This document shows, one piece after another, positions 1 to 64,000 of a stretch of 64,000 nt of DNA (the first letter of the stretch is position 1; each line of letters opens with the position of its first letter). The position numbers and the translations under genes are program-made. The notes under the pieces are model-generated. The model was not told the origin of the DNA. It made no database searches and saw nothing but the letters and a program-made list of their open reading frames with translations. The DNA comes from Pascua guehoae (lineage: Eukaryota; Basidiomycota; Tremellomycetes; Trichosporonales; Trichosporonaceae), in assembly GCA_001600415.1 (NCBI GenBank), contig BCJX01000018.1, forward strand, positions 473,534 to 537,533, in the 5' to 3' direction.

Positions 1-1711
1 GGGGTCGGGGCGGGGGCTGCGGGGCGGGGTGTGACGCCGGTGATGAGCCGGCGTTTTCTATCCCTCAGCTAGACTCGGACACGGGGACTTACTGGGGTGC
101 TTGGAGGGGGTTGGAGTTGGTGTTGAGAAGTTTGGGAGGTTGGTGGAGTCAAGTTTGAAGTTTGCGCTTGGCAGGTTTATATCTCGTTCATGCTGGGGCC
201 AGGAGGTGCCGAGACATACCCATCCACGCGCTCTGCACCGGCGTGTTTGGGGGTGGCCCCGAACGTGAGAAGATGACGAGGATGGAGGAGTGAATTCAGT
301 GCCCCGTTTTGACGATTTGGGGTCGTACACTGCCATGTGCATCTTGGGGCGCAGCTGGCGCAGTCGGTGTTTGTCGTGTGCTGTGTACTTGCACTCGTTG
401 GGTGAAATGGGAGGGTACGTGTCGACTAGCCTGCACCCTGCACGCTGTGCGCTTTCGTAGCACGCATGCACCTCGGAACTCTGCACGTTGACAAGGTGGC
501 GAGGTGTTGTGCGTTGCGGAGGGTGCGCACCCGTTTGCACGTCAAAGTGAATTTGTAAGTGGTGAGCGTGACTGTGACGAGGAAAGGGGTCCCCAAGGTT
601 GAGTGGTACGCGCGTCATTCCAGCACACACCGCACACGCAGATGGAGACTGGTCCGGGTAGATAGTGACGCGCTTTGTTCACGGCGTGTACTTTGCTCGG
701 TGGGCTTTCCCAAGGTGAATGTGCAGGAAAGCGAAAGCGCAATGTGGCGTGTGTGGAGTGCCACACGGTGAGGACCTTGGATTACGCACTGCACAAGTTG
801 GGAACGTGACCGGAGCGGAACACGAGCGGAGAAGGTGCATTAGTTGGATAGGCTTAGGGGTGCTGCGATATGGATGGCTGAGAGTGGTAGTTTGCACTGT
901 TGATGCAGTATAGGGGTCGTGTTGGGTCTCGATCTCAGTGGTTACCCCGGAAGCCACGCAGAGGTTACAGCCCTGGAACGGTGCAAACCGCTACTGCAGT
1001 GCCGCGTCTCGCTGGGGTATTTCACCACGCGTCAGGCATCCCAGACTGGTCCTAGGCGTCTACGCGTGCGGTTCAGTTGCCTGGGCAGATCTTAACTCAC
1101 CAAGTCCGTTGTTTGGGGCATGGTGTACATCGACTGCTTCACGTACGTAGGTGCCTGTCTCTCAGCCGCCGCCATTTAGCAATCCTCATTCCCAGCCTCC
1201 TGTCCGACCCCAGACTGCAATGTGCAGTCACGCCTTTGGAGCTCGGCCATCCAGCCTGTGCTTGCGGATACCCGAGGTTGGCCGTCTAGGTGCGGGTGGG
1301 CTCGAGGGAAGGGTTACAGTGAAGGTGTCATGCCCCGGTATTTCAGCCAATGTGCCTGGCGCCACGCACACCTGGCGCCACACCATCCACCTACTCACAC
1401 ATTATTCACCACCCTAGATGCGACCTCGATGCGACCTGCGCCCGCCTGCAAGATGGGAACCATGTTCATTGATCCTGCTACAATCTAGTCTCACAACATG
1501 TCTACACTAACACGTGTTCTATCAAATGTTTGGCGACAGCAAGTCGTACTGTCCACGTCAGCGCATTCCTCACCCCTCATTCACTCGTACACACCTTTAT
1601 CCACCTGTCAATCGCGTTCCACTCGCCGGCCACCGAGCGCGCCTCGGCCCAGATCCATAGCTGCGGAGTTAGTACACGTAGTCCGACACGCCTCCACCGC
1701 TTCACGCCGCG
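1..1711. other. No supported gene
   Basis: Short open frames occur on both strands, but none has a recognisable domain, a coherent splice structure or a signal peptide. A CACGTG site lies at 1511-1516. The stop codon of the downstream minus-strand kinase gene is at 1712-1714, so the right part probably holds its 3' UTR. Confidence 0.5.
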
Positions 1712-4700
1712 TCACGCCTCCACCACTTCCGGACCCACCTTTGCCATGGCCCAAATGTTGCCCGTCTGGACGTGGCTGATGGCCTCGCGCGTGCCCATCT
1801 GGCGACCAAGCTGGCGGAGGATCGGGAGCGCACTGCGGAACAGGTCCATGTTCGGGTCGAGCTGGCGGCCGATACCCTCCAGCAACAAGATGGAAATGAC
1901 GGTATTCACAAAGTCGCCCTCGAGCTTTACGTGGTGCTGCCTGACCGAGGTGAGGACGTCTGTGAGAATATCGGAAATCTTGATATTCGCGAGGGAAAAC
2001 GTCTTGCTCTTGACGCTCAGCACGAGGTGCTGCATCTTGAGCGCAAACGTCTCCTCGTCAATCGCCAGGTCGGGGCGCTTGCACCGCTCCACCATGAGCT
2101 TGCCCGCCTTGTACCCGTCAAACTCGGCGACGGCCTGGAACAGGTCCAAAAAGTCGCGCCGGTTCGTCTCGTCGAGCGACGTCACGAGTCCTGCGTCGAT
2201 AAAGACGAGCTGCGGAATGTAGCCCTCGTCGTGCAGGTGGTCGAGCGCGTCGAGCCACCTGGGCGTGTCGCGCGCCAGCGCCGTGAGCTCGTGCACAATC
2301 TCCACCTCGGACACCGACTCGAGCGGGATCGGCGACGGTGGCGGTGGATGGTGGCCCTTCATCTTTTCCAGCAGCGGGCCGATAATGTGGCCCGTGTCGG
2401 GCTTGACAAAGCGCACCATGATATTGCCAGGGTGCAGGTCGCCGTGGGTCCAGTTGTCGAGCAGGAGCATTTCCAGGAACGCGTCCAGGCCAATGTTGGC
2501 AATGAGCTCGTCGTACGGCCCGCCGCCGTTGCGCAAAAAGTACTTTAGCGGCAGCGCGTCCTCAAACTCTTCGACGAGCACGTTTTTCGCCGCCGCCACA
2601 CGCCGGCGCCCAAGCTTGATCGGTTTCGGGAACGTGACCACCTTGCCGCGCTTTGCAAAGTTCTTTTCAAACTTTTCGAGGTTTGCCCCCTCGACGCGCA
2701 GGTCGAGCTGCTGGTTCATCATGCCGCCGAATGCGTGCACCTCTTCGGGGAGCGAGAGCCACTCCATTCCCGGCAACGCGTTGAGAATGTTGGCAAATAA
2801 GGACATGATGGCAATGTCGCGCTTGACCAGCTTGTCCACACGAGGGTGCAGCACCTTGATCGCGACAGACGTCACAATGCGCTCGTCGCTGTCCGAATCA
2901 GGCTGGCTTTGAAGCTCCTCGGTGAGCTTTTCGGCGTCCGCTGCCGACGACATTAGGATCTCGGGGCGCAGCTTTGCACGATACACCTGCGCAATGGCGC
3001 CGCAGCCGATGGGTGTCTCGTCAAACTCTTCAAAGATTTCGTTGAGAGCCATGCCAAACGCCTTTTCGATCGTGCGCTTGGTATACCGGAACGAATGCGG
3101 GTTATTGCTCGAGTGCAGTTTGGACATTTTCTGGCACAGCACGGCCGGGAACAGGTCGGCACGCGACGCTGCCCACTGTCCGAGCTTGATAAACGACGGC
3201 CCAGCGCGCTCCATCTGCTTGACGAGGAAGCCGTACCACCACACTGCGCCCCAGTTGTCTGCTGGCTCGGCGACGGGCTTGCCCATCTTGCGGCGTGGCG
3301 GCGAGCCGACGAAAACCATCGGAGCCGTCAGGATGACGGGCCCAAAGAGCAAGGCCAGGTGGAGGAATCGCAAAATGGTCGAGATCGGCTCAATGACGTA
3401 CAGGCGGATGTAGAACAGGATGCCAAAGCTGGGTTCAGAGGGCGAGGACGCGACAAACCCTCCGGTGGGAGGCGGCTCGTCCTCGTGCACAGGGATCAGG
3501 TGGGCCGTATCAGGCGAGTCGTTCTGTGTCTTTGGCCTTCGAAGAAAGACGACGGCACCAAGACCAATGCCCGTAAGCACGAGGAGGCCAATGCCGCCGC
3601 CGCCCTCGCTACCCGCCGACATGGTGCCGTTCGACGTGGGCGATCCCCCACCACCACCAGCGCCGCCGCCAGCAGAGCCCATGGATCCGAGCTTGTCGCC
3701 GAGACGCGAGACCACTCCATTGTCATTCAGCCTGTCGAGGAAAGACCGCTGGGGCGGCCCGCGAGCCTCGAGATCACGGATTTCCTGTGCACGCTTCTGG
3801 ACCTCGCTCCACACAGCACTACGCAATGTGTCGCCGCGGATTCGGTCCAGCTCGCCTTCGCGGGAAATGAGGTGACGTCGGGCGGGATTTGGAGCCTGCG
3901 CGTTCATCTTGCGAATGAGATTGTTGATCTGGCGGACGTTTTCCTCGTGAAACTTGGTCTCGCGCGCCTCCCATGCCTCGTCGCGACCAGGGACCGCGTG
4001 GAGTGGCGGGAGAGGGCTCAGCCCGTTGGTGGACAGGACCGTTCGCACGAGGTGCTTTGTGTACGTCTCAAATAGGAGGTTGCGGAACGACGCGAGTGTC
4101 TTGTCGAGTTCCTGTTGCAGCTCAATCCATGGTGGGAGTGCTCCCTGACGCTTGACAATCCGGTTCCTGCAGAGTCAGTGAGACTCTAGCGCGCTTCCAC
4201 CCCCACTCACATGAATACCTCGCCGAGCTCAAGATGGGGGTTGCGCATCTCGGGATCATTGACAATAGGCTTGCCCTTGCCTTTCACTTTTTCAAAGAAA
4301 CCAGCCTCCTTGGCCGCCTGCCAGTCAGACCTATGCCTAACGTGCATCCCGACCTGTATGCGATCCTCGACGAGCCCACCCCAGGCGCGCAAGCCGCTCG
4401 CTCGACCCTTGCCGCCGCCGAGGACGCTGGCCCCGCGAATCTGTCGGTTGCCGGAAAACGAAGTCGCGTCCTCGCTTTCAGATCCGACATTTGTCAAAAC
4501 ACCATCGGAAATACCGAGCCGGTAATCGATCGCCCCTTCGCGTGCACGGTCAAGGCGCCCTTGGAGGCGGGCCGTTCGTCGGCCGTCGCGCACTTTTGCC
4601 TTCTTGGTCCCGTCCGCGTCTGGGTTCAGGCGCAGCTCCATGAGATTGAAGAGCTCGTTTGCGTCGGACAGCGTTTGCTTTTCAATGGCGCCAAACTTGA

Positions 4701-5205
4701 CCTTGGGCGTCACGGCAGCGCCCTCGTCGGCGCCCGTATATGTCGCGTGCCATGGCCGGTGCAGGTGTGGGGGAATTTTCGTGCGGTGCGGGTTGTCTTT
4801 TCCCGACGACAGCGCAGTCTGCAGGGGAGGTGGGAGAGGTACGCGGGGCTGGGCGTCAAAGTCCTTCATCCACTGGTGGATGCGCTTGTCGGCCGCGTCG
4901 GGCTTGATGCCCTCGCCCGTCCGGAGCGGCTTGTACGCGTCTACCAGCATCCGCAGCACAGCGTCGGCCTGCTCCTCGTCACCCGTCCATACCGGACCCT
5001 GCGTCTCGACGAGATGCTTGCGCGACCCAGCCCCCGACGGGGCTGCACCGCGCTCCTCGGCCTCTGCGTCGGCGAAAAGCTTGGCCGACCCCGTGAGCGG
5101 TTCTGGAGGTAACGGCCCTTTTGGACCCATCGCCGATGAGTGGTTGGCGCGGCGGGTGAGCCATCTCGCCGACGAGATGAGGGCTCTGCGCCCAACGGTC
5201 GTCAT
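1712..5205 (-). CDS. DUF1992 (DNAJC28-like) and ABC1/ADCK2-like atypical kinase fusion, mitochondrial
   Basis: Two exons, 5205-4211 and 4166-1712; the 44-nt intron splits an ATG codon inside a conserved FMNRIVKRQG motif, which fixes the frame. The N terminus (MTTVGRRALIS...RR) looks like a mitochondrial presequence. Exon 1 ends within a DnaJ-C28 conserved domain (DUF1992: LVEDRI, GKGKPI, then PPWIELQ). After a Gly-rich linker and one membrane segment (GIGLLVLTGIGLGAVVFL) comes an ABC1/UbiB kinase: KLGQWAASR, the VAIKV lysine, HGDLHPGNI and FIDAGL in place of DFG. Kinases of this class support coenzyme Q or inner-membrane lipid homeostasis; which one applies here is inference. No stop, start or splice site separates the two modules, so I call one protein of about 1,150 residues. 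Two adjacent genes merged by a missed boundary is the alternative. A GA repeat and two CACGTG sites lie upstream. Confidence 0.85.
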
Positions 5206-5250
5206 CTGGACTGCAGATGCGTCGGAGACGAGGGTTGGGGTTTTGTGTTG

Positions 5251-5281
<31 letters not shown>

Positions 5282-5433
5282 TGAGGGAGATGGAAAGGAG
5301 AGGTGGTGCCGGTTATCGTGTCGGGCGGGGAGGCATGGTGTCCGCTCGGCTGGGCGGGACCGAGCCGAATGATGAATGAGAGAATGGAAAAAGGGACCAG
5401 TCTTTCCAGCCCCGAGTCTACGTCACAGGCACG

Positions 5434-5449
5434 CACGTGACACCACGTG
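5434..5449. promoter_or_regulatory. Paired CACGTG E-boxes
   Basis: Two perfect CACGTG palindromes start 10 bp apart, about 230 bp upstream of the DUF1992-ABC1 start codon. CACGTG is the core site of Cbf1/bHLH factors in fungi. Similar pairs occur at 10830-10851 and 20863-20880. Confidence 0.5.
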
Positions 5450-6572
5450 CACCTTTCCGCGCAACAAAATTTATTCAATCCCTCCACTACACCAGCACGA
5501 GCATAGGCCGCCCTCGTGGTAAACTACAACAATGAAACGAGCTACCCTCAACTCGACGCAACGTCTGGTATCCTGTCAACCTCGTCTCTCTCAACATCTT
5601 CTGGATTCTGGAGAATCCGCGCTTACCTCAATGTTGCATGGCGGGCTTCTCCTTCACGCTTTCTTTCTCACTCTGATGCTAACGGTTTCCGCTGACGCGC
5701 CCGAGGAGGCTCCCGGGTTCGAAGGTCTCCCTGCTACGAAAGGCCATCGAGAAAGGAAATGTCCTAGCGCCGAATGCGTTCAAAGAGGGACATCAAGCTT
5801 GGGATAAAGACTGAACGCGAGGTACTTTGTCCCTCAATCAACAACGGACAGCTGGCGACCGACTCTCCGGCCAACGTCTCTATGGCAAAGTCTTGAAGCG
5901 ACACTACAACAATAGGAAGAGCTCCCGAGTGGTATAAGCGGCATTGAAACTACAACCGGCCCCGCCTTGAACATCGGGTACACCCTTCGCCTGGCTAGAC
6001 CTATTGTGTAGCCAGGCTGAGGACACTCTGCGTCACATGTCAATGTTGCTTTAGGTACCCTCCCTTTCAGAACGGCATCCCGAGGCCGACAAAGATATGG
6101 GAATCTCGAAGCTGGTAGGAAGTTGCCTGTTGATAAACGAGATAAGAGTACGACGAAAGCCCTGGGGAGCGGACTCGCAATCGCGCACTTGCCCGGCGAC
6201 CGCATGTGTTTGGGTACCTTGTCGATGCGAACGCTGGCTTGAGAGCCATCCATTGGGCTCTAACGGAGGTCCGTATACGTATCTATTAAACTGCATGGAT
6301 CCTCCTTGCTCGCCGGAGATGAGAACGCTGCTGTTGACGATATCGAGAGCTCACCGCCCGTATCAGCCACCGAGCCACACAGTCCTCATGCCACTTGCTA
6401 TCAAGCCGCACAAACAACGCGACCTGAATGATATATTTGGTTCCGTCTAGATCTAAACATGACGTGTCAAAGTTGGGTGGCGTTAAATTCGACCCGACGC
6501 GAGACTGGCTTTGTAATTTTTGGCCAGGGCAGTCACAGCCCAGGCTGCAGGCTGCGAGTCGCGTCGTCGCTC

Positions 6573-6660
6573 CCCCCCCCCTCCCCCTCCCCCTCGCCGC
6601 CCTCCTCCCCCCCTCCCCCTCCCTCCATCTTTCTTTCTCTTTCTCTTTTCTCTTTGGAGG
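6573..6660 (+). promoter_or_regulatory. Pyrimidine-rich promoter/5' UTR tract
   Basis: About 90 bp of almost pure C and T on the coding strand, passing from CCCCT repeats to TTTCTCTTTCTC, ends about 100 bp before the IMP dehydrogenase ATG. CT-rich blocks at this distance are typical of strongly expressed fungal genes; that link is inference. Confidence 0.5.
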
Positions 6661-6763
6661 GGGGGTAACTCGACACCAACCGTTTTGCCCACCCCCTACT
6701 TCTTGCTCTCTGTACTACTATTCTCCCGCGCAACACAACCCTACCCAAAAAATAAAAAGCAAA

Positions 6764-8807
6764 ATGTCTGCTGCTAACGGTTCCATTCCCGTCATTGTCG
6801 CGCCTCCTCGCTCTGCCGAGCCGCTCCCTGCCGACCAGGCGATTGCGTTCCTCGACGAGTACAAGAGGGGCGACGGCCTGTCGGCTGCCGAGCTCATGGA
6901 CTCGCGCAAGAACGGTGGTCTCACTTACAATGACTTCCTCTTGCTCCCTGGCCACATCAACTTTTCGGTGAGCCGCGAGCGCCGGAGCGCCGGGTGTGGT
7001 TGCCACCGCCGCCACCCCCCATTGCACGCCTGTTGCGGTGCTGACCAATGCCCTACAGGCGTCCGAGGTGTCGCTCCAGACGCGTGTGACGCGCAACATT
7101 GTCCTCAACGCTCCCTTCCTCTCGTCGCCCATGGACACTGTCACTGAGGACCGGTGCGTACGATTAGATCGCGGTCGAGAGTCACCAGCCGGCGGGCCAG
7201 TCCACTATTGGGCGGTCCGGGAGTGTGTCTTACCTTGCACACGCCCATGTCTCGGGCTGCGGGTGACTGCTGCTGCAATTGTGCCAACCTCTCTTGATCA
7301 TGCAACTGACATGCCGTAGCATGGCCATTGCTCTCGCATGCCACGGTGGCCTCGGTGTCATCCACCACAACTGCTCGGCCGAGGAGCAGGCCGACATGGT
7401 CCGCCGCGTCAAGAAGTACGAGAACGGCTTCATTTCCGACCCCGTGTGCCTCGGCCCCAACGGTGTTGTTGGCGAGTGAGTCACCTGCCGCTGTTGGCCG
7501 GTCTTCAATCGAAAGGCTGTGTCACAAACGCACTGCCACATGGGCCTCCTACTGACCGTGCCAGTGTCCTCGACGTCAAGAACAAGTTTGGCTTCTGCGG
7601 TGTCCCCATCACGGGTACGTAACTTTAACGACTTATTCCCCCACGCATGGATCGTCAGCTCACACCCCCCGCAGACTCGGGCAAGCTTGGCGGCAAGCTT
7701 CTCGGCATTGTCACTGGCCGTGACGTCCAGTTCCGCAAGGCGGAGACTCCCCTCAAGGAGGTCATGACCACCGACCTCGTGACTGGCGAGCTGGGCATCA
7801 CGCTCGAGCAGGCCAACACGATCCTGCGTGACTCGAAGAAGGGCAAGCTCCCCATTATCGACTCTGCCGGCAACCTTGTGGCGCTCGTTGCGCGCTCGGA
7901 CCTGCTCAAGAACCAGAACTTCCCTCTGGCGTCCAAGGTCCCTTCGTCCAAGCAGCTGTACTGCGGTGCTGCGATTGGCACGCGCCCCGGCGACCGTGAC
8001 CGTCTCACTCTTCTTGTCGAGGCTGGCCTCGACGTTGTTGTCATCGACTCGTCGCAGGGCAACTCGACCTACCAGATTGAGTTTATCAAGTGGATCAAGA
8101 AGACGTTCCCCAAGCTCGACGTCATTGCCGGCAATGTTGTGACGCGCGAGCAGGCTGCTCAGCTCATTGCCGCGGGCGCCGACGCCATCAAGATTGGCAT
8201 GGGCTCGGGCTCGATCTGTATCACCCAGGAGGTCATGGCCGTCGGCCGTCCCCAGGGCACTGCCGTCTACGCCGTCTCCGAGTTTGCGTCGCGCTTTGGT
8301 GTCCCCACCATTGCCGACGGTGGTATCTCCAACATTGGCCACATTGCCAAGGCCATTTCGCTCGGCGCGTCGGCTGTCATGATGGGCGGCATGCTTGCGG
8401 GCACGACCGAGTCGCCCGGCGAGTACTTTTACCATGAGGGCAAGCGTGTCAAGATTTACCGCGGCATGGGCTCGATTGAGGCCATGGAGCACACCCAGGC
8501 CCCCGGGGCAAAGGGCGCGGCCGCCAACAACGCCGCCACTGCGCGCTACTTTTCCGAGGCCGACACGGTCAAGGTCGCCCAGGGCGTCTCGGGCGACGTG
8601 GCCGACAAGGGCTCGATGAACAAGTTTGCGCCCTACCTCTACACGGGTATGCAGCACTCGCTCCAGGACATTGGTGTCAAGAGCATCACCGAGTTCCAGC
8701 AGGGCGTCCGCGACGGCACTGTCCGCTTTGAGATGCGCACCGCCAGCGCCCAGCTCGAGGGCGGCGTCAGCGGCCTCAACTCTTACACCAAGCGCCTCTT
8801 CGCTTAA
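6764..8807 (+). CDS. IMD1: Inosine-5'-monophosphate dehydrogenase
   Basis: Five exons (6764-6967, 7059-7153, 7320-7475, 7565-7614, 7675-8807) give 545 residues, the usual length for a eukaryotic enzyme. It oxidises IMP to XMP with NAD+, the committed step of guanine nucleotide synthesis, in the cytosol. The N-terminal barrel opens with [10 protein letters not shown], followed by the SSPMDTVTE and GGLGVIHHN strands. A CBS (Bateman) insert lies around VMTTDL...ARSDLLKN. The catalytic loop is [13 protein letters not shown], with the nucleophilic Cys; [10 protein letters not shown] binds phosphate, and the flap segment is [17 protein letters not shown]. All introns have GTRNGT donors and junction codons restore family residues. 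The start sits in AAAATGTCT after a pyrimidine tract. The symbol follows Cryptococcus usage. This enzyme class is the target of mycophenolic acid. Confidence 0.96.
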
Positions 8808-9077
8808 TTTTTTGATAGACACATGAACATGTGAACATTTTTGTGTACGACGAGTATATGCATGATTGGTACAACAGCAATGTGGTTGCGGGCCGGGTTG
8901 CAAGGGCGTCCGGCGTGGCGAGCCATGGGATGTGGTTGGGCCAGCAGTGAGAGGGGACGGATGCTGGTGAGCGACAAGAGACTACAGAGCGCGAACGACT
9001 GCTAGATACAGTGGGAATGGAGGATGAGCAGAAAGGCTCTGGTGAGTCGTGCGAGAGGCATGCACGCGAGACTAACA

Positions 9078-10527
9078 CTACCTGTGTCGTTTCTTGGACG
9101 ACCCCGCCGATGGCGAGCTCTTGCCAGCATCGTCGGGATGCCCGACGTCGACCATGTGTTCCTCGATCATACGACGAACGAGGGCGTCGCATGCGTCGGG
9201 GGTAAACCGGGGAGCCGTCCCATTCGCGCCGTTGGCGGTCGCGCCATTGCTGTTGGCTGCATTGCTCGCAGCTGTGCCAGCGGCATTGAGGCCCGGGTTT
9301 CGCGGTGCGGCGGGCTCAAACTGCTCCCAGACGTGGTAGTGCGAGATGATATCCTGGACACATGCAAAGAGGACGGGGAGCGAGACGTTGAAGCTGGCGA
9401 TAAACTCTGCCGCGCCCGAGGGGGGCGGGGGGAGTCCGAGGGCCGAGTTTGTCTCGATGCTCGTCGCGAGCGACGAGATTTGCGAGCCCGAGCGCGTGCG
9501 CACCGCCGTCCCGCTGATGGCCGTGAGTGTGAAGCCAATGTAGACGGCGGCGAGCGCAATCACGTAGGGCGGGTACAGGAGCATGACGTCTGTGCGGTAC
9601 GAGTCGTTGATCGTGAACCTAGGAGATTAAGAGTCAGTCGACATACTCCCCCCCGGGCGGGCTGTCCTCACCAAGCAATCTGCAGCGTCCCCTCATCAAT
9701 CTCCATCAGGCCCTCGCCCGAGCCACGCCCCATGAGGCGGCGCACGCGGTCCGCCTCGCTCTCGCCACATTCGTCCGCGACCACGGCCTTGCCTGCGCCG
9801 AGCCCCGCGCGCCGCGCCTCGTCCTCGCGCCGCTTGCGTTCTTCCGCATCCCGTTTCCGCACCTCGGCGTCCTCCTCGGCACGCGTCTTGGGGAACCGCC
9901 CCGCGTCGGCCGGGTCGCGCCCGCAGATGTTCAGCAGCGCGCGGTACGGGTGGAACACGACCAGGTGGAAGTCGAGGTCTTCGAGGCAGTAGAACTGGGA
10001 GACGAGTTAGTTGGAAGTTGACGCGTCGCAGCTCACCTCCATCTCGCCGAGCTTGTGTGGTTCGGCAGGGAAAATCTTGATGTTTTGTTCTACCCCCGTC
10101 AGCTCATGACACGCCACACGAGTCGCCACTATGCCACCTCGAACACGAGACCAGATGACGGGGGGCCACGCTGCTCACCCGCAAACACAACCTTGGCCTC
10201 GGCGACGACGCTCTTGATGTGCACCGGCGTCTCCTCGACCTTGGCCGCAATGAACAGACACGCCGCCAGGACGAGGTACGGGTTCGTCTCGCAAATGGCA
10301 TTCTTGGTGTAAAAGCGCCGAAAGTAGGTCGTCGCAGTCGCAATTGGAATCTGGCGCAGTAACAAGCGCTTGCCAATCTTTTGGATCAGGTGCGCAAAGA
10401 AAATGTACAGGCAGTAGAGCTGGTGCGGCGTCGCGTACTTGAGGTCCGTCTCGCGCGCCGCCATGAGCTCGGCGCGCGTCAGGATCCAGTAGTTTGAATG
10501 TGTCGACGTCCAGAAGTTGGACGACAT
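9078..10527 (-). CDS. SSN8: Cyclin C, Mediator kinase-module subunit
   Basis: Four exons (10527-10179, 10089-10037, 9994-9672, 9618-9078) encode 421 residues. Cyclin C partners Cdk8 in the Mediator kinase module, which tunes RNA polymerase II transcription in the nucleus. The start MSSNFWTSTHSNYW and the cyclin box LYCLYIFFAHLIQKIGKRL...YFRRFYTKN...AACLFIAAKVEE are diagnostic. The second box includes FTINDSYRTDVMLLYPPYVIALAA. Between EFYCLEDLDFHLVVFHPYRAL and that second half lies a charged insertion of about 70 residues (KTRAEEDAEVRKRDAEERKR and beyond) that ordinary cyclin C (about 280-320 residues) lacks. The C terminus is Ala/Asn/Gly-rich and probably disordered. It is divergent from CCT2 across a 514-bp promoter and convergent with IMP dehydrogenase. 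Confidence 0.93.
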
Positions 10528-11041
10528 GGCGGCGGGTGTGCGTTCGAGGGAGCTGGGCGGTGGGGTTCGGGGGCTAGCACGCAGCCGACATGGATGTAGT
10601 CGAGTTGGATGCTAGTTGGGTTGAACGATGTGCGTCACGCGCGTAGGTGAGTGTTCCACGAGTGTCAGTGGGAGTGGGCGTGGAGCGAGAGAGCGAGGTC
10701 GAGCTGGGCGATGGCGCCGAGCTGGGTGTTGTTCGGCACTGTATCGCTATCCATCTCTCCTCTCCGTCTCACTCGGCAAGCTCGGCGCCGCTCATGGGGC
10801 AACAAGCAACCAAGCAACGTGAATGTCATCACGTGACTGGTCTACCACGTGGGTTACACGCCGAGTTCCACGAAACGCGGGCGCGTTTCTCGAAGTTGGA
10901 TTCAGCGAGGCAGGCAACCCCTGTCACCTTCGACCACCTTCCAACGCGACCCGTCGACACTGCACTCTTCACCGACCCAAAAGCGACGGACAACACGACA
11001 CTTCTGAACGACCCTAGACCGTGCGCGTATACCACAACATC
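10528..11041. promoter_or_regulatory. Divergent SSN8-CCT2 promoter with paired E-boxes
   Basis: This 514-bp spacer serves two divergent genes. It contains CACGTG at 10830-10835 (within a TCACGTGA palindrome) and at 10846-10851, about 190-210 bp before the CCT2 ATG. No other gene is seen. Confidence 0.55.
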
Positions 11042-13722
11042 ATGAACGTCTTTGCGGACGAGGTGCGTTGTGCCCCCCCGCGGTGGTGACACTTGCTGCT
11101 GCTTCCACGCTTTGAAATCGGGGTTGAGCGGTCGCAAATGACCTATGCGATCTTTGTGGACGCGGCGGCTGTCCCGGGCTTGCAACGTTAGTGTACAAGC
11201 GCTGACCCCAGGCTACCGAGGAGCGTGGCGAGAATGCGCGTCTGTCGTCGTTTGTCGGCGCCATGGCGCTCGGCGACCTTGTAAAGTCGACGCTCGGGCC
11301 CAAGGTGAGCATGACACGCCGACGTGGGGAGCCGACCGAACGATGCTGACTGTTTAGGGCATGAACAAGATTCTCCGTGGGCATTGATGATATGATGGGA
11401 TTTCTGTTACCGACTACTAACCACCAGAGTCAATGTCGACTGGCGAGATCATGGTGACCAACGACGGCGCGACGATTCTCAAGGCCATCCAGCTCGACAA
11501 CCCGGCGGCCAAGATTCTCGTCAACATTTCCAAGGTGCAGGACGACGAGGTTGGCGACGGCACGACGTCGGTGTGTGTGCTCGCGTCCGAGCTGTTGCGC
11601 GAGGCGGAAAAGCTCGTGACCACGTCCAAGATCCACCCGCAGACGGTCGTCGAGGGCTACCGCATCGCGTCAAAGGCGGCGCTCGAGGCCCTGTCGGCGG
11701 CCGCGATTGACAACTCGCGCGACCCAGCAAAGTTCCGCGAGGACCTGTTCAACATTGCTCGCACGACCCTGTCGTCCAAGGTCCTCTCGCAGGACAAGGA
11801 CTACTTTGCAAACCTCGCCGTCGACGCCGTCCTCCGCCTCAAGGGCAGCACCGACCTCGAGCACATTCAGATTATCAAAAAGGTCGGCGGAAAGCTCACA
11901 GACTCGTACCTCGACGAGGGCTTTATTCTCGACAAGCAGATTGCAGTCAACTCGCCAAAGAGGATAGAGAATGCCAAGATTTTGATCGCAAACACTTGTG
12001 AGCTGAGCTGACTCTTGCTTGGGACAAGCTCACACCCCAGCCATGGACACGGACAAGATCAAGATCTTTGGCGCACGCGTCCGCGTAGACGGTACCGGCA
12101 AGCTCGCAGAGCTCGAGCGTGCTGAGAGGGTGCGTCTGCGTTCCACTCCATGTCTAGTCGGCCTAGCCTTGCTCCTTGGGCAGAACGCGCCGTTGCATGC
12201 CCAACCCCCAACCTCGGCCCACGCTAACCCCCGCAGGAGAAGATGAAGTCCAAGGTCCAGTCGATTGCCGCGCACGGCATCACCTGCTTTGTCAACCGCC
12301 AGCTCATCTACAACTACCCCGAGTCGCTCCTTGCCGAGTCGGGCATCATGTCGATCGAGCACGCCGACTTTGAGGGCGTCGAGCGCCTCGCACTCGTCAC
12401 TGGCGGCGAGATTGCGAGCACATTCGACGCTCCGGACAAGGTCAAGATTGGCCGCTGTGACGTGATTGAGGAGATTATGATTGGCGAGGACAAGGTGAGT
12501 GCAGCGAGCCGCGAGCCAGCGCAGCTGGCGAGCGTGGTTGGGCATGGAGGCTGGAAGATGCGGGTGTGGAGAACTGCTGGCGAGGCCGGCTGGTGGTCGC
12601 TGTTGCGATGGCTGCTGGCGATGTTGGCGACGCGGAGCGGCAGAGCATGTTGCGGTTGCGGCTACCGTGACCACCACATCCCAGACCCTAGTTGTCCACC
12701 ACACGACAGCCGCAGCCCTCTCCCCCTTGTCCAAGCCCCCGCTCATCTACCTCCACCTCTGTCTACCACCTCCCCACCACACTCTAACCCCTACACGCCC
12801 CTTCCACCGCTAACACCCCAGCTCATCAAGTTCTCCGGCGTCGCCTCTGGCGAGGCATGCACCGTCGTCCTCCGCGGCGCGACGTCGCAGATGGTCGACG
12901 AGGCCGAGCGGTCGCTGCACGACGCCCTCTCGGTCCTCTCCCAGACGGTCAAGGAGACGCGCGTCACCCTCGGCGGCGGGTGTGCCGAGATGCTCATGAG
13001 CTGCAAGGTCGAGGAGGTCGCGCGGCACGTGAGCGGCAAGAAGGCGCTCGCGGTCGAGGCGTTTGCCCACGCCCTTAGGCAGGTGCGTACGAGTGAAACT
13101 TGGGGGTTGGGGCGTTTCGTGGGGTTGCGTGGGGTTGGGACGTAGAGGGCGTGGAGTGGTGCTGGGTTGTGGATGCTGGAGGTGACTCCTACTTGCCAGC
13201 AGGCGGCTGTCACCAAGTGTCTGCCTCTGGGCCTCGTCTCTGGGCATTTGACCTACGCCACGGCGTGTTTGCTGTGTGCATCTCACGAAAGATTTGCATA
13301 GCGCACCTGATGAGGCCACCACAGCCATCCTACCCACCTACCCATCCCCTCAATCTCCTCTTCCCCCTTAGANNNNNNNNNNNNNNNNNNNNNNNNNNNN
13401 NNNNNNNNNNNNNNNNNNNNNNNNNNNNNNNNNNNNNNNNNNNCCCACCCACTAACCCCAGATGCCAACCATCCTGGCCGACAACGGCGGCTACGACTCG
13501 TCCGACCTCGTCTCGCGCCTGCGCGCCGCGCACTACGAGGGCCGCACCGACGCGGGCCTCGACATGGAAAACGGCACGATTGCATCCATGCGCGACCTCG
13601 GCGTCACCGAGTCGTTCAAGCTCAAGAAGCAGGTCATTGTCTCGGCGAGCGAGGCGAGCGAAATGATCCTCCGCGTCGACAATGTCATTCGCGCCGCACC
13701 CCGCAGGCGCGAGGCGCACTAG
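11042..13722 (+). CDS. CCT2: T-complex protein 1 subunit beta (CCT chaperonin)
   Basis: Eight exons (11042-11062, 11212-11304, 11358-11376, 11428-11997, 12041-12129, 12237-12494, 12822-13082, 13462-13722) sum to 523 residues, as expected for CCT2. The product is one of eight subunits of the cytosolic TRiC/CCT ring that folds actin, tubulin and WD proteins with ATP. Visible motifs are [31 protein letters not shown] and VGDGTTSV for ATP binding, the beta-subunit signature [29 protein letters not shown] and the C-terminal [15 protein letters not shown]. Exons 1 and 3 are only 21 and 19 nt. Introns 6 (327 nt) and 7 (379 nt) are long for this genome, and intron 7 contains the assembly gap. The coding sequence itself is intact. 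Confidence 0.95.
13373..13443. other. Assembly gap (71 Ns) in CCT2 intron 7
   Basis: A run of unknown bases lies wholly inside the last intron of CCT2, between the donor at 13083 and the acceptor before 13462. The flanking sequence is C/T-rich, so a homopolymer or low-complexity tract is a plausible cause. Confidence 0.95.
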
Positions 13723-14511
13723 GTGGGAGACTTGGGGACGTAGATTGCATGCAGATGTAGACTGGTCCGGGCGCGGTGGGGAGGTGAGCGTGGGCGTGGG
13801 CGTGTGCGTGTGCGAGGGTGTGTGAGGGTGCACAAGCTGTGTGAGGGTGTGCGAGTGCACGAGGGTGTATGAGAGTGTGCGAGGGTGTGCGAGAGTGTGC
13901 GAGGGTGTGCGAGAGTGTGCGAGGGCGCGACTTGGAGTCGCGGGCGGGCGTTGAATAGGAGGTGATGACCACTGCAAGAAGTCGCCACGCAGGGAAGGAC
14001 GGGTTGGAGCTCTGTCAGTGGAGTGCCTACAGGAATGTTAGCAGGGTGCAGCCTCGGGCGCGAGCCGTCTCGTCTGTGGCACTCATCTCTGGCCAGTACG
14101 TAACCTCTGGCACCTTGGCTTGGCCTGGCTCTTGGAGACCTCTTTGTCTTCTCCCGAGTGTTGGACATCTGAGCACTCTGCCAGACAATTTAGGCTGCCT
14201 GGATGTTCCGATAGAGTGTGCGTGGATGTGATCCTGCCCGGTCTTTGTGTGCCCATCCTTATTCCAGTGGTTGCGGTTGACCTGTTCCGTTTCTAAATTG
14301 CTACCAATTCGCAGCCCAGCTGTCCAGCCGCACAGGTGCTCCGCTCTATATACATGCATGTGATACGACGCAATTCTCAATGGTATGTGTCTCCGTCCCT
14401 GTCTCTTCCGTACCCGTCTTATCGTCTTCTTGTCTCCTTATCTTCTTATCTCACGTCACCGAGCTCACTGCGACTATATACTTTTGTCTGGCACCTCCGT
14501 CGTCCCCGAGC
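13723..14511. other. CCT2 downstream spacer
   Basis: This convergent spacer between CCT2 and the first tandem paralogue contains a GTGTGCGAGG-type minisatellite at 13785-13930. It also holds a block at about 14335-14490 that recurs downstream of the second paralogue at about 16480-16620. No gene is supported. Confidence 0.55.
13785..13930. repeat. GTGCGAGG(G/A) minisatellite
   Basis: Interleaved decamers of the type GTGTGCGAGG and GTGTGCGAGA repeat about ten times directly after the CCT2 stop codon, starting as GTGGGCGTGT and ending before 13930. They are non-coding and close to the gap region. Confidence 0.75.
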
Positions 14512-16021
14512 TTAGCCGTCAAACGACGACAGAGTCGTGAACCCGCCGACGTCAATGGTGCCGCCGCCCCCGCGCGCGAGGCGGCGCTTGATTTCGGCGC
14601 CGATCGTGTCCTCGGCGTGCTTCTGGAACGGTGCGCCGCAGACATGCTTGTGATAGCACTTGGCGTGGGCCCACGAGCCGTCGCCGGGGTTTTCAGCTTT
14701 GATCATGACGTGCATCGTGAGGTGGTCGTGGGCTTCGATGGCGGGGCAGTGCTGCGGGAGAGGGTACGACCGGACAGGTTTGCGGACCTGAAGGTGCTTG
14801 ATGATGCTCGCTTCATACATGACTGACGTGAGCACAGCAGCCAAACTAACGCAGGAGATCAACCACAGGAGGATAATGTAGTGGTAACTCTGACTCACTT
14901 TTCCAGGCCTTTGCGAGAAAAGTATGCGTGGTGTAGCGCATCGCAACGATAACCGCACCGCAGTCGTAAGCACACCCGGCGAAACCGTGGTCGCGGGTCT
15001 GGAAGTAGAGCTTGAGGCAGCAGATGCCGAGCTTGACCCACAGGTCATTCTCGCTACTGTGTCAGGTAGGATCCAGACACGGCTCGCTAATGGAAACTCA
15101 CAGCTGAGCCACACCTGACGCAAACGCCTCGGTGGGTGTGAAGAGGAGCGGCGTGTTCATCCAGGGGTAGAGCTCGACGAGGCACGAGTGGTACTCGCGC
15201 GCCGCTGCAGCATAATTGCCCGTGTTATAGTGACTGATGTTGTGAGCACATGTGGACCACTCAGATGTTCGAAACAGCAATTACTCACGACGCAGTGGCA
15301 GCTGCCTTCTTTGCGCCAACGCGGGTGACAAGGTCCTTGAGCGGCTCGACCGCATTGTCCATCTTGCGCTTGGTGGCAGGCAGTATAACCGAGGTGTACC
15401 GCTTCACTGTCGCCTTGGTCGCCGGGCAACCACTGCACGGCACAGAGGTCTTATTTTCGCTGGGGTCGTCGAGGAAGCCGTGGTGCTCGAGGTATTCAGG
15501 GATCAGAAGGAGGTGGAACCAGTGGCGGTAGATACGCCACTTCTCGTGGGCGATCGTCTTAGGGGCGAGACGCTGTGCCGTGTTGGCACCGTCGCGAATG
15601 TAGGTTTGGACGTAGCTGGTAGAGGAATGGGACAGCAGTCGGAAGGGAACCAAGGAAGGGTGGAAAGTAAGAAGGAAGGAATGCAGGGGGAAGAAGAGAG
15701 TCAGCATGGCCAAACCCTTGCATTCAAACAACGTCACAATGCGCACTCATGATCCCATCCTTCGATGAGCTGGCTGTTGAGCTCCTCGGCATCGTCATAG
15801 TCGGTGTGCTCCACAGGGAAGATGGACCAAATACGGGTGTTGAGTGACGTGTCGGTCTGGTTGAAATGCGCCTCACCAATGGGGGCAATGCGGTCGAGGG
15901 TAAACGTATCGCCGCCAACGGTAAAAGGACACAGAGCCGCCGAGCGATCGGCCCAGTGCGGGAGCCAGAAGCGGTCGTGCTCGACACCCGGGATGTGGGT
16001 AAACACAGCCGTACTGAACAT
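14512..16021 (-). CDS. Uncharacterised protein, tandem paralogue 1
   Basis: Five exons (16021-15747, 15615-15289, 15233-15102, 15056-14899, 14822-14512) give 400 residues. I do not recognise the family. It shares gene structure and sequence with the next gene: all intron phases match and exon 3 is 132 nt in both. Shared blocks are CPFT(V/L)GGD(T/M)FTL(D/K)RIAP, HFNQTDT, RIWS(I)(F/I)PVE, AHEKWRI, EAFASG(V/L)AQL and MRYTTH(T/D)FLA(K/Q)AW. A C-terminal His/Cys cluster follows: HCPA, H(V/L)MIKAE, K(C)Y then HVCG. No signal peptide or membrane helix is evident. The spaced His and Cys residues could bind metal, which is speculation. The start is the first ATG after a T/C-rich leader, aligned with the conserved N-terminal block. 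Confidence 0.8.
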
Positions 16022-16646
16022 GTTGGGCAGTGGGTACTGGGATGGTGTCGGAGGAAGAAAGTGAAGGGGGTAAAGGGAATGTGGATGGGAGAGTGAGGGA
16101 CCGAGGTGGGGGAATGTCGAGTGCAGAGAAGTGTGGCAATGGCAACGAAGAGAGGAGGAAGTGACTTGTTGAAGGTGGAAAGAGATATGGAAAGGAAGGG
16201 TGGAAGGAAGATGAAGAGAAAAATGGGAGAATGAGAGAAGAGACGAGCACACCGGGCAAGTGGTAAAAATAGGACGAGGAAGGAAACGGGTGCGAGGGAA
16301 GGTCTGGTACAGAAGGATTGTCGCGATCCAGTCAGCTTGAAAAGGTGCCACATGCCACAATCACGTCTGCTGCCGCCTGTGACCCCCTTGTGCCCAGCTG
16401 CCCTGTGTACAATTGAGCTGTTCCGCTTCCAAACTCCTAGTTACTGGCCTGGTGGCTCTCAAGTCTAATCGACTGCTCAGATGCTCCACTTTATACACAT
16501 GCATGCGGTGCTCCTCTCAATGGTATGTGCCTCTGGCCCCGTCTCATCTGTAGTGTGCAGCTGGGCAACCACTTCCTCCCTTTTGTCACCGCAACTATAT
16601 ACTTTTGTCTCCCACCTCGCTCCCCACCTTAACGAGCCAACTTGCT
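16022..16646. other. Spacer between the tandem paralogues
   Basis: It holds the leader of paralogue 1 (purine-rich on the plus strand, so T/C-rich on the sense strand) and the 3' flank of paralogue 2. The stretch 16480-16620 (TATACACATGCATGC, CTCAATGGTATGTG, then ACTATATACTTTTGTCT) matches 14335-14490, showing that the duplicated unit extends beyond the coding regions. Confidence 0.6.
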
Positions 16647-18339
16647 TCAAAAGTTGTCCTTGATCCCGACGGGAACGCTGAGCGTGCGGCTGACGCGGAT
16701 CAGGCCACCCCTGGCCCCCTCCTCGCGGCGCTTGACTTCAGCCGCGACTTTGTCCTCGGCTTGCTTCTGGAACGACTCGCCACAGACGTGCGTCTCGTAG
16801 CACTTGGAGTGGACCCACGTGCCGTCGCCGGGGCTCTCGGCCTTGATCATAAGGTGCAGCACGAGCGCGTCGTTGGCACGGACGGCAGGGCAGTGAGCGG
16901 GCGACGGGTAGAACGACAGCGGCCTACCCTCCCGCTTGTGTTCGCCGATGTATGCGTTGTACATGACTAGTGTAAGCACATTGCACAAACGCGGGAATCG
17001 AGGTCGGCTCAGGACTACGACTCACCATGCCACGCCTGGGCGAGAAAGTCGTGCGTCGTGTAGCGCATGGAGACAATGTGCTCGGCGCAGTCGCGTGCAT
17101 GCATCAGGACCTCGTAGTCCTTGGTCTGCTCGTGCAGCTTGTAGCAGGACAGCGAGAGCTTGATGTACAGCTCGCTTTCACTGCGGGGTTAGTAACCCTC
17201 CATTTGTGTCACTTGCAACTCACAGCTGGGCGAGGCCAGACGCAAACGCCTCCTGGGGCGTGAAGAGGAGCGGAGTCGCCACCCAGGGGTACAGCTCAAA
17301 AATGCAGTACAGGTATTCGCGCGCGGCGGCACCGTAGTCGCGAGTGTTGTAGAGGCTGGAATAAGTATGTGCCCCCCTTAAACGCAAGAACAGAACGAGA
17401 AGCACCCACCGCTTGGTAATAATGGTCTTCTTTTTACTGATACGCTTGATGAGCACGCTGAGCGGCTCGGCCGAGTTGTTCGCCTTGCGTTCGGTAGGAG
17501 TCGACGACGGAGCGGTCCACCACGCTGGGAGTGCCTTGGGGGAAGGCTCAGGGACCTTTTCCAGATTCTTCTTGCCACTCGCAGTGCGCTCCTTCTGGCC
17601 CTCGGTCTTCTTGGTACGCAGGTTGTGAATGAAGCCATACAGTTCGAGAGTGTGCTTGAGCAGCTCGAGGCGGAACGAGTTGTTCCAGATGCGCCACTTC
17701 TCGTGCGCCACAGTACCGGGGGCGATGGTGGGAGCCACACGGTGGTTGGGATCGTTGCGCGCAACGACGGAGATGGGCACGTATCTGGTGGGGGAAGAGG
17801 TAAAGGAGGGGAATATGGCAGGAAAGGAAGGAATGAAGGGAGGAGGAATGAAGGGAGGAGGAATGAAGGGAGGAGGAATGAAGGGAGGAGGGAGGAAAGG
17901 TAAAGAGGAAGGAAGGAAAAGAAGCACACCGGTCGAGGAGCATCGAAGAAAGTTGAGCGTAAGCGGACTGCAATAGGGCAACGAAAGCTCGCACTCACTT
18001 GTTCCACTCGTTGTTGAGTTCCTCCTCAAGCTTTTGCGCCTTCTTGCCATAGGCGGCGCCCATCTCGACCGGGATAATGGACCAGATACGCTCGTTGAAC
18101 TTGGTATCGGTCTGGTTGAAGTGCTCTTCGCGGAGCGGGGCGATGCGCTTGAGCGTGAACATGTCACCGCCGAGCGTGAACGGGCACTGACCGGCGGACC
18201 CATCCTCGGGCTGGTTGAGGGCGTTGGTCTTGGGGTTGGGCCGGGTGGCAGTGGCCATGGGGAATAGCGGGATACGGGTCATTTCGAAGAGCATCTCGGC
18301 GATGAACATTTCGGCGGGGGAGAGAGGGTCGCGGGGCAT
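16647..18339 (-). CDS. Uncharacterised protein, tandem paralogue 2
   Basis: Five exons (18339-17999, 17784-17410, 17355-17224, 17180-17026, 16966-16647) give 440 residues. It is the tandem copy of the upstream-numbered neighbour with identical intron phases. It differs by a longer N terminus (MPRDPLSPAEMFIAEMLFEM) and an insert of about 40 residues rich in Lys, Ser and Pro after LRTKKTEGQKERTASGKK. The closing block HCPAVRANDALVLHLMIKAE and KCYETHVCGESFQKQAED keeps the His/Cys pattern. Intron 1 (214 nt) contains four copies of a 15-bp repeat. No known domain, signal peptide or membrane segment is visible. Function is unknown; retention of both copies with intact frames suggests both are used. 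Confidence 0.8.
17831..17892. repeat. 15-bp minisatellite in intron 1 of paralogue 2
   Basis: The unit AGGAGGAATGAAGGG repeats four times without change on the plus strand, inside the long first intron of the minus-strand gene. The matching intron of paralogue 1 lacks it, so it arose after the duplication. Confidence 0.85.
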
Positions 18340-18979
18340 GTTGGGAGTGAAGTGAGGGTGTGAGGGTGTGGTTGAAGAGGGTGTGATGAGTGGGGTGGAA
18401 GAAACGGCACAGGCCGGAGAAGGAAGAGACTTGTAATGTCGTAATGAGAGCGAGATGGGAAAGGAAGAGGGCGAAAAGAACGAAGAGGGAAGCAGAAGGA
18501 AGAGGGAATGGAAAATGAGGAAGTTGAGAGAATGAGAAGAGAAAGATGAGCGGGGGAAGAAAAAAAATGTGAGAGGGAAGGCAAGGCAAAAGGATCGTCG
18601 CGGATGAGTCAACCCGAGTTTGCACGCTGCGCAGCAAGTAGCAGTGGTATGCAGTTGTCTTCACCGCAGTCGCGCGGCGCGTGCGGATTCGCGTCATGTG
18701 CAAGCACGCGTCATTCCTTGTCCACCGATCCACCTGGTGCGGTGGATGCCGTATACAGCGGGGTGAATAACGAACGGAGGTCCACGTCGGCCCGTGCAAC
18801 GAGGAGGAAACCTACACTGTTCAACAACTTGGATACATCAGGAATCTTCACAGAGTGTACACTGGGATGGAGTCGGGGTGGACTGGCAGCAGTGCGCAAT
18901 CAGGATAGCGAGTCGGCTAAGGCACGGGGATGTACGGATGACGAGTTTCTTCGAAGGGATGGGGAATTGGGGCTGGGGC
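18340..18979. other. Spacer between paralogue 2 and the Kex2-repeat precursor
   Basis: The left half is a T/C-rich leader on the minus strand for paralogue 2. The right half is the 3' flank of the precursor gene. Short frames are present but none is supported. Confidence 0.5.
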
Positions 18980-20578
18980 CTACTCGCGGGTGACGAGGGG
19001 GTCGTTCTCACCCTCGGCGTACGAGGGGAGGGCCTCTTCGTCAAAGCCCGCCTCGACGGCCTTGGGGTTTGCGCCGTTCTTGCGCGCCTTGGCGGCCTTG
19101 TACGCGGCCTTGGCCTGCCTGCGCACCTCGCGGCGCTCGCGGCGGCGCTGGCGGCGAAGCTCGCGGGATCCACGGCGGTGGAGGTGGACGGCGAGGAAGA
19201 CGAGCGCAAAGATGACCTGGAGGAAGGCGCCGACGACAGCACCGATCACAAACGCACGGACGGGGACAGGGAGCGACTCGAGGGCGGCACAGAGGCGCGT
19301 CGAGAAGGACGAAAAGGACGAGAAGGCGTCGTCGTCGTGGTCCTTTTGGTCCTTGTGGTCCTTGTGGTGCTTGCCGTGCTTGCCATGCTTGTGCTTGTGG
19401 TCCTTGTGCTTGTAGTCCTTGTGCTTGTGGTCCTTGTGCTTGTGGCCGTGGTGGTGCTTGTGCTTCTTGTGGTCATCGTCGTCGTCATCGTCATCGTCGT
19501 CGTCGTCGTGCTCGGCCTTCTTGAGCTTTTCGAGCTCCTTGAGCTTGGCAACGTGCTCGGCCTGTTTGGCGTTCACGTCCTCACCAGAGATGGGGAGGAT
19601 GCCAAACCATGGGTTGCCCACGGGGCGCTTGCCGGCCGGGCCATCGACAACGAGCACGTTGCCCTGGGGCTTGTGTGTCGAGTGCGGGATAAACTCTACA
19701 AACACCGCGGGCTTGCCAGGGTCTTCCTTGCTGCCGTGCTCAACGTGGCCGTGGCCGTGGCCGTGGTGGTATGCGTGCGGCACCGCGTTCGAGTGAACCC
19801 ACTCCGGGCGGCCAAACTTGGCGAGCAAGGCAGCGAGCGGACGAGGCATCCAGGACGGGCTGCGGCGACCGTCGGGGTGGTTGGGGCACGGTGCCATGCG
19901 CGCGCCCACGCCCGGCGCGGCGTCGCGCGCCTCGACGGGCGTGTCACGCTTGTGGTGCCCGGCAGCGAGGCCGAGGCGGAAGGCGTGGGGGTCGAATTGG
20001 GCGTCGGCTTCGGCGTCACGCTTGGCGGGCGCACCGCCGCCGCCGGCGAGGCCGACCTGCAGGTCGCTGAGGTCAAATGGGGCGGCCTCGGCCTCGCGCT
20101 TGTGGTGCCCGGCGGCGAGGCCGAGGCGGAAGGCGTGGGGGTCGAATTGGGCGTCGGCTTCGGCGTCACGCTTGGCGGGCGCACCGCCGCCGCCGGCGAG
20201 GCCGACCTGCAGGTCGCTGAGGTCAAATGGGGCGGCCTCGGCCTCGCGCTTGTGGTGCCCGGCGGCGAGGCCGAGGCGGAAGGCGTGGGGGTCGAATTGG
20301 GCGTCGGCTTCGGCGTCACGCTTGGCGGGCGCACCGCCGCCGCCGGCGAGGCCGACCTGCAGGTCGTTGAGGTCAAATGGTGCAGCGGTCGCGGCGACGG
20401 CTGGTTGTTAGCATCATTGCAGAAGGGTGGCGTGGGTCGCGTCGGGAGTAGTCGCCAAGCAAGACTACAAGTTTCCACGCTTGGCGGCTGTAAACGGGTG
20501 GCGATCACCGTCCCCCGCTCCCAACTCTGCCTGTGGCAACTCACCAAGGCCGCCGACGAGCGCGAGAGAGAGCTTCAT
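18980..20578 (-). CDS. Secreted membrane-anchored precursor with Kex2-type peptide repeats
   Basis: Two exons, 20578-20545 and 20400-18980, give 484 residues. The intron interrupts the signal peptide, which reads MKLSLALVGGLAVAATA when spliced. Three 50-residue repeats follow, encoded by 150-bp units at 20400-19951. Each holds two peptides bounded by KR: an APFDL(S/N)DLQVGLAGGGAPA segment and a QFDPHAFRLGLAAGHH segment. They are preceded after KR by EAEA and DAEADA respectively, the spacer style removed by dipeptidyl aminopeptidase in the yeast alpha-factor precursor. Downstream are His-rich stretches, an Asp12 run followed by Lys/His repeats, one membrane helix (FVIGAVVGAFLQVIFALVFLAV) and a basic tail with LPSYAE. 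I infer a type I membrane protein that releases small peptides on Kex2 cleavage. Whether these act as signals, repellents or metal binders cannot be told. A 763-residue open frame on the other strand is a GC-bias shadow. Confidence 0.82.
19951..20400 (-). repeat. Three tandem 150-bp coding repeats
   Basis: Units at 20251-20400, 20101-20250 and 19951-20100 are almost identical. The unit nearest the start differs at its N-terminal edge, where it merges with the signal peptide, and has Asn for Ser. The last differs by a silent base. The period is in frame (50 codons). Such identity points to recent duplication or ongoing homogenisation. Confidence 0.95.
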
Positions 20579-21237
20579 GGTAACGAGTGTGGTGATGCCC
20601 GAAGGCGAAAGGTTGGTGGGGTGAACAAGGCTGGTGGGGGAGAGAGAAGTGTTGTAGGTCAAGGTGAGGAGGTTGGAATGGACGGTGCGAATTGTGCGTT
20701 TGGTGCCGACGGCATACGCAAGTCTAGTCTTTACGCCACCCAACTTGGCACAGCGGTGCACGCTGAGAAGCAAGGGGACAGGGGCAAGGGGCTGGCTGGT
20801 GGAATTGCCAAGGCTGGGTGGCGCGGGAGCAGAAATATGGGGGAAGGGGAGGTGCGGGAAGTCACGTGTGCAGCCACGTGTGGAACCACATGTTGTGGCA
20901 GTCGCATTCACCGCAGTGGTGTGAGTGTGTCATGCATGGCACTAGTGCAGCAGTTGGACCAGCTGGATAGACCGTCTGCAGTGATAATGTCTGTATGCGT
21001 ACCGGTCAATCCCAAAGTGCCGGCAAACTACACCCCATACTACATTCACAGCTCGCGAACGTGGTCAACGTTGCCCGTGTCTTGACTGGCTCTCCCCTTG
21101 TATGCGGTTCTTCAGAGACTACTACCCTAGTGGCTTTTCTGATTCATGACATGTTTTTATTCAGCAATTCCCCTCTGCTAACCATTTTCACCTGTCCATG
21201 TATTTACGATAGCCTGGAGCAACCCTTTCCCCTCCCT
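20579..21237. promoter_or_regulatory. Promoter of the Kex2-repeat precursor
   Basis: This 659-bp spacer includes CACGTG at 20863-20868 and 20875-20880, about 290 bp before the precursor ATG, and the short 3' flank of the ABC transporter. No additional gene is seen. Confidence 0.5.
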
Positions 21238-24200
21238 TCACTCCTCGAAGAATCCCTCGCGCTGCAGAGTGAACAGCTGGTGATAATGGCCGCCGAGAGC
21301 CATGAGCTCTGAATGTGTGCCAAACTCGGTGATCGTCTACAGTATGGTGTGAGCAGGCTGGCACCGCAAGAAACCACACGCCCAGGTTGCAGAGAAAACC
21401 CACCCCTTTCTCCATAAAAGCAATCTTGTCTGCGCGGCGGACGGTGCTGAGCCTATGCGAGATGTAGATTGTCGTAGGACCTGTGGCGGTGTGCTCGTCT
21501 TCGCCACCGAGGTTGCCGTTGGCACTTGACAATCCCTCCGAGTCGCCGCCGTTTGCGGTCTCGGAATGATTTTTGCGACGGCGAGCCTTGATGCTCCCCG
21601 AAAGCGAGTGAATGCGGTCAAACAACTCAGCTTCGGCGCGGGGGTCGAGGGACGCGCTGGGCTCGTCAAAGACGATGAGGTCGGCGTTGTCCGAACGCAT
21701 AAAGGCGCGTGCCAACGCGATGCGCTGCCACTGGCCCCCAGAAAGCCGTAGGGAGTCTGGCATTTTCCACTCTCCAACACTGGACGTGGTCTTCTGCTTA
21801 GGCTTGGCAGTGGTGGTTACGGGCCCTTTGGGGGTTTCGGTGTCGGCGGGGTCCTTGTCGCCTGCATCCTGCTTGTCGCCTGCGTCCTGCTTGTCGCCTG
21901 CGTCCTGCTTGTCGCCTGCGTCCTGCTCGTCGCCTGCGTCGCCCTTCTCTTTTCCCGAAACCTCAGCCGCTGTTCGGTCAGCATATTGACAGCGGTGGTT
22001 CTGCATACATTTTTCGGGTTTCTCTTCCTCGCTATTCGTGCTCTCCGTGGCCGTTGTCCCGGTGGGGGTTGACGAGTCTTGATTGTTATTCCAGTCCAGT
22101 ACTTGATCGCCTGCCTTCTTTGCGATCTCATCTGCACCCCCTCGGCTGATCGCGCGGTCAATGGCAAGTTTGTCGTCCATGAGGGCAATGTCACCGACAC
22201 TGACGTTCTCGCGAAGTGTGACGGGGTACCGTGCATAGTCCTGGAAGACACAGCTGGTGTAGGCGTGGATAGAGTCCTTATCGTACTTGCTGACCTCGAT
22301 GCCGTTGATGGTCAGACTCCCGGTGTATCCGGACAGCAGACCCATAAGAAGCTTGACAAGGGTAGTCTTGCCGCCGCCGTTGTAACCGACAAGAGCGAGT
22401 GTCTCCCCAGGGAGCACCGAAATGTTGATGTTGTGGAGAACCTCTGGTCGGCCTGCGGTGGAGTCGGACGCCTGTTGCGCGAAGGGGACGGAATTGGCAT
22501 TGACCGGGTATGTGAAGCTGACGCCACGAGCCTCGATGTGCATTCCGGCTCTGCGTTGAGTGTTGTAGTTGACCAGTGTACCCCTTGAGGGAGGCTCAAG
22601 GGCGATGACGAAGGCTGCTGAGAGGAAAATAGCTTGATAAACTTTGCCGCTCGCCTCAAACACCTGTTTGTACGTAGAAATGACACTAGACGACATGTGC
22701 CGGTAGAGGTGAAGAGCGCCGATAGTAAGCTGTGCGTTGATCGTCCGTGTCGCAATGAGAATCTGGGCAGCGGTCAGAGAAGGTTCTTTTAATGTCCAAG
22801 AATCACTCACAAAAAGTGCGTTCTCTGCTACTCGCTCGGTCATTCGAACTACAAGGTAGACATCATGCCCCCCCCGTCGCTCCTCGTCGTATTTTCGGTA
22901 CTCGTTCACCGCCCCTTCCCACCTTCTCATCACCCATGGGGCGAGCCCAAAAAGAAGAACTTCCTGCTTGTGGGATTCTGCCGTCCCAATGCGACACATT
23001 TCGGAAGCAGCGTGCCTGAGGGAAAATTTCTGGAAGCCTTGTTCAAAGAGAGTGTCCTGCATCCGAGACGCGACCCACATGGCCGCAGCTGGAAGCGCGG
23101 TGGCCCCGAAGAGCAAGGCGTTGTCGAATGTCCAGAGGCGCCCCGACCCAGAAACAGATAGTGTGCGGACGAGTAGCCAAGCTTGGCTGACCAGTGCAAT
23201 GGTGTTGCAGAGCATGTCGCCTGTCCTTCTCATCGCGTCGAAGGGGTCCATAATCGAATTGTCATAGATCCACCCATCGCCCTTGTAAGTGGGCCCTTTG
23301 CCTGCGAATCGGGACACGTCACACAAAAGGGCGGTCCACATTGGTGATGACGACTCCGTGATGTCGAGTGCGAGATGCGTTTGGAGACAAACTTGATCAA
23401 CGTAGTAGTTTACACGGAGCTTTTTGTTCGTGAGTGAAAGAATCGCTTGCCAGATCACGTCCAGACACATGCACACGCTTACCTTCAAGTTATTGGCGTT
23501 GCGCGCAGATACTTGACTAAGCGTCATCTGAAGCACAGCAACGAAGATGGCCCTTCCGACAGCCCACGACACGTCGGACCATGGTACTGCCCCGTCACGC
23601 AGCGAGCGTTCAACCAAGTCCATGAGTTGGCTGCCTGCCCACAGTCTGAAGTGGTCAGCACCCTCACCCTAACCCTTCTCTGCTCAACTCACTCCAACGC
23701 CGGCACAATACCCTTGAGGACAATGTCGACCATATACAGACCGAGGCGGAGGGCAACAGTGAAGGACATGAGCCCCCACAGCTTGGGGACGATAATCAGG
23801 CACAGGTCGAGAGCGATGAGCATGTTTGCAAAGGTCACTGGCCGCGGGGAGTTGGAGCCAAAACCAAAAGCTGCTGCTGGTGCTGGAGCGCCATTGGCGG
23901 CTTTGGTCTTGTTGCCTGTGTTCTTGCTGACGTCGTCGCCGTTTGGTTTCTGCTTCTCGCTGGGGGCCTTGTCGTCGGTCGCGGGTATCTTGTCTTCCTT
24001 TACATTGTTGTTCGTTTTGGGGGAGTCGCGCTTGCCATCTTTGCCCGCCATACGAGCCTGGATCCAGAGGCGCATGAGAAGCGGGAAACGGTCGTACTCT
24101 GCAGGCAGATTCAGTGTCGCAAAGCGAGGTTGGCTGGGATCCGGACGGGGTGGAGCAGGTTTGGCAGTCCGTGGGGCTGTGCCGTTGGCTGTGGCGCTCT

Positions 24201-24543
24201 TCTTGGGGGAACGATCGGTGGGTGCCTCGTCCGAGCCATTGGCACTGAGGGTCTCCTTCAGACCTGCCGGAGGGACAGTGGTCGCGGGTGGGTTGGAACC
24301 AATGCGTTCGTTGTCGTTGTCGGCCATGGCTGAGGTCTCGAAGATCTTCTCAGTGGGACTCGCAGGATGATCAGTGTGTGGACGATCCGTCGCCATGTCA
24401 TCGTTGGGGTGGGCGGCAGCAGTATCCAGAGCTGGCTCGACACCTGTGCGACCGGGCACGGACCCATTGGCCACTGCAGCACCTTTGCCAGCCTTGGGTT
24501 CCTCCCCACCCAGGACGGGGTGCTCAGAGAGCTCGTCGCCCAT
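21238..24543 (-). CDS. ABC half-transporter with a repeat insert in its nucleotide-binding domain
   Basis: Four exons (24543-23693, 23645-22811, 22762-21404, 21336-21238) give 1,047 residues. A long N-terminal region (about 240 residues, rich in Asn, Pro, Lys) precedes membrane segments such as LIALDLCLIIVPKLWGLM and VGRAIFVAVLQMTL. One nucleotide-binding domain follows: Walker A GYNGGGKTTL, Q-loop CVFQDYARYPVT, signature LSGGQWQR, Walker B LIVFDEPSASLD and H-loop ISHRLSTV. Between Q-loop and signature sits an insertion of about 130 residues with five copies of DAGD(K/E)(Q/D), encoded by 18-bp units. It should act as a dimer in a membrane; substrate and membrane are not evident. Intron 2 (48 nt, 22763-22810) could be read through in frame, so an isoform with 16 extra residues is possible. 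A GTAAGC at about 23482 has no in-frame acceptor and is kept as exon. Confidence 0.85.
21857..21943 (-). repeat. 18-bp coding repeat (DAGDKQ) in the ABC transporter
   Basis: The plus-strand unit GTCGCCTGCGTCCTGCTT occurs about four and a half times with one or two changes and encodes DAGDKQ on the minus strand. It lies in the nucleotide-binding-domain insertion. Confidence 0.9.
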
Positions 24544-25747
24544 GATGGTGAAAGCGCTGTGGCGGTTACAGCGGTGGTGGGAAGCGTGGTGCACAGAAGG
24601 AAGGAAAGACGAGGTTAGGTCGAGGTGGATATGGGAGAAATGGGGAAAGACGAGTGGTGAGTGGGAAGCAATGAAGAAAGGGATCGGCAAACGATTAGTG
24701 ACCTTCTTAAGTGGTCACTCACTCGCCGGCCAACCCAGTCAGACAAGCTGCCCCGTCCCCATCAGGGCCCCTCGGCCAGGCACTGCGACGAGGCTGTGGG
24801 CGGGGCAGTGGACTGTCTGGGTGCTCAATGTGGCTTGACGCCAACGTGACTGGACTGCGTATGGGGACAAGGAAAGACTCGTGGGCAGACAAGGTCCGCG
24901 CGTGGGCGGAAGGTTGACGTGTGGTGCGGGGCGAGCACAGACTGAAGGGGACTCGAGCGAAGTGGGAACACACCAATCCCAGACGTCAAGAGGCACCAAG
25001 AAGGCAATGCTGTGAACGAGGAGAGCGAATAACACGAACGCACCAAGTGGCGGTGTGGGTGGCGTAAGAAGCAACGACGAGGGTCAGTGCGCACCGTTTA
25101 TCAAGATGAGTTGACCCATCCGACCTTGGTAAGATCGTAGGGAGCACCACGGAGCGCTCCCATGTGAGTGAGTATCGCGCTTACGCGTCGGTCTTCCGTG
25201 ATGGTTGGCTGTTCCTATTAACCTATTTAGTTCTCGGAGGGATTCAGCGTGAGGCAAACTTGTCATGTCAAGAAGCAATCGAGCACCTGAATCCCAGGAA
25301 TCGTTGGGGGCGGCAATCATGGCAATGACGTTTGGCAAAGCACCCAGCTGCAGCCAGAGAGCCGGAGCTGTCGGCGCCGGCCCAGGGCACAGTTTCCCAC
25401 GGTTGGTATTTGCCACCACCACAGGCAGCCTCCACTTTCGAGGTCCACCCGCGCATCGGTCGTGTGCCTTCCTCGCACAAGCCAGACCGTTGCCGCGACG
25501 CGCTACTCAACGAGCAATAACAAACATCACTCCTCCTGCCATCAACCCTCCTTGGCTCTTTACCTTCCCTCGACTTCTAACTCTCGTTCTCACTCCATCC
25601 TCGTCGGCAAGTGCTCCATTCGTCTCTGCGTCCCACCTCTGCGTCCGTCCTGGTCCACCTCTTGGTCCCCATCCACCGGAGCGCACACACACCACACACA
25701 TCGCAACCTCGTTTCCCTCAAAGAGCCGACGCAGCGTCACAATTGAC
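24544..25747. other. Divergent spacer, ABC transporter and coiled-coil protein
   Basis: It contains the 5' leaders of two divergent genes. The 300 bp before the plus-strand start is rich in C/T. Small frames on both strands lack domains or splice coherence. Confidence 0.5.
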
Positions 25748-28019
25748 ATGGCACCCCCGTCGTTTGACGACGCGCAGCTCCTTACTAACGGAGTGTCGCC
25801 CGAGTTTCTACACGCGTTTGATACGTACTGCCGCGACCCGACTGCGCCGGCCTTCAAAGCACTCGTGTCGACATTTTCGGCATGGGCCAACTTTACCATC
25901 TTCCCTACCTACCCCAAGACCTCGTCCACCCGACGCAAAATCCTTTCGGCCCTCAATGCTACCATTTGTCATATCTGCGGTAACCTACCGGCCACACGCT
26001 ACAATCGATCCAGGATCAAGTATGTTGAGCGCGAGTTCCAGAGTGTGGCCGCCGACACCCCGTTGAGAGACATGGTGCGGGGAATCCTTGCCAGTGGGTA
26101 TCGTGTGTCTTCCTTCGTTCGGGGATGCAAACTTCTAGCTGCTGACTGTAGGAAATCTCCGTCAAACTTCCCCAGGGTCCAGTACAGAAGTTTCGATGGC
26201 CGCGGCTACAGTGTATGCTCCTTCCTCTTCGCCAGCCCCAACAGCAACGTTGTCTTTCCCTCCGAGGGAGCCTTCCCCCACCTCGCCCTCAGCTGCGGTA
26301 GAACCTTCCTCGTCCCCCGGAATTTCCTTCGCCGTTGCCGATTCTTCCTCGACAAAGGTGTCCTCGGCCTCTGTGGCAACCTTGAATGTTGCTGGGGTCT
26401 TGTCACATGCTGAGCCTTCCTCCAAACCAGCGGGTGCTTTGTCCGCCGAACCCTCCACGCTTGCGGCATCACCCTCGTCTGCGTCCGTGCCCTCCACTCC
26501 TGGTTTATCGTCCTTTGCGATGTCCTCTCCCACTCGACCTGGTCTGTCATCCGAGGAAGCTTCCTCATCTGAAGCGGCTTCGATGTCTACCGCAGATTCA
26601 GCATCTCCCTCCATCCCCAAGTCGCCGACAACTGTCACATCCTTGCCAGATGCTAATTCGTCGTCAACAGCCGCTTTCGCGTCAACTCCCACTTCCTCAT
26701 CCACCACAGCTTTATCGACCACTGCCGATCCCTCTATCCACGTTCATCTGAACCCGCCTTCCTTCAGCCCCCCCTCTGTATCCAGCTCGATCAGGAGCAC
26801 AAACGATGCGGCTGCTCGGAAAATTCGACATCTCGAGAACGAGCTGGAACGAATGCGCCAAGACCTCGTCAACGCCGTGCGCCTAAACGGAATCAAGGAC
26901 GAGCAGATTAAGATCAACCGCCTGCGTGCCGACATGTTGTTGGACAAAACTCAAGACTTGGACCTGAAGAGGCAGCGGGATGAACGGGAGCTTGATGGTG
27001 AGGCGTGCCGCTTCAAGAGGCACAAGGATGGTAGCGGCAATAATTTCGCTCGCGCTCTCCTCTATTCAGGCAAGGAGAAGGTGGAAGATCTTGGGCTCGA
27101 GGGCGTGATTGACGACAAGCCCGGAAAGGACAGAGTCCACCTCGACAACCAGCGCAACACTCTGGAAGCCGCCGCGGCGGCGGAGGAGTACGGGGACAAG
27201 ACTGTGGACAAGCTCGACAAGCTACCGCACTACTCCAAGAGCATGCCCAACAGCCCCCACGAACATCTGCACGTACGCAAAGAAGAAGACGACCTCCGAG
27301 AGGGCGAGAAGAACGCCGACTTCCCGGAGAAAATTATTGCGAACGACCCCGAGACGAAGGCGGACGTTGAGAAGCAGCTCTCCGACGACCGCACCAGGGC
27401 AATCAAACTCGTCCAGCTTGCGGTGACTAGCAACTTACCGCACATCGACCCTCATTGCGTACATGCCACGGCCTGCTTGGGAGCTCAAGTGGCGCTGGCG
27501 AAGGGATGGGAACGCTCAACTTTTCGGGCGATAGGGCTATCCATCCTCAAGGCATGTACAATGGCCTCCAGGGGTGGTGTTTAGCTATTAACCAACCAGC
27601 GAATGTGTTCCCGCAGCACTGGGCAAGTCTTGGAGAGGCTGAAGGCTGGCGCGGCCGCTCGCAATATCGAGATCGACCCTGGCTTGCTTGAGCCCCCTCC
27701 GACCGATGACGCACTGCGCGACGTGGCCATCAAGTGGCTAATCGGGCTCATGGGCTCTATTGTCGAGCTTGATTCAACATCCCGCGTGAACATGATGGTC
27801 ACGATTGTCGGCATTGCATCATGGCACCCCTCGCTGTGGAAGACGGCTTCAGTTGGCGTTGCGTATCTCCTTGACCGCTTTTTCGACCAGGCATCGGGCC
27901 CATCGGCGGCATCGACAGCGACCTCCCTCGAGACAATCTATCAGTGGGAGCAGCTGGTTGTCAGGGTCGTCGGCGCAGATGGATGGCGCGACATTCAACA
28001 GGGACACCAGATGTCATGA
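25748..28019 (+). CDS. Uncharacterised coiled-coil protein
   Basis: Exon 1 is 25748-26093; the donor GTGGGT (not the adjacent GTATCG) keeps the long frame; exon 2 begins at 26152. An N-terminal domain of about 115 residues (ICGNLPATRYNRSRIKYVER) has no family I know. A Ser/Pro/Ala-rich region of about 180 residues follows, then a coiled coil (AAARKIRHLENELERMRQDL and onward), then charged helices. The frame reaches a stop at 27582-27584. A second open frame begins at 27600 and runs to 28019 with globular character (ALRDVAIKWLIGLMGSIVEL). The two join in frame if a 48-nt intron 27552-27599 uses a GC donor (AAG|GCATGT) and the CTATTAACCAACCAG acceptor, giving 721 residues. Without it the protein is 594 residues. 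No localisation signal is evident. Confidence 0.65.
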
Positions 28020-29002
28020 CGGTGGAGTTTGATGGGAAGACACGAAGGTACGGGTTAGCATTTTTATTGTTTACGTTTCGGGTATGCCGGGTACCACATT
28101 GTCCTGTTACTGTACATAGATTCCTCCATGTACAGAACTACGTACTGAACGCTTTCCGGCTGACAGAACGTCTGGTCCTCCTAACATGGCTCGTCTGGTC
28201 AGTGCAATCAGTATCATGCATGCCTCATGAAATCCTAGCCCAAGTTCCATGAAGAGTCCACACGATATCGAGGCAATTAGGGGCCATTTCGTCAACGTGT
28301 CACCTATCCTCCAGCAGCCACAAGGCCATGTTTAATGCCTCGGTGCCTCGTACAGTACTGTATAATGTTTATACCGCTTTAGGCAGTTCATGCGTCGTTT
28401 CCTCTCTCTCTCCAACGCGTCGAGTTACATTGATCAAAGCTAATCTGGGGATTACTCGGTACAAGCCACTATGATGGTAATGGGTGTTCCGGGTAGCGTT
28501 TCTGCCGTGCACTAGGGTCCAACTAAGGCGTTTTAAATTAGCACGTACCTCGAGCTTTCAGCTAACGCGTTTAGTCAGTGTTGGGTGTGCGGGGGCATGG
28601 GGGGGCATACGAGCAACGCACGGGACAAAATCAATCGACGCGACTGGGGCATAATACCTCAGAGCAGTTATCCCGAATGCGGTGTTCGCGCGAACGCGTC
28701 TCCGCTGTTGACTGGTGGCGGCCAGAGGTCTTGGTGTTAATGTTTGTTCGGCCCCCGGCTCCGATCTTGGCGTTCTATTTGTTCGGCCCTCGGCTCCGGT
28801 CTCAGGTGCTCGGTGGCCTTTGGGGGTTGGTGCAATGGTATCTACTGGACGCGTTGTTTGTGCCTGCATGCTTGGATCTCATGGCCAAACGGCGCCGGCT
28901 TGTAGCTAACTTTTTGAACCGGCACGATTATTTGGTTCCTATAAGATGCGGCTGGGTGTGGATTCCCGACCCCACCCCACCTCGCCAGTATCCACCCTCC
29001 TC
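28020..29002. other. Spacer without supported gene
   Basis: About 980 bp between two plus-strand genes. It is richer in A and T than its neighbours. Frames around 28558-28909 have no domain. The last 100 bp is the lipase promoter and leader. Confidence 0.5.
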
Positions 29003-30041
29003 ATGCGGTTCCACCTCACCGTCCTCGCCCTCGCCGCGAGCGTCTTCGCTGCACCCCTGGAGCAAACATCGCACGGCGTGGCCGAGCGCGGCGCCAACGC
29101 GACGTACTCTATCCTCGCGCCCGACGTGTGGGACTCGTGGCGCGAGTACGCCCACTATGCGGGGTACGTCCCAGTGACTTTGGTAGCGACCGTGGCTGAC
29201 ACGCAGTGCCGTCTACTGCGCGCCGTATGTGGTCAAGCCGTGGAAGTGCTACCAGTGCAAGTCGATCAACCCCGCGCCCAAGATTGTGGCCATGGGGGGT
29301 GAAAACGTGCTCTCTCCTCGCTGTGAGCCATCCTCACCTTACTGTACCAGATTCTCAAGCTGACATGCAGGGTTCGTGGCAAACAACGGCTCGCACACCA
29401 TCCTGACCATCTCGGGCACGAATTCAATCCCCATGTGGCTCCTGGACCTGGGTGCCGTGATCCTCGCGCCCGTCGACGACTTCTACTTTCCCAACTCGCC
29501 CGGGGCCAAGATCCATGTGGGGTGGTACAAGGCGTTCAAGATCATGGCACCCAAGGTGACTGCGGCGGTACAGAAGAGCCTCCGAACGGCGCCCAAATTG
29601 CTCGTCGTGGGCCACTCGCTGGGTGCGGCCGAGGGGCTGATTTTCGCCACCCACCTCCGCGCCAAATACGGCTACGACGTCACGGCGCGCCTGTTTGCGC
29701 TCCCCCGCGTCGGCGACCATGCGTGGGCAGACTATGTCGATGCCACCCTCGGCGGTCGCCAGCAGCACCTCACGCACTTCAACGACCCCATTGCCGCCGT
29801 GCCGCTCCGCGAGTGGGGGTGGCAGCACCCCAGTGGCGAGCTGTGGATCGACAGCGTTGCCGGAAACCACGTCCGCGTCCTCGACGGCCAGGAGAGTCCG
29901 GACGGACAGGATAGCATGGACTTTGGCGACATTATCAGGGAGGGCGTCGTCAATCTCAACCTCTTTCCACAGTCGCATCTTGGGCCGTATAATGGGGTTC
30001 AGATTAATCCTTTCCTCTGTCCGCCACCGACGATCATCTAG
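29003..30041 (+). CDS. Secreted class 3 lipase/esterase
   Basis: Three exons (29003-29163, 29207-29298, 29371-30041) encode 307 residues. The signal peptide is MRFHLTVLALAASVFA, cleaved before APLEQ. The fold matches fungal lipase class 3 (Rhizomucor type). The entry motif is AVYCAPY, followed by Cys residues (CYQCK) that may pair. The nucleophile elbow is VVGHSLGAA. The acid is probably the Asp in HFNDPIAAVP, and the base the His in SHLGPYNG near the C terminus, the usual order and spacing. It should hydrolyse acylglycerols or related esters outside the cell. The start is chosen because it gives the signal peptide; an upstream in-frame ATG at 28946 would bury it. Confidence 0.92.
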
Positions 30042-32599
30042 CCCGCGAGAGTACGTCTCCGCCGAAGATCGTCTAGCAGACCCGAGTTCGTCTCCGCCCT
30101 GAGTGTCGGCCCTGTCGTCCCCCTGGGCTAGTTGCTTCCGAATAGGTCCTGGCTATATCAGCATGTAATTTCTTTGGGGTATACAGTAGTTTTGTGGGAC
30201 TCGCACTTGCGCTCGGGTACGATTACCTGGCGCGTAGGCACTCCGTAGATCAATTCAATGACACGACAAGTGGCGACGCTAACTATTCGGGCTTATTACA
30301 CGAAACCCCTATTGGCAGACTCTGCACACGACTGACACTCTTGCTCGGCGTTTGGAACCGTCTGATCGTCAAACCCCCGTCCTCCACGGCCCCGAGTCGT
30401 CTCGGACCCGTGCCTCTGCACTGACCGTTGGGTTGCAAGTCAGCTAGCCATGGCCCAGGCTTATGGCCCCGGCGACCCCCTGCCATTGGTTTGCCTCTCG
30501 GTTAGTCCCTATCTCTGCATGTTGCAAGTTCCTGCATGCCTGCCTCCTGCCTGCCCTATAACCGCTCAGTGTCCTCGCCGACCTCTGTGGTTTTCCAAAC
30601 GCAGGAGCCCATCGCGCCATGCGCGTCGTTGCTGGCGGGCAGGCATGTGGAACACTGCACAATGGCCGTCAAAGGTTGCACATACGCATCCTCAGCCACC
30701 AGAAGAAAGTACACCCATCTAATGGGCGGGGGGCGCGTCCAATGCGAAAAGGCACCGTGCATGGCATCACAGTCGGAATGGTTCATGGTGAGATTGGTAG
30801 CTTGTGGGATCTTTGCCATGGATGGACTAACATACTCTGAAGTTCTCTTCAAGCTGTGCGTGATGGTGAGAGCTTGTGGATAGCTTTCAGCGGCTGTTCA
30901 AATCGCGTCCTCAAAGTTCGGCGGTTGGAGATGAGCACGGGAGGTGGGTTCTGCAAGGTTCCCTCACGCCCGAGGGTCATGTGCAACCTTTACCACGGCC
31001 CTGCAGAAAAAAATATTTAAGTCACTCACCACCTCACCCGGCGAGTGCCTGATTGTAAAATTGGGCAGAGAGCTGGGCGGCCATCGACCCGCACCGCCAC
31101 AACGTCTGTCTTGCGGAGATGTGCACGATGTCAGCCTATATGCCTAGAGCCCCCGTAGAACAGCAGGGCGGGGTAAGCCGCACCCCAGCCCACAGACGAG
31201 GTGTGTCTGGCCCATGCACGTCCGACTCTACGCACGTCCAGCCGTCCCAACGGCTATCAGACACGCACGCCCACTCCGGCCGAGACGCCGGCAGGCCCGA
31301 TCGTCAGCCGAGGTTTTGGAACCACACACCGCTAGGATTCTATTCTCGTCCGAGGGATGCAGCGATGCCGAGGACGGGATGCGTGCGTGTCCGACACGGA
31401 GTGTTTGTCAGCCGTTGTCTTATCGCGGTCACCGCGTCGGGTGGTGGCGTGGTGGCGTGGTGGCGTGGTGACGCATACAGACCGCGGTGGCGGTGATGCG
31501 AGACAGCGACGCTGGTGGGGACAGTGGGCGGCGTTGGCCACCACGGCATTTTGGGGAGTTTGGCCGTCCTGGAGGAAGCCGATTAGGTGCGTGCCACCAT
31601 ACGTCAACCTCCATTGCAATCACTCCAACTGCAACTCTCTCGAGTGGATAGGGCGGGGGCTAGGCCTGGTTGGGGAATATCTTGCACTAGAATTCTGACT
31701 AAGAATCATATCATTGGGATGGTCGTCAACGCCGCCCACAGGGGCTGCAGTGGCCGCACATCATGTGGCGGTCTAGTCCTGAGTGTCGTTTATCGCTTGA
31801 AGGGTGGCTTGATGGCTGTCGTGTTGCATCACTGACCACCACACTGGGCGTCTATGCGCCTACAGCCTGTGGCTTCAAGGTTCGTGTGGCGCAGGCGTCC
31901 GGCGACTGCCAGGGTGGACAGTGAGCTCGCCGCTGACGGATCATATCGGCCGGCAGTGGTAGGTTCTGGACGTAAAGTGTGGCAGTTAGCTGGCCGTTGT
32001 GAACCCGTGCGTAGAATTCGGCGACTTGGACGATGGTGAACCAGCCTGGACATGTCACGTGGACATGGCTGCAGTTTTGGCTTCTCACATTGAGCATCTA
32101 TGTCGTGCATCTGTGACTCCCAGACCCCAACCTCACAGGTCTTCACCCCTCCCCCCCCCCTGTCCATGCACACAACCAGTAATATCCAGAGGCACAGACG
32201 GTGTCCAAAAGCAACGACAAGTGGCACGGGAGAGACTGGGCACGTCTACAGCTCAACCTCTGCATGCCTCGGCATCCCTGCGCCCTTCTCGTTCCCTTTG
32301 ACACCGACTATAAAGATGATGAACCGAAGAGGCATCATCTTGAGGCAGGCCAGGCAACAGGAGTGGGCAAAGGCAGTGACGAACTAAAAGAAAAAGGATG
32401 AACAAGAAAACAGCGCGGCACAGGCTTGAACCCGTGACGAAGTAAACGATGTAATGGAACATGGTGTGTTTATGGTCTTGCTACGCTGCCTTGAGAGTGT
32501 GTGCCGCCACAGACGCCTGAAGACAGGCCCGGAGGGTTTGTACCCCCCCTCGCCCCGGCCGACGGTGCCCGGCACTCGTAACCTCCCGCCCCTTTCCAC
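30042..32599. other. 2.5-kb stretch without supported gene
   Basis: I find no domain, splice-coherent exon chain or RNA gene here. Notable local features are a GTGGCGTGGTGGCGTGG tandem at about 31440-31470, an A-rich AAAAAAATATTTAAG at about 31006-31020, and a minus-strand 82-codon frame at 31852-32097 with protein-like composition but no recognisable family. Confidence 0.45.
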
Positions 32600-33425
32600 C
32601 TAAGCAAGCGGGATCCCCTTGCTCCCCTTTCCCGCCTGATACGTCTCCGACAAGCCCGTATAGGCGCGCTTTACATCTGCGATGCGCGCCCGCGCCGCCG
32701 CCCGCTCGGCCTCGGGGAGGGCGTCGACGAGGTCGGTGAGGGGGTGGGCGGTCCAGAATGCGTTGGTGCGGTTGTAGAGCGGGCGGGCGGCGAGGGTTTC
32801 GGGCGTGTCGTTGGGGGAGGGGACTTTGAAGACCTGGGTGTGAGTGGGTTGGGGGGCGGCAATGCCATTGCATTCGTGGTGGCATTGGTGGTGTGGCATG
32901 GGGGCGGTGATGCAGAAGGATGGCGTGTGAGACGACGGGGGGTAGGAGCCGGATGTTGCGTATGCAGGCAAGGCGGACGAGGAACAAGGGGAATACTCCA
33001 GCCGTCCAAGGTCCTCGAGACACGGCTTGCCCGTACGTCGTGATGACGTGGCATCGAGAGCAACCACACGGTCCACGGATACGAACCACAGCTCGGGCGT
33101 GCAAGCCGAGCAACAACGTACGCGACTCGGTCTTTGGCCAACTGCAGGCAAGCCCCACCACCACTCGGCCTCATGACCACACCACCACACCACCACTCCA
33201 CCACACCACCACTACCCCGACCACCACGCCACAACGCCACTCACCTCGTCCAAAATCCGGATATCATGGGGGATCGCAAACGTGTCCCGCGTCTCCTCGT
33301 ACGTGAAGAGAAAGTAGTGGTTGTCAAACCCCGACCACGTGATGCCCGATAAGCCTGGGTGTGAGCTTGTCTTGACAGTGACGTCGAGGGTGCGTCGAGG
33401 GTGTAGCGGCCGTAGAACAATATCG

Positions 33426-33464
<39 letters not shown>

Positions 33465-34523
33465 CGGGGGAGGATGGGGGGAAGGGGGAGGATGGGGGGA
33501 TGGGGATGGATGGTGGATGGGGGAGGTTGCAAGGGTGTCTGGTATTCCATGCCGGCGCCGAGTTGGGTCTGGGTCTTGACCACACTCGTCACGACTGGTC
33601 CCGGCCAGCTGCGGGAACGACTGGCCTAGATCTGCCCGTACCTCCATTCCCACTCTCGAACCCCCGGCTCCCCCCCCCCCGGGATCCCACTCGTCCAACT
33701 CTTGCTCTTCCGCAGTCATCTCGCCATTTCCACCCCAGCTCGCCGTCTGCGCCGTCGCGCCGTCCTACTCCCACCGAGCTCCCGGGTCTGTCTCCCGCCG
33801 TCGCGGTCCAGCCCTCTTCGGCGCAGCACTCTGCCGCCCTTCTCATTCCCTGACTGCCAGCTTCCTCCGACTTGCCGTGCGCAACGCATCCTCGCAGCGT
33901 GTGGAAGCGTGACAGCGTGGCAGCGTGTGGCAGTGTGTGACAGCGTGTGGCAGCATGGCAGCGTGGTAGCGTGGCAGCGTGGCAGCGAGAGGGACATTTC
34001 TGTCCCCCCTCGAGAAATGACTCGTCGTCGTCTTCACCGCACATGGGAGTCTATTCGGTACGCGTTCGGGTACCACGGGTGGGTATCGTTCAGAGCAAGT
34101 CCAGGCCATCAGTCATCTGCCAATAGCAGGTCGGCTGAGTCTGCTGGGTGCCGCCCCAGCGTGGGTCTCTCTGTACCTCCCTTGGCTGTTGGGCTCTCCC
34201 CGTCTCCCGTGTCTCCCGTCCGCCCGTCCAGTCCATCTCCCGTCTGTCTCTCAGTCCGTCCCAGTCCGTCTCCGAGTTTGTTCCCAGTCCGCTCCCAATC
34301 CGTCTCCCAGTCCGCTCCCAGTCCGTCTCCCAGTCCGCTCCCAACGCCCTCGAGTCCCCTCGCATTCCCCTCAATCCCTTCCGTCTGTCTCCGTCCGTCT
34401 CCAACGTCCCCATACCCTCTCAGTCTTGCTCCCCGTGCTCCACCTCTTCCCCCCCCCCGGGCCCCTTCGCCTCTACTTTCCTTACCCCCTTCCCCCCCCC
34501 TCTCCCCCCCCCCCCCCCCCCCC

Positions 34524-34570
<47 letters not shown>

Positions 34571-34940
34571 TACACACACACACACACCAGTACTCACAAA
34601 GCGAACAAGGCTCATGCGTAGCATAAAACACACACTCGCCCACCCCGGGCCGCCCCTCCATGCCCCAAAAGCGCTGCAGGCACGCAATCTCGCCATGCAG
34701 CAAGGGGCTGGCCGTCTCGTCATTCGTCGCCGCGACGACGACGGAGAGGTCGGATTTGCGCAGAATGGCCGCGCCAAAGACTTTGGCGCCGGACGCGACG
34801 GCCGCGGTGGTGAGGGGGAGGATTGTGTCCGTTGTTGTGTCCAGGAGGGCGGTGAGGAGGGTTGCGGGGTCGGCGTGGGCGGGGGGCTGGGCGGGGGGCG
34901 GGGTGGGCCGGGGTGACGGCGTGGGTGCGGGCGGGGTCAT
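32600..34940 (-). CDS. Cytidine-deaminase-fold nucleoside deaminase
   Basis: Three exons (34940-34598, 33354-33245, 32833-32600) give 228 residues. Intron 1 splits the last Cys of the zinc motif: exon 1 ends in THEPCSL plus one base, and exon 2 restores C and continues LSGITWSGFDNHYFLF, so the join is secure. Zinc ligands are His in LLHGEIACLQ, with Glu as proton shuttle, and two Cys in PCSLC. The family hydrolyses an exocyclic amine on a base, nucleoside or nucleotide; the exact substrate is not evident. The N terminus is Pro-rich. Intron 1 is 1,243 nt and intron 2 is 411 nt, far above the local norm. Intron 1 is filled with low-complexity expansions and framed by complementary homopolymers. 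Confidence 0.85.
33428..33464. repeat. G37 homopolymer (C37 in the sense of the deaminase intron)
   Basis: An uninterrupted run of 37 G on the plus strand lies about 75 nt before the 3' splice site of the deaminase intron 1. Its true length may be uncertain, because homopolymers assemble poorly. Confidence 0.9.
33898..33992. repeat. GGCAGCGT minisatellite in deaminase intron 1
   Basis: Degenerate units GTGGCAGCGT, GTGACAGCGT and GTGGTAGCGT repeat about ten times on the plus strand within the intron. Confidence 0.75.
34245..34345. repeat. CAGTCCGTCTCC minisatellite in deaminase intron 1
   Basis: Units of the type CAGTCCGTCTCC and CAGTCCGCTCCC alternate about eight times on the plus strand, another expansion inside the same intron. 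Confidence 0.75.
34504..34570. repeat. C66 tract with one A, followed by (CA)n
   Basis: Sixty-seven positions are C except one A at 34524, followed by a TACACACACACACACACC run. In the sense of the minus-strand gene this is poly-G, beginning 27 nt after the 5' splice site of intron 1. Confidence 0.9.
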
Positions 34941-36139
34941 GATCGGGTTGGGGGGGGGGTCAGTGAGATGGGGTGGGGGCGGGGGCGGGGACGTCGTTGT
35001 TGTCGTCGTTGTCGCGCGTGTTTGGTGTAGGCGCCGAGTCGCTGCCGATGAACACTAGAGGAAGAGTAGCTCGCCCTCAGACGACATGCATGCAGATATA
35101 CCCACATCTCTCGGCACAGCTGGTTGGGCCCGATGTACCACCCAGCTTTATCTCGCGGCAGCCGGCGTTTGCCGCGATAAGCTCTGCGACGCCGTTGGCT
35201 GCGTTTATCTGCACCAGCGTCCAGCGTCAGTCGACTGGTCAGTGCGTTGGCCCTCGTGCTCGTGTTCGTGTGCATGTTCGTGTTCGTCGCGTTCTGACTG
35301 GGGTCAGACAAATGCCTACTGTGGAGTGCATAATGTTGACGCGTTCAGTATCAGTATCAGTACCAGTATCAGTATCATGTTGTCTGCCCGTGGATCCGCG
35401 ATACTCGCTCCACTCGGCAAATAACCCAGGCACGGCCGCGTGGGAACGCCCCTGTGAGCTGCAAAACGCCAGTGCCATGTGGAAACTTTGCAACCTGCCC
35501 TTGGCCCGCCCTCGGCCCGCGGTGCATGGCTGCCGATATGCGCCACTGCATCATGCTACGACATGCAAGCCGGAGCATGCGTCGGCCCAGAGGACAGAGT
35601 ATCCCAGTCCGAATGGGCGTGCCTTGGCGTGTGTCCGTGCGCGAGGTAAAAAGAAGCAACGTGAAAAGTGGAGTCAAAGTGGAGTAGACGTGAAGACAAG
35701 TTCAAGTCTGCCTGCGTGCGCGCGCGTGTGCGTACTGGTTGTCCTGGTGTGATGCGCTTGCATGGGTTTTATCTATGGTACATACAAGTCAGTGCGAACG
35801 AGCGGTGTCGGGGCTGGGTGGGGTGCAGCGCTGGGCGGGGGCGGTTGGGGGCGAGGTAGGCGAGATGCGAGGTGCGAGCGGGCGAGAGGCGCGGGCCAGG
35901 CCGGAGCTGGGACCTAGGCGTCCGGCCGAGCGAGCGAGGTCGTGGGGGACGATTACAGGTTGCGAAATGCAGTGCGTGCGAGTTGCAAGATGCGAAAAAG
36001 GAAGGAGGGAGGTTTATACGAAGAAAGTTGCGTCTATGTCCCTTGCTGCTGCGGTGCGTCGCCTGCCTCGCCATGGTCTCGGCATGGTCGCGCCGAAAGT
36101 GTTCCGAGGTGCACGCGCACGCGGGCCCACTCACGGCGC
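34941..36139. other. Spacer, deaminase to RCF2
   Basis: Apart from the orphan exon pair at 34960-35208, I see no supported gene. A short CAGTAT tandem (CAGTATCAGTATCAGTACCAGTATC) lies at 35346-35375. The last 300 bp is the RCF2 3' flank. Confidence 0.45.
34960..35208 (-). CDS. Orphan 3' exon pair of an unrecognised gene (uncertain)
   Basis: Two stretches join in frame: 35208-35106 and 35054-34960, with acceptor GTGCAG, donor GTGGGT, acceptor CTCTAG and a TGA stop. The 65 residues read INAANGVAELIAANAGCREI, a Gly/Ser segment, AERLFIGSDS and an Asp/Asn/Pro tail. No upstream exon or start codon was found, and the stop lies only 20 bp from the deaminase ATG. It may be the tail of a real gene or chance. 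Confidence 0.25.
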
Positions 36140-37058
36140 CTAGGCGGCAACCTCGGTGGCCTCTGCGACGTCGGGGGCGGCGGCGGCCACCTTCTTGGCC
36201 GTGTGGAGGCGGATGCGGTCGGCCTTTGACAGGGTGCCGCTCTGCTCGAGAATGTCGGCCCACGAGTGGTCGGCGGGGAGCTCGGGCTTCTTGCCCTTTG
36301 CGTTGACGCCGGCGAGGACGGCCGAGACCATGAGGACGGCGACGGTCAGGCCCTGTGCCCACATACGTGCCTGGACGAGCTGGGTGTTAGTGGGGGGGGG
36401 GGGGGGGGGGGGGGGCGAGGGTGGGATCGAGGTGGGCGGATCGAGCAGTGTTCAACCTGCCCGCCACCATCATCCTCACCCGCCTTCGGCGGGTTCGGGT
36501 TTGGGAACTCACCTTCTGAGGGAAGGTCTGGTACTTGTTACGCGCGACAATGGCAAACGAGATACCGATGGACGCGACCCAGGATCCGCCAATGATACCA
36601 TACTGGTGGCGGCTGCCCCAGTCGCGGAGCTTCTGCGACGTGGTGAGGCTGTTCCAGCGCTCCTCTGCAATCTGGGCCTGGTGGTCGAGCTCGGTCTTGC
36701 CGACGCCCTTCCACTGCTTTGCAATGTGGTGCTCGCCGGCCTTTTCGGCAAACACGACACCGACGGGCACGACGGTCATCATGCCGACAAAGAGCTTGCC
36801 GGCGGGCGGAAGCATCTTGTACCAGCCCACGCGGCGCGAGGCCCAGTAGTTGAAGGGGAGGTAGCCGGCGAGACCGGCCACGATACCCTTTGCGCCCGCC
36901 GCCATGACCTCGTCCATGTACGCCTTCTGGTCGCCGCCGACCTGGCTTGTTAGCGTTGCACGGGGTGGGTGGGAAATTTAGCCGAGCGAGCTGTAGGGGG
37001 TGCTTACATCGAGGTAGCGCGTCTCGGTCGACTCGGTGGTGTGGCTGATCTGGACCAT
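36140..37058 (-). CDS. RCF2: Respiratory supercomplex factor 2 (HIG1 domain)
   Basis: Three exons (37058-37008, 36941-36513, 36379-36140) give 239 residues. The C-terminal half carries the HIG1 pattern: GIIGGSWVASIGISFAIVAR and QKLVQARMWAQGLTVAVLMV, matching the yeast Rcf2 QKIVQARMYAQ block. The N-terminal half has the two membrane spans typical of Rcf2 (IVAGLAGYLPF and LFVGMMTVVPVGVVFA). Rcf2 sits in the mitochondrial inner membrane, and with Rcf1 supports cytochrome oxidase and III-IV supercomplexes. Intron 2 (133 nt) has a run of 24 C on the sense strand ending 12 nt before the acceptor. Lengths of all exons are multiples of three. Confidence 0.93.
36392..36415. repeat. G24 homopolymer in RCF2 intron 2
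   Basis: Read on the sense (minus) strand this is C24 just upstream of the TAACACCCAG acceptor, a homopolymeric pyrimidine tract at the 3' splice site. Confidence 0.9.
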
Positions 37059-38500
37059 TGTGAATGAGTGCGGTGGAGAGAGTGGAGTCGGGGATGTGGT
37101 GGATGTGGTGGATGTGGTTGCTCGAGGGCGGGTGGGATGAGTGAGTGGTGGGGTGGTTGCGATGCGAGCAGTGACCTTTTGTACAAATAAATCGTCTTCG
37201 GCGCCGCGTGCCGCGGAGCATGGCCCGGCCGCGTCGTAAAAGTCTTAACAGTGGTCGGAACGCTGGTGTGCAGTCATCCTCCGCGTTCGGAATTCAAACC
37301 CCCCTGACATCATTCAAACGCCAGAAAACGCTGCACACTGGGGCACTGAGGGCACACTGTAGGCACACTGCAGGGTGGACTTTAGAGGTCCGACTTTATC
37401 CGCTAATCAACTCCGACTCTGTCCGCTATTACAAACCAAATCTCCCCCTCTCCATCCACGCGGCCACGGTCCAAACACGGACATGTACCTAATTTTTTTC
37501 TGATAGCCCCGGTCAAACACCCAGCTAGCCCAGCTGGCTCTGCTAAAGCCCACGCACACGCACCCACGAACGCACATCCCACTCGCCGGACCGGTACGTG
37601 CTAGGGCGCAGCTCGCGCCAGTGCAAACTGGGCCACTGGGCCATGCGGGGCGCCTCGCGTTAGTCATCGTTCGGAATGTCGACGTGCTCGTGCTCCCCTG
37701 CCATACCAAAGAGTTCAGCGAGGGCGAGGGCGAGCGCGAGGGCAGGGGCGAGGGGGTTAGTGATCGACATGCCTGATCAGATGCCAGATGCCGCATGCGA
37801 GAATCAGCCAGCAGCCACCGGCCATCGGGCCACCTGGCCATGCTGGCCAGGACAACCTGCCTGCTGAGACACGCGACGGCGACTGGGACTCGGACTCGGG
37901 TGGCGTGACACGCTGCCATCCTGATGTCTATTCGGACGTTGCTGTCCTTGGCGTCCGGCATCGTCGAGAGTCTGCCAGAGTTTCACGATTGATCCGACTT
38001 TTATCCGGATTATCCGCGGGTTTGCCTTTGTTCAGACCCACTTGGCCACTTGGGTCCTGCAGACCGACTCTGGAACGGGGGGCAACATGTATCAGGCAAC
38101 AAAACGCTGGTACTGTACACCGCGTTTGACCGTCATCTAGGCACCGGTGTGGTTGTCGGTGCCGCCACCTCCATGGCTAACCCACTACCCGCCCCAGTGT
38201 GCCACTGTGCAGCCGAGGTCCAAAGTGGGCACAGGAACTAGCCAAAGGACTCACTCATCTTGGTGCAGGTGTCTTCGGAAAGGCATGTGACTGCAACACT
38301 GAGGCTCGAGCGCGTACCAGTCTCACTACTTTCCGAACACACCTGTACTCACTAGCATCTACTCTATACTAGGATATACTGCATGACATGTACAGCAACT
38401 GTATGGATCGCAGATGACACGCGACGCGGCGCGACTCGTAGTCTAAAGTCCAGACGCCGTCGTGCGGACAAACACGCACCCCCCTCAAACCCCGGCTCGA
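37059..38500. other. Spacer, RCF2 promoter and RSE1 3' flank
   Basis: RCF2 is transcribed leftwards from 37058, and RSE1 ends at 38501 on the same strand. The RCF2 leader has a GGATGTGGTGGATGTGG tandem at about 37091-37120. No other gene or RNA is supported. Confidence 0.5.
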
Positions 38501-41500
38501 CTAGAAGACACTGGCGGTGCGGAGCTGCTCGAGCTTTTTCAGCACCTCGCCGACGTTGCGGTCCAGGTCGGCCGCAATCGCCTGCTGCTGTTGGTACGGC
38601 AGCAGGCTGAAGCTCTCGCACAGGTCGCCGTCAACGACCGCCTTGACGGGCGCATAGTAGCCGCGGTATGCGAGGTGGTCGCGCCCGACGAGCGAGGTGT
38701 TGAGAGAGCGGATGTGCTGTGGCGTTAGCGGGTGGATATGGAAGATGCAGATGGATTTTGAGAGGCTTGGAGTGGAGTTGAAGGAGACGATGAATAATGG
38801 GGCGTTGGAGCCCGGGTGGGCCAGAGGTGACGGAGCGGCGAGAAAGGGAGGGCCACCGAGCTCGGAATGAGTCTCGAGCTCGGGTATGAGGCATCCAATT
38901 CTTCGAGGAGATAAGGCTACTGCCACTGCACGGGAAGGAAGTTGCTGGGCCGCATGGAAATTAACCCTTCGAGCTCCAGCATAAATCCACTCGAGGTGAA
39001 TAAAAAAACCTAGAGGTCCAAGAGAGCAGGTCCACTCGAGGAGAGAGACGCAGAACGTCATAGAATGGCTGGGCGTGTCTTCCAAACACCAGCCGCCGAG
39101 GACGGAGCCCGGAACCGCCACTTGGTCCACACCCCTTCTCAAAGACCACGCAACACAACGGCTACTCACCATCTCAAGGGTCGACATAAACTCGACGTCA
39201 TCGTTCGAGATGAACGGGACGAGCGCACCGACCGCGCCCGACACCGTCGTGTAGACGACCACCTCGCGTCCTCCCGGCGCGACGGCGACCTTTGAGAGGC
39301 TGTGTGTGAGCGAACGTCTACATCTACATGTGTGGCCCGGCCGGACTCACCTAGTAACGACCGAGCCGACATTGTAGTGCGCAATGAGGTCCGACTTGTT
39401 GGCAGCGCCCATGAGAAAGCCCTTTTCGTGGAGGATGACTGCGCCCGTGGGGTCATCGTCTACTTTTTCGGAAATGCGTTGCTCGAGGCGGTTGACGAAA
39501 ATGTTGCCAAACTTGTCGGCGCAGCAGACCGTGTCATAGTCGACGGACACGACGGCGGTGATAAAGCGCGGCTGCGAGTCGTCGGCAAAGATGAGGAGCT
39601 GGCGTGTGGGGATGGAGCGGTAGACGCAGTAGAATGTGGATTCTTGGAAGTCGCCGACAATGATACGCGCGCCGACCACGTTGATGGTCGCGACGCCTGT
39701 TGGGAAGCCATTGTTTTCACACTTGCGCAGGAGCGCCTTTTTGCCGAGCTCGTACAGCCGGAGCGACTTGCCTACACCGGCCAGCAGGTATCCCTGGAAG
39801 CCGGCGAGGCAGAATGGCAGGTCGTCGGTGCGTGTCTTGTGCATGAGCTCGAGACGGCGGCCATTGTCCTCCATTGCATAGACGCGCAGCCAGCCGCCGG
39901 CGCACGATCGGGGAATGAGCGTCGTCTTCATCCCCGAGCCGACGACGAGCGCAGGCTTGCCGCCGAGCTTTTCGAAAAAGCACACGGCCATCGAAAACGC
40001 CGCCTCGTCCTCGTCCAAGTCAATCGTCTGCAGCGTCTCGTTGGCAATCGGGTCCAGCACGCGCACGAGCGACGCCCAACGCCCGGCAGGCGCGCGTGGT
40101 CGGCCAAACTCGGCAAATGGCAACTCGAGCAATTCGCGGTTGTCAATGCGGTCTCCCGCCTTTGCCTTTTCGCCCAGTATCCGCTCAATGGCCTTGGGGC
40201 CGTACGTCCGCTGGTCCGACTCGATGCCGTAGAAAATGTTGACCGGCGGCTGGTATGGGTCCAAATTGGGGTACGCCACAATCTGGCGCGGCGTGTACGT
40301 GAGTGGTGTCGAGTCCTGCTTGAGCTTTTCGCCAAGCTTGGGAATGGTGAGGATGCGCAGCGTGTTGCCCGAGATACCAATGAGACCGTCGGGGCACATG
40401 GCAGCCGAGAGGTGGCACGCATACTCGAGCGTGTCGTAAATGAGCGGCTGGGTCTGCAACAGGTCCTGGTACGTGTACAGGAGCCATGTGCGCGACGAAA
40501 ATGCCATGACTGTTGGTGCGCCGTGGACCAGGGACCGCACAATGCGTGGTGGCTTTGCACCGATAAAACGCAGGCGCGTATCGGACAGCGAGCCGTCGAC
40601 GGGGTCGACGACTGTGCGGAGGAGCACACCAGTGACAAGACCAATGGCCAGGAACATGGTCGCACGGTTCTTGTCAATGGACGTGTCAAAGATTTCGGCC
40701 AGACAGATATCGCTCGGGGGCGCCGTGAGCGCCTGCAGCGACAGCGTCTCGAGCGTATTGTCGGGCTCGAGCGAAATGACATGCACAGTCTGGTTGTCGC
40801 ATCCGACCGCGAGGAATGGTGTCCGTCTCCTGCCCTCTGGAATGTCGGCAATGCTCACACACGTCGCGTTTCCCGGCAAGCTCTTCTTTTCCTGGTACTC
40901 GCTGAGCGATCCCTCCTCGTCGAGCTCAAAGTAGACGAGCTCGGCCGTGCTGAGCGCAATGACCACCTGGCGCTTGTTGGTCGTTGCCGACACAATCGAC
41001 GTGCCAGGGGGACATTGCCACTCGTCGACACGATCCGCCGCCCGGATATGCCGCAAGCCGTACGGGTGGACCTGGAGAAGACCCTCGTTGCCCAACTGCT
41101 GAACTGCAAGTGTCGGTCCTGATGACAGGAACCCAGTGTCGTTGACCTCTTCGATCGTCTCTCCAATCGACAACACGAGCGTCCCGTTGGGGAACGACAG
41201 CACAATGTACGAGTCGTACTCGTCCGTCTCGGCGAGCTTGAGCGTCCACACTGCAGTCGGCACACCAGGCAGGGGCGAGCTAACGAGCACATTGACGTCG
41301 AGACCGTGCTTGAGCGAGCGGAACGTACTCCGAGGACCACGACCGCACGCGGCGTAGATTTGTGGCGTGTCAGACGCCTGACCAAGGAGGTTGACGACCT
41401 GCGCGTCGAGAATCGGGTCAAGCGACGATAATGTGTCCGCCAGCAAGAGGTTTTGCAAGGGGCGTGGTGAGAAAAAGGCGTATGGCAGCGGGTCCTCGCC

Positions 41501-43151
41501 GTCGCCATTGTTGGGGTAGTCTGTCGATGACCATTCTTGCTCGTCGTCGTCGTCGGCTAGACTCTGGAACTGGTACAGGTTCTGGTCGCCAAACTCGCTC
41601 GCCACAAACAGGTATCCGCTCTTGAGGATGCACAGGCTGGACGCGACGGGAACCGTGTCAAAGTACTTGATCCGCAGCGCCCGCACGTCCTCGCCCTCGT
41701 GGTCAATCGTGACCTTGTACAGATCGCCGTCCTCGCTCTGGAGAAGGAAGAAGAATGCGCCCTGTGTTGTTAGTGAATGGGTGACTCCCACGAGCGGACA
41801 CCCACCTTGATCTTGTGCACCACGGCAGACACAATGAGCAGCCCTCGGCTGGCCTCTCCGCGCTGCGCCAGAGGGTTCCGCCTCCGAGGGATGGGCACGC
41901 GGTGGGCGTCGGCATCCATGTGCTTCCAGATAATGTGGTCCTCGGTACACACGAGGACACCCGAGGGTCCATCAAAGCGGTTCGTGTTGGCATTCTGTCC
42001 GCCGGGCACCATGACGAGGAGGTTTGCGCGACGGTCTGTCGGCTCGCTCCATTTCCGCACAACGTGGTTGAGACCAAGGTCGAGCTCGTAAAACGTCAGG
42101 TACTTTTGTGTTTCCCTGTACGCGTCGCCTGTTGGGTCCTGGTCCGACTCGTTGTAGTCAATCTCGAGCGCGGCAAACAGCGGGTTGTCGTATCCGACAT
42201 CGCACCCGATGAGGGACATTGTCAGATTGTGTGCCCTTTGCGCCTCGAGCGGCGACGAGGGGAACAGCTTGCCCTCCGAGTTGCGGTTCAACACGTACAC
42301 GAGCTTGGACTTTTCCACCGCGCCGTACATGGCACTGCGTCCCTTTGGGTCCACGGCAAGGTACTGGCCGGGCACCGTACGGCGGCTGCCCGACTTGCCG
42401 TACACCTCCTGGTGTAGGCTCTCAAAGTGCGGCGTGGGCGCAATCACCAGCTCGATGATCGATAGTCGCCCAGAGTCGGACGACAGCAAGATGTAGTCCT
42501 TGCCCATGCCCGCGAGGCGGAACGCGGACACATTGCGCACGGTACCGAATGCCTGTTGTCAGTGGATTGAACACGGTGGGGTGGTGGTGGCACGTCGCGA
42601 CCAGGGTGGGTAGGTGGGCACCGCTGGAGACAAAGTGCTTCCCTCTAGGCAAGGACGAGGTCTTGGATCGCGCAAGACAATAACAAGCCGTCGCGCCGAG
42701 GGAAGCTTGAGCACAGCTGCTCATGTGGAATTTCCACAACTCCGCCTCCTCCCCAACAAGATCTTAGATGTCGCGCGATCCATCGACGCCCAGAGAGCTC
42801 CCCGATGTCGAACACCAGGCAGTATGTCGCCACCGCAATCGAAACTCACCTCGGAGCTACAAATCGAGTCCACTGCAATGTCAGTCCAGCCGCGTACATC
42901 CAAACAGCTCCCCCCGCCCTCCCCATCTCCTCCATCTCTATACACCTCCACTCCTACACCCCTCCCCTGCTCCCTACCCTACCGTCCCCCAACTTGCACT
43001 CACACTTTCCCGACTGCGTGTTGAGCTTGAGGATCTCGAGCCGCGTCCCACCATGGACGACGAGAATCTCCTGCCCCTTGCCCGAGAACGAGCCGACAGC
43101 GGCCGTCGTGACCGACGCGGGCGGCTGGAGGGAGAGGTTGAGGAGGTGCAT
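38501..43151 (-). CDS. RSE1: Pre-mRNA splicing factor RSE1 / SF3B3
   Basis: Six exons (43151-43004, 42872-42850, 42552-41806, 41761-39351, 39299-39170, 38716-38501) give 1,224 residues, close to human SF3B3. It is a three-propeller scaffold of the SF3b complex in U2 snRNP, which holds the branch-site region during splicing. Signature strings include [73 protein letters not shown] and the C-terminal [20 protein letters not shown]. Exon 2 is only 23 nt (LDSICSSE with its split codon) and is needed to reach the [11 protein letters not shown] block. The last intron is 453 nt. A CACGTG site lies 220 bp upstream at 43373-43378. The antisense 606-residue frame at 39302-41122 is a shadow. Confidence 0.96.
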
Positions 43152-43842
43152 CGCGGGGATGCTAGGTCGTGCGTTGGGGGTGGGGTTGGAGGTGTTGACG
43201 CAAAGTCGAGCGGGGCTCGAAGTCGTCACTGAAAGTCGAGGTGAGTGATCGAAGTGGTAACAACCCCGCGGCGTCGCCACCACGCGGCTATATTTCTTTT
43301 CGACATTTATTTTTAATTAATCCTGGTTCTCATGTGAACACGCAGAGGCCGCGTGGCCGCGCGTCCTTGAAACACGTGGAGAGGAGAGCTCGTGCAGCCA
43401 TGCAGCTAGCATGCAGCGATGCAACAGCGCAACAGGAGGCAACATGCAGCATCAACTGGTGACCAGCAGCCAGCAACCAGTGGTGCTAGTAGTGGTGCAG
43501 TGCATGACGAAATGATGGTCATTTCATGGGCCAGCTGGGTTCAACCATGGGCAACCGTGGGCTTCTGGGCTCATGGGATGCTGGCACATGGCATACACAG
43601 ACGGGGCCGCGCGCACCATGTGCTGGGGCCAGGCGAGCCGCTGCCTCAAACATCTCGTGGCTACCACGCGTCCCAACATAAACAATCCATTGTTGACACG
43701 AACAACCATGTTGACACCACTGTGCACTACCGATTTCTGAAACATTTTTCATCACATCAAAATCCGAAGATACTTCGGGTGTCAGAGCGAAAGCGAAGAG
43801 AAACCGACACGCGGACGGATTACATATGATTCCAAGTCCAGG
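43152..43842. other. Spacer, RSE1 promoter and bHLH 3' flank
   Basis: It contains TTTATTTTTAATTAATCC at about 43307-43323 and a CACGTG at 43373-43378, both upstream of RSE1. No coding region is supported. Confidence 0.5.
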
Positions 43843-45768
43843 CTAGCTGGACTTTGGTGCCGCCGGGTCGGTCGTCGCAGGTGCTGGCACCGCGGCTTGG
43901 GGCGCAGCCGCAGGCGCAGGTGTGGGGGTCCCCGTCGGTACGGGGGTGGTAACGGCCGGGGTGGTCGGTGCCGCGGGTGCGGGTGCTGGAGCGGCAGTCG
44001 ACGCGACAGGCGCGGGGGCCACGACGGGTGCCGGTGCAGGTGTGGGAGTGGCGGCGGCAGCAGGTGTAGCCGTGGCGGCGGCGACTGCTGCGGCGGTGGT
44101 GGCTGCCGCTGGGGCAGGAGGAACCGCGGCAGGGGTCAAGGGTGCCGCCGCCGCCGCGGGGGTGGTCGCTGCGGCTGCCGCGGCGTTGGTGGCGTGCGCG
44201 GGCGGAACGTAGGATGGAATGTTGCCAAAGCTGTGGTACGCGGGAGGCCATGGCGTGTTTGGGTTCTCGCCGCGTGCGACTGCTAGGTCACGGTGGAGCG
44301 CCTCGTTGATGCGCTGCATCTCGTCGACGCGGTGCTTCAAGTGCGCAATGTAGTCTACGGCCTTGGACAAAATCTCCCACTTGGAAGCCTTCATGCCGCG
44401 ATCGGCCGGGAGCTGCTCACGGAGCTCGTCAAAGAGGTCGCGCATTTCCTTTCGGCGCTTGCGCTCTGCAAGCTTGTGGCTAATACGGAGCTCGGGAGAG
44501 CGGGAGAACGGAGTCTCCTTTTTAGGTGTCCCGTCCGAACCAGGCGGTGCGAGCGAGTTCATGGGGTCGTCGGGCTTGTAAGCCGCGGCGACGGCGGCGG
44601 GAACAGGTGCCGGGACAGTTTGAGGGGCTGGGGGCGCAGCGGCAGCAAGAGGTTGGGCAGGAGGGTCAATCTCAATTGCAGGCGAGTCGGTCGCCGAGCC
44701 GAGCGTTTCTGGCTGGACGCGGATCTCGGGAGCAGCAGCGGCTTGGGCGGCATTGTTGGCAGCGGCTGCAGCCTCGGCGGCCGATCGGACAGCGGACAGT
44801 GCAGGGTCAATGTTGGCACCCTCTGGCTTGGCATCACCCGATGCGACGGCCGTACCGTCCATGTTGGGCCAGGCACCGTATTGCTGCACCGGGTAGACGG
44901 TGAGCGAGTTCGAGCGCGAGATGGGCATTGTCTGCAGGAAGCGGCGCTCGGCGGGCGACATTGCGCGGCGGTAACGCTCGTACGGGTCGCTCGAATAGTC
45001 GCCAGGAGATGCCGACGAGGCAAGGGGGACACGTGACTTGACATCATCGCGCTCCGAGATGTGGAGAAGCGGGAGACGGTCAAGCGCGCGCTGGTCGCGG
45101 TCGCGGTCACGGTTGTCGGTGGGGGCCATCGCGGGCGAGTCGAGTCGGAGGAGGGGTGGGGTTGCGGGGAAGGAGTCTCGTCTGTACGGATGGTAGAGTC
45201 TGACAGGCGAGTGGTCTGGGTACCGATCGCGTGGGTATTCACGAGGTTCCTGTTTGATAGGGGGGTTGGGAACACCTCTGGAGGCTGGCGGGGAAGGATA
45301 GGGGTACGGCAAGGGCGTGAGGAGCTCTGGGTCACTACTGTAGGCAAAGCCGTGGCCGTCAGAGGACACTGGGCGCGTGTGGAGAGGCAGACGTGGTCGT
45401 CGAGGATGGGCGGTTAGAGGAGGCGGCGCGTCGACAATGGGCGACGACGGGCGAGTGACCTTGATGGGTGGTAAGAGGCGGCTAGGTTCGCGCTCGTGAC
45501 GGATGTGACGAGGAGGAGATGGATGCCGTGGGACGGGCTGGTAGTGCTCCAAGCGGGGCCTAGAGTTGCTGTCTTGTCAACACTGTGTGCGGTCATGTTG
45601 TTGGATTGCTGTTGATGCTTACCTGTACGGTCGGTACGAGTGGGGATGGGCGTGGTGGTTGGGGGGCGAGTGGAACCTCTGATGGGGATGGCGGTAGTGG
45701 TGTGGGTGCAGGCTCGGCGCCGGCGACCCGGGGGTGGGGTAACGGTACGTGTGGTGGGTACGATGCAT
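43843..45768 (-). CDS. bHLH transcription factor
   Basis: Two exons (45768-45623, 45559-43843) give 620 residues. The N-terminal half is Pro/His/Arg-rich and disordered, with SP and TP sites. The bHLH is RISHKLAERKRRKEMRDLFD, a loop RGMKASKW, then ILSKAVDYIAHLKHRVDEMQ and a short leucine-rich extension. The basic region keeps His, Glu and Arg in the H-x3-E-x3-R register that reads CACGTG-type E-boxes. After the domain comes a tail of about 150 residues almost wholly Ala, Pro, Thr and Val. It should act in the nucleus as a dimer. CACGTG pairs occur in three promoters of this window, but that this protein binds them is only a possibility. The first exon start could lie further upstream, since the frame stays open to 46368. 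Confidence 0.85.
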
Positions 45769-47700
45769 AGACTGTGGGCGATGCCCACTGTCAGCTTTGG
45801 TGTAGACGGATAGGTCGCGAGTGGATGCAGGGGGGGGATGGATGGTGGTGGTGTGGTGTGGTGGTGAAGGGGGGGTGTTGTGGAGCGGAGATGAGATGGG
45901 AGAGTAGTAGTAGTTGGGAGTGGTGGAATGGATGGTTACAAGAGTGGGTGGGGTGGTGGGTGGGGTGGATGGGGTGCATGTTGACTGGACGGGGAGGGTG
46001 GGTGGTGGGGCAGTGGACCGTGGGGGGGGATGCCTGCCCCCCTCTCGGCTCTTGCGGCCTTTGCGTTGTGCCCTCGGCCTCGGATGTGGCGCAAACAGAC
46101 CCCCTCCCTGCCCCCGACCTGGGCATATGCACGTTGTTTGCTCTTGTCCATGTACTTGTTCTTTCATCCAACGCGCAACAATGTACTCACGACAAAAGTC
46201 GCGCTGCGACGCGTTGATGGACGTGACTGGCAAAGTTCGGGGGGTGGAGGTTGGCTTTGTCAATAATACCAACGGCGGCGAGCGCGCGAGAACAGCGTGG
46301 CCGTCGCGTGGGTGGTGGATGGCAAAAAGTGGTGGGGTGGTGGCGTGGTCGACAGCGTGGCAGCCCAAATCAGTCCTCGGAATGGAACAATGAGTCTCTC
46401 CGTTTTTAACGGGGGATTACGAGAAGGAATACAAGGAGAGATGCCGAGAGGACACGTTTGGATGGGGTCGTTCAAGGTCGTAAAGACTCGGTCGTGACTG
46501 TTGTTTGGGTGGGTGGAGCGTCGTGGGTGATCGTGAGCCCGTGGCTGGCCGTCGGTGGTGACCGTGTTTCGTTATAAAACAGAGAAAAAAAAGGTAGTTT
46601 GTACAATCCAGTTGTGCGTAACTTTTGTTCAGTCTTCCGGTTGCTATATAACTCTGCGTCGTCGTTGTCTCTCAAGGTGGAGAGCTCGATGTCTATGCAT
46701 AGGCGTCAGCGACGTGTGCTGCGCAGGGTGGAGGGTGGCGCCCTGGAAGACAATGCGACGGAAGCAAATATGGAGTTGAAAAGAAAAGAACTCACTTGCG
46801 CACTTGTGTTTTTGGGTGCGTTTTTTTTTTTAGGCTGGCGTGTGGCGTAGCTGCTGTTGAACAACGTCGAGCGTGTAAAGAGCCAACTAGCACAACCTAG
46901 CAGAGAGGTGGGCGAGGTGGTGTGTATGCGTATGTGTACGATGAAACGGAACAGGCAACTGCACGGCAATCGCACGAACACGACCGCGGGTTGCGAGGTC
47001 GAGCTGTTTTTGTATGTTTAGTGGCGAGGGCAGGTGTCGATGTGTCGGCCTGACAGGAGGGGACGAGGGTACCGGAGGAGAGATAAAGAACACGAAGGAG
47101 AAGGAAAAAAAAAACAGAGGGGGGGCTATTGTCGACACCAACAAGACTGCAATTAACTCGCAAGTCCAGATACGGGAGGGTGATAGGGGGGTGATATGGT
47201 AGTCGGGGATGTGCGACGTGTGTCTGGACACAAAATAGGGCACTGGACCAGGGTTTGGGCAAGGGGGCAACCCGAGCCAAATGCTTGACCCACTGGTTCG
47301 AGCTGAAGAAGTGCCTCGCGTTTCCAAAGTTGCCAGAGACAAGGGACAATACGCCCGAACGAGGAAACGCTGTGGCTGCTGAGCTGGTGGACAGAATGGG
47401 GATCCTTGTTACACGCGGCCGGGGGTGTCTGTTACCCTGGGGCGTGATGTGGTGCGCCGCGTGAGAGTGAGGGAGGGAGAGGCCGAGAGAGTCGTGGTCG
47501 TTGGAGAGTGGGGAATGCCGCTGGCCGCCAGACCTGGACGCGCTGCGCCGCTAACCTCGGCGCTAACAGCGTGTGAGGACTGCGGTGCCAGAGCAAAGAC
47601 GTTTGCCAAGGTGTGTTTCCTTCCGCAGACTCATAGTTTGTTCTCGACAGCTGACTGTCCATGTGACTGCATCGACTCGGTGTTTACCGCCTAACTGTGG
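45769..47700. other. bHLH upstream region
   Basis: About 2 kb with G-rich and TGG-rich blocks on the plus strand (45830-46050), a TATAAAAC at 46572-46579, and T/C-rich stretches on the minus strand around 47000-47130. Frames such as 46887-47349 minus are low in complexity. I see no second gene. Confidence 0.45.
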
Positions 47701-50200
47701 GCGTGTCGAATGCGGGGGACAAGATCCTGTTGGTGTACCCACCTCGTCTTAGCGTGAGAATAAGAATTACAGATCAATAGCGCGTCCGTCGCAGCGCTGC
47801 GCCGCAACCAAGCACACCATCACGCTGGGGTTGCGACCCTAGGAACCTGGTCTGCTCCTGGCAAGTATTGCGCTCAGTCTTCCTAGGTGTCACACCAGTT
47901 ACCTATTGTTACTCTTTCAACGCAAAGTAGACTGCGATTGAGAGGTTTGGTCCCAGAGCCTTGTCCTCTGCAATTTGTGGCACTGGCAGTGCGTCATCCC
48001 CAGTCCGCATGACTCGAGGTATCCAGGGCCACGTCCCTGCAGCCTCGAGCTTAAGCATGTCCGCTGCTCCAAACTTGGGCGGGTGGGCACGCCTGGCTTG
48101 GCGAAACCAAACCCCACCTCCAAGAACACATGGTGGCTCTCTTTGCGCGCTTTCCCTGCCCAAAGTTTAAACGCGGGCAGGATGGCTCGTGCTCAGGTAC
48201 CTTGGGGGGATCGGCCGTCCCGCTCGTACGCACTTTATTATTACTCTGGTGTCTTGTGTGGCGGCGCGTAGGGGAATAGGGTTTGCTGCGAGGCAGGGCT
48301 TCTCGATCGAACCCAGCCCATTGTACTAGGATGTACGGAAACAAACGACTCTGTATTTCCTCCTCGCAGCCAAAACATCTCGAGCGGGCTGTTCGGGGAT
48401 ACTGGATAGACTTTCGGGGATGCAGATCTGTTCGGCATCGTTTCCATCTCCATCTACGGCCTTCGGACATGAGAAAACGACGCTCAACATGTTGTTAGGT
48501 GGGTATGGGGTAACTGTGCCCGACCATCACGCTGAACGGTGATTGAGAAATTTGTTCCTAACCACGAGTGATCCCTATACGAGGTCGGCGGCTGGCTCTT
48601 TCTAGTCGTTGGCACCTGCGTACGCCACTGTCGTTGTCGGCTTGGGCGCCTTGGCAGGCGACGGGCTGGCAACCGGCCGCACGTGCCTCAGCCTTCGCGT
48701 GCCGTGCATCACCGCTTGCGTCACTGCCAAGAGCATTAGTTGGCCGAGGGCTGATCCTGCACGTCGATCGTAATCCCCAACGGGTGTTTAAGTGAACCTG
48801 GACGAGGCTTTGTTGTCGACTTTAGCTTTACATCCGAGGTATCTCGCCCGGTAAGGGTAAGTTCCCGGGAGGGCTTGCGCGCACCCAAGTCCGAGGCCGC
48901 TTGTCGTCAGAGCCAACCAAACAAAGTTTCCTGTGAGCCTGACTTTTTCCGAGTCATCCCCGCTCTCTGGTTCTGAAAGTGTGGACACATCTCATTGTCA
49001 CGTTCGCCTGCCCCTGCGGCGCGTTGGCCGGTATTCAGCAAAGGAATGAGGCATTCAAGCACGCGCCTTCTACTACTTTCTGTACACCTTGTACTGTAGA
49101 CGTTGGTTGTTGACAATCGTTGGGCATTGCACTTGGAGCCCTGAGCTTGTTATTTTAGTACCATTGGTATTTCCAAATTTCCAGTAAAGTCCACGAAATG
49201 TAGTGTTCACTGTGGCTGTAAAGGAGCCGAGCGGTCGAAACAAACTCGGTGTCGCGCATCCACTTGATGGCGGAAGAATGAGAAAACGGCTAGACCGTGA
49301 GCCCCGTCGGACAAGACTGTACTGCTGCTTCTCAACACACCGAGGATATTCCACGGAATCCAATGGGGTACAGATGTCACCCGGTTATCCATCGGGATGG
49401 AGCCTACATCCCTGCAGCAAATCCTAGTCCACTTTGGTGCAGCACATCCGCCGATCTTCCGATGATACTACATACACCGATGCCGTCATGGTTAATTTTG
49501 CCTCCGACGGGGAGCCCTGAGGGCCCCGAAAGCACGTTGCAGCCCCATATCCCCTCGTGTGATGGCTAGTGTCGGGAGTGTGGCGTTTTAATTAAGAGTG
49601 GGAGGTGGTAGGAGGCGACTCACCCGAGACCGACTGCGTCGACGTCTTACTCACCGTGACCATCACCAGGACGGGCCAGGAACAAGGCGATCCCCCTTGC
49701 CCACCTCAGCATACAATACCCTTGCCAAAAGCACGTGCCAGGATCGAGGCAAGTTGGGATGATGTGCCGTCAATGGTGGGGTACGTTGTATTTGCATTTC
49801 TACCTAGTGCCTCAATGCAGTGGGTGGTGTTGCAGGGCATCGAGGCAAGGAGCACGAGCCCCAAATGAGCGACTGGGCCCGCAGCAGCAACGATCTTGTT
49901 TCTGTTGTTCCGCCAATGCGGAGAGGAAGCTTGACGCTCAAAAGGTTTCCCTCTTTACACCCACCGGGACGACAGAATGAACTTGTGTGACGTCGTAATC
50001 CCGGCCCTTGCCCTTGAACCTTGTCAGCCGCAATCCGTTGTTGTCAGCCAGGTTCCATGAGCCTGGCACAGCGCTGACGTACAACCAGAACAGGGTTCCC
50101 TGTTTCAACCCTTAGCAGCCATCCGTCATCAGTCACCAACCAGCTGTTATCATTATTGTCACGTACTGTACCCAACGGATGCGACATTTTGTGCTCTGTC
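47701..50200. other. Gene-poor stretch
   Basis: Base composition is more even than in the coding parts. The longest frames (for example minus 47909-48163, 84 codons) have no known domain and no splice partners. A TTCGATCG string near 48303 does not fold as a tRNA arm. Nothing is supported. Confidence 0.4.
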
Positions 50201-52900
50201 GGGGGGCGCAATCCGTTCGCAGCTGCAATACCGGAGGTTAACTCGTAGCATAGGACGGCTGTGGTGCTCTCAGAGCCGACACGTCACAGGACCGGACAAA
50301 AAAAAAAAGGACCGAAAAAAAGGACAAAAACAGTAAACATACCGTACTTCTAGAGGAGTAACGAGCAGTCGTGCGTCAGGTTCACTTTTTGCGATGATTC
50401 CGACAATGGGGTGGGAATACGTGAGCCTGACCATCACAACCTCGGGCGGTTACCACCAGAAAAAAAAAATACAAATAATGTAAATGTAAACATCCCTTCG
50501 AGCGAATAGCGAGCAGTGCCGAGCGTTAACGAGGAGTGCTGCAGAGTCAGGTTCACTTGGATCTGTGATTCAGATGGACTCGTGTGAGAAGTAGCACAAC
50601 CCCACGACCCCAAAGACCCACACCGACTCGCAAAGTCACGCGCTGCCTCTGCTTTGGTTCCATGTAGTGTTTCGCCCCCCGCACTCATTGGGCGGCATTG
50701 AATAGTCAAGAGTGGGTTTGGCAAGCGTTGCCCGACAAACTGGCTCACGACGCGGTCAGTTACCCCCGGCGACCCGAGCCAAGAGTCGCAGAAAGGCTTG
50801 TACTTGGGACTGTCGACTGGGGACTGTCGCTAGGCAACAGCGATCGTGTTCTCATGTAAATAAGCACATGAGTTTGGTGGACAGTAGACGATAGTTCTAT
50901 GCTTTAACTATTATTGCTACAGAAGACTTTCTGTTAGTTCTGTGCTGTAACCAGTGCTACCGAAGAGTTTTTTTGCGGCGGGCTAGTTGATGTGATGACG
51001 TGGAATGTAGATCACCGAGGCGAGGCGAGGTATAGAGGGGCGTGCAAAGGAACGACAAGTGGCACAGGGTGAGACTTTACCTTCAATCTCGGCAGGGAGC
51101 TCGGCACCTGCACGTCGTACAGGCTGGGCACCCCTGCTCTGGCCCCTTTCTTGTTCCTTAGCTTTTGACGCCTGCATCCAATGGTGCGTCGTTGTGTATT
51201 TGGCAGTGAGTGTGGCTGCCAATGGCGGCACGGAATGTCGATCACTTTCGGCGAGGTATCGTAGTTTAACCCATTCCGTCGGCGCGTATCTCGCCTGCCC
51301 ACCACCTGGGGGCTTGGCGTGCGGCCGCGCCTTTCGGGTTTCCTGCTCGGCCTCGGGCTCCGCAACGGCGGACGGGGGTGTGTGCACAGCCCCTTCCATG
51401 GCTGAGCGGAGGAGACGACGCTACAGTACGTGTCCCCCTTGGCCCATTTGGCAGAGGACAGGACAGGACGGGAGTGATTGCCTGACGCACCTGATCGTCC
51501 AAGACAAGGTTTGGGACAACAGAAAAAAGGCCAAGTAAATGAAGCGGGCAAGTGTGGCTAGCAGAGGCTGAGCGATCCGGCTGGCCAGCTGCGAGAACTG
51601 TAGCCGCGGAGACCGGGAAGCGACAGGCAGCTTGCTTTTTTCTTTTCTTTTTTCTGTCGACGCCAGTACGAGAATGGAACAGAGTGCCGCTCAATCCCCG
51701 CCAAGCCTCGTGGGACGCACACTTGCAGGATAAGAAATAGTGTCGTCATGATGATGTCGCAATTGTCATTCGGCGTCGCATTGCAGGGCGGGCTAGCGAC
51801 TAACACCAAACGGGACCCTGTAGCCCGTGTAGACGGTCTAGACGGCACAGACGAGACAGACGACATAGATCGGCGGTCAAGAACAAGAAACTTTCGACGC
51901 AGATCTACTTTTGACGACGGACAACGGGTGAGATGAGGAAGAAAGAAGAGCCGAAGCGCAGCAGACATGTGATCGTCCTGATCCTAGAATCAGGCAGAGC
52001 TTGAAGCCTGAGTCTAAGCCTGGACGTGGCAGCGAGCCTGACACTAGCTAGGACCGACGGACATGTGTGGGCGACGAATTTTCCGAGGGGCGACGGGCAA
52101 GGGGCGGGACGGGGATCGACGAGTTGTCCGATGGCCGGCCGGTGGCCGGCCGAGGAGCGAGGTGAAGCGATGTGACAGACCACGGGGACGTGCGACGAGC
52201 GACGGGTGACGGACGACAGTAAGCCGACGCGCCGACGCGGCACCGACAGGCACAAGCCGGCACAGACCGGCACGGCGGGTATTTTTGATCGCGTGAGCGA
52301 GTCGAGTCGATCCGACAGCACAGGCACGGGCACGAGTGACACAGTAGGCGCCCACGTAGTCTCTGATCGACGATCCATGGCCCGTCCGCACGGAAACACG
52401 CACGGCCCAACTCAACCTTTTTCCACGCGACATACCGCGCGCGTCTCGCATGTCTCGATACGGCACAGTACCGTAGATACGCACACCTTTGCTTTGTGCA
52501 AGACATCGGCCTCGCAACGGGTCACATGAAAGCCCAGCCAGAATCGCCCCTCGTCACATGTCACAGTGGGCGGACATCACGTAACCTCGCAGATCATCCC
52601 CAGATCTGCAGGCACAGGTCGACAGGCACAGAGGTACTCGTACTCGTACTTGCCCGCCCACCCGTGCAATGCCCGTGCACCCGTCTGTCAGCCAGTCACA
52701 AAGGTGCGCTCTGCGATGCGACGCCACGCAACGCCAAGCCATGCCCGTGTCTCGTGCTCGGTGCTCCGGGCTCGCGCTCGCGCGCGCGCGATTTCCATGC
52801 GGGACATCAACGGCATCCGGCACCCCGTGGGCGTGACAGCTGGCGGCTGGCTGACGACAGACCGCGCGCATGTCGTGATGGCAACGGCAAGGAGCGTTGA
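50201..52900. other. Gene-poor stretch with A-rich blocks
   Basis: A-rich segments at 50300-50335 and 50460-50490 lie next to two related segments, GAGTAACGAGCAGTCGTGCG (50356) and the GAGTGCTGCAGAGTCAGG region (50533), each followed by TCAGGTTCACTT. From 52070 to 52480 the sequence is GC-rich, with GGCCGGCC and repeated GACAGGCACA and GGCACAG strings. No gene is supported on either strand. Confidence 0.4.
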
Positions 52901-53032
52901 ACAGAACAAGAAAAAAAAAAAAAAAAACATAATAAAAATTGCCTTTTTGCTTATCGAGGACAGCGAGGATTGAATCCTGTGCCAGCGAGTTTTCCGGGTC
53001 TGTTTGGGCCCTTTGCCGACGGCCACGAGGGG

Positions 53033-53134
53033 TTGGCACAGGTTGAGCGGTTATTTGTCAGCTGTTTTACGGACGCAAGCTCGTTGGCACAGGTTGAGCG
53101 GTTATTTCTCGGCTGTTTTACGGACGTAAGCTGT
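53033..53134. repeat. 51-bp direct tandem duplication
   Basis: Two adjacent copies, both starting TTGGCACAGGTTGAGCGGTT and containing GCTGTTTTACGGACG, differ at only a few bases. They are non-coding. Confidence 0.9.
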
Positions 53135-54284
53135 CCGGCGGTGTTGATGCACATGACTGGCTGCGGGTGGGTGGAGAACAATGGCTGGGGGGGTATTTGG
53201 ACGGCCTGGAAAGTGTTGAGAATGGGCGGCGGGGACCGCATGGCATGGCTTCTGCAAGTGGTACAGGCAATGGCGAGTTGAATCAGAGTGTACCGGTATA
53301 CTCTGTCGCGTCGCCCTGGTTGACGTGACGATGAGCCGCATGGTAGCAAAGGGAGACTATACGTACAAGTCTGGCTATCAAGTTCGCCAAGACCTTCATC
53401 AAATGTGGCGGCAATAGCCAAATGCGCCCAGCAGGCCACTGCCTGTAGGCATATAGGCAAGCAGTGGACGCCATGACTATAACTCACAGCAGTGGGCGCG
53501 ACCACCAGTCCTGCTAACCACTACACGATCAACGGGGCTCCAAGGTCCAGCGGTGGGGAATGTGTGCCTCGACAGGAGCGCGTGGTCAACCGAAGAAGTG
53601 GCAAAGTTTTTGCGGTAACAGCAGTACACTTACAAAGCCACTAACCCAATGTGCTGGCCAGTCACTGTTCACATGGGAGTGACTAACCTCATGAGTTCGC
53701 ACGGTGGAGTAAATTGTCTCGGTGGGACGGCAACAAGGCGACAGTCCCATTGTGAAGTCCCTTGCGAAATGTAGTTAGCTTGACAATGGCTCGCACTGTC
53801 GCACTGTCGACGGTGAGAGTCGGTCAGAGGAATGCCCGTTGCGTGGCTGCAAGTGCACCGAGCACTGGATGGTCCTCAGTGGGCTTTAACACCAGTGTGA
53901 CGATGCAGGTGCGGTCGGAAATCAGTCGCATGCGGCGTTGAGCATGGACACTATCTACATCAATCCGATTTCAGTGACTTGCACCCTATACTGTCCACCA
54001 TGCACATCAAGGCCTCGAGCCCCAAGACAAGGGTGTGAGATGGCACTTCCTGCACGACATGAGCCCCCGCGCGCCCTGCGCGCGCGTGCGACCGAGCGCA
54101 ACGTGGCAGTCTCAATACTTTCCGGTCGCACCTGTACCTGGAGAATAGCCACAGCAGCACTGGCACTGGGCCGCGATCCAAGGGCAGAGTAGTCGCCAAT
54201 ACCGTGGCCATCGGTGCAAACGCAGGGCATTGTGAGTGCAGTGTCGTAAACACGAAATGAGAAAATTGACCTTTCCGTAATCTG

Positions 54285-54495
54285 GGTTCAATGAGGAACG
54301 AGGAGGAGGGCAAAGGGCGCCATGTCGACGGGAAGTGCTAGTTGGTCTTTGGATAATCTGGATAAACGAGGAATGGAGAGGGAAACCACGTCAATCTCGA
54401 GGAATGGCGAGTTTGGCGTTCGGCAATCTAGATAAACGAGGAATGGGAATGAGGACAGTAAGTCACGTCATTGAGTAAACGAGCAACGAGGGGCA
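54285..54495. repeat. Diverged ATAAACGAGGAATGG repeats
   Basis: GATAAACGAGGAATGG recurs at about 54361 and 54431, 70 bp apart, with preceding TAATCTG/CAATCTA also shared. Weaker relatives are at about 54288 (TCAATGAGGAACGAGG) and 54474 (AGTAAACGAGCAACGAGG). Confidence 0.7.
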
Positions 54496-54757
54496 CGGCG
54501 CGTACCGTATACGAATGCAGCATGGGAAAAGAGCAGCATTTACGAGTCATTGGGACATGGGACAACTTGCATACAAGGCGACGACAAACTATGAACATGA
54601 ACAAACAACAAGCTACGACCAAGTAACGACACAGCCGTTCCAACAAGCCACACTTGGGCACATACTTTACGACCGGCGTAAGGTGTCCAGCCGCCTCCCC
54701 GAAACCTCTGCCCATCCCCCCCAACCCCCAGCCCGCCGCTGACAACTCGCTGGCACC

Positions 54758-56157
54758 TCAGACAGCCCCGGCGCCCTCGCCGAGACTCTCAAAGAAGCGC
54801 CGCTTCTCCTTTATACTCGGACAAATGGCCAGGACGACGCGGGTAGTCTCGGCCCACGCGCGGCGGTCTGCCGCTTGGCCGCTGACGTACTCTGCAAAGC
54901 ACTGTTTGCCCACGCCGCCTGCGCGGAGGGCGCGGCGGATCTCGTCGCGGCGCCGCATGCGGTCGAGGGCGTGGGCGCGGGCGGCAATGGCGGGGTGCGT
55001 GCTCGGGCGGACACTCGAGGGGAGGATGCCCGCGGCGACTAGCGTGGGCGCGCTGGGGCGCACGGCGAGGCGGAGGGTGAGGTTGCGTTCGAGGCCGTGG
55101 CGCGTGAGCTGGGCGTGGATGTGGGAGAGGCGGACGGCCTGTGTGGGTTAGTACGGTGATGGAAGGGGGAACGTGGGGTGAGACGTAGACAAGAAGAGGC
55201 ACAGCGAGTTGGATGATAAATACAAAAAGAGTCTGCTTGTGGGAGGGAACGAGTTTGGCATGTACATAAGTGAGGGCCAAGAATGGTTCTTAGGAGGGAA
55301 TGGACGTGGCAGGAAGAAGGGAGGACAGGGCGTCACGGAGCGGGGGTGGAGAAATGCGCACTCAACAACCACAAATTCCAAGTTCTGTCCCAAGCCGAGG
55401 GTCAAGGCACAGTAGGGATAAGCCCAACCGCACGACAACGACAGTGTCTACTGTATTGAGAGACCGCAATAACCGCCGCCATGAAATATCCCAGTCTCGT
55501 TCACCCGAGCATTCTCCTCAGATGTTGACAAGACCGCTCCCCTTCCTGATGCGCATCGCATGGGCATAGGCGACGAGTCTGCCGCCCTGATGGCCATGAA
55601 CCACTAGATGTTCAACAAGGCTATCTAGCCCTCCACGAATATGGACAGCTCGACCCATCGGTTGGGGAACAAGCTCCAGTCTTGTGCCGCGTGCACACTG
55701 GCAAGCCTAGCGACGGCTCAACAAGCAGTGGCCCATCCACCCTCGGCTACTCGTCCACTTGGGAAGAAAGACCACCACTTGTCCCGTCCAGGCTCAACTC
55801 ATGTCCCTGCCCCAGCTGCAGTAGGTCTTATCCTCCCCACTGACATCTGCTCGATCTCACGCCACCTCGGTACCGTCCTAGTCTCAATCCCAGCTCCAGT
55901 CCAACCCATGCCATGCTCTCCTCCCAACCCTTGAGACCCCCCACCCCCCTACTCTTAACTCACCGGCTCGCTCGCCCAGTACCCTCCCGCCCTCACGCCC
56001 GCGACGATACCGACGCCGCGGAGCGTGCCGCGGCGCACGAGTTCGAGCGGGTCCGGACGGAGGCTGAGGGGCGAGAAGAGGGCGTGGCCGATGCGCGAGG
56101 GGGCCGTCTGGGTGTTAGTGCTGTGGGTAAGAAGGGGGGGGGGGGGGTTGTCCGGGT

Positions 56158-56188
<31 letters not shown>

Positions 56189-56885
56189 AGCCACGGAGGT
56201 TGTCCCAGAGGTCAGGATGTGGGCGGAGGAGACGATGGCGCAAGAGTAGTTGGTAATGGGCGCAGCGGACTTGAAGAGACAGACGGAACGAAGATGGGAG
56301 GGTCTGGGGCAAGGAGAGTCGACATGGCGCCGATGAAGGCGTGATGCACTTGCCTGTTCCACATGCCGCCACCACAGCACTGTTACTGGTACGCCCATCC
56401 ATGCCAACCGTCTGCACACGACGAGACTGTGGAGGACCTGGGAACGCGTTCGGGCTGGCCAACCGCTACCCCGTCCACTCACCGCCATATTCTGTACCCA
56501 GCCCCACTCGCCCAACACCTAACACCCAAACCCCACCACGTTCCGAACATCCCGAAAGCCTCCGGTACTCCCGAATCCATAGACGAGCACGTACCTTGTT
56601 AACCCACACGCTCCAGAGGTATCGATCGCGCTCGAGGCCGCGGAGACACGCGACGGCGCGGGAGAGCACGCCGAGGTCGTCGGGGGCGAGGAAGAGGAGG
56701 ATGCGCGTGAGCAGTTCGGGCGGGAGGGCGAGGAAGCGCGTTGCGAAGGGTGTGAGCTGTGTGGGCGTCGTGGGTCGCGCGAGAGGTGAGGCTGGAGGTG
56801 ATGCGGGAGTGGATGTGGGGGTGGGCGAGGTGAGGTGGTGGTGGGCATCCGCTGGGGGCGGGTCGGGTTGGAGGTCGACGGTCAT
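54758..56885 (-). CDS. F-box protein
   Basis: Three exons (56885-56595, 56107-55964, 55138-54758) give 271 residues. After a Pro/Thr/Ser-rich start, the F-box reads FLALPPELLTRILLFLAPDD, followed by LSRAVACLRGLERDRYLWSVW, the usual first half and helix pattern that binds Skp1 in SCF ubiquitin ligases. The remainder (RPDPLELVRRGTLRGV, then AHALDRMRRRDEIRRALRAG) shows no leucine-rich or WD repeats, so the substrate-binding part is unrecognised. Introns are long, at 487 and 825 nt. Intron 1 carries two poly-C tracts (sense strand) within 80 nt of its acceptor. All exon lengths are multiples of three, so skipping exon 2 would keep the frame. Confidence 0.8.
56134..56187. repeat. G14 and G30 homopolymers in F-box intron 1
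   Basis: Two G runs (56134-56147 and 56158-56187) are C runs on the sense strand, upstream of the acceptor at 56108. Confidence 0.9.
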
Positions 56886-57396
56886 TGTGGCTACGTGCGG
56901 TAGGCTGCCTGCCGGCTGTAGCAGAGGCGCGTTCGAGTGAGGATTGGGTGGCGCGGTGGCGATGGATGATGGCAAAGATAAGAGTTGCAGATGGCTATCG
57001 CTGTTGTTGTCTGTTGCCGCTAGTGTGCGGGTGGCGGTGGTGGCGTCATGTCACATGGCACCAGACTTGCCTAGGCCCGGCCCAAGTGGCGGGATGTTCA
57101 CCCGAACCCCAATTACCCAGCTGCAAGCTGCCAGCTGACCTAGGATCGCCCTTGCCACCCAGCCTGTTGACAATTGACAACTTGTCCGCTCCACATGCTC
57201 GCGTGGGGCTCATCTCTACGGGTTACATGCTGATTATATGTAGAGCCTGTATCGTGGGCTGGTATCAGGGCACGTATGTATAATGCGCATGGAGCACGGC
57301 AGCCAGCAGTCGGCATGGAGCTCGATAGACGGCAGATGCGGCTGCTGCTCGATGTGCGGATGCACCAGGCCAGTGTCTCTTCCTCGTACCGACTGT
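56886..57396. other. F-box promoter and Rab5 3' flank
   Basis: Five hundred bases between two minus-strand genes. No gene or RNA is supported. The first 200 bp upstream of the F-box ATG is GTGG-rich on the plus strand. Confidence 0.5.
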
Positions 57397-58697
57397 CTAA
57401 CAGGTGCATGCGCTGGGCGCCGGCGCATCAGTCTTGGAAGCAACCTTGACGCCCTGCGCTCCTGGCTTGGGTGCGTTGAGCGGCAGCTTCTTGGCTGCAT
57501 GTTAGCGCAGAACCGTGCGGTAGCATGGAATCGTCGTGGGGAGTTACGACACAAAGTCACAACACGGCCATGTGTGAACAGGGTCACGTATGACGACAGT
57601 TTGTCTTGTAGTCCCACTTCTCGTTGACTGGAGCAACCCGTGCACGTTGCAAACTCACCAATGTCCATGAATAGTGCCTCGACATTGTCGCCAGACTTTG
57701 CGCTCGCCTCGATGAACAGCAGGCCCTCCTCTGCGGCAAACTGCTCGCCGAGCGCGCGCGGTGTCTTGCGCTGCCCCTCCAGGTCGACCTTGTTGCCGAC
57801 CAGCATGATGACAATCGACGGGTCCGCCTGCCTTTGCAGTTCGCGCACCCATGCCTTGGCCTTCTCAAACGAAGTCTGCGGGGTCAGATGCACCGACCTA
57901 GGTGGCGCCTTTTTTCGTTGCGACTGACCTCTGGGGGCTGTGGGTTAGCGATGAACTATGATTGCTTCACTGCTCCACACACCTGAGTGATATCATACAC
58001 GATCACGGCAGCGTTGGCGTTGCGGAAGTACTGCGCGTTAGACAATAGCACACAGGGCGCGAGGACAGCCCCGGCACACCATACGCCTGATTACACTTAC
58101 AATGGGCGCAAGCGACTTGTAGCCTGCGAGTTAGTGAGCACAGCAGAAGCAGCGACATTGCGGCAACAACACTATACGCACGCTCCTGTCCGGCCTGGTT
58201 GGTCAGCACATGCATCCTCGACACGTCACAGAACTATGCACCGTGTCCCAAATCTCAAACTTGACGTTTGTCGAGCTGTCGAGCGGCACAGTCTGCGTGA
58301 GGAAAGCGGCTGTCGGTCAGCTCAAGATTTGGCTTGGCGCCGTCACAGCCTTTCGGCCGACTCACCACCTGAAATCCAGAAGAAAGAGCGCAGGTCAGCT
58401 TGCCATCTGAAATCACAGACGGGGGACGCACCAATGGTCGACTCCCTGCAAGTTAGCATGTCTTCAGAAAGTAGTGGTTGGCTTGTCACCCACCTAAAGT
58501 CGGAAAACTCATCGCGCACCTGAGACGTCAGATGAATGGAACACGTCGCAGGGCTGGGGTCCGACCTACGAATCTCAATACGAGCGAGCTCTTGCCGACG
58601 GCTGATTCGCCTGCTTGTTAGAAACGACTGTACGCCGACCTAGAATGTCAGACGGACCGAGGAGCACGAGCTTGAAGGCGGCGGTCCTGGGTGGCAT
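57397..58697 (-). CDS. VPS21: Rab5-type small GTPase
   Basis: Twelve exons: 58697-58658, 58610-58570, 58519-58494, 58445-58432, 58368-58366, 58309-58242, 58194-58182, 58123-58101, 58030-57983, 57937-57929, 57875-57659 and 57494-57397, total 199 residues. Motifs are GESAVGKSS (P-loop), RESTIGAAF (effector loop), WDTAGQERYKSLAP, YFRNANAAVIVYDIT, GNKVDLE and EASAKSGDN. The tail SACTC is a CXC prenylation signal. Rab5 controls early endosome fusion and traffic to the vacuole. The 3-nt exon 58368-58366 supplies the split codons that make Gly in STIGAAF; leaving it out would delete that conserved residue. The 9-nt exon 57937-57929 adds Pro-Pro-Glu after YDITQ and is less certain, because family members have about three residues there. 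The symbol follows yeast. Confidence 0.9.
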
Positions 58698-59416
58698 GGT
58701 GGTGGGGGATAGAACGATGGAATGGGGAATGTCAAGAGCGAGTGGCGGTTCGGTGGCTGTGTTCAACAGTTGCCGATGTTGGGTGGCAAACACGTCCCGG
58801 GACACGTATTCATTACAAATTACTAATCCAACGGTATTAGAAAATGGCACTAATCAGATGGCTTGGCGGGGAAGTTTTGCTTCCGTTTTGTCGGGAGGGA
58901 TGAGGAGGAGGGCGTTTCACGTCGGCCGTCTGTGCGTCGGCCTCGGTCCCGTACCTACAGTACCCCCGGGGGCTTCTGGGCCATTTGCGTCTCTCGAAAC
59001 CCCACTCGTCCCATCTCCATCTCTTCTTCCCCCCGCCCCTTCCCTTTCCTTTTTCCCCAAACCTCCAACCACCATCGTCGACTCCTACAGCATCAACCTC
59101 AGAACTCACCTCAGCACACTTTGGGAACCTTTATTGTCCATTCCACGCACGTCGGTTGGCGTCGCTGGCATCCAGTCAAGGCACCCACTTCCCGTCACCA
59201 GGTGGTGGCATTCTGTTCTCATATCTTCCCCTTCGCCTTCCTCGTTTACATCCTCCTGGCATACCGTCCTGTCAGCCTCGCCCATCACCTTGCGCTCTCA
59301 GTTCGATTGTCATTGTCTCTCCTCTCCTATCGTCTTGTGAGATCCGAGTCCGAGTCCGAGTCCGAGTCCAGAAACAGCTCAGTCTCGTGTGAAATCAATA
59401 AACCCAGAACCCAGCC
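58698..59416. promoter_or_regulatory. Divergent promoter, Rab5 and Mei2-like RNA-binding protein
   Basis: Seven hundred bases between divergent starts. A C/T-rich leader (59010-59060) and a GAGTCC tandem (GAGTCCGAGTCCGAGTCCGAGTCC at about 59344-59370) precede the RNA-binding-protein ATG. No other gene is seen. Confidence 0.5.
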
Positions 59417-62210
59417 ATGAGTTACCGGCCGCCCGGGCGACCGCCCTTTTCCAGAGACTATGACCGGCCGCCGGGAGGCTATGCGGGTGGCGGTCGCCCG
59501 CCGTCGAGCAGTGGACCGTCCGCTGGATCCGGCTATGGTGCTGGTCCTGATCGTGGTCAGTTCCGGCCTCCTCCATACAACGACCGGTATAGCGACCGGT
59601 ACAGCGATGACGGGCCCGGGGGACGTGGAGGCAGACATGGGGGCCCAGGGGCAGGACCCGGCCATCGCGGCAGAGGAGGACGCAGGGGGGCGCCGCGCGG
59701 ACGACGTGAAGACCGCGACTTTCGGGATCGGGATCGCGAGTATGGCAATGGTAAGCGTAGAATCTGCATCTCCAGGAAGCGTCTTTTGGTTTTGTGTGGC
59801 GCATCGCAGCCATCGTCGATGTTCGGAGCAACACCATGTTGCCATTCATGCCCCATGTTGGTGCAGATGTCTGCTCCAGCTTGCTCAAGCTCTTGACGTC
59901 ACTGTGTTCCACTATTTTTGCTAGATATCCGGGTTTGTCATCGTTGTGTTGTTGGTTGAGTTGCGTCAGCCAGTCTACATTCCTCGTGGCAATTCCTTCT
60001 GTCTGTGGCGAGTCACCATCTTTGGTCTGCCTCCAATGTAGACACCCACCCAACATGTCCTTCGGTTTAGAGTCACCCAAACGACATCTAACCCAGTCCT
60101 CGCACATGCACATCAACGCCCCCCATAGCACCAGATCAATCTCACACCCCAGGCCCTCCCGGCCCACCTGGTCCACCTGGTCACGACGGCGCTGGACCAC
60201 GCAAGTCCCGCATCCCAGTTCAAACGCGCGATGCACCGAGTGAAGCTGTGCGCCTGGAGCGACTCGCCCGTGAACGCGTATCTCGGACGTTGTTTATCCG
60301 CAATATTGCTGTGCGTTGAGATGTGCCACTGTGGTACCGCGTGAACACCCAACCCTCACCACTCATGCGCCTGGGGAGCTTGGTGGGCATTCATGTGCAT
60401 CGCTGATCGGACAGTATGAGACAAACTCCGACAAGTTCCGCGACCAGTTTGCAGCTTTTGGCGAGATCAAGGAATGGTTTGATTCCATTCAGCGGCGCGG
60501 ACTGGTGTTTGTGACGTTCTACGACGTGCGAGCGGCCGAAGCGGCGCGCCTTGGCATGCAAGGCACGCGGATGTATGGGCGGCAGGTAGGTCGAAACCAT
60601 TGACTGGTGCTGGTGTTGGTGTCGTACGGCTGGTAGCCTAGACGAAGCTGTGGTCGCTTCGAGGAGTCTCTTTTCTCCAGAAGCTCCCTCCACCAAAGAC
60701 ACCAAACTCTTCCCGACCACGACCATCCACTCACCCCCGCAGATTGACGTACACTTTGGCCTGCCCAAGGAACACGACCAAGACGGGCCATGCGACCGTA
60801 CCAAGAACCAAGGTTCCCTGCTCGTCTCTCTCCGACCCCGGCGAATGCTAGAAGAGCGCGAACTCGCCGAGGCTGCCGAACAGTCTGGTGCCATCAAGTC
60901 GATCCGCACGTGCGGGTATCCCGAGTGCGTACATGGTTTTCATTGTTGTTGCCGGGGCACTTCATTCCTCAAATCCTCTGGACTGGACTGACGGTTCCGC
61001 AGACAGCGCATCATTGAGTACTACGACAGCCGCGCCGCTGTCGACTTTTACGATCGCATGGACGGCCGGGACTTCATGGATGGCACGCTCGAGATTAAGT
61101 TTATCTGGGACGTGGGCGATGCTGTCAACCCGTGCGTTCTGTTCTCTCTCCTATCATACATGCTGACACCAAAGTGATCCGGTAGTTGCCGACCGTGCCG
61201 CACAGGCGGCCACGACGCACGTGCCCGCCGAACGCCGCACTTCGTGGGGTAGCACGACCAGCTCAAGCGCCGCTCCCGGGCCGCGATACGGGAGCCGCGA
61301 CTACGTCCCACCCGCTGGGGTGCGGTACGAATCCGCCAAGACACGATATGCCGAGGCTCCCCCACCCAACGCACCTCCGGCGGCGGGGACGGGACGCCTC
61401 CAGGAGGCGCGGAAAGTGCAGGACCTGCTCACCTCGCTGGGCAACGTTGCTTCATTCCCTCCTCCAGCTCCGGCCCCGGCGCCCGCGCCCGCCACGCCAG
61501 GGTACACACCAGCGCAGCAGGGATACGCACCGCCGCCCACAAACTATGCACCGCCAGCCCCAGCACCGCCAGCTCCCGCACCGGCACCAACAGCGTACCC
61601 GCCTCCACGCACATACGCACAAGGCTCGTACCCTCCGCCTCCTGCACAGAACTACACGGCGCCGGCCCCACAGCAAAATTACCCACCTCCCCCTCAGACC
61701 TACCCGCAACAACAGGGTTACACGCCAACCTCTGCCCAACCGCCCGCGCAGCCTCCCGCTCCAGCCCAAGCCCCGTACTCGTACCCACCAGCCGGCTCAC
61801 CGGCGCAAAACTACCCGCCCGCCGGCTCGCCGCCGGCACCACAGCAGTCGCTCCCGGCTCAGGTCCTCGCGATGCTCAATGCGGGGCAGCAGCAGCCTCA
61901 CCAGCAGCCGCATGCACAGCACGCGCCACACCAGCCCCCGACGCCGACTTATCAGCAGCCCCCGACGCCAACTTATGGCCAGCAGCCCCCGATGCAGACC
62001 TATGGCCAACAGAGGCCACCGCCGCACCAGCAGCAACAGCAACACCAGCAACATCAGTCGCAACAACACCAGCAACACCAGCACCAGCCCCCGCCTCACC
62101 AGCACCAGCACCAGCAACCACCCCACCAGCAGCCCCCGCACCAACAGCAGGAAGGGTACGACCCGAAAAAGGCCGACGTGGGCGCGTTACTCGCAATGCT
62201 CCAGCGATGA
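59417..62210 (+). CDS. Mei2-like tandem-RRM RNA-binding protein
   Basis: Six exons (59417-59750, 60153-60310, 60415-60585, 60743-60924, 61003-61131, 61175-62210) give 669 residues. The first 110 residues are Arg/Gly/Pro-rich (GGRGGRHGGPG, RGRGGRRGAPRGRR), an RGG-type tail. RRM1 runs from RTLFIRNIAYETN to MYGRQIDVHFGLPK, and RRM2 from NQGSLLVSLRP to LEIKFIWD. The RRM1-RRM2 pair, with the short PKEHDQDGPCDRTKNQG link, resembles the first two RRMs of Mei2/AML proteins, regulators of meiosis and RNA fate. The distinctive third Mei2 RRM is absent; instead the C-terminal 300 residues are Pro/Ala/Gln/Tyr-rich and low in complexity, ending in a short helix DVGALLAMLQR that repeats QVLAMLNAG upstream. 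It probably forms RNP assemblies. Intron 1 is 402 nt. Confidence 0.87.
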
Positions 62211-62763
62211 GTGTGGCCAGCAGCGTGTGTCCTCGTGCATGTGGCGTGATTTTGGGAGTCGTGTGAATATCTTCGTGGCATGTATGGCGAGTGGCCAATT
62301 GTGATCTGAGCATGAAGGAGACGCTGGTTTGAACAAAGATACAAAGATCGTAATTGTGCGAGCAACAACACAACCTTTCTCGAGTTCTAGCCCTCGAGAC
62401 TCTGGACATTCTCGAGTCTCGCATTGATTATGCGAGTCCTGGTGATGTCGACTTGCGTGTCAGAAGGTGTGTACCGTACGAGTTAAGGCGTACTTGCGCG
62501 TTCGTGCCCACTCGCGAGTCTCGTACCGCAGACATTGGTGAGCAATTCAGCAAGCCACGATGCTTTGATGTAGAAAAATGGAATGGTTCATGAGAATCTA
62601 TACTGGAAGCAAATACAAAACCAGCCTGGGACGAGGGCTGTGGGCTACTATACATGAGAATGAGCAATGAGGGCCGGGGAGCCGAGTGCCACCGACATCT
62701 CGAACTATAAGCTATTCACACTTGAGAGTGTCTGGCTTGCGACGCGTCCATCAGCCCATCAGC
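62211..62763. other. Convergent spacer
   Basis: The 3' flanks of the RNA-binding gene and the carboxylesterase meet here. Nothing else is supported. Confidence 0.5.
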
Positions 62764-64000
62764 CTAGGTAGCACCACCACTGGTGACATCCTGTGCCTCG
62801 GGCGGGAAAAAGACACGCATGCGCTCCTCGCGGAAGTCGTCCTGCATGACGCTCAGGTTGGCGGGTCTGAAGTGGAGCATGTTGCGGTTCTCGGGCCATG
62901 TGTGCCGGGACCACTCGGGCGTGGTCGAGTTGGAGTCTGAGTCCGAGGTCGAGGCCGCGTTGGGGTCGAGGTCGTAGGCAAAGTTTATCCTGCGTGTCAG
63001 TTGTCCCTCCGATAGCTGGTGGACCGAGTATGGCAGCACAGGTACTGTGCTTGTACGTACCAGAGATCCATGAGCGTGTTGGAGAGCTCGACCTCGTCGG
63101 CGGTGTAGTTCCATGCGGTCGACACTGCGCCAAACGTGTATGCGCCGTCGGCTCCGTGCGTGACTGTTCCCGTCAGCATGTGTATCTACAGGAGACGGCG
63201 TGGGTGAAGTAACATGGTACGCTTACTCACTGCCAAGGTACGCCGGGATGTTGGCGACGGGTGCGTCCCAGAGGTACGTCCACGTCTGGTTCCAGCCGTG
63301 CTTGTTGGCCTGGCGGAGGAAGACTCGGCGCGGCGTGTGCCAGCTCATGTCTGTCTGGATGGCCGCGGCGCGCTTGAACCTGCGTGTGTGAGTTGAGGGT
63401 GGGATGCTGAAAGACACGTACTGTGACGAAAGGCCAAAGGTTTCGTTGCCAGTGTCGAATGGACTACTGTCAGCCACTGTTCTGGAGTGTGGTTTCGGCC
63501 AGGAGAACAAAGAAACGTACCATCCCAGCGCAGGGTCGTCGGGGTACAGCTGCAGGACCTCGTCCATGGTCGCATTGTCGTACCAGCTTGGGAGCTGGGC
63601 CCTCACCTGCTCGGTCGAGTTGAGCATCGGCGACACAAAGCCCGTCCCTCTAGAAGTCTGTCAGCTCTCACAAACCTATAGATGATGAGCCACTATGGTT
63701 GCCAATACTCACTCGTCCTTGCAGTTGCCAGTGATAAACGGCAGGCGCGAAAACTTTCCTTCGGCAAGGAGCTTGTAGGGAGTGTCGGGAACGAGGTCGC
63801 CGTCGACACGGGGAGCCCAGAGATACCTAACAGTGTTAGCTGGACCTAAGGGCTTGAACGGTTGACATACCCAAATTCAAACTGTGCCTCTGAAGCGCGC
63901 ATGAGGTCCTCGACAGGCCGCGACTTGAGGCAGTCAAAGATACTCTGCTCTCCCGACACGTCCCGCGCCGCCTTGGTCACGTTACAACCAGCGATTGCGG
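62764..64000 (-). CDS. Type-B carboxylesterase/lipase, C-terminal part (cut by window edge)
   Basis: Seven visible exons: beyond 64000-63871, 63826-63713, 63649-63521, 63466-63422, 63379-63231, 63163-63061 and 62989-62764. The sequence shows the C-terminal third of an alpha/beta-hydrolase of the carboxylesterase family: YLWAPRVDGDLVPDTPYKLL, FITGNCKDEGTGF, WTYLWDAPVANIPAYLG, then ITHGADGAYTFGA carrying the presumed catalytic His (THG), and WPENRNMLHFRP near the end. Several N-x-S/T sites fit a secreted enzyme. The nucleophile Ser and N terminus lie outside the window. The acceptor before THGADG was chosen at 63163 (branch GCTGAC) because earlier AGs break the frame. Confidence 0.9.

What the first reader, a model, noticed from the sequence alone, without database searches (positions are those of the whole stretch)
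18980..20578. Kex2-repeat peptide precursor with alpha-factor-like spacers in a membrane-anchored, His-rich protein
Seen in sequence: a signal peptide, three near-identical 50-residue units each with two KR sites, EAEA and DAEADA directly after KR, an Asp12/His/Lys-rich region and one membrane helix. Known: KR is the Kex2 signal, and X-Ala dipeptides after it are trimmed by Ste13-type peptidases in ascomycete alpha-factor. Basidiomycete mating pheromones are instead farnesylated, so this would be another kind of secreted peptide. Predicted products are APFDLSDLQVGLAGGGAPA and QFDPHAFRLGLAAGHH, three copies each, the second with an N-terminal Gln that could cyclise. Tethering the precursor to the membrane through a His-rich stalk is unusual.
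Basis: partly seen in the sequence, partly recalled or inferred. Interest (0 to 1): 0.87.

Follow-up and report, generated by a model that had tools for sequence, protein, structure and literature searches.

The report
Membrane-tethered, multi-copy fungal peptide precursor
A fungus, probably a Trichosporonales yeast, carries a gene whose protein lines up six related short peptides between KR sites and has a predicted membrane anchor near its end; cutting would likely free two kinds of signalling peptide, and the four relatives with a complete protein start carry just one copy, so this may show how a multi-copy peptide signal arises.

Summary
The anatomy is real: a 484-residue protein on the minus strand (one predicted intron), three near-identical 50-residue units, six KR sites, DAEADA (x3) and EAEA (x2) spacers, Asp12, a His/Lys-rich arm and one membrane helix. 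Peptide 1 has four glycines, not three, and starts with Ala-Pro, itself a Ste13-type dipeptide, so its mature form is more likely FDLSDLQVGLAGGGGAPA. The architecture matches known Kex2-processed repeat proteins (KEPs) with Ste13 signature, already published for basidiomycetes. Two things go beyond that. First, the precursor is membrane-anchored; the 2019 survey discarded such proteins. Second, seven relatives (four named Cutaneotrichosporon, three unnamed) share the His-rich arm, membrane segment and tail (EEALPS[YH]) but show no KR repeat; the four with a signal peptide carry one core (FDFSRFRVGHTG-like) directly after it. The six best matches to that core in our protein are exactly the six KR-flanked peptides, so this KEP looks like an amplified single-copy N-terminal peptide of a conserved, uncharacterised membrane protein. 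Kex2, a Ste13-type peptidase and S10 carboxypeptidases are encoded in the same genome. Release, function and receptor are untested. New variant of a known kind.

The parts
20545..20578 (-). exon 1: start codon and most of the signal peptide
20401..20544 (-). predicted 144-nt intron (GTGAGT ... TGCTAAC ... CAG)
   Evidence: not confirmed by RNA
18980..20400 (-). exon 2 with the rest of the 484-aa protein and stop codon
   Evidence: best codon score of six frames
20384..20400 (-). end of the predicted signal peptide (...AVAATA|A)
   Evidence: hydropathy peak at residue 4
20324..20383 (-). peptide 1, copy 1 (APFDLNDLQVGLAGGGGAPA), then KR
   Evidence: core match 21.2
20252..20299 (-). peptide 2, copy 1 (QFDPHAFRLGLAAGHH), preceded by KR-DAEADA, then KR
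   Evidence: core match 19.6
20174..20233 (-). peptide 1, copy 2 (Ser version), preceded by KR-EAEA
   Evidence: core match 23.0
20102..20149 (-). peptide 2, copy 2
   Evidence: core match 19.6
20024..20083 (-). peptide 1, copy 3
   Evidence: core match 23.0
19952..19999 (-). peptide 2, copy 3, then the last KR (KR-DTPVEARDAAP)
   Evidence: core match 19.6
19472..19507 (-). Asp12 run
19328..19471 (-). His/Lys/Asp-rich arm; relatives have a His-rich arm here too
19193..19249 (-). predicted single membrane helix VIGAVVGAFLQVIFALVFL
   Evidence: hydropathy; helix with block pLDDT over 90 in the model; conserved in relatives
19019..19030 (-). LPSY in the predicted cytosolic tail EEALPSYAEGENDPLV (LPxY as a Rsp5-type motif is recalled)
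   Evidence: EEALPS invariant in 8 of 8 sequences, Tyr in 7 of 8

Best explanation
This gene encodes a predicted type I membrane protein whose N-terminal arm lines up six versions of one short peptide between KR sites; it is likely cut by Kex2 and trimmed by Kex1- and Ste13-type peptidases to release two kinds of secreted, probably signalling, peptide, while the His-rich remainder would stay in the membrane. Shown by sequence: the order of parts, the three near-identical units, the six KR sites, the X-Ala spacers, the membrane segment, and the likeness of the six peptides to a single-copy core that sits directly after the signal peptide in four Cutaneotrichosporon relatives. Inferred: in the late Golgi Kex2 cuts after each KR, a carboxypeptidase removes KR, and Ste13 strips EA-EA and DA-EA-DA (and probably the AP of peptide 1), giving FDLSDLQVGLAGGGGAPA and QFDPHAFRLGLAAGHH (pyroglutamate likely), three copies each per molecule (one peptide-1 copy with Asn for Ser). 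Inferred too: the array arose by tandem amplification of an ancestral single peptide, with stronger cutting sites, which would raise peptide dose per precursor. The tether would carry the precursor along the membrane route to the Kex2 compartment and leave a possibly metal-binding His-rich stub at the surface, removed through its LPSY tail; that last step is the least certain.
For: The six best windows for the relatives' core in our 484-aa protein are exactly the six KR-flanked peptides (19.6-23.0; next 5.2), and both types in one unit reach the observed scores in 0 of 5000 unit shuffles. The core is 72% identical on average among five relatives (10 pairs), against 39% in the stretch after it. 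KR[DE]A in the lumen: 5 in ours, 0 in each of 7 relatives, three of which lack a complete N-terminus. Kex2 with P-domain, one Ste13/DPP-IV protein, S10 carboxypeptidases (not assigned to Kex1). Spacers exceed chance. LxxR, an expanded Kex2 motif (PMC8528282, passages), follows the core region in 5 of the 6 relatives with that part available (not P0003), three times as LxER|[DE]AAP.
Against: No peptide, RNA or localisation data. Peptide homology is modest: shuffles of the whole luminal part reach the top core score in 14 of 1000 cases and the sixth score in 72 of 1000; the 12 single pairwise comparisons are reached by 15 to 1288 of 2000 shuffles; the five cores were picked by eye. A lone LxxR is expected in 9-18% of shuffles of that stretch, LxxR also occurs further down as LLxRLG, and three carriers are close kin. 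The Arg right after the core has mostly Ala at P2, not a preferred Kex2 residue. In a mushroom, the tested kex knockouts did not abolish KEP peptides (PMC9769878, passages). No receptor identified. The direction single-to-multiple rests on an unrooted tree and on few relatives.
Confidence: 0.6

Rival explanations
1. The N-terminal arm is a disposable propeptide: cutting matters only to mature the anchored His-rich protein, and the freed pieces have no job of their own.
For: The membrane segment and tail are the best conserved parts. C. albicans Ywp1 is a precedent: a Kex2-cut propeptide of an anchored surface protein that stays bound to it (PMC6258133, passages). The four relatives with a signal peptide carry a single copy.
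Against: A throw-away propeptide would need neither six copies nor Ste13 spacers, nor a core more conserved than the stretch after it (72% against 39%).
Confidence: 0.2
2. The peptides are structural or surface-active, coating the cell wall like U. maydis Rep1 peptides, rather than signals.
For: Rep1 is a Kex2-cut repeat protein whose peptides form fibrils on the hyphal surface (PMC8528282, passages); cell-surface tethering would fit.
Against: Le Marquer et al. note that Rep1 lacks the Ste13 signature (PMC6339444), which is present here at five of six KR junctions.
Confidence: 0.1
3. It is an alpha-type mating pheromone precursor.
For: KR plus repeated X-Ala spacers is the alpha-factor layout.
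Against: Neither peptide has Cys or Trp, unlike filamentous ascomycete alpha pheromones (pattern recalled and); the genome has a better candidate (QWDQSGATCGTGCW x5) and a STE3 receptor; no STE2 found (without a positive control).
Confidence: 0.04
4. The protein is not processed; the KR repeats are a by-product of tandem duplication in an Ala/Gly-rich arm.
For: Units are nearly identical at the DNA level, so recent duplication alone can copy KR sites; the opposite strand is open too and scores close behind over the units.
Against: Two different KR/spacer junctions within one unit, each at a core boundary; processing enzymes present.
Confidence: 0.06

Closest known systems
KEX2-processed repeat proteins (KEPs) with STE13 signature in Basidiomycota (Le Marquer 2019, PMC6339444; Umemura 2020, PMC7329392; PMC9769878; passages read)
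   Same: Signal peptide, near-identical repeats, KR before X-Ala dipeptides, several peptides per precursor; pyroglutamate peptides known from this class.
   Different: Membrane helix and conserved cytosolic tail; the 2019 survey discarded TMHMM-positive proteins. Two alternating versions of the peptide per unit; single-copy homologues in related species.
T. oleaginosus alpha-pheromone-like KEP (QSWGGCGGRGTPCW, PMC6339444, passages)
   Same: Ste13 signature; the species is, as recalled, the C. oleaginosum of relative P0003.
   Different: Cys-containing peptide, anchor excluded by that survey's filter; its likely counterpart here is the separate C4 gene, not this one.
Candida albicans Ywp1 (PMC6258133, passages)
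   Same: Kex2-cut N-terminal piece of a surface-anchored protein.
   Different: Cell-wall anchor instead of a membrane helix; one propeptide of 11 kDa that stays bound.
Uncharacterised Cutaneotrichosporon proteins, e.g. CC85DRAFT_328787 (P0003)
   Same: Homologous: His-rich arm, membrane helix, tail EEALPS[YH], core after the signal peptide.
   Different: One core, no KR in the lumen, 291-354 aa (four named proteins) against 484 aa.
Cryptococcus Qsp1 (PMC7537855, start of abstract in search listing only)
   Same: Secreted signalling peptide of a basidiomycete yeast.
   Different: No sequence comparison made here.

Membership tests
KEP (Kex2-processed repeat protein) | N-terminal signal peptide | tested here: met
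   hydropathy and A-x-A cleavage context only, no SignalP
KEP (Kex2-processed repeat protein) | at least four fragments between KR/RR sites with a repeated motif | tested here: met
   six KR, three units; rule read
KEP (Kex2-processed repeat protein) | not membrane-located (TMHMM filter of the 2019 survey) | tested here: not met
   membrane helix at residues 396-414; filter read. The passages read of the 2020 procedure name SignalP and repeat detection but no membrane filter
KEP (Kex2-processed repeat protein) | peptides released in vivo | not testable with these tools
   needs peptidomics
alpha-type mating pheromone | repeated XA/XP dipeptides after KR | tested here: met
alpha-type mating pheromone | cognate STE2 receptor in genome | tested here: inconclusive
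   no hit, but nothing rang in the control genomes either
Dikaritin / ustiloxin-type RiPP | UstYa (DUF3328) genes | tested here: inconclusive
   no hit in the genome, no positive control
Dikaritin / ustiloxin-type RiPP | Tyr in the core for cyclisation (recalled) | tested here: not met
   no Tyr in either peptide
Orphan His-rich membrane protein family (P0001-P0007) | core peptide, His-rich arm, one membrane helix, EEALPS[YH] tail | tested here: met
   no Pfam family for 7 of 7 relatives at E 0.01

The most novel reading that the evidence does not exclude
A multi-copy peptide-hormone precursor caught near its birth: the single N-terminal peptide of a conserved His-rich membrane protein was amplified into six Kex2/Ste13-released copies, making one gene product that is both a peptide signal source and its own membrane-held partner. 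Membrane-anchored precursors of this kind would form a class that secretome surveys have filtered out.
Probability: 0.4. Interest if true: 0.75.

Novelty: new variant of a known kind. Interest (0 to 1): 0.6.

Why it matters
How multi-copy peptide signals originate is hard to see when a precursor has no single-copy homologue to compare with. Here single-copy and multi-copy states occur in related fungi with the same anchor and tail, so origin, dose and processing can be compared directly. It also points to a blind spot: filters that discard membrane proteins would miss tethered precursors.

Tried and rejected
The whole-protein homology search timed out. Region 1-300 of our protein found nothing at E 0.001; region 375-484 found P0001 only. 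The six Pfam hits of our protein (CDC45 6.2e-06 and five weaker) are all below their curated cut-offs, five of them in charged, low-complexity or membrane stretches, so I rejected them. A PDB profile search gave nothing better than E 0.086. The AlphaFold model is disordered apart from helices (mean pLDDT 51) and was not used for fold searches. Of 21 genome hits of KR[DE]A[DE]A (5 to the reversed control pattern), 5 lie in this gene and 4 in one other gene; I read the open frames around the other 12 by eye, one of them partly withheld, and saw no repeated array. The idea that the two peptides are unrelated was rejected (6 of 5000 shuffles reach their alignment score). Literature: no membrane-anchored KEP appeared in the listings (PMC open-licence papers only; from these I read passages of five papers).

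Full report
Observation. The window is a stretch of contig C18 of a 33.6-Mb, 28-contig genome. On the minus strand at 20578-18980 a two-exon gene encodes 484 residues. Exon 2 alone is open for 475 codons but has no early Met, and the upstream exon with a GTGAGT donor and a TGCTAAC...CAG acceptor supplies a typical secretion signal ending ATA|APFDL. The opposite strand is also open over 772 codons, so I tested the frame: codon usage trained on Kex2 and Ste13 exons of this genome and on the neighbouring ABC-transporter exon favours the minus-strand coding frame in all four sub-regions, narrowly over the units (0.399 against 0.318) (register rechecked). Protein homology settles the frame for the C-terminal part.

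Anatomy. Unit of 50 residues: APFDL(N/S)DLQVGLAGGGGAPA-KR-DAEADA-QFDPHAFRLGLAAGHH-KR-EAEA, three times, the third ending KR-DTPVEARDAAP. Over the 150-bp unit, copies 1 and 2 differ at 3 bases; copies 2 and 3 differ at 2 bases up to and including the second KR and at 6 more after it, where the array ends. KR[DE]A[DE]A occurs five times; 20,000 shuffles of the mature protein never gave more than one. After the units come Cys183, an Asp12 run, a His/Lys/Asp-rich arm, one strong membrane segment and a basic tail with LPSY. AlphaFold gives a mostly disordered luminal part with two lower-confidence helices, and confident helices around and after the membrane segment (mean pLDDT 51).

Peptide identity. 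Ste13 prefers X-Ala and X-Pro dipeptides (PMC6339444, passages). Applied to KR-EAEA-AP-FDL this takes EA, EA and probably AP; applied to KR-DAEADA-QF it stops at Gln. Seen this way both products begin at or next to Phe-Asp and align: FDLSDLQVGLAGG / FDPHAFRLGLAAG (6 of 5000 shuffles reach the score).

Relatives. A profile search returned seven proteins at E up to 1 (weakest 1.3e-19): P0002 Cutaneotrichosporon sp. HIS471, P0003 C. oleaginosum, P0005 C. spelunceum, P0006 C. cavernicola, and unnamed P0001, P0004, P0007. P0001 was part of the query. Only 7996 candidates were scored, so the list is a lower bound. All seven share a His-rich lumen, a membrane segment and the tail EEALPS[YH]; P0006 lacks part of the basic tail, perhaps a gene-model fault. 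The fungus of the window is therefore probably a member of Trichosporonales, an inference from these hits. None of the seven has KR in the lumen. Three do not show a complete N-terminus (P0004 lacks the region; P0001 and P0007 show no signal peptide). The four with a signal peptide carry one core directly after it, (F/V)DFxxFR[VIL]GH[TA]G[VI]xRD. In five relatives the core, picked by eye, is 72% identical on average over 10 pairs, the stretch after it 39%. Scanning our whole protein with the five cores, the six highest windows are exactly the six KR-flanked peptides, 19.6-23.0, next 5.2. Luminal shuffles reach the top value in 14 of 1000 and the sixth in 72 of 1000; shuffles of one unit reach the top value in 21 of 5000 and both values in 0 of 5000. 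Pairwise, the 12 peptide-relative comparisons are reached by 15 to 1288 of 2000 shuffles. So the kinship is supported as a pattern, and weakly to moderately for any one peptide. Relatives also carry LxxR after the core region (5 of the 6 with that region; not P0003), in three cases followed by [DE]AAP and in P0007 by DAEA. LxxR is an expanded Kex2 motif (PMC8528282, passages), but one LxxR is expected in 9-18% of shuffles, it also occurs further down as LLxRLG, and three of the carriers are close kin. A C-terminal tree joins ours with P0001 (bootstrap 94 of 100), unrooted, with a long P0007 branch.

Machinery. The genome encodes a Kex2-like protein with P-domain, whose open frames show subtilase-like catalytic motifs (recalled) and a membrane segment; one Ste13/DPP-IV family protein; S10 carboxypeptidases (15 matches on three contigs, not assigned to Kex1); and a STE3-type receptor. 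STE2 and UstYa gave no match, but neither rang in the control genomes, so absence is not shown. No paralogue of this gene was found (1 match, itself).

Literature. The KEP class and its Ste13-signature members in Basidiomycota are published (PMC6339444, PMC7329392, PMC9769878; passages read). The 2019 pipeline discarded membrane-located proteins by TMHMM; the passages read of the 2020 procedure mention SignalP but no membrane filter. The 2020 abstract gives an average of 1.00 KEP per tremellomycete strain. No membrane-anchored KEP appeared in the listings.

Reading. The best account is an amplified, membrane-tethered KEP that likely releases two versions of one conserved peptide. Signalling is preferred because of the Ste13 spacers, the conservation of the core and precedent, but no receptor or response is known. 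The main rival is a disposable propeptide of an anchored His-rich protein.

Noticed in passing
own genome, G000:C4:1236824-1237242 (L008-L011, L028): A second Ste13-signature repeat precursor: signal-like MKTSFLALFALFATAIAVPV upstream, then five copies of QWDQSGATCGTGCW, each followed by KKR and an Ala-rich spacer. It resembles ascomycete alpha pheromones and the T. oleaginosus peptide QSWGGCGGRGTPCW of PMC6339444.
   Followed up: partly
own genome, G000:C5:891564-892495 (L023, L024): STE3-type pheromone receptor gene, the basidiomycete mating receptor type.
   Followed up: no
window 21188-23668, minus strand: Upstream neighbour: ABC transporter ATP-binding domain exon (Pfam ABC_tran 6.1e-22) with an internal 18-bp tandem repeat at 21854-21940.
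   Followed up: no
window 18767-21085, plus strand: A 772-codon open frame (stop to stop) runs antisense over the whole gene; it scores below the coding frame in the four sub-regions tested and is taken as a composition effect.
   Followed up: yes
relatives P0001-P0007, C-terminal tail: EEALPS near the C-terminus is invariant, with Tyr next to it except His in P0005; LPxY is a Rsp5-type motif (recalled), suggesting regulated endocytosis.
   Followed up: no
window 33428-33499, 34492-34570, 56134-56187: Long impure homopolymer G or C tracts of 54-79 bases.
   Followed up: no
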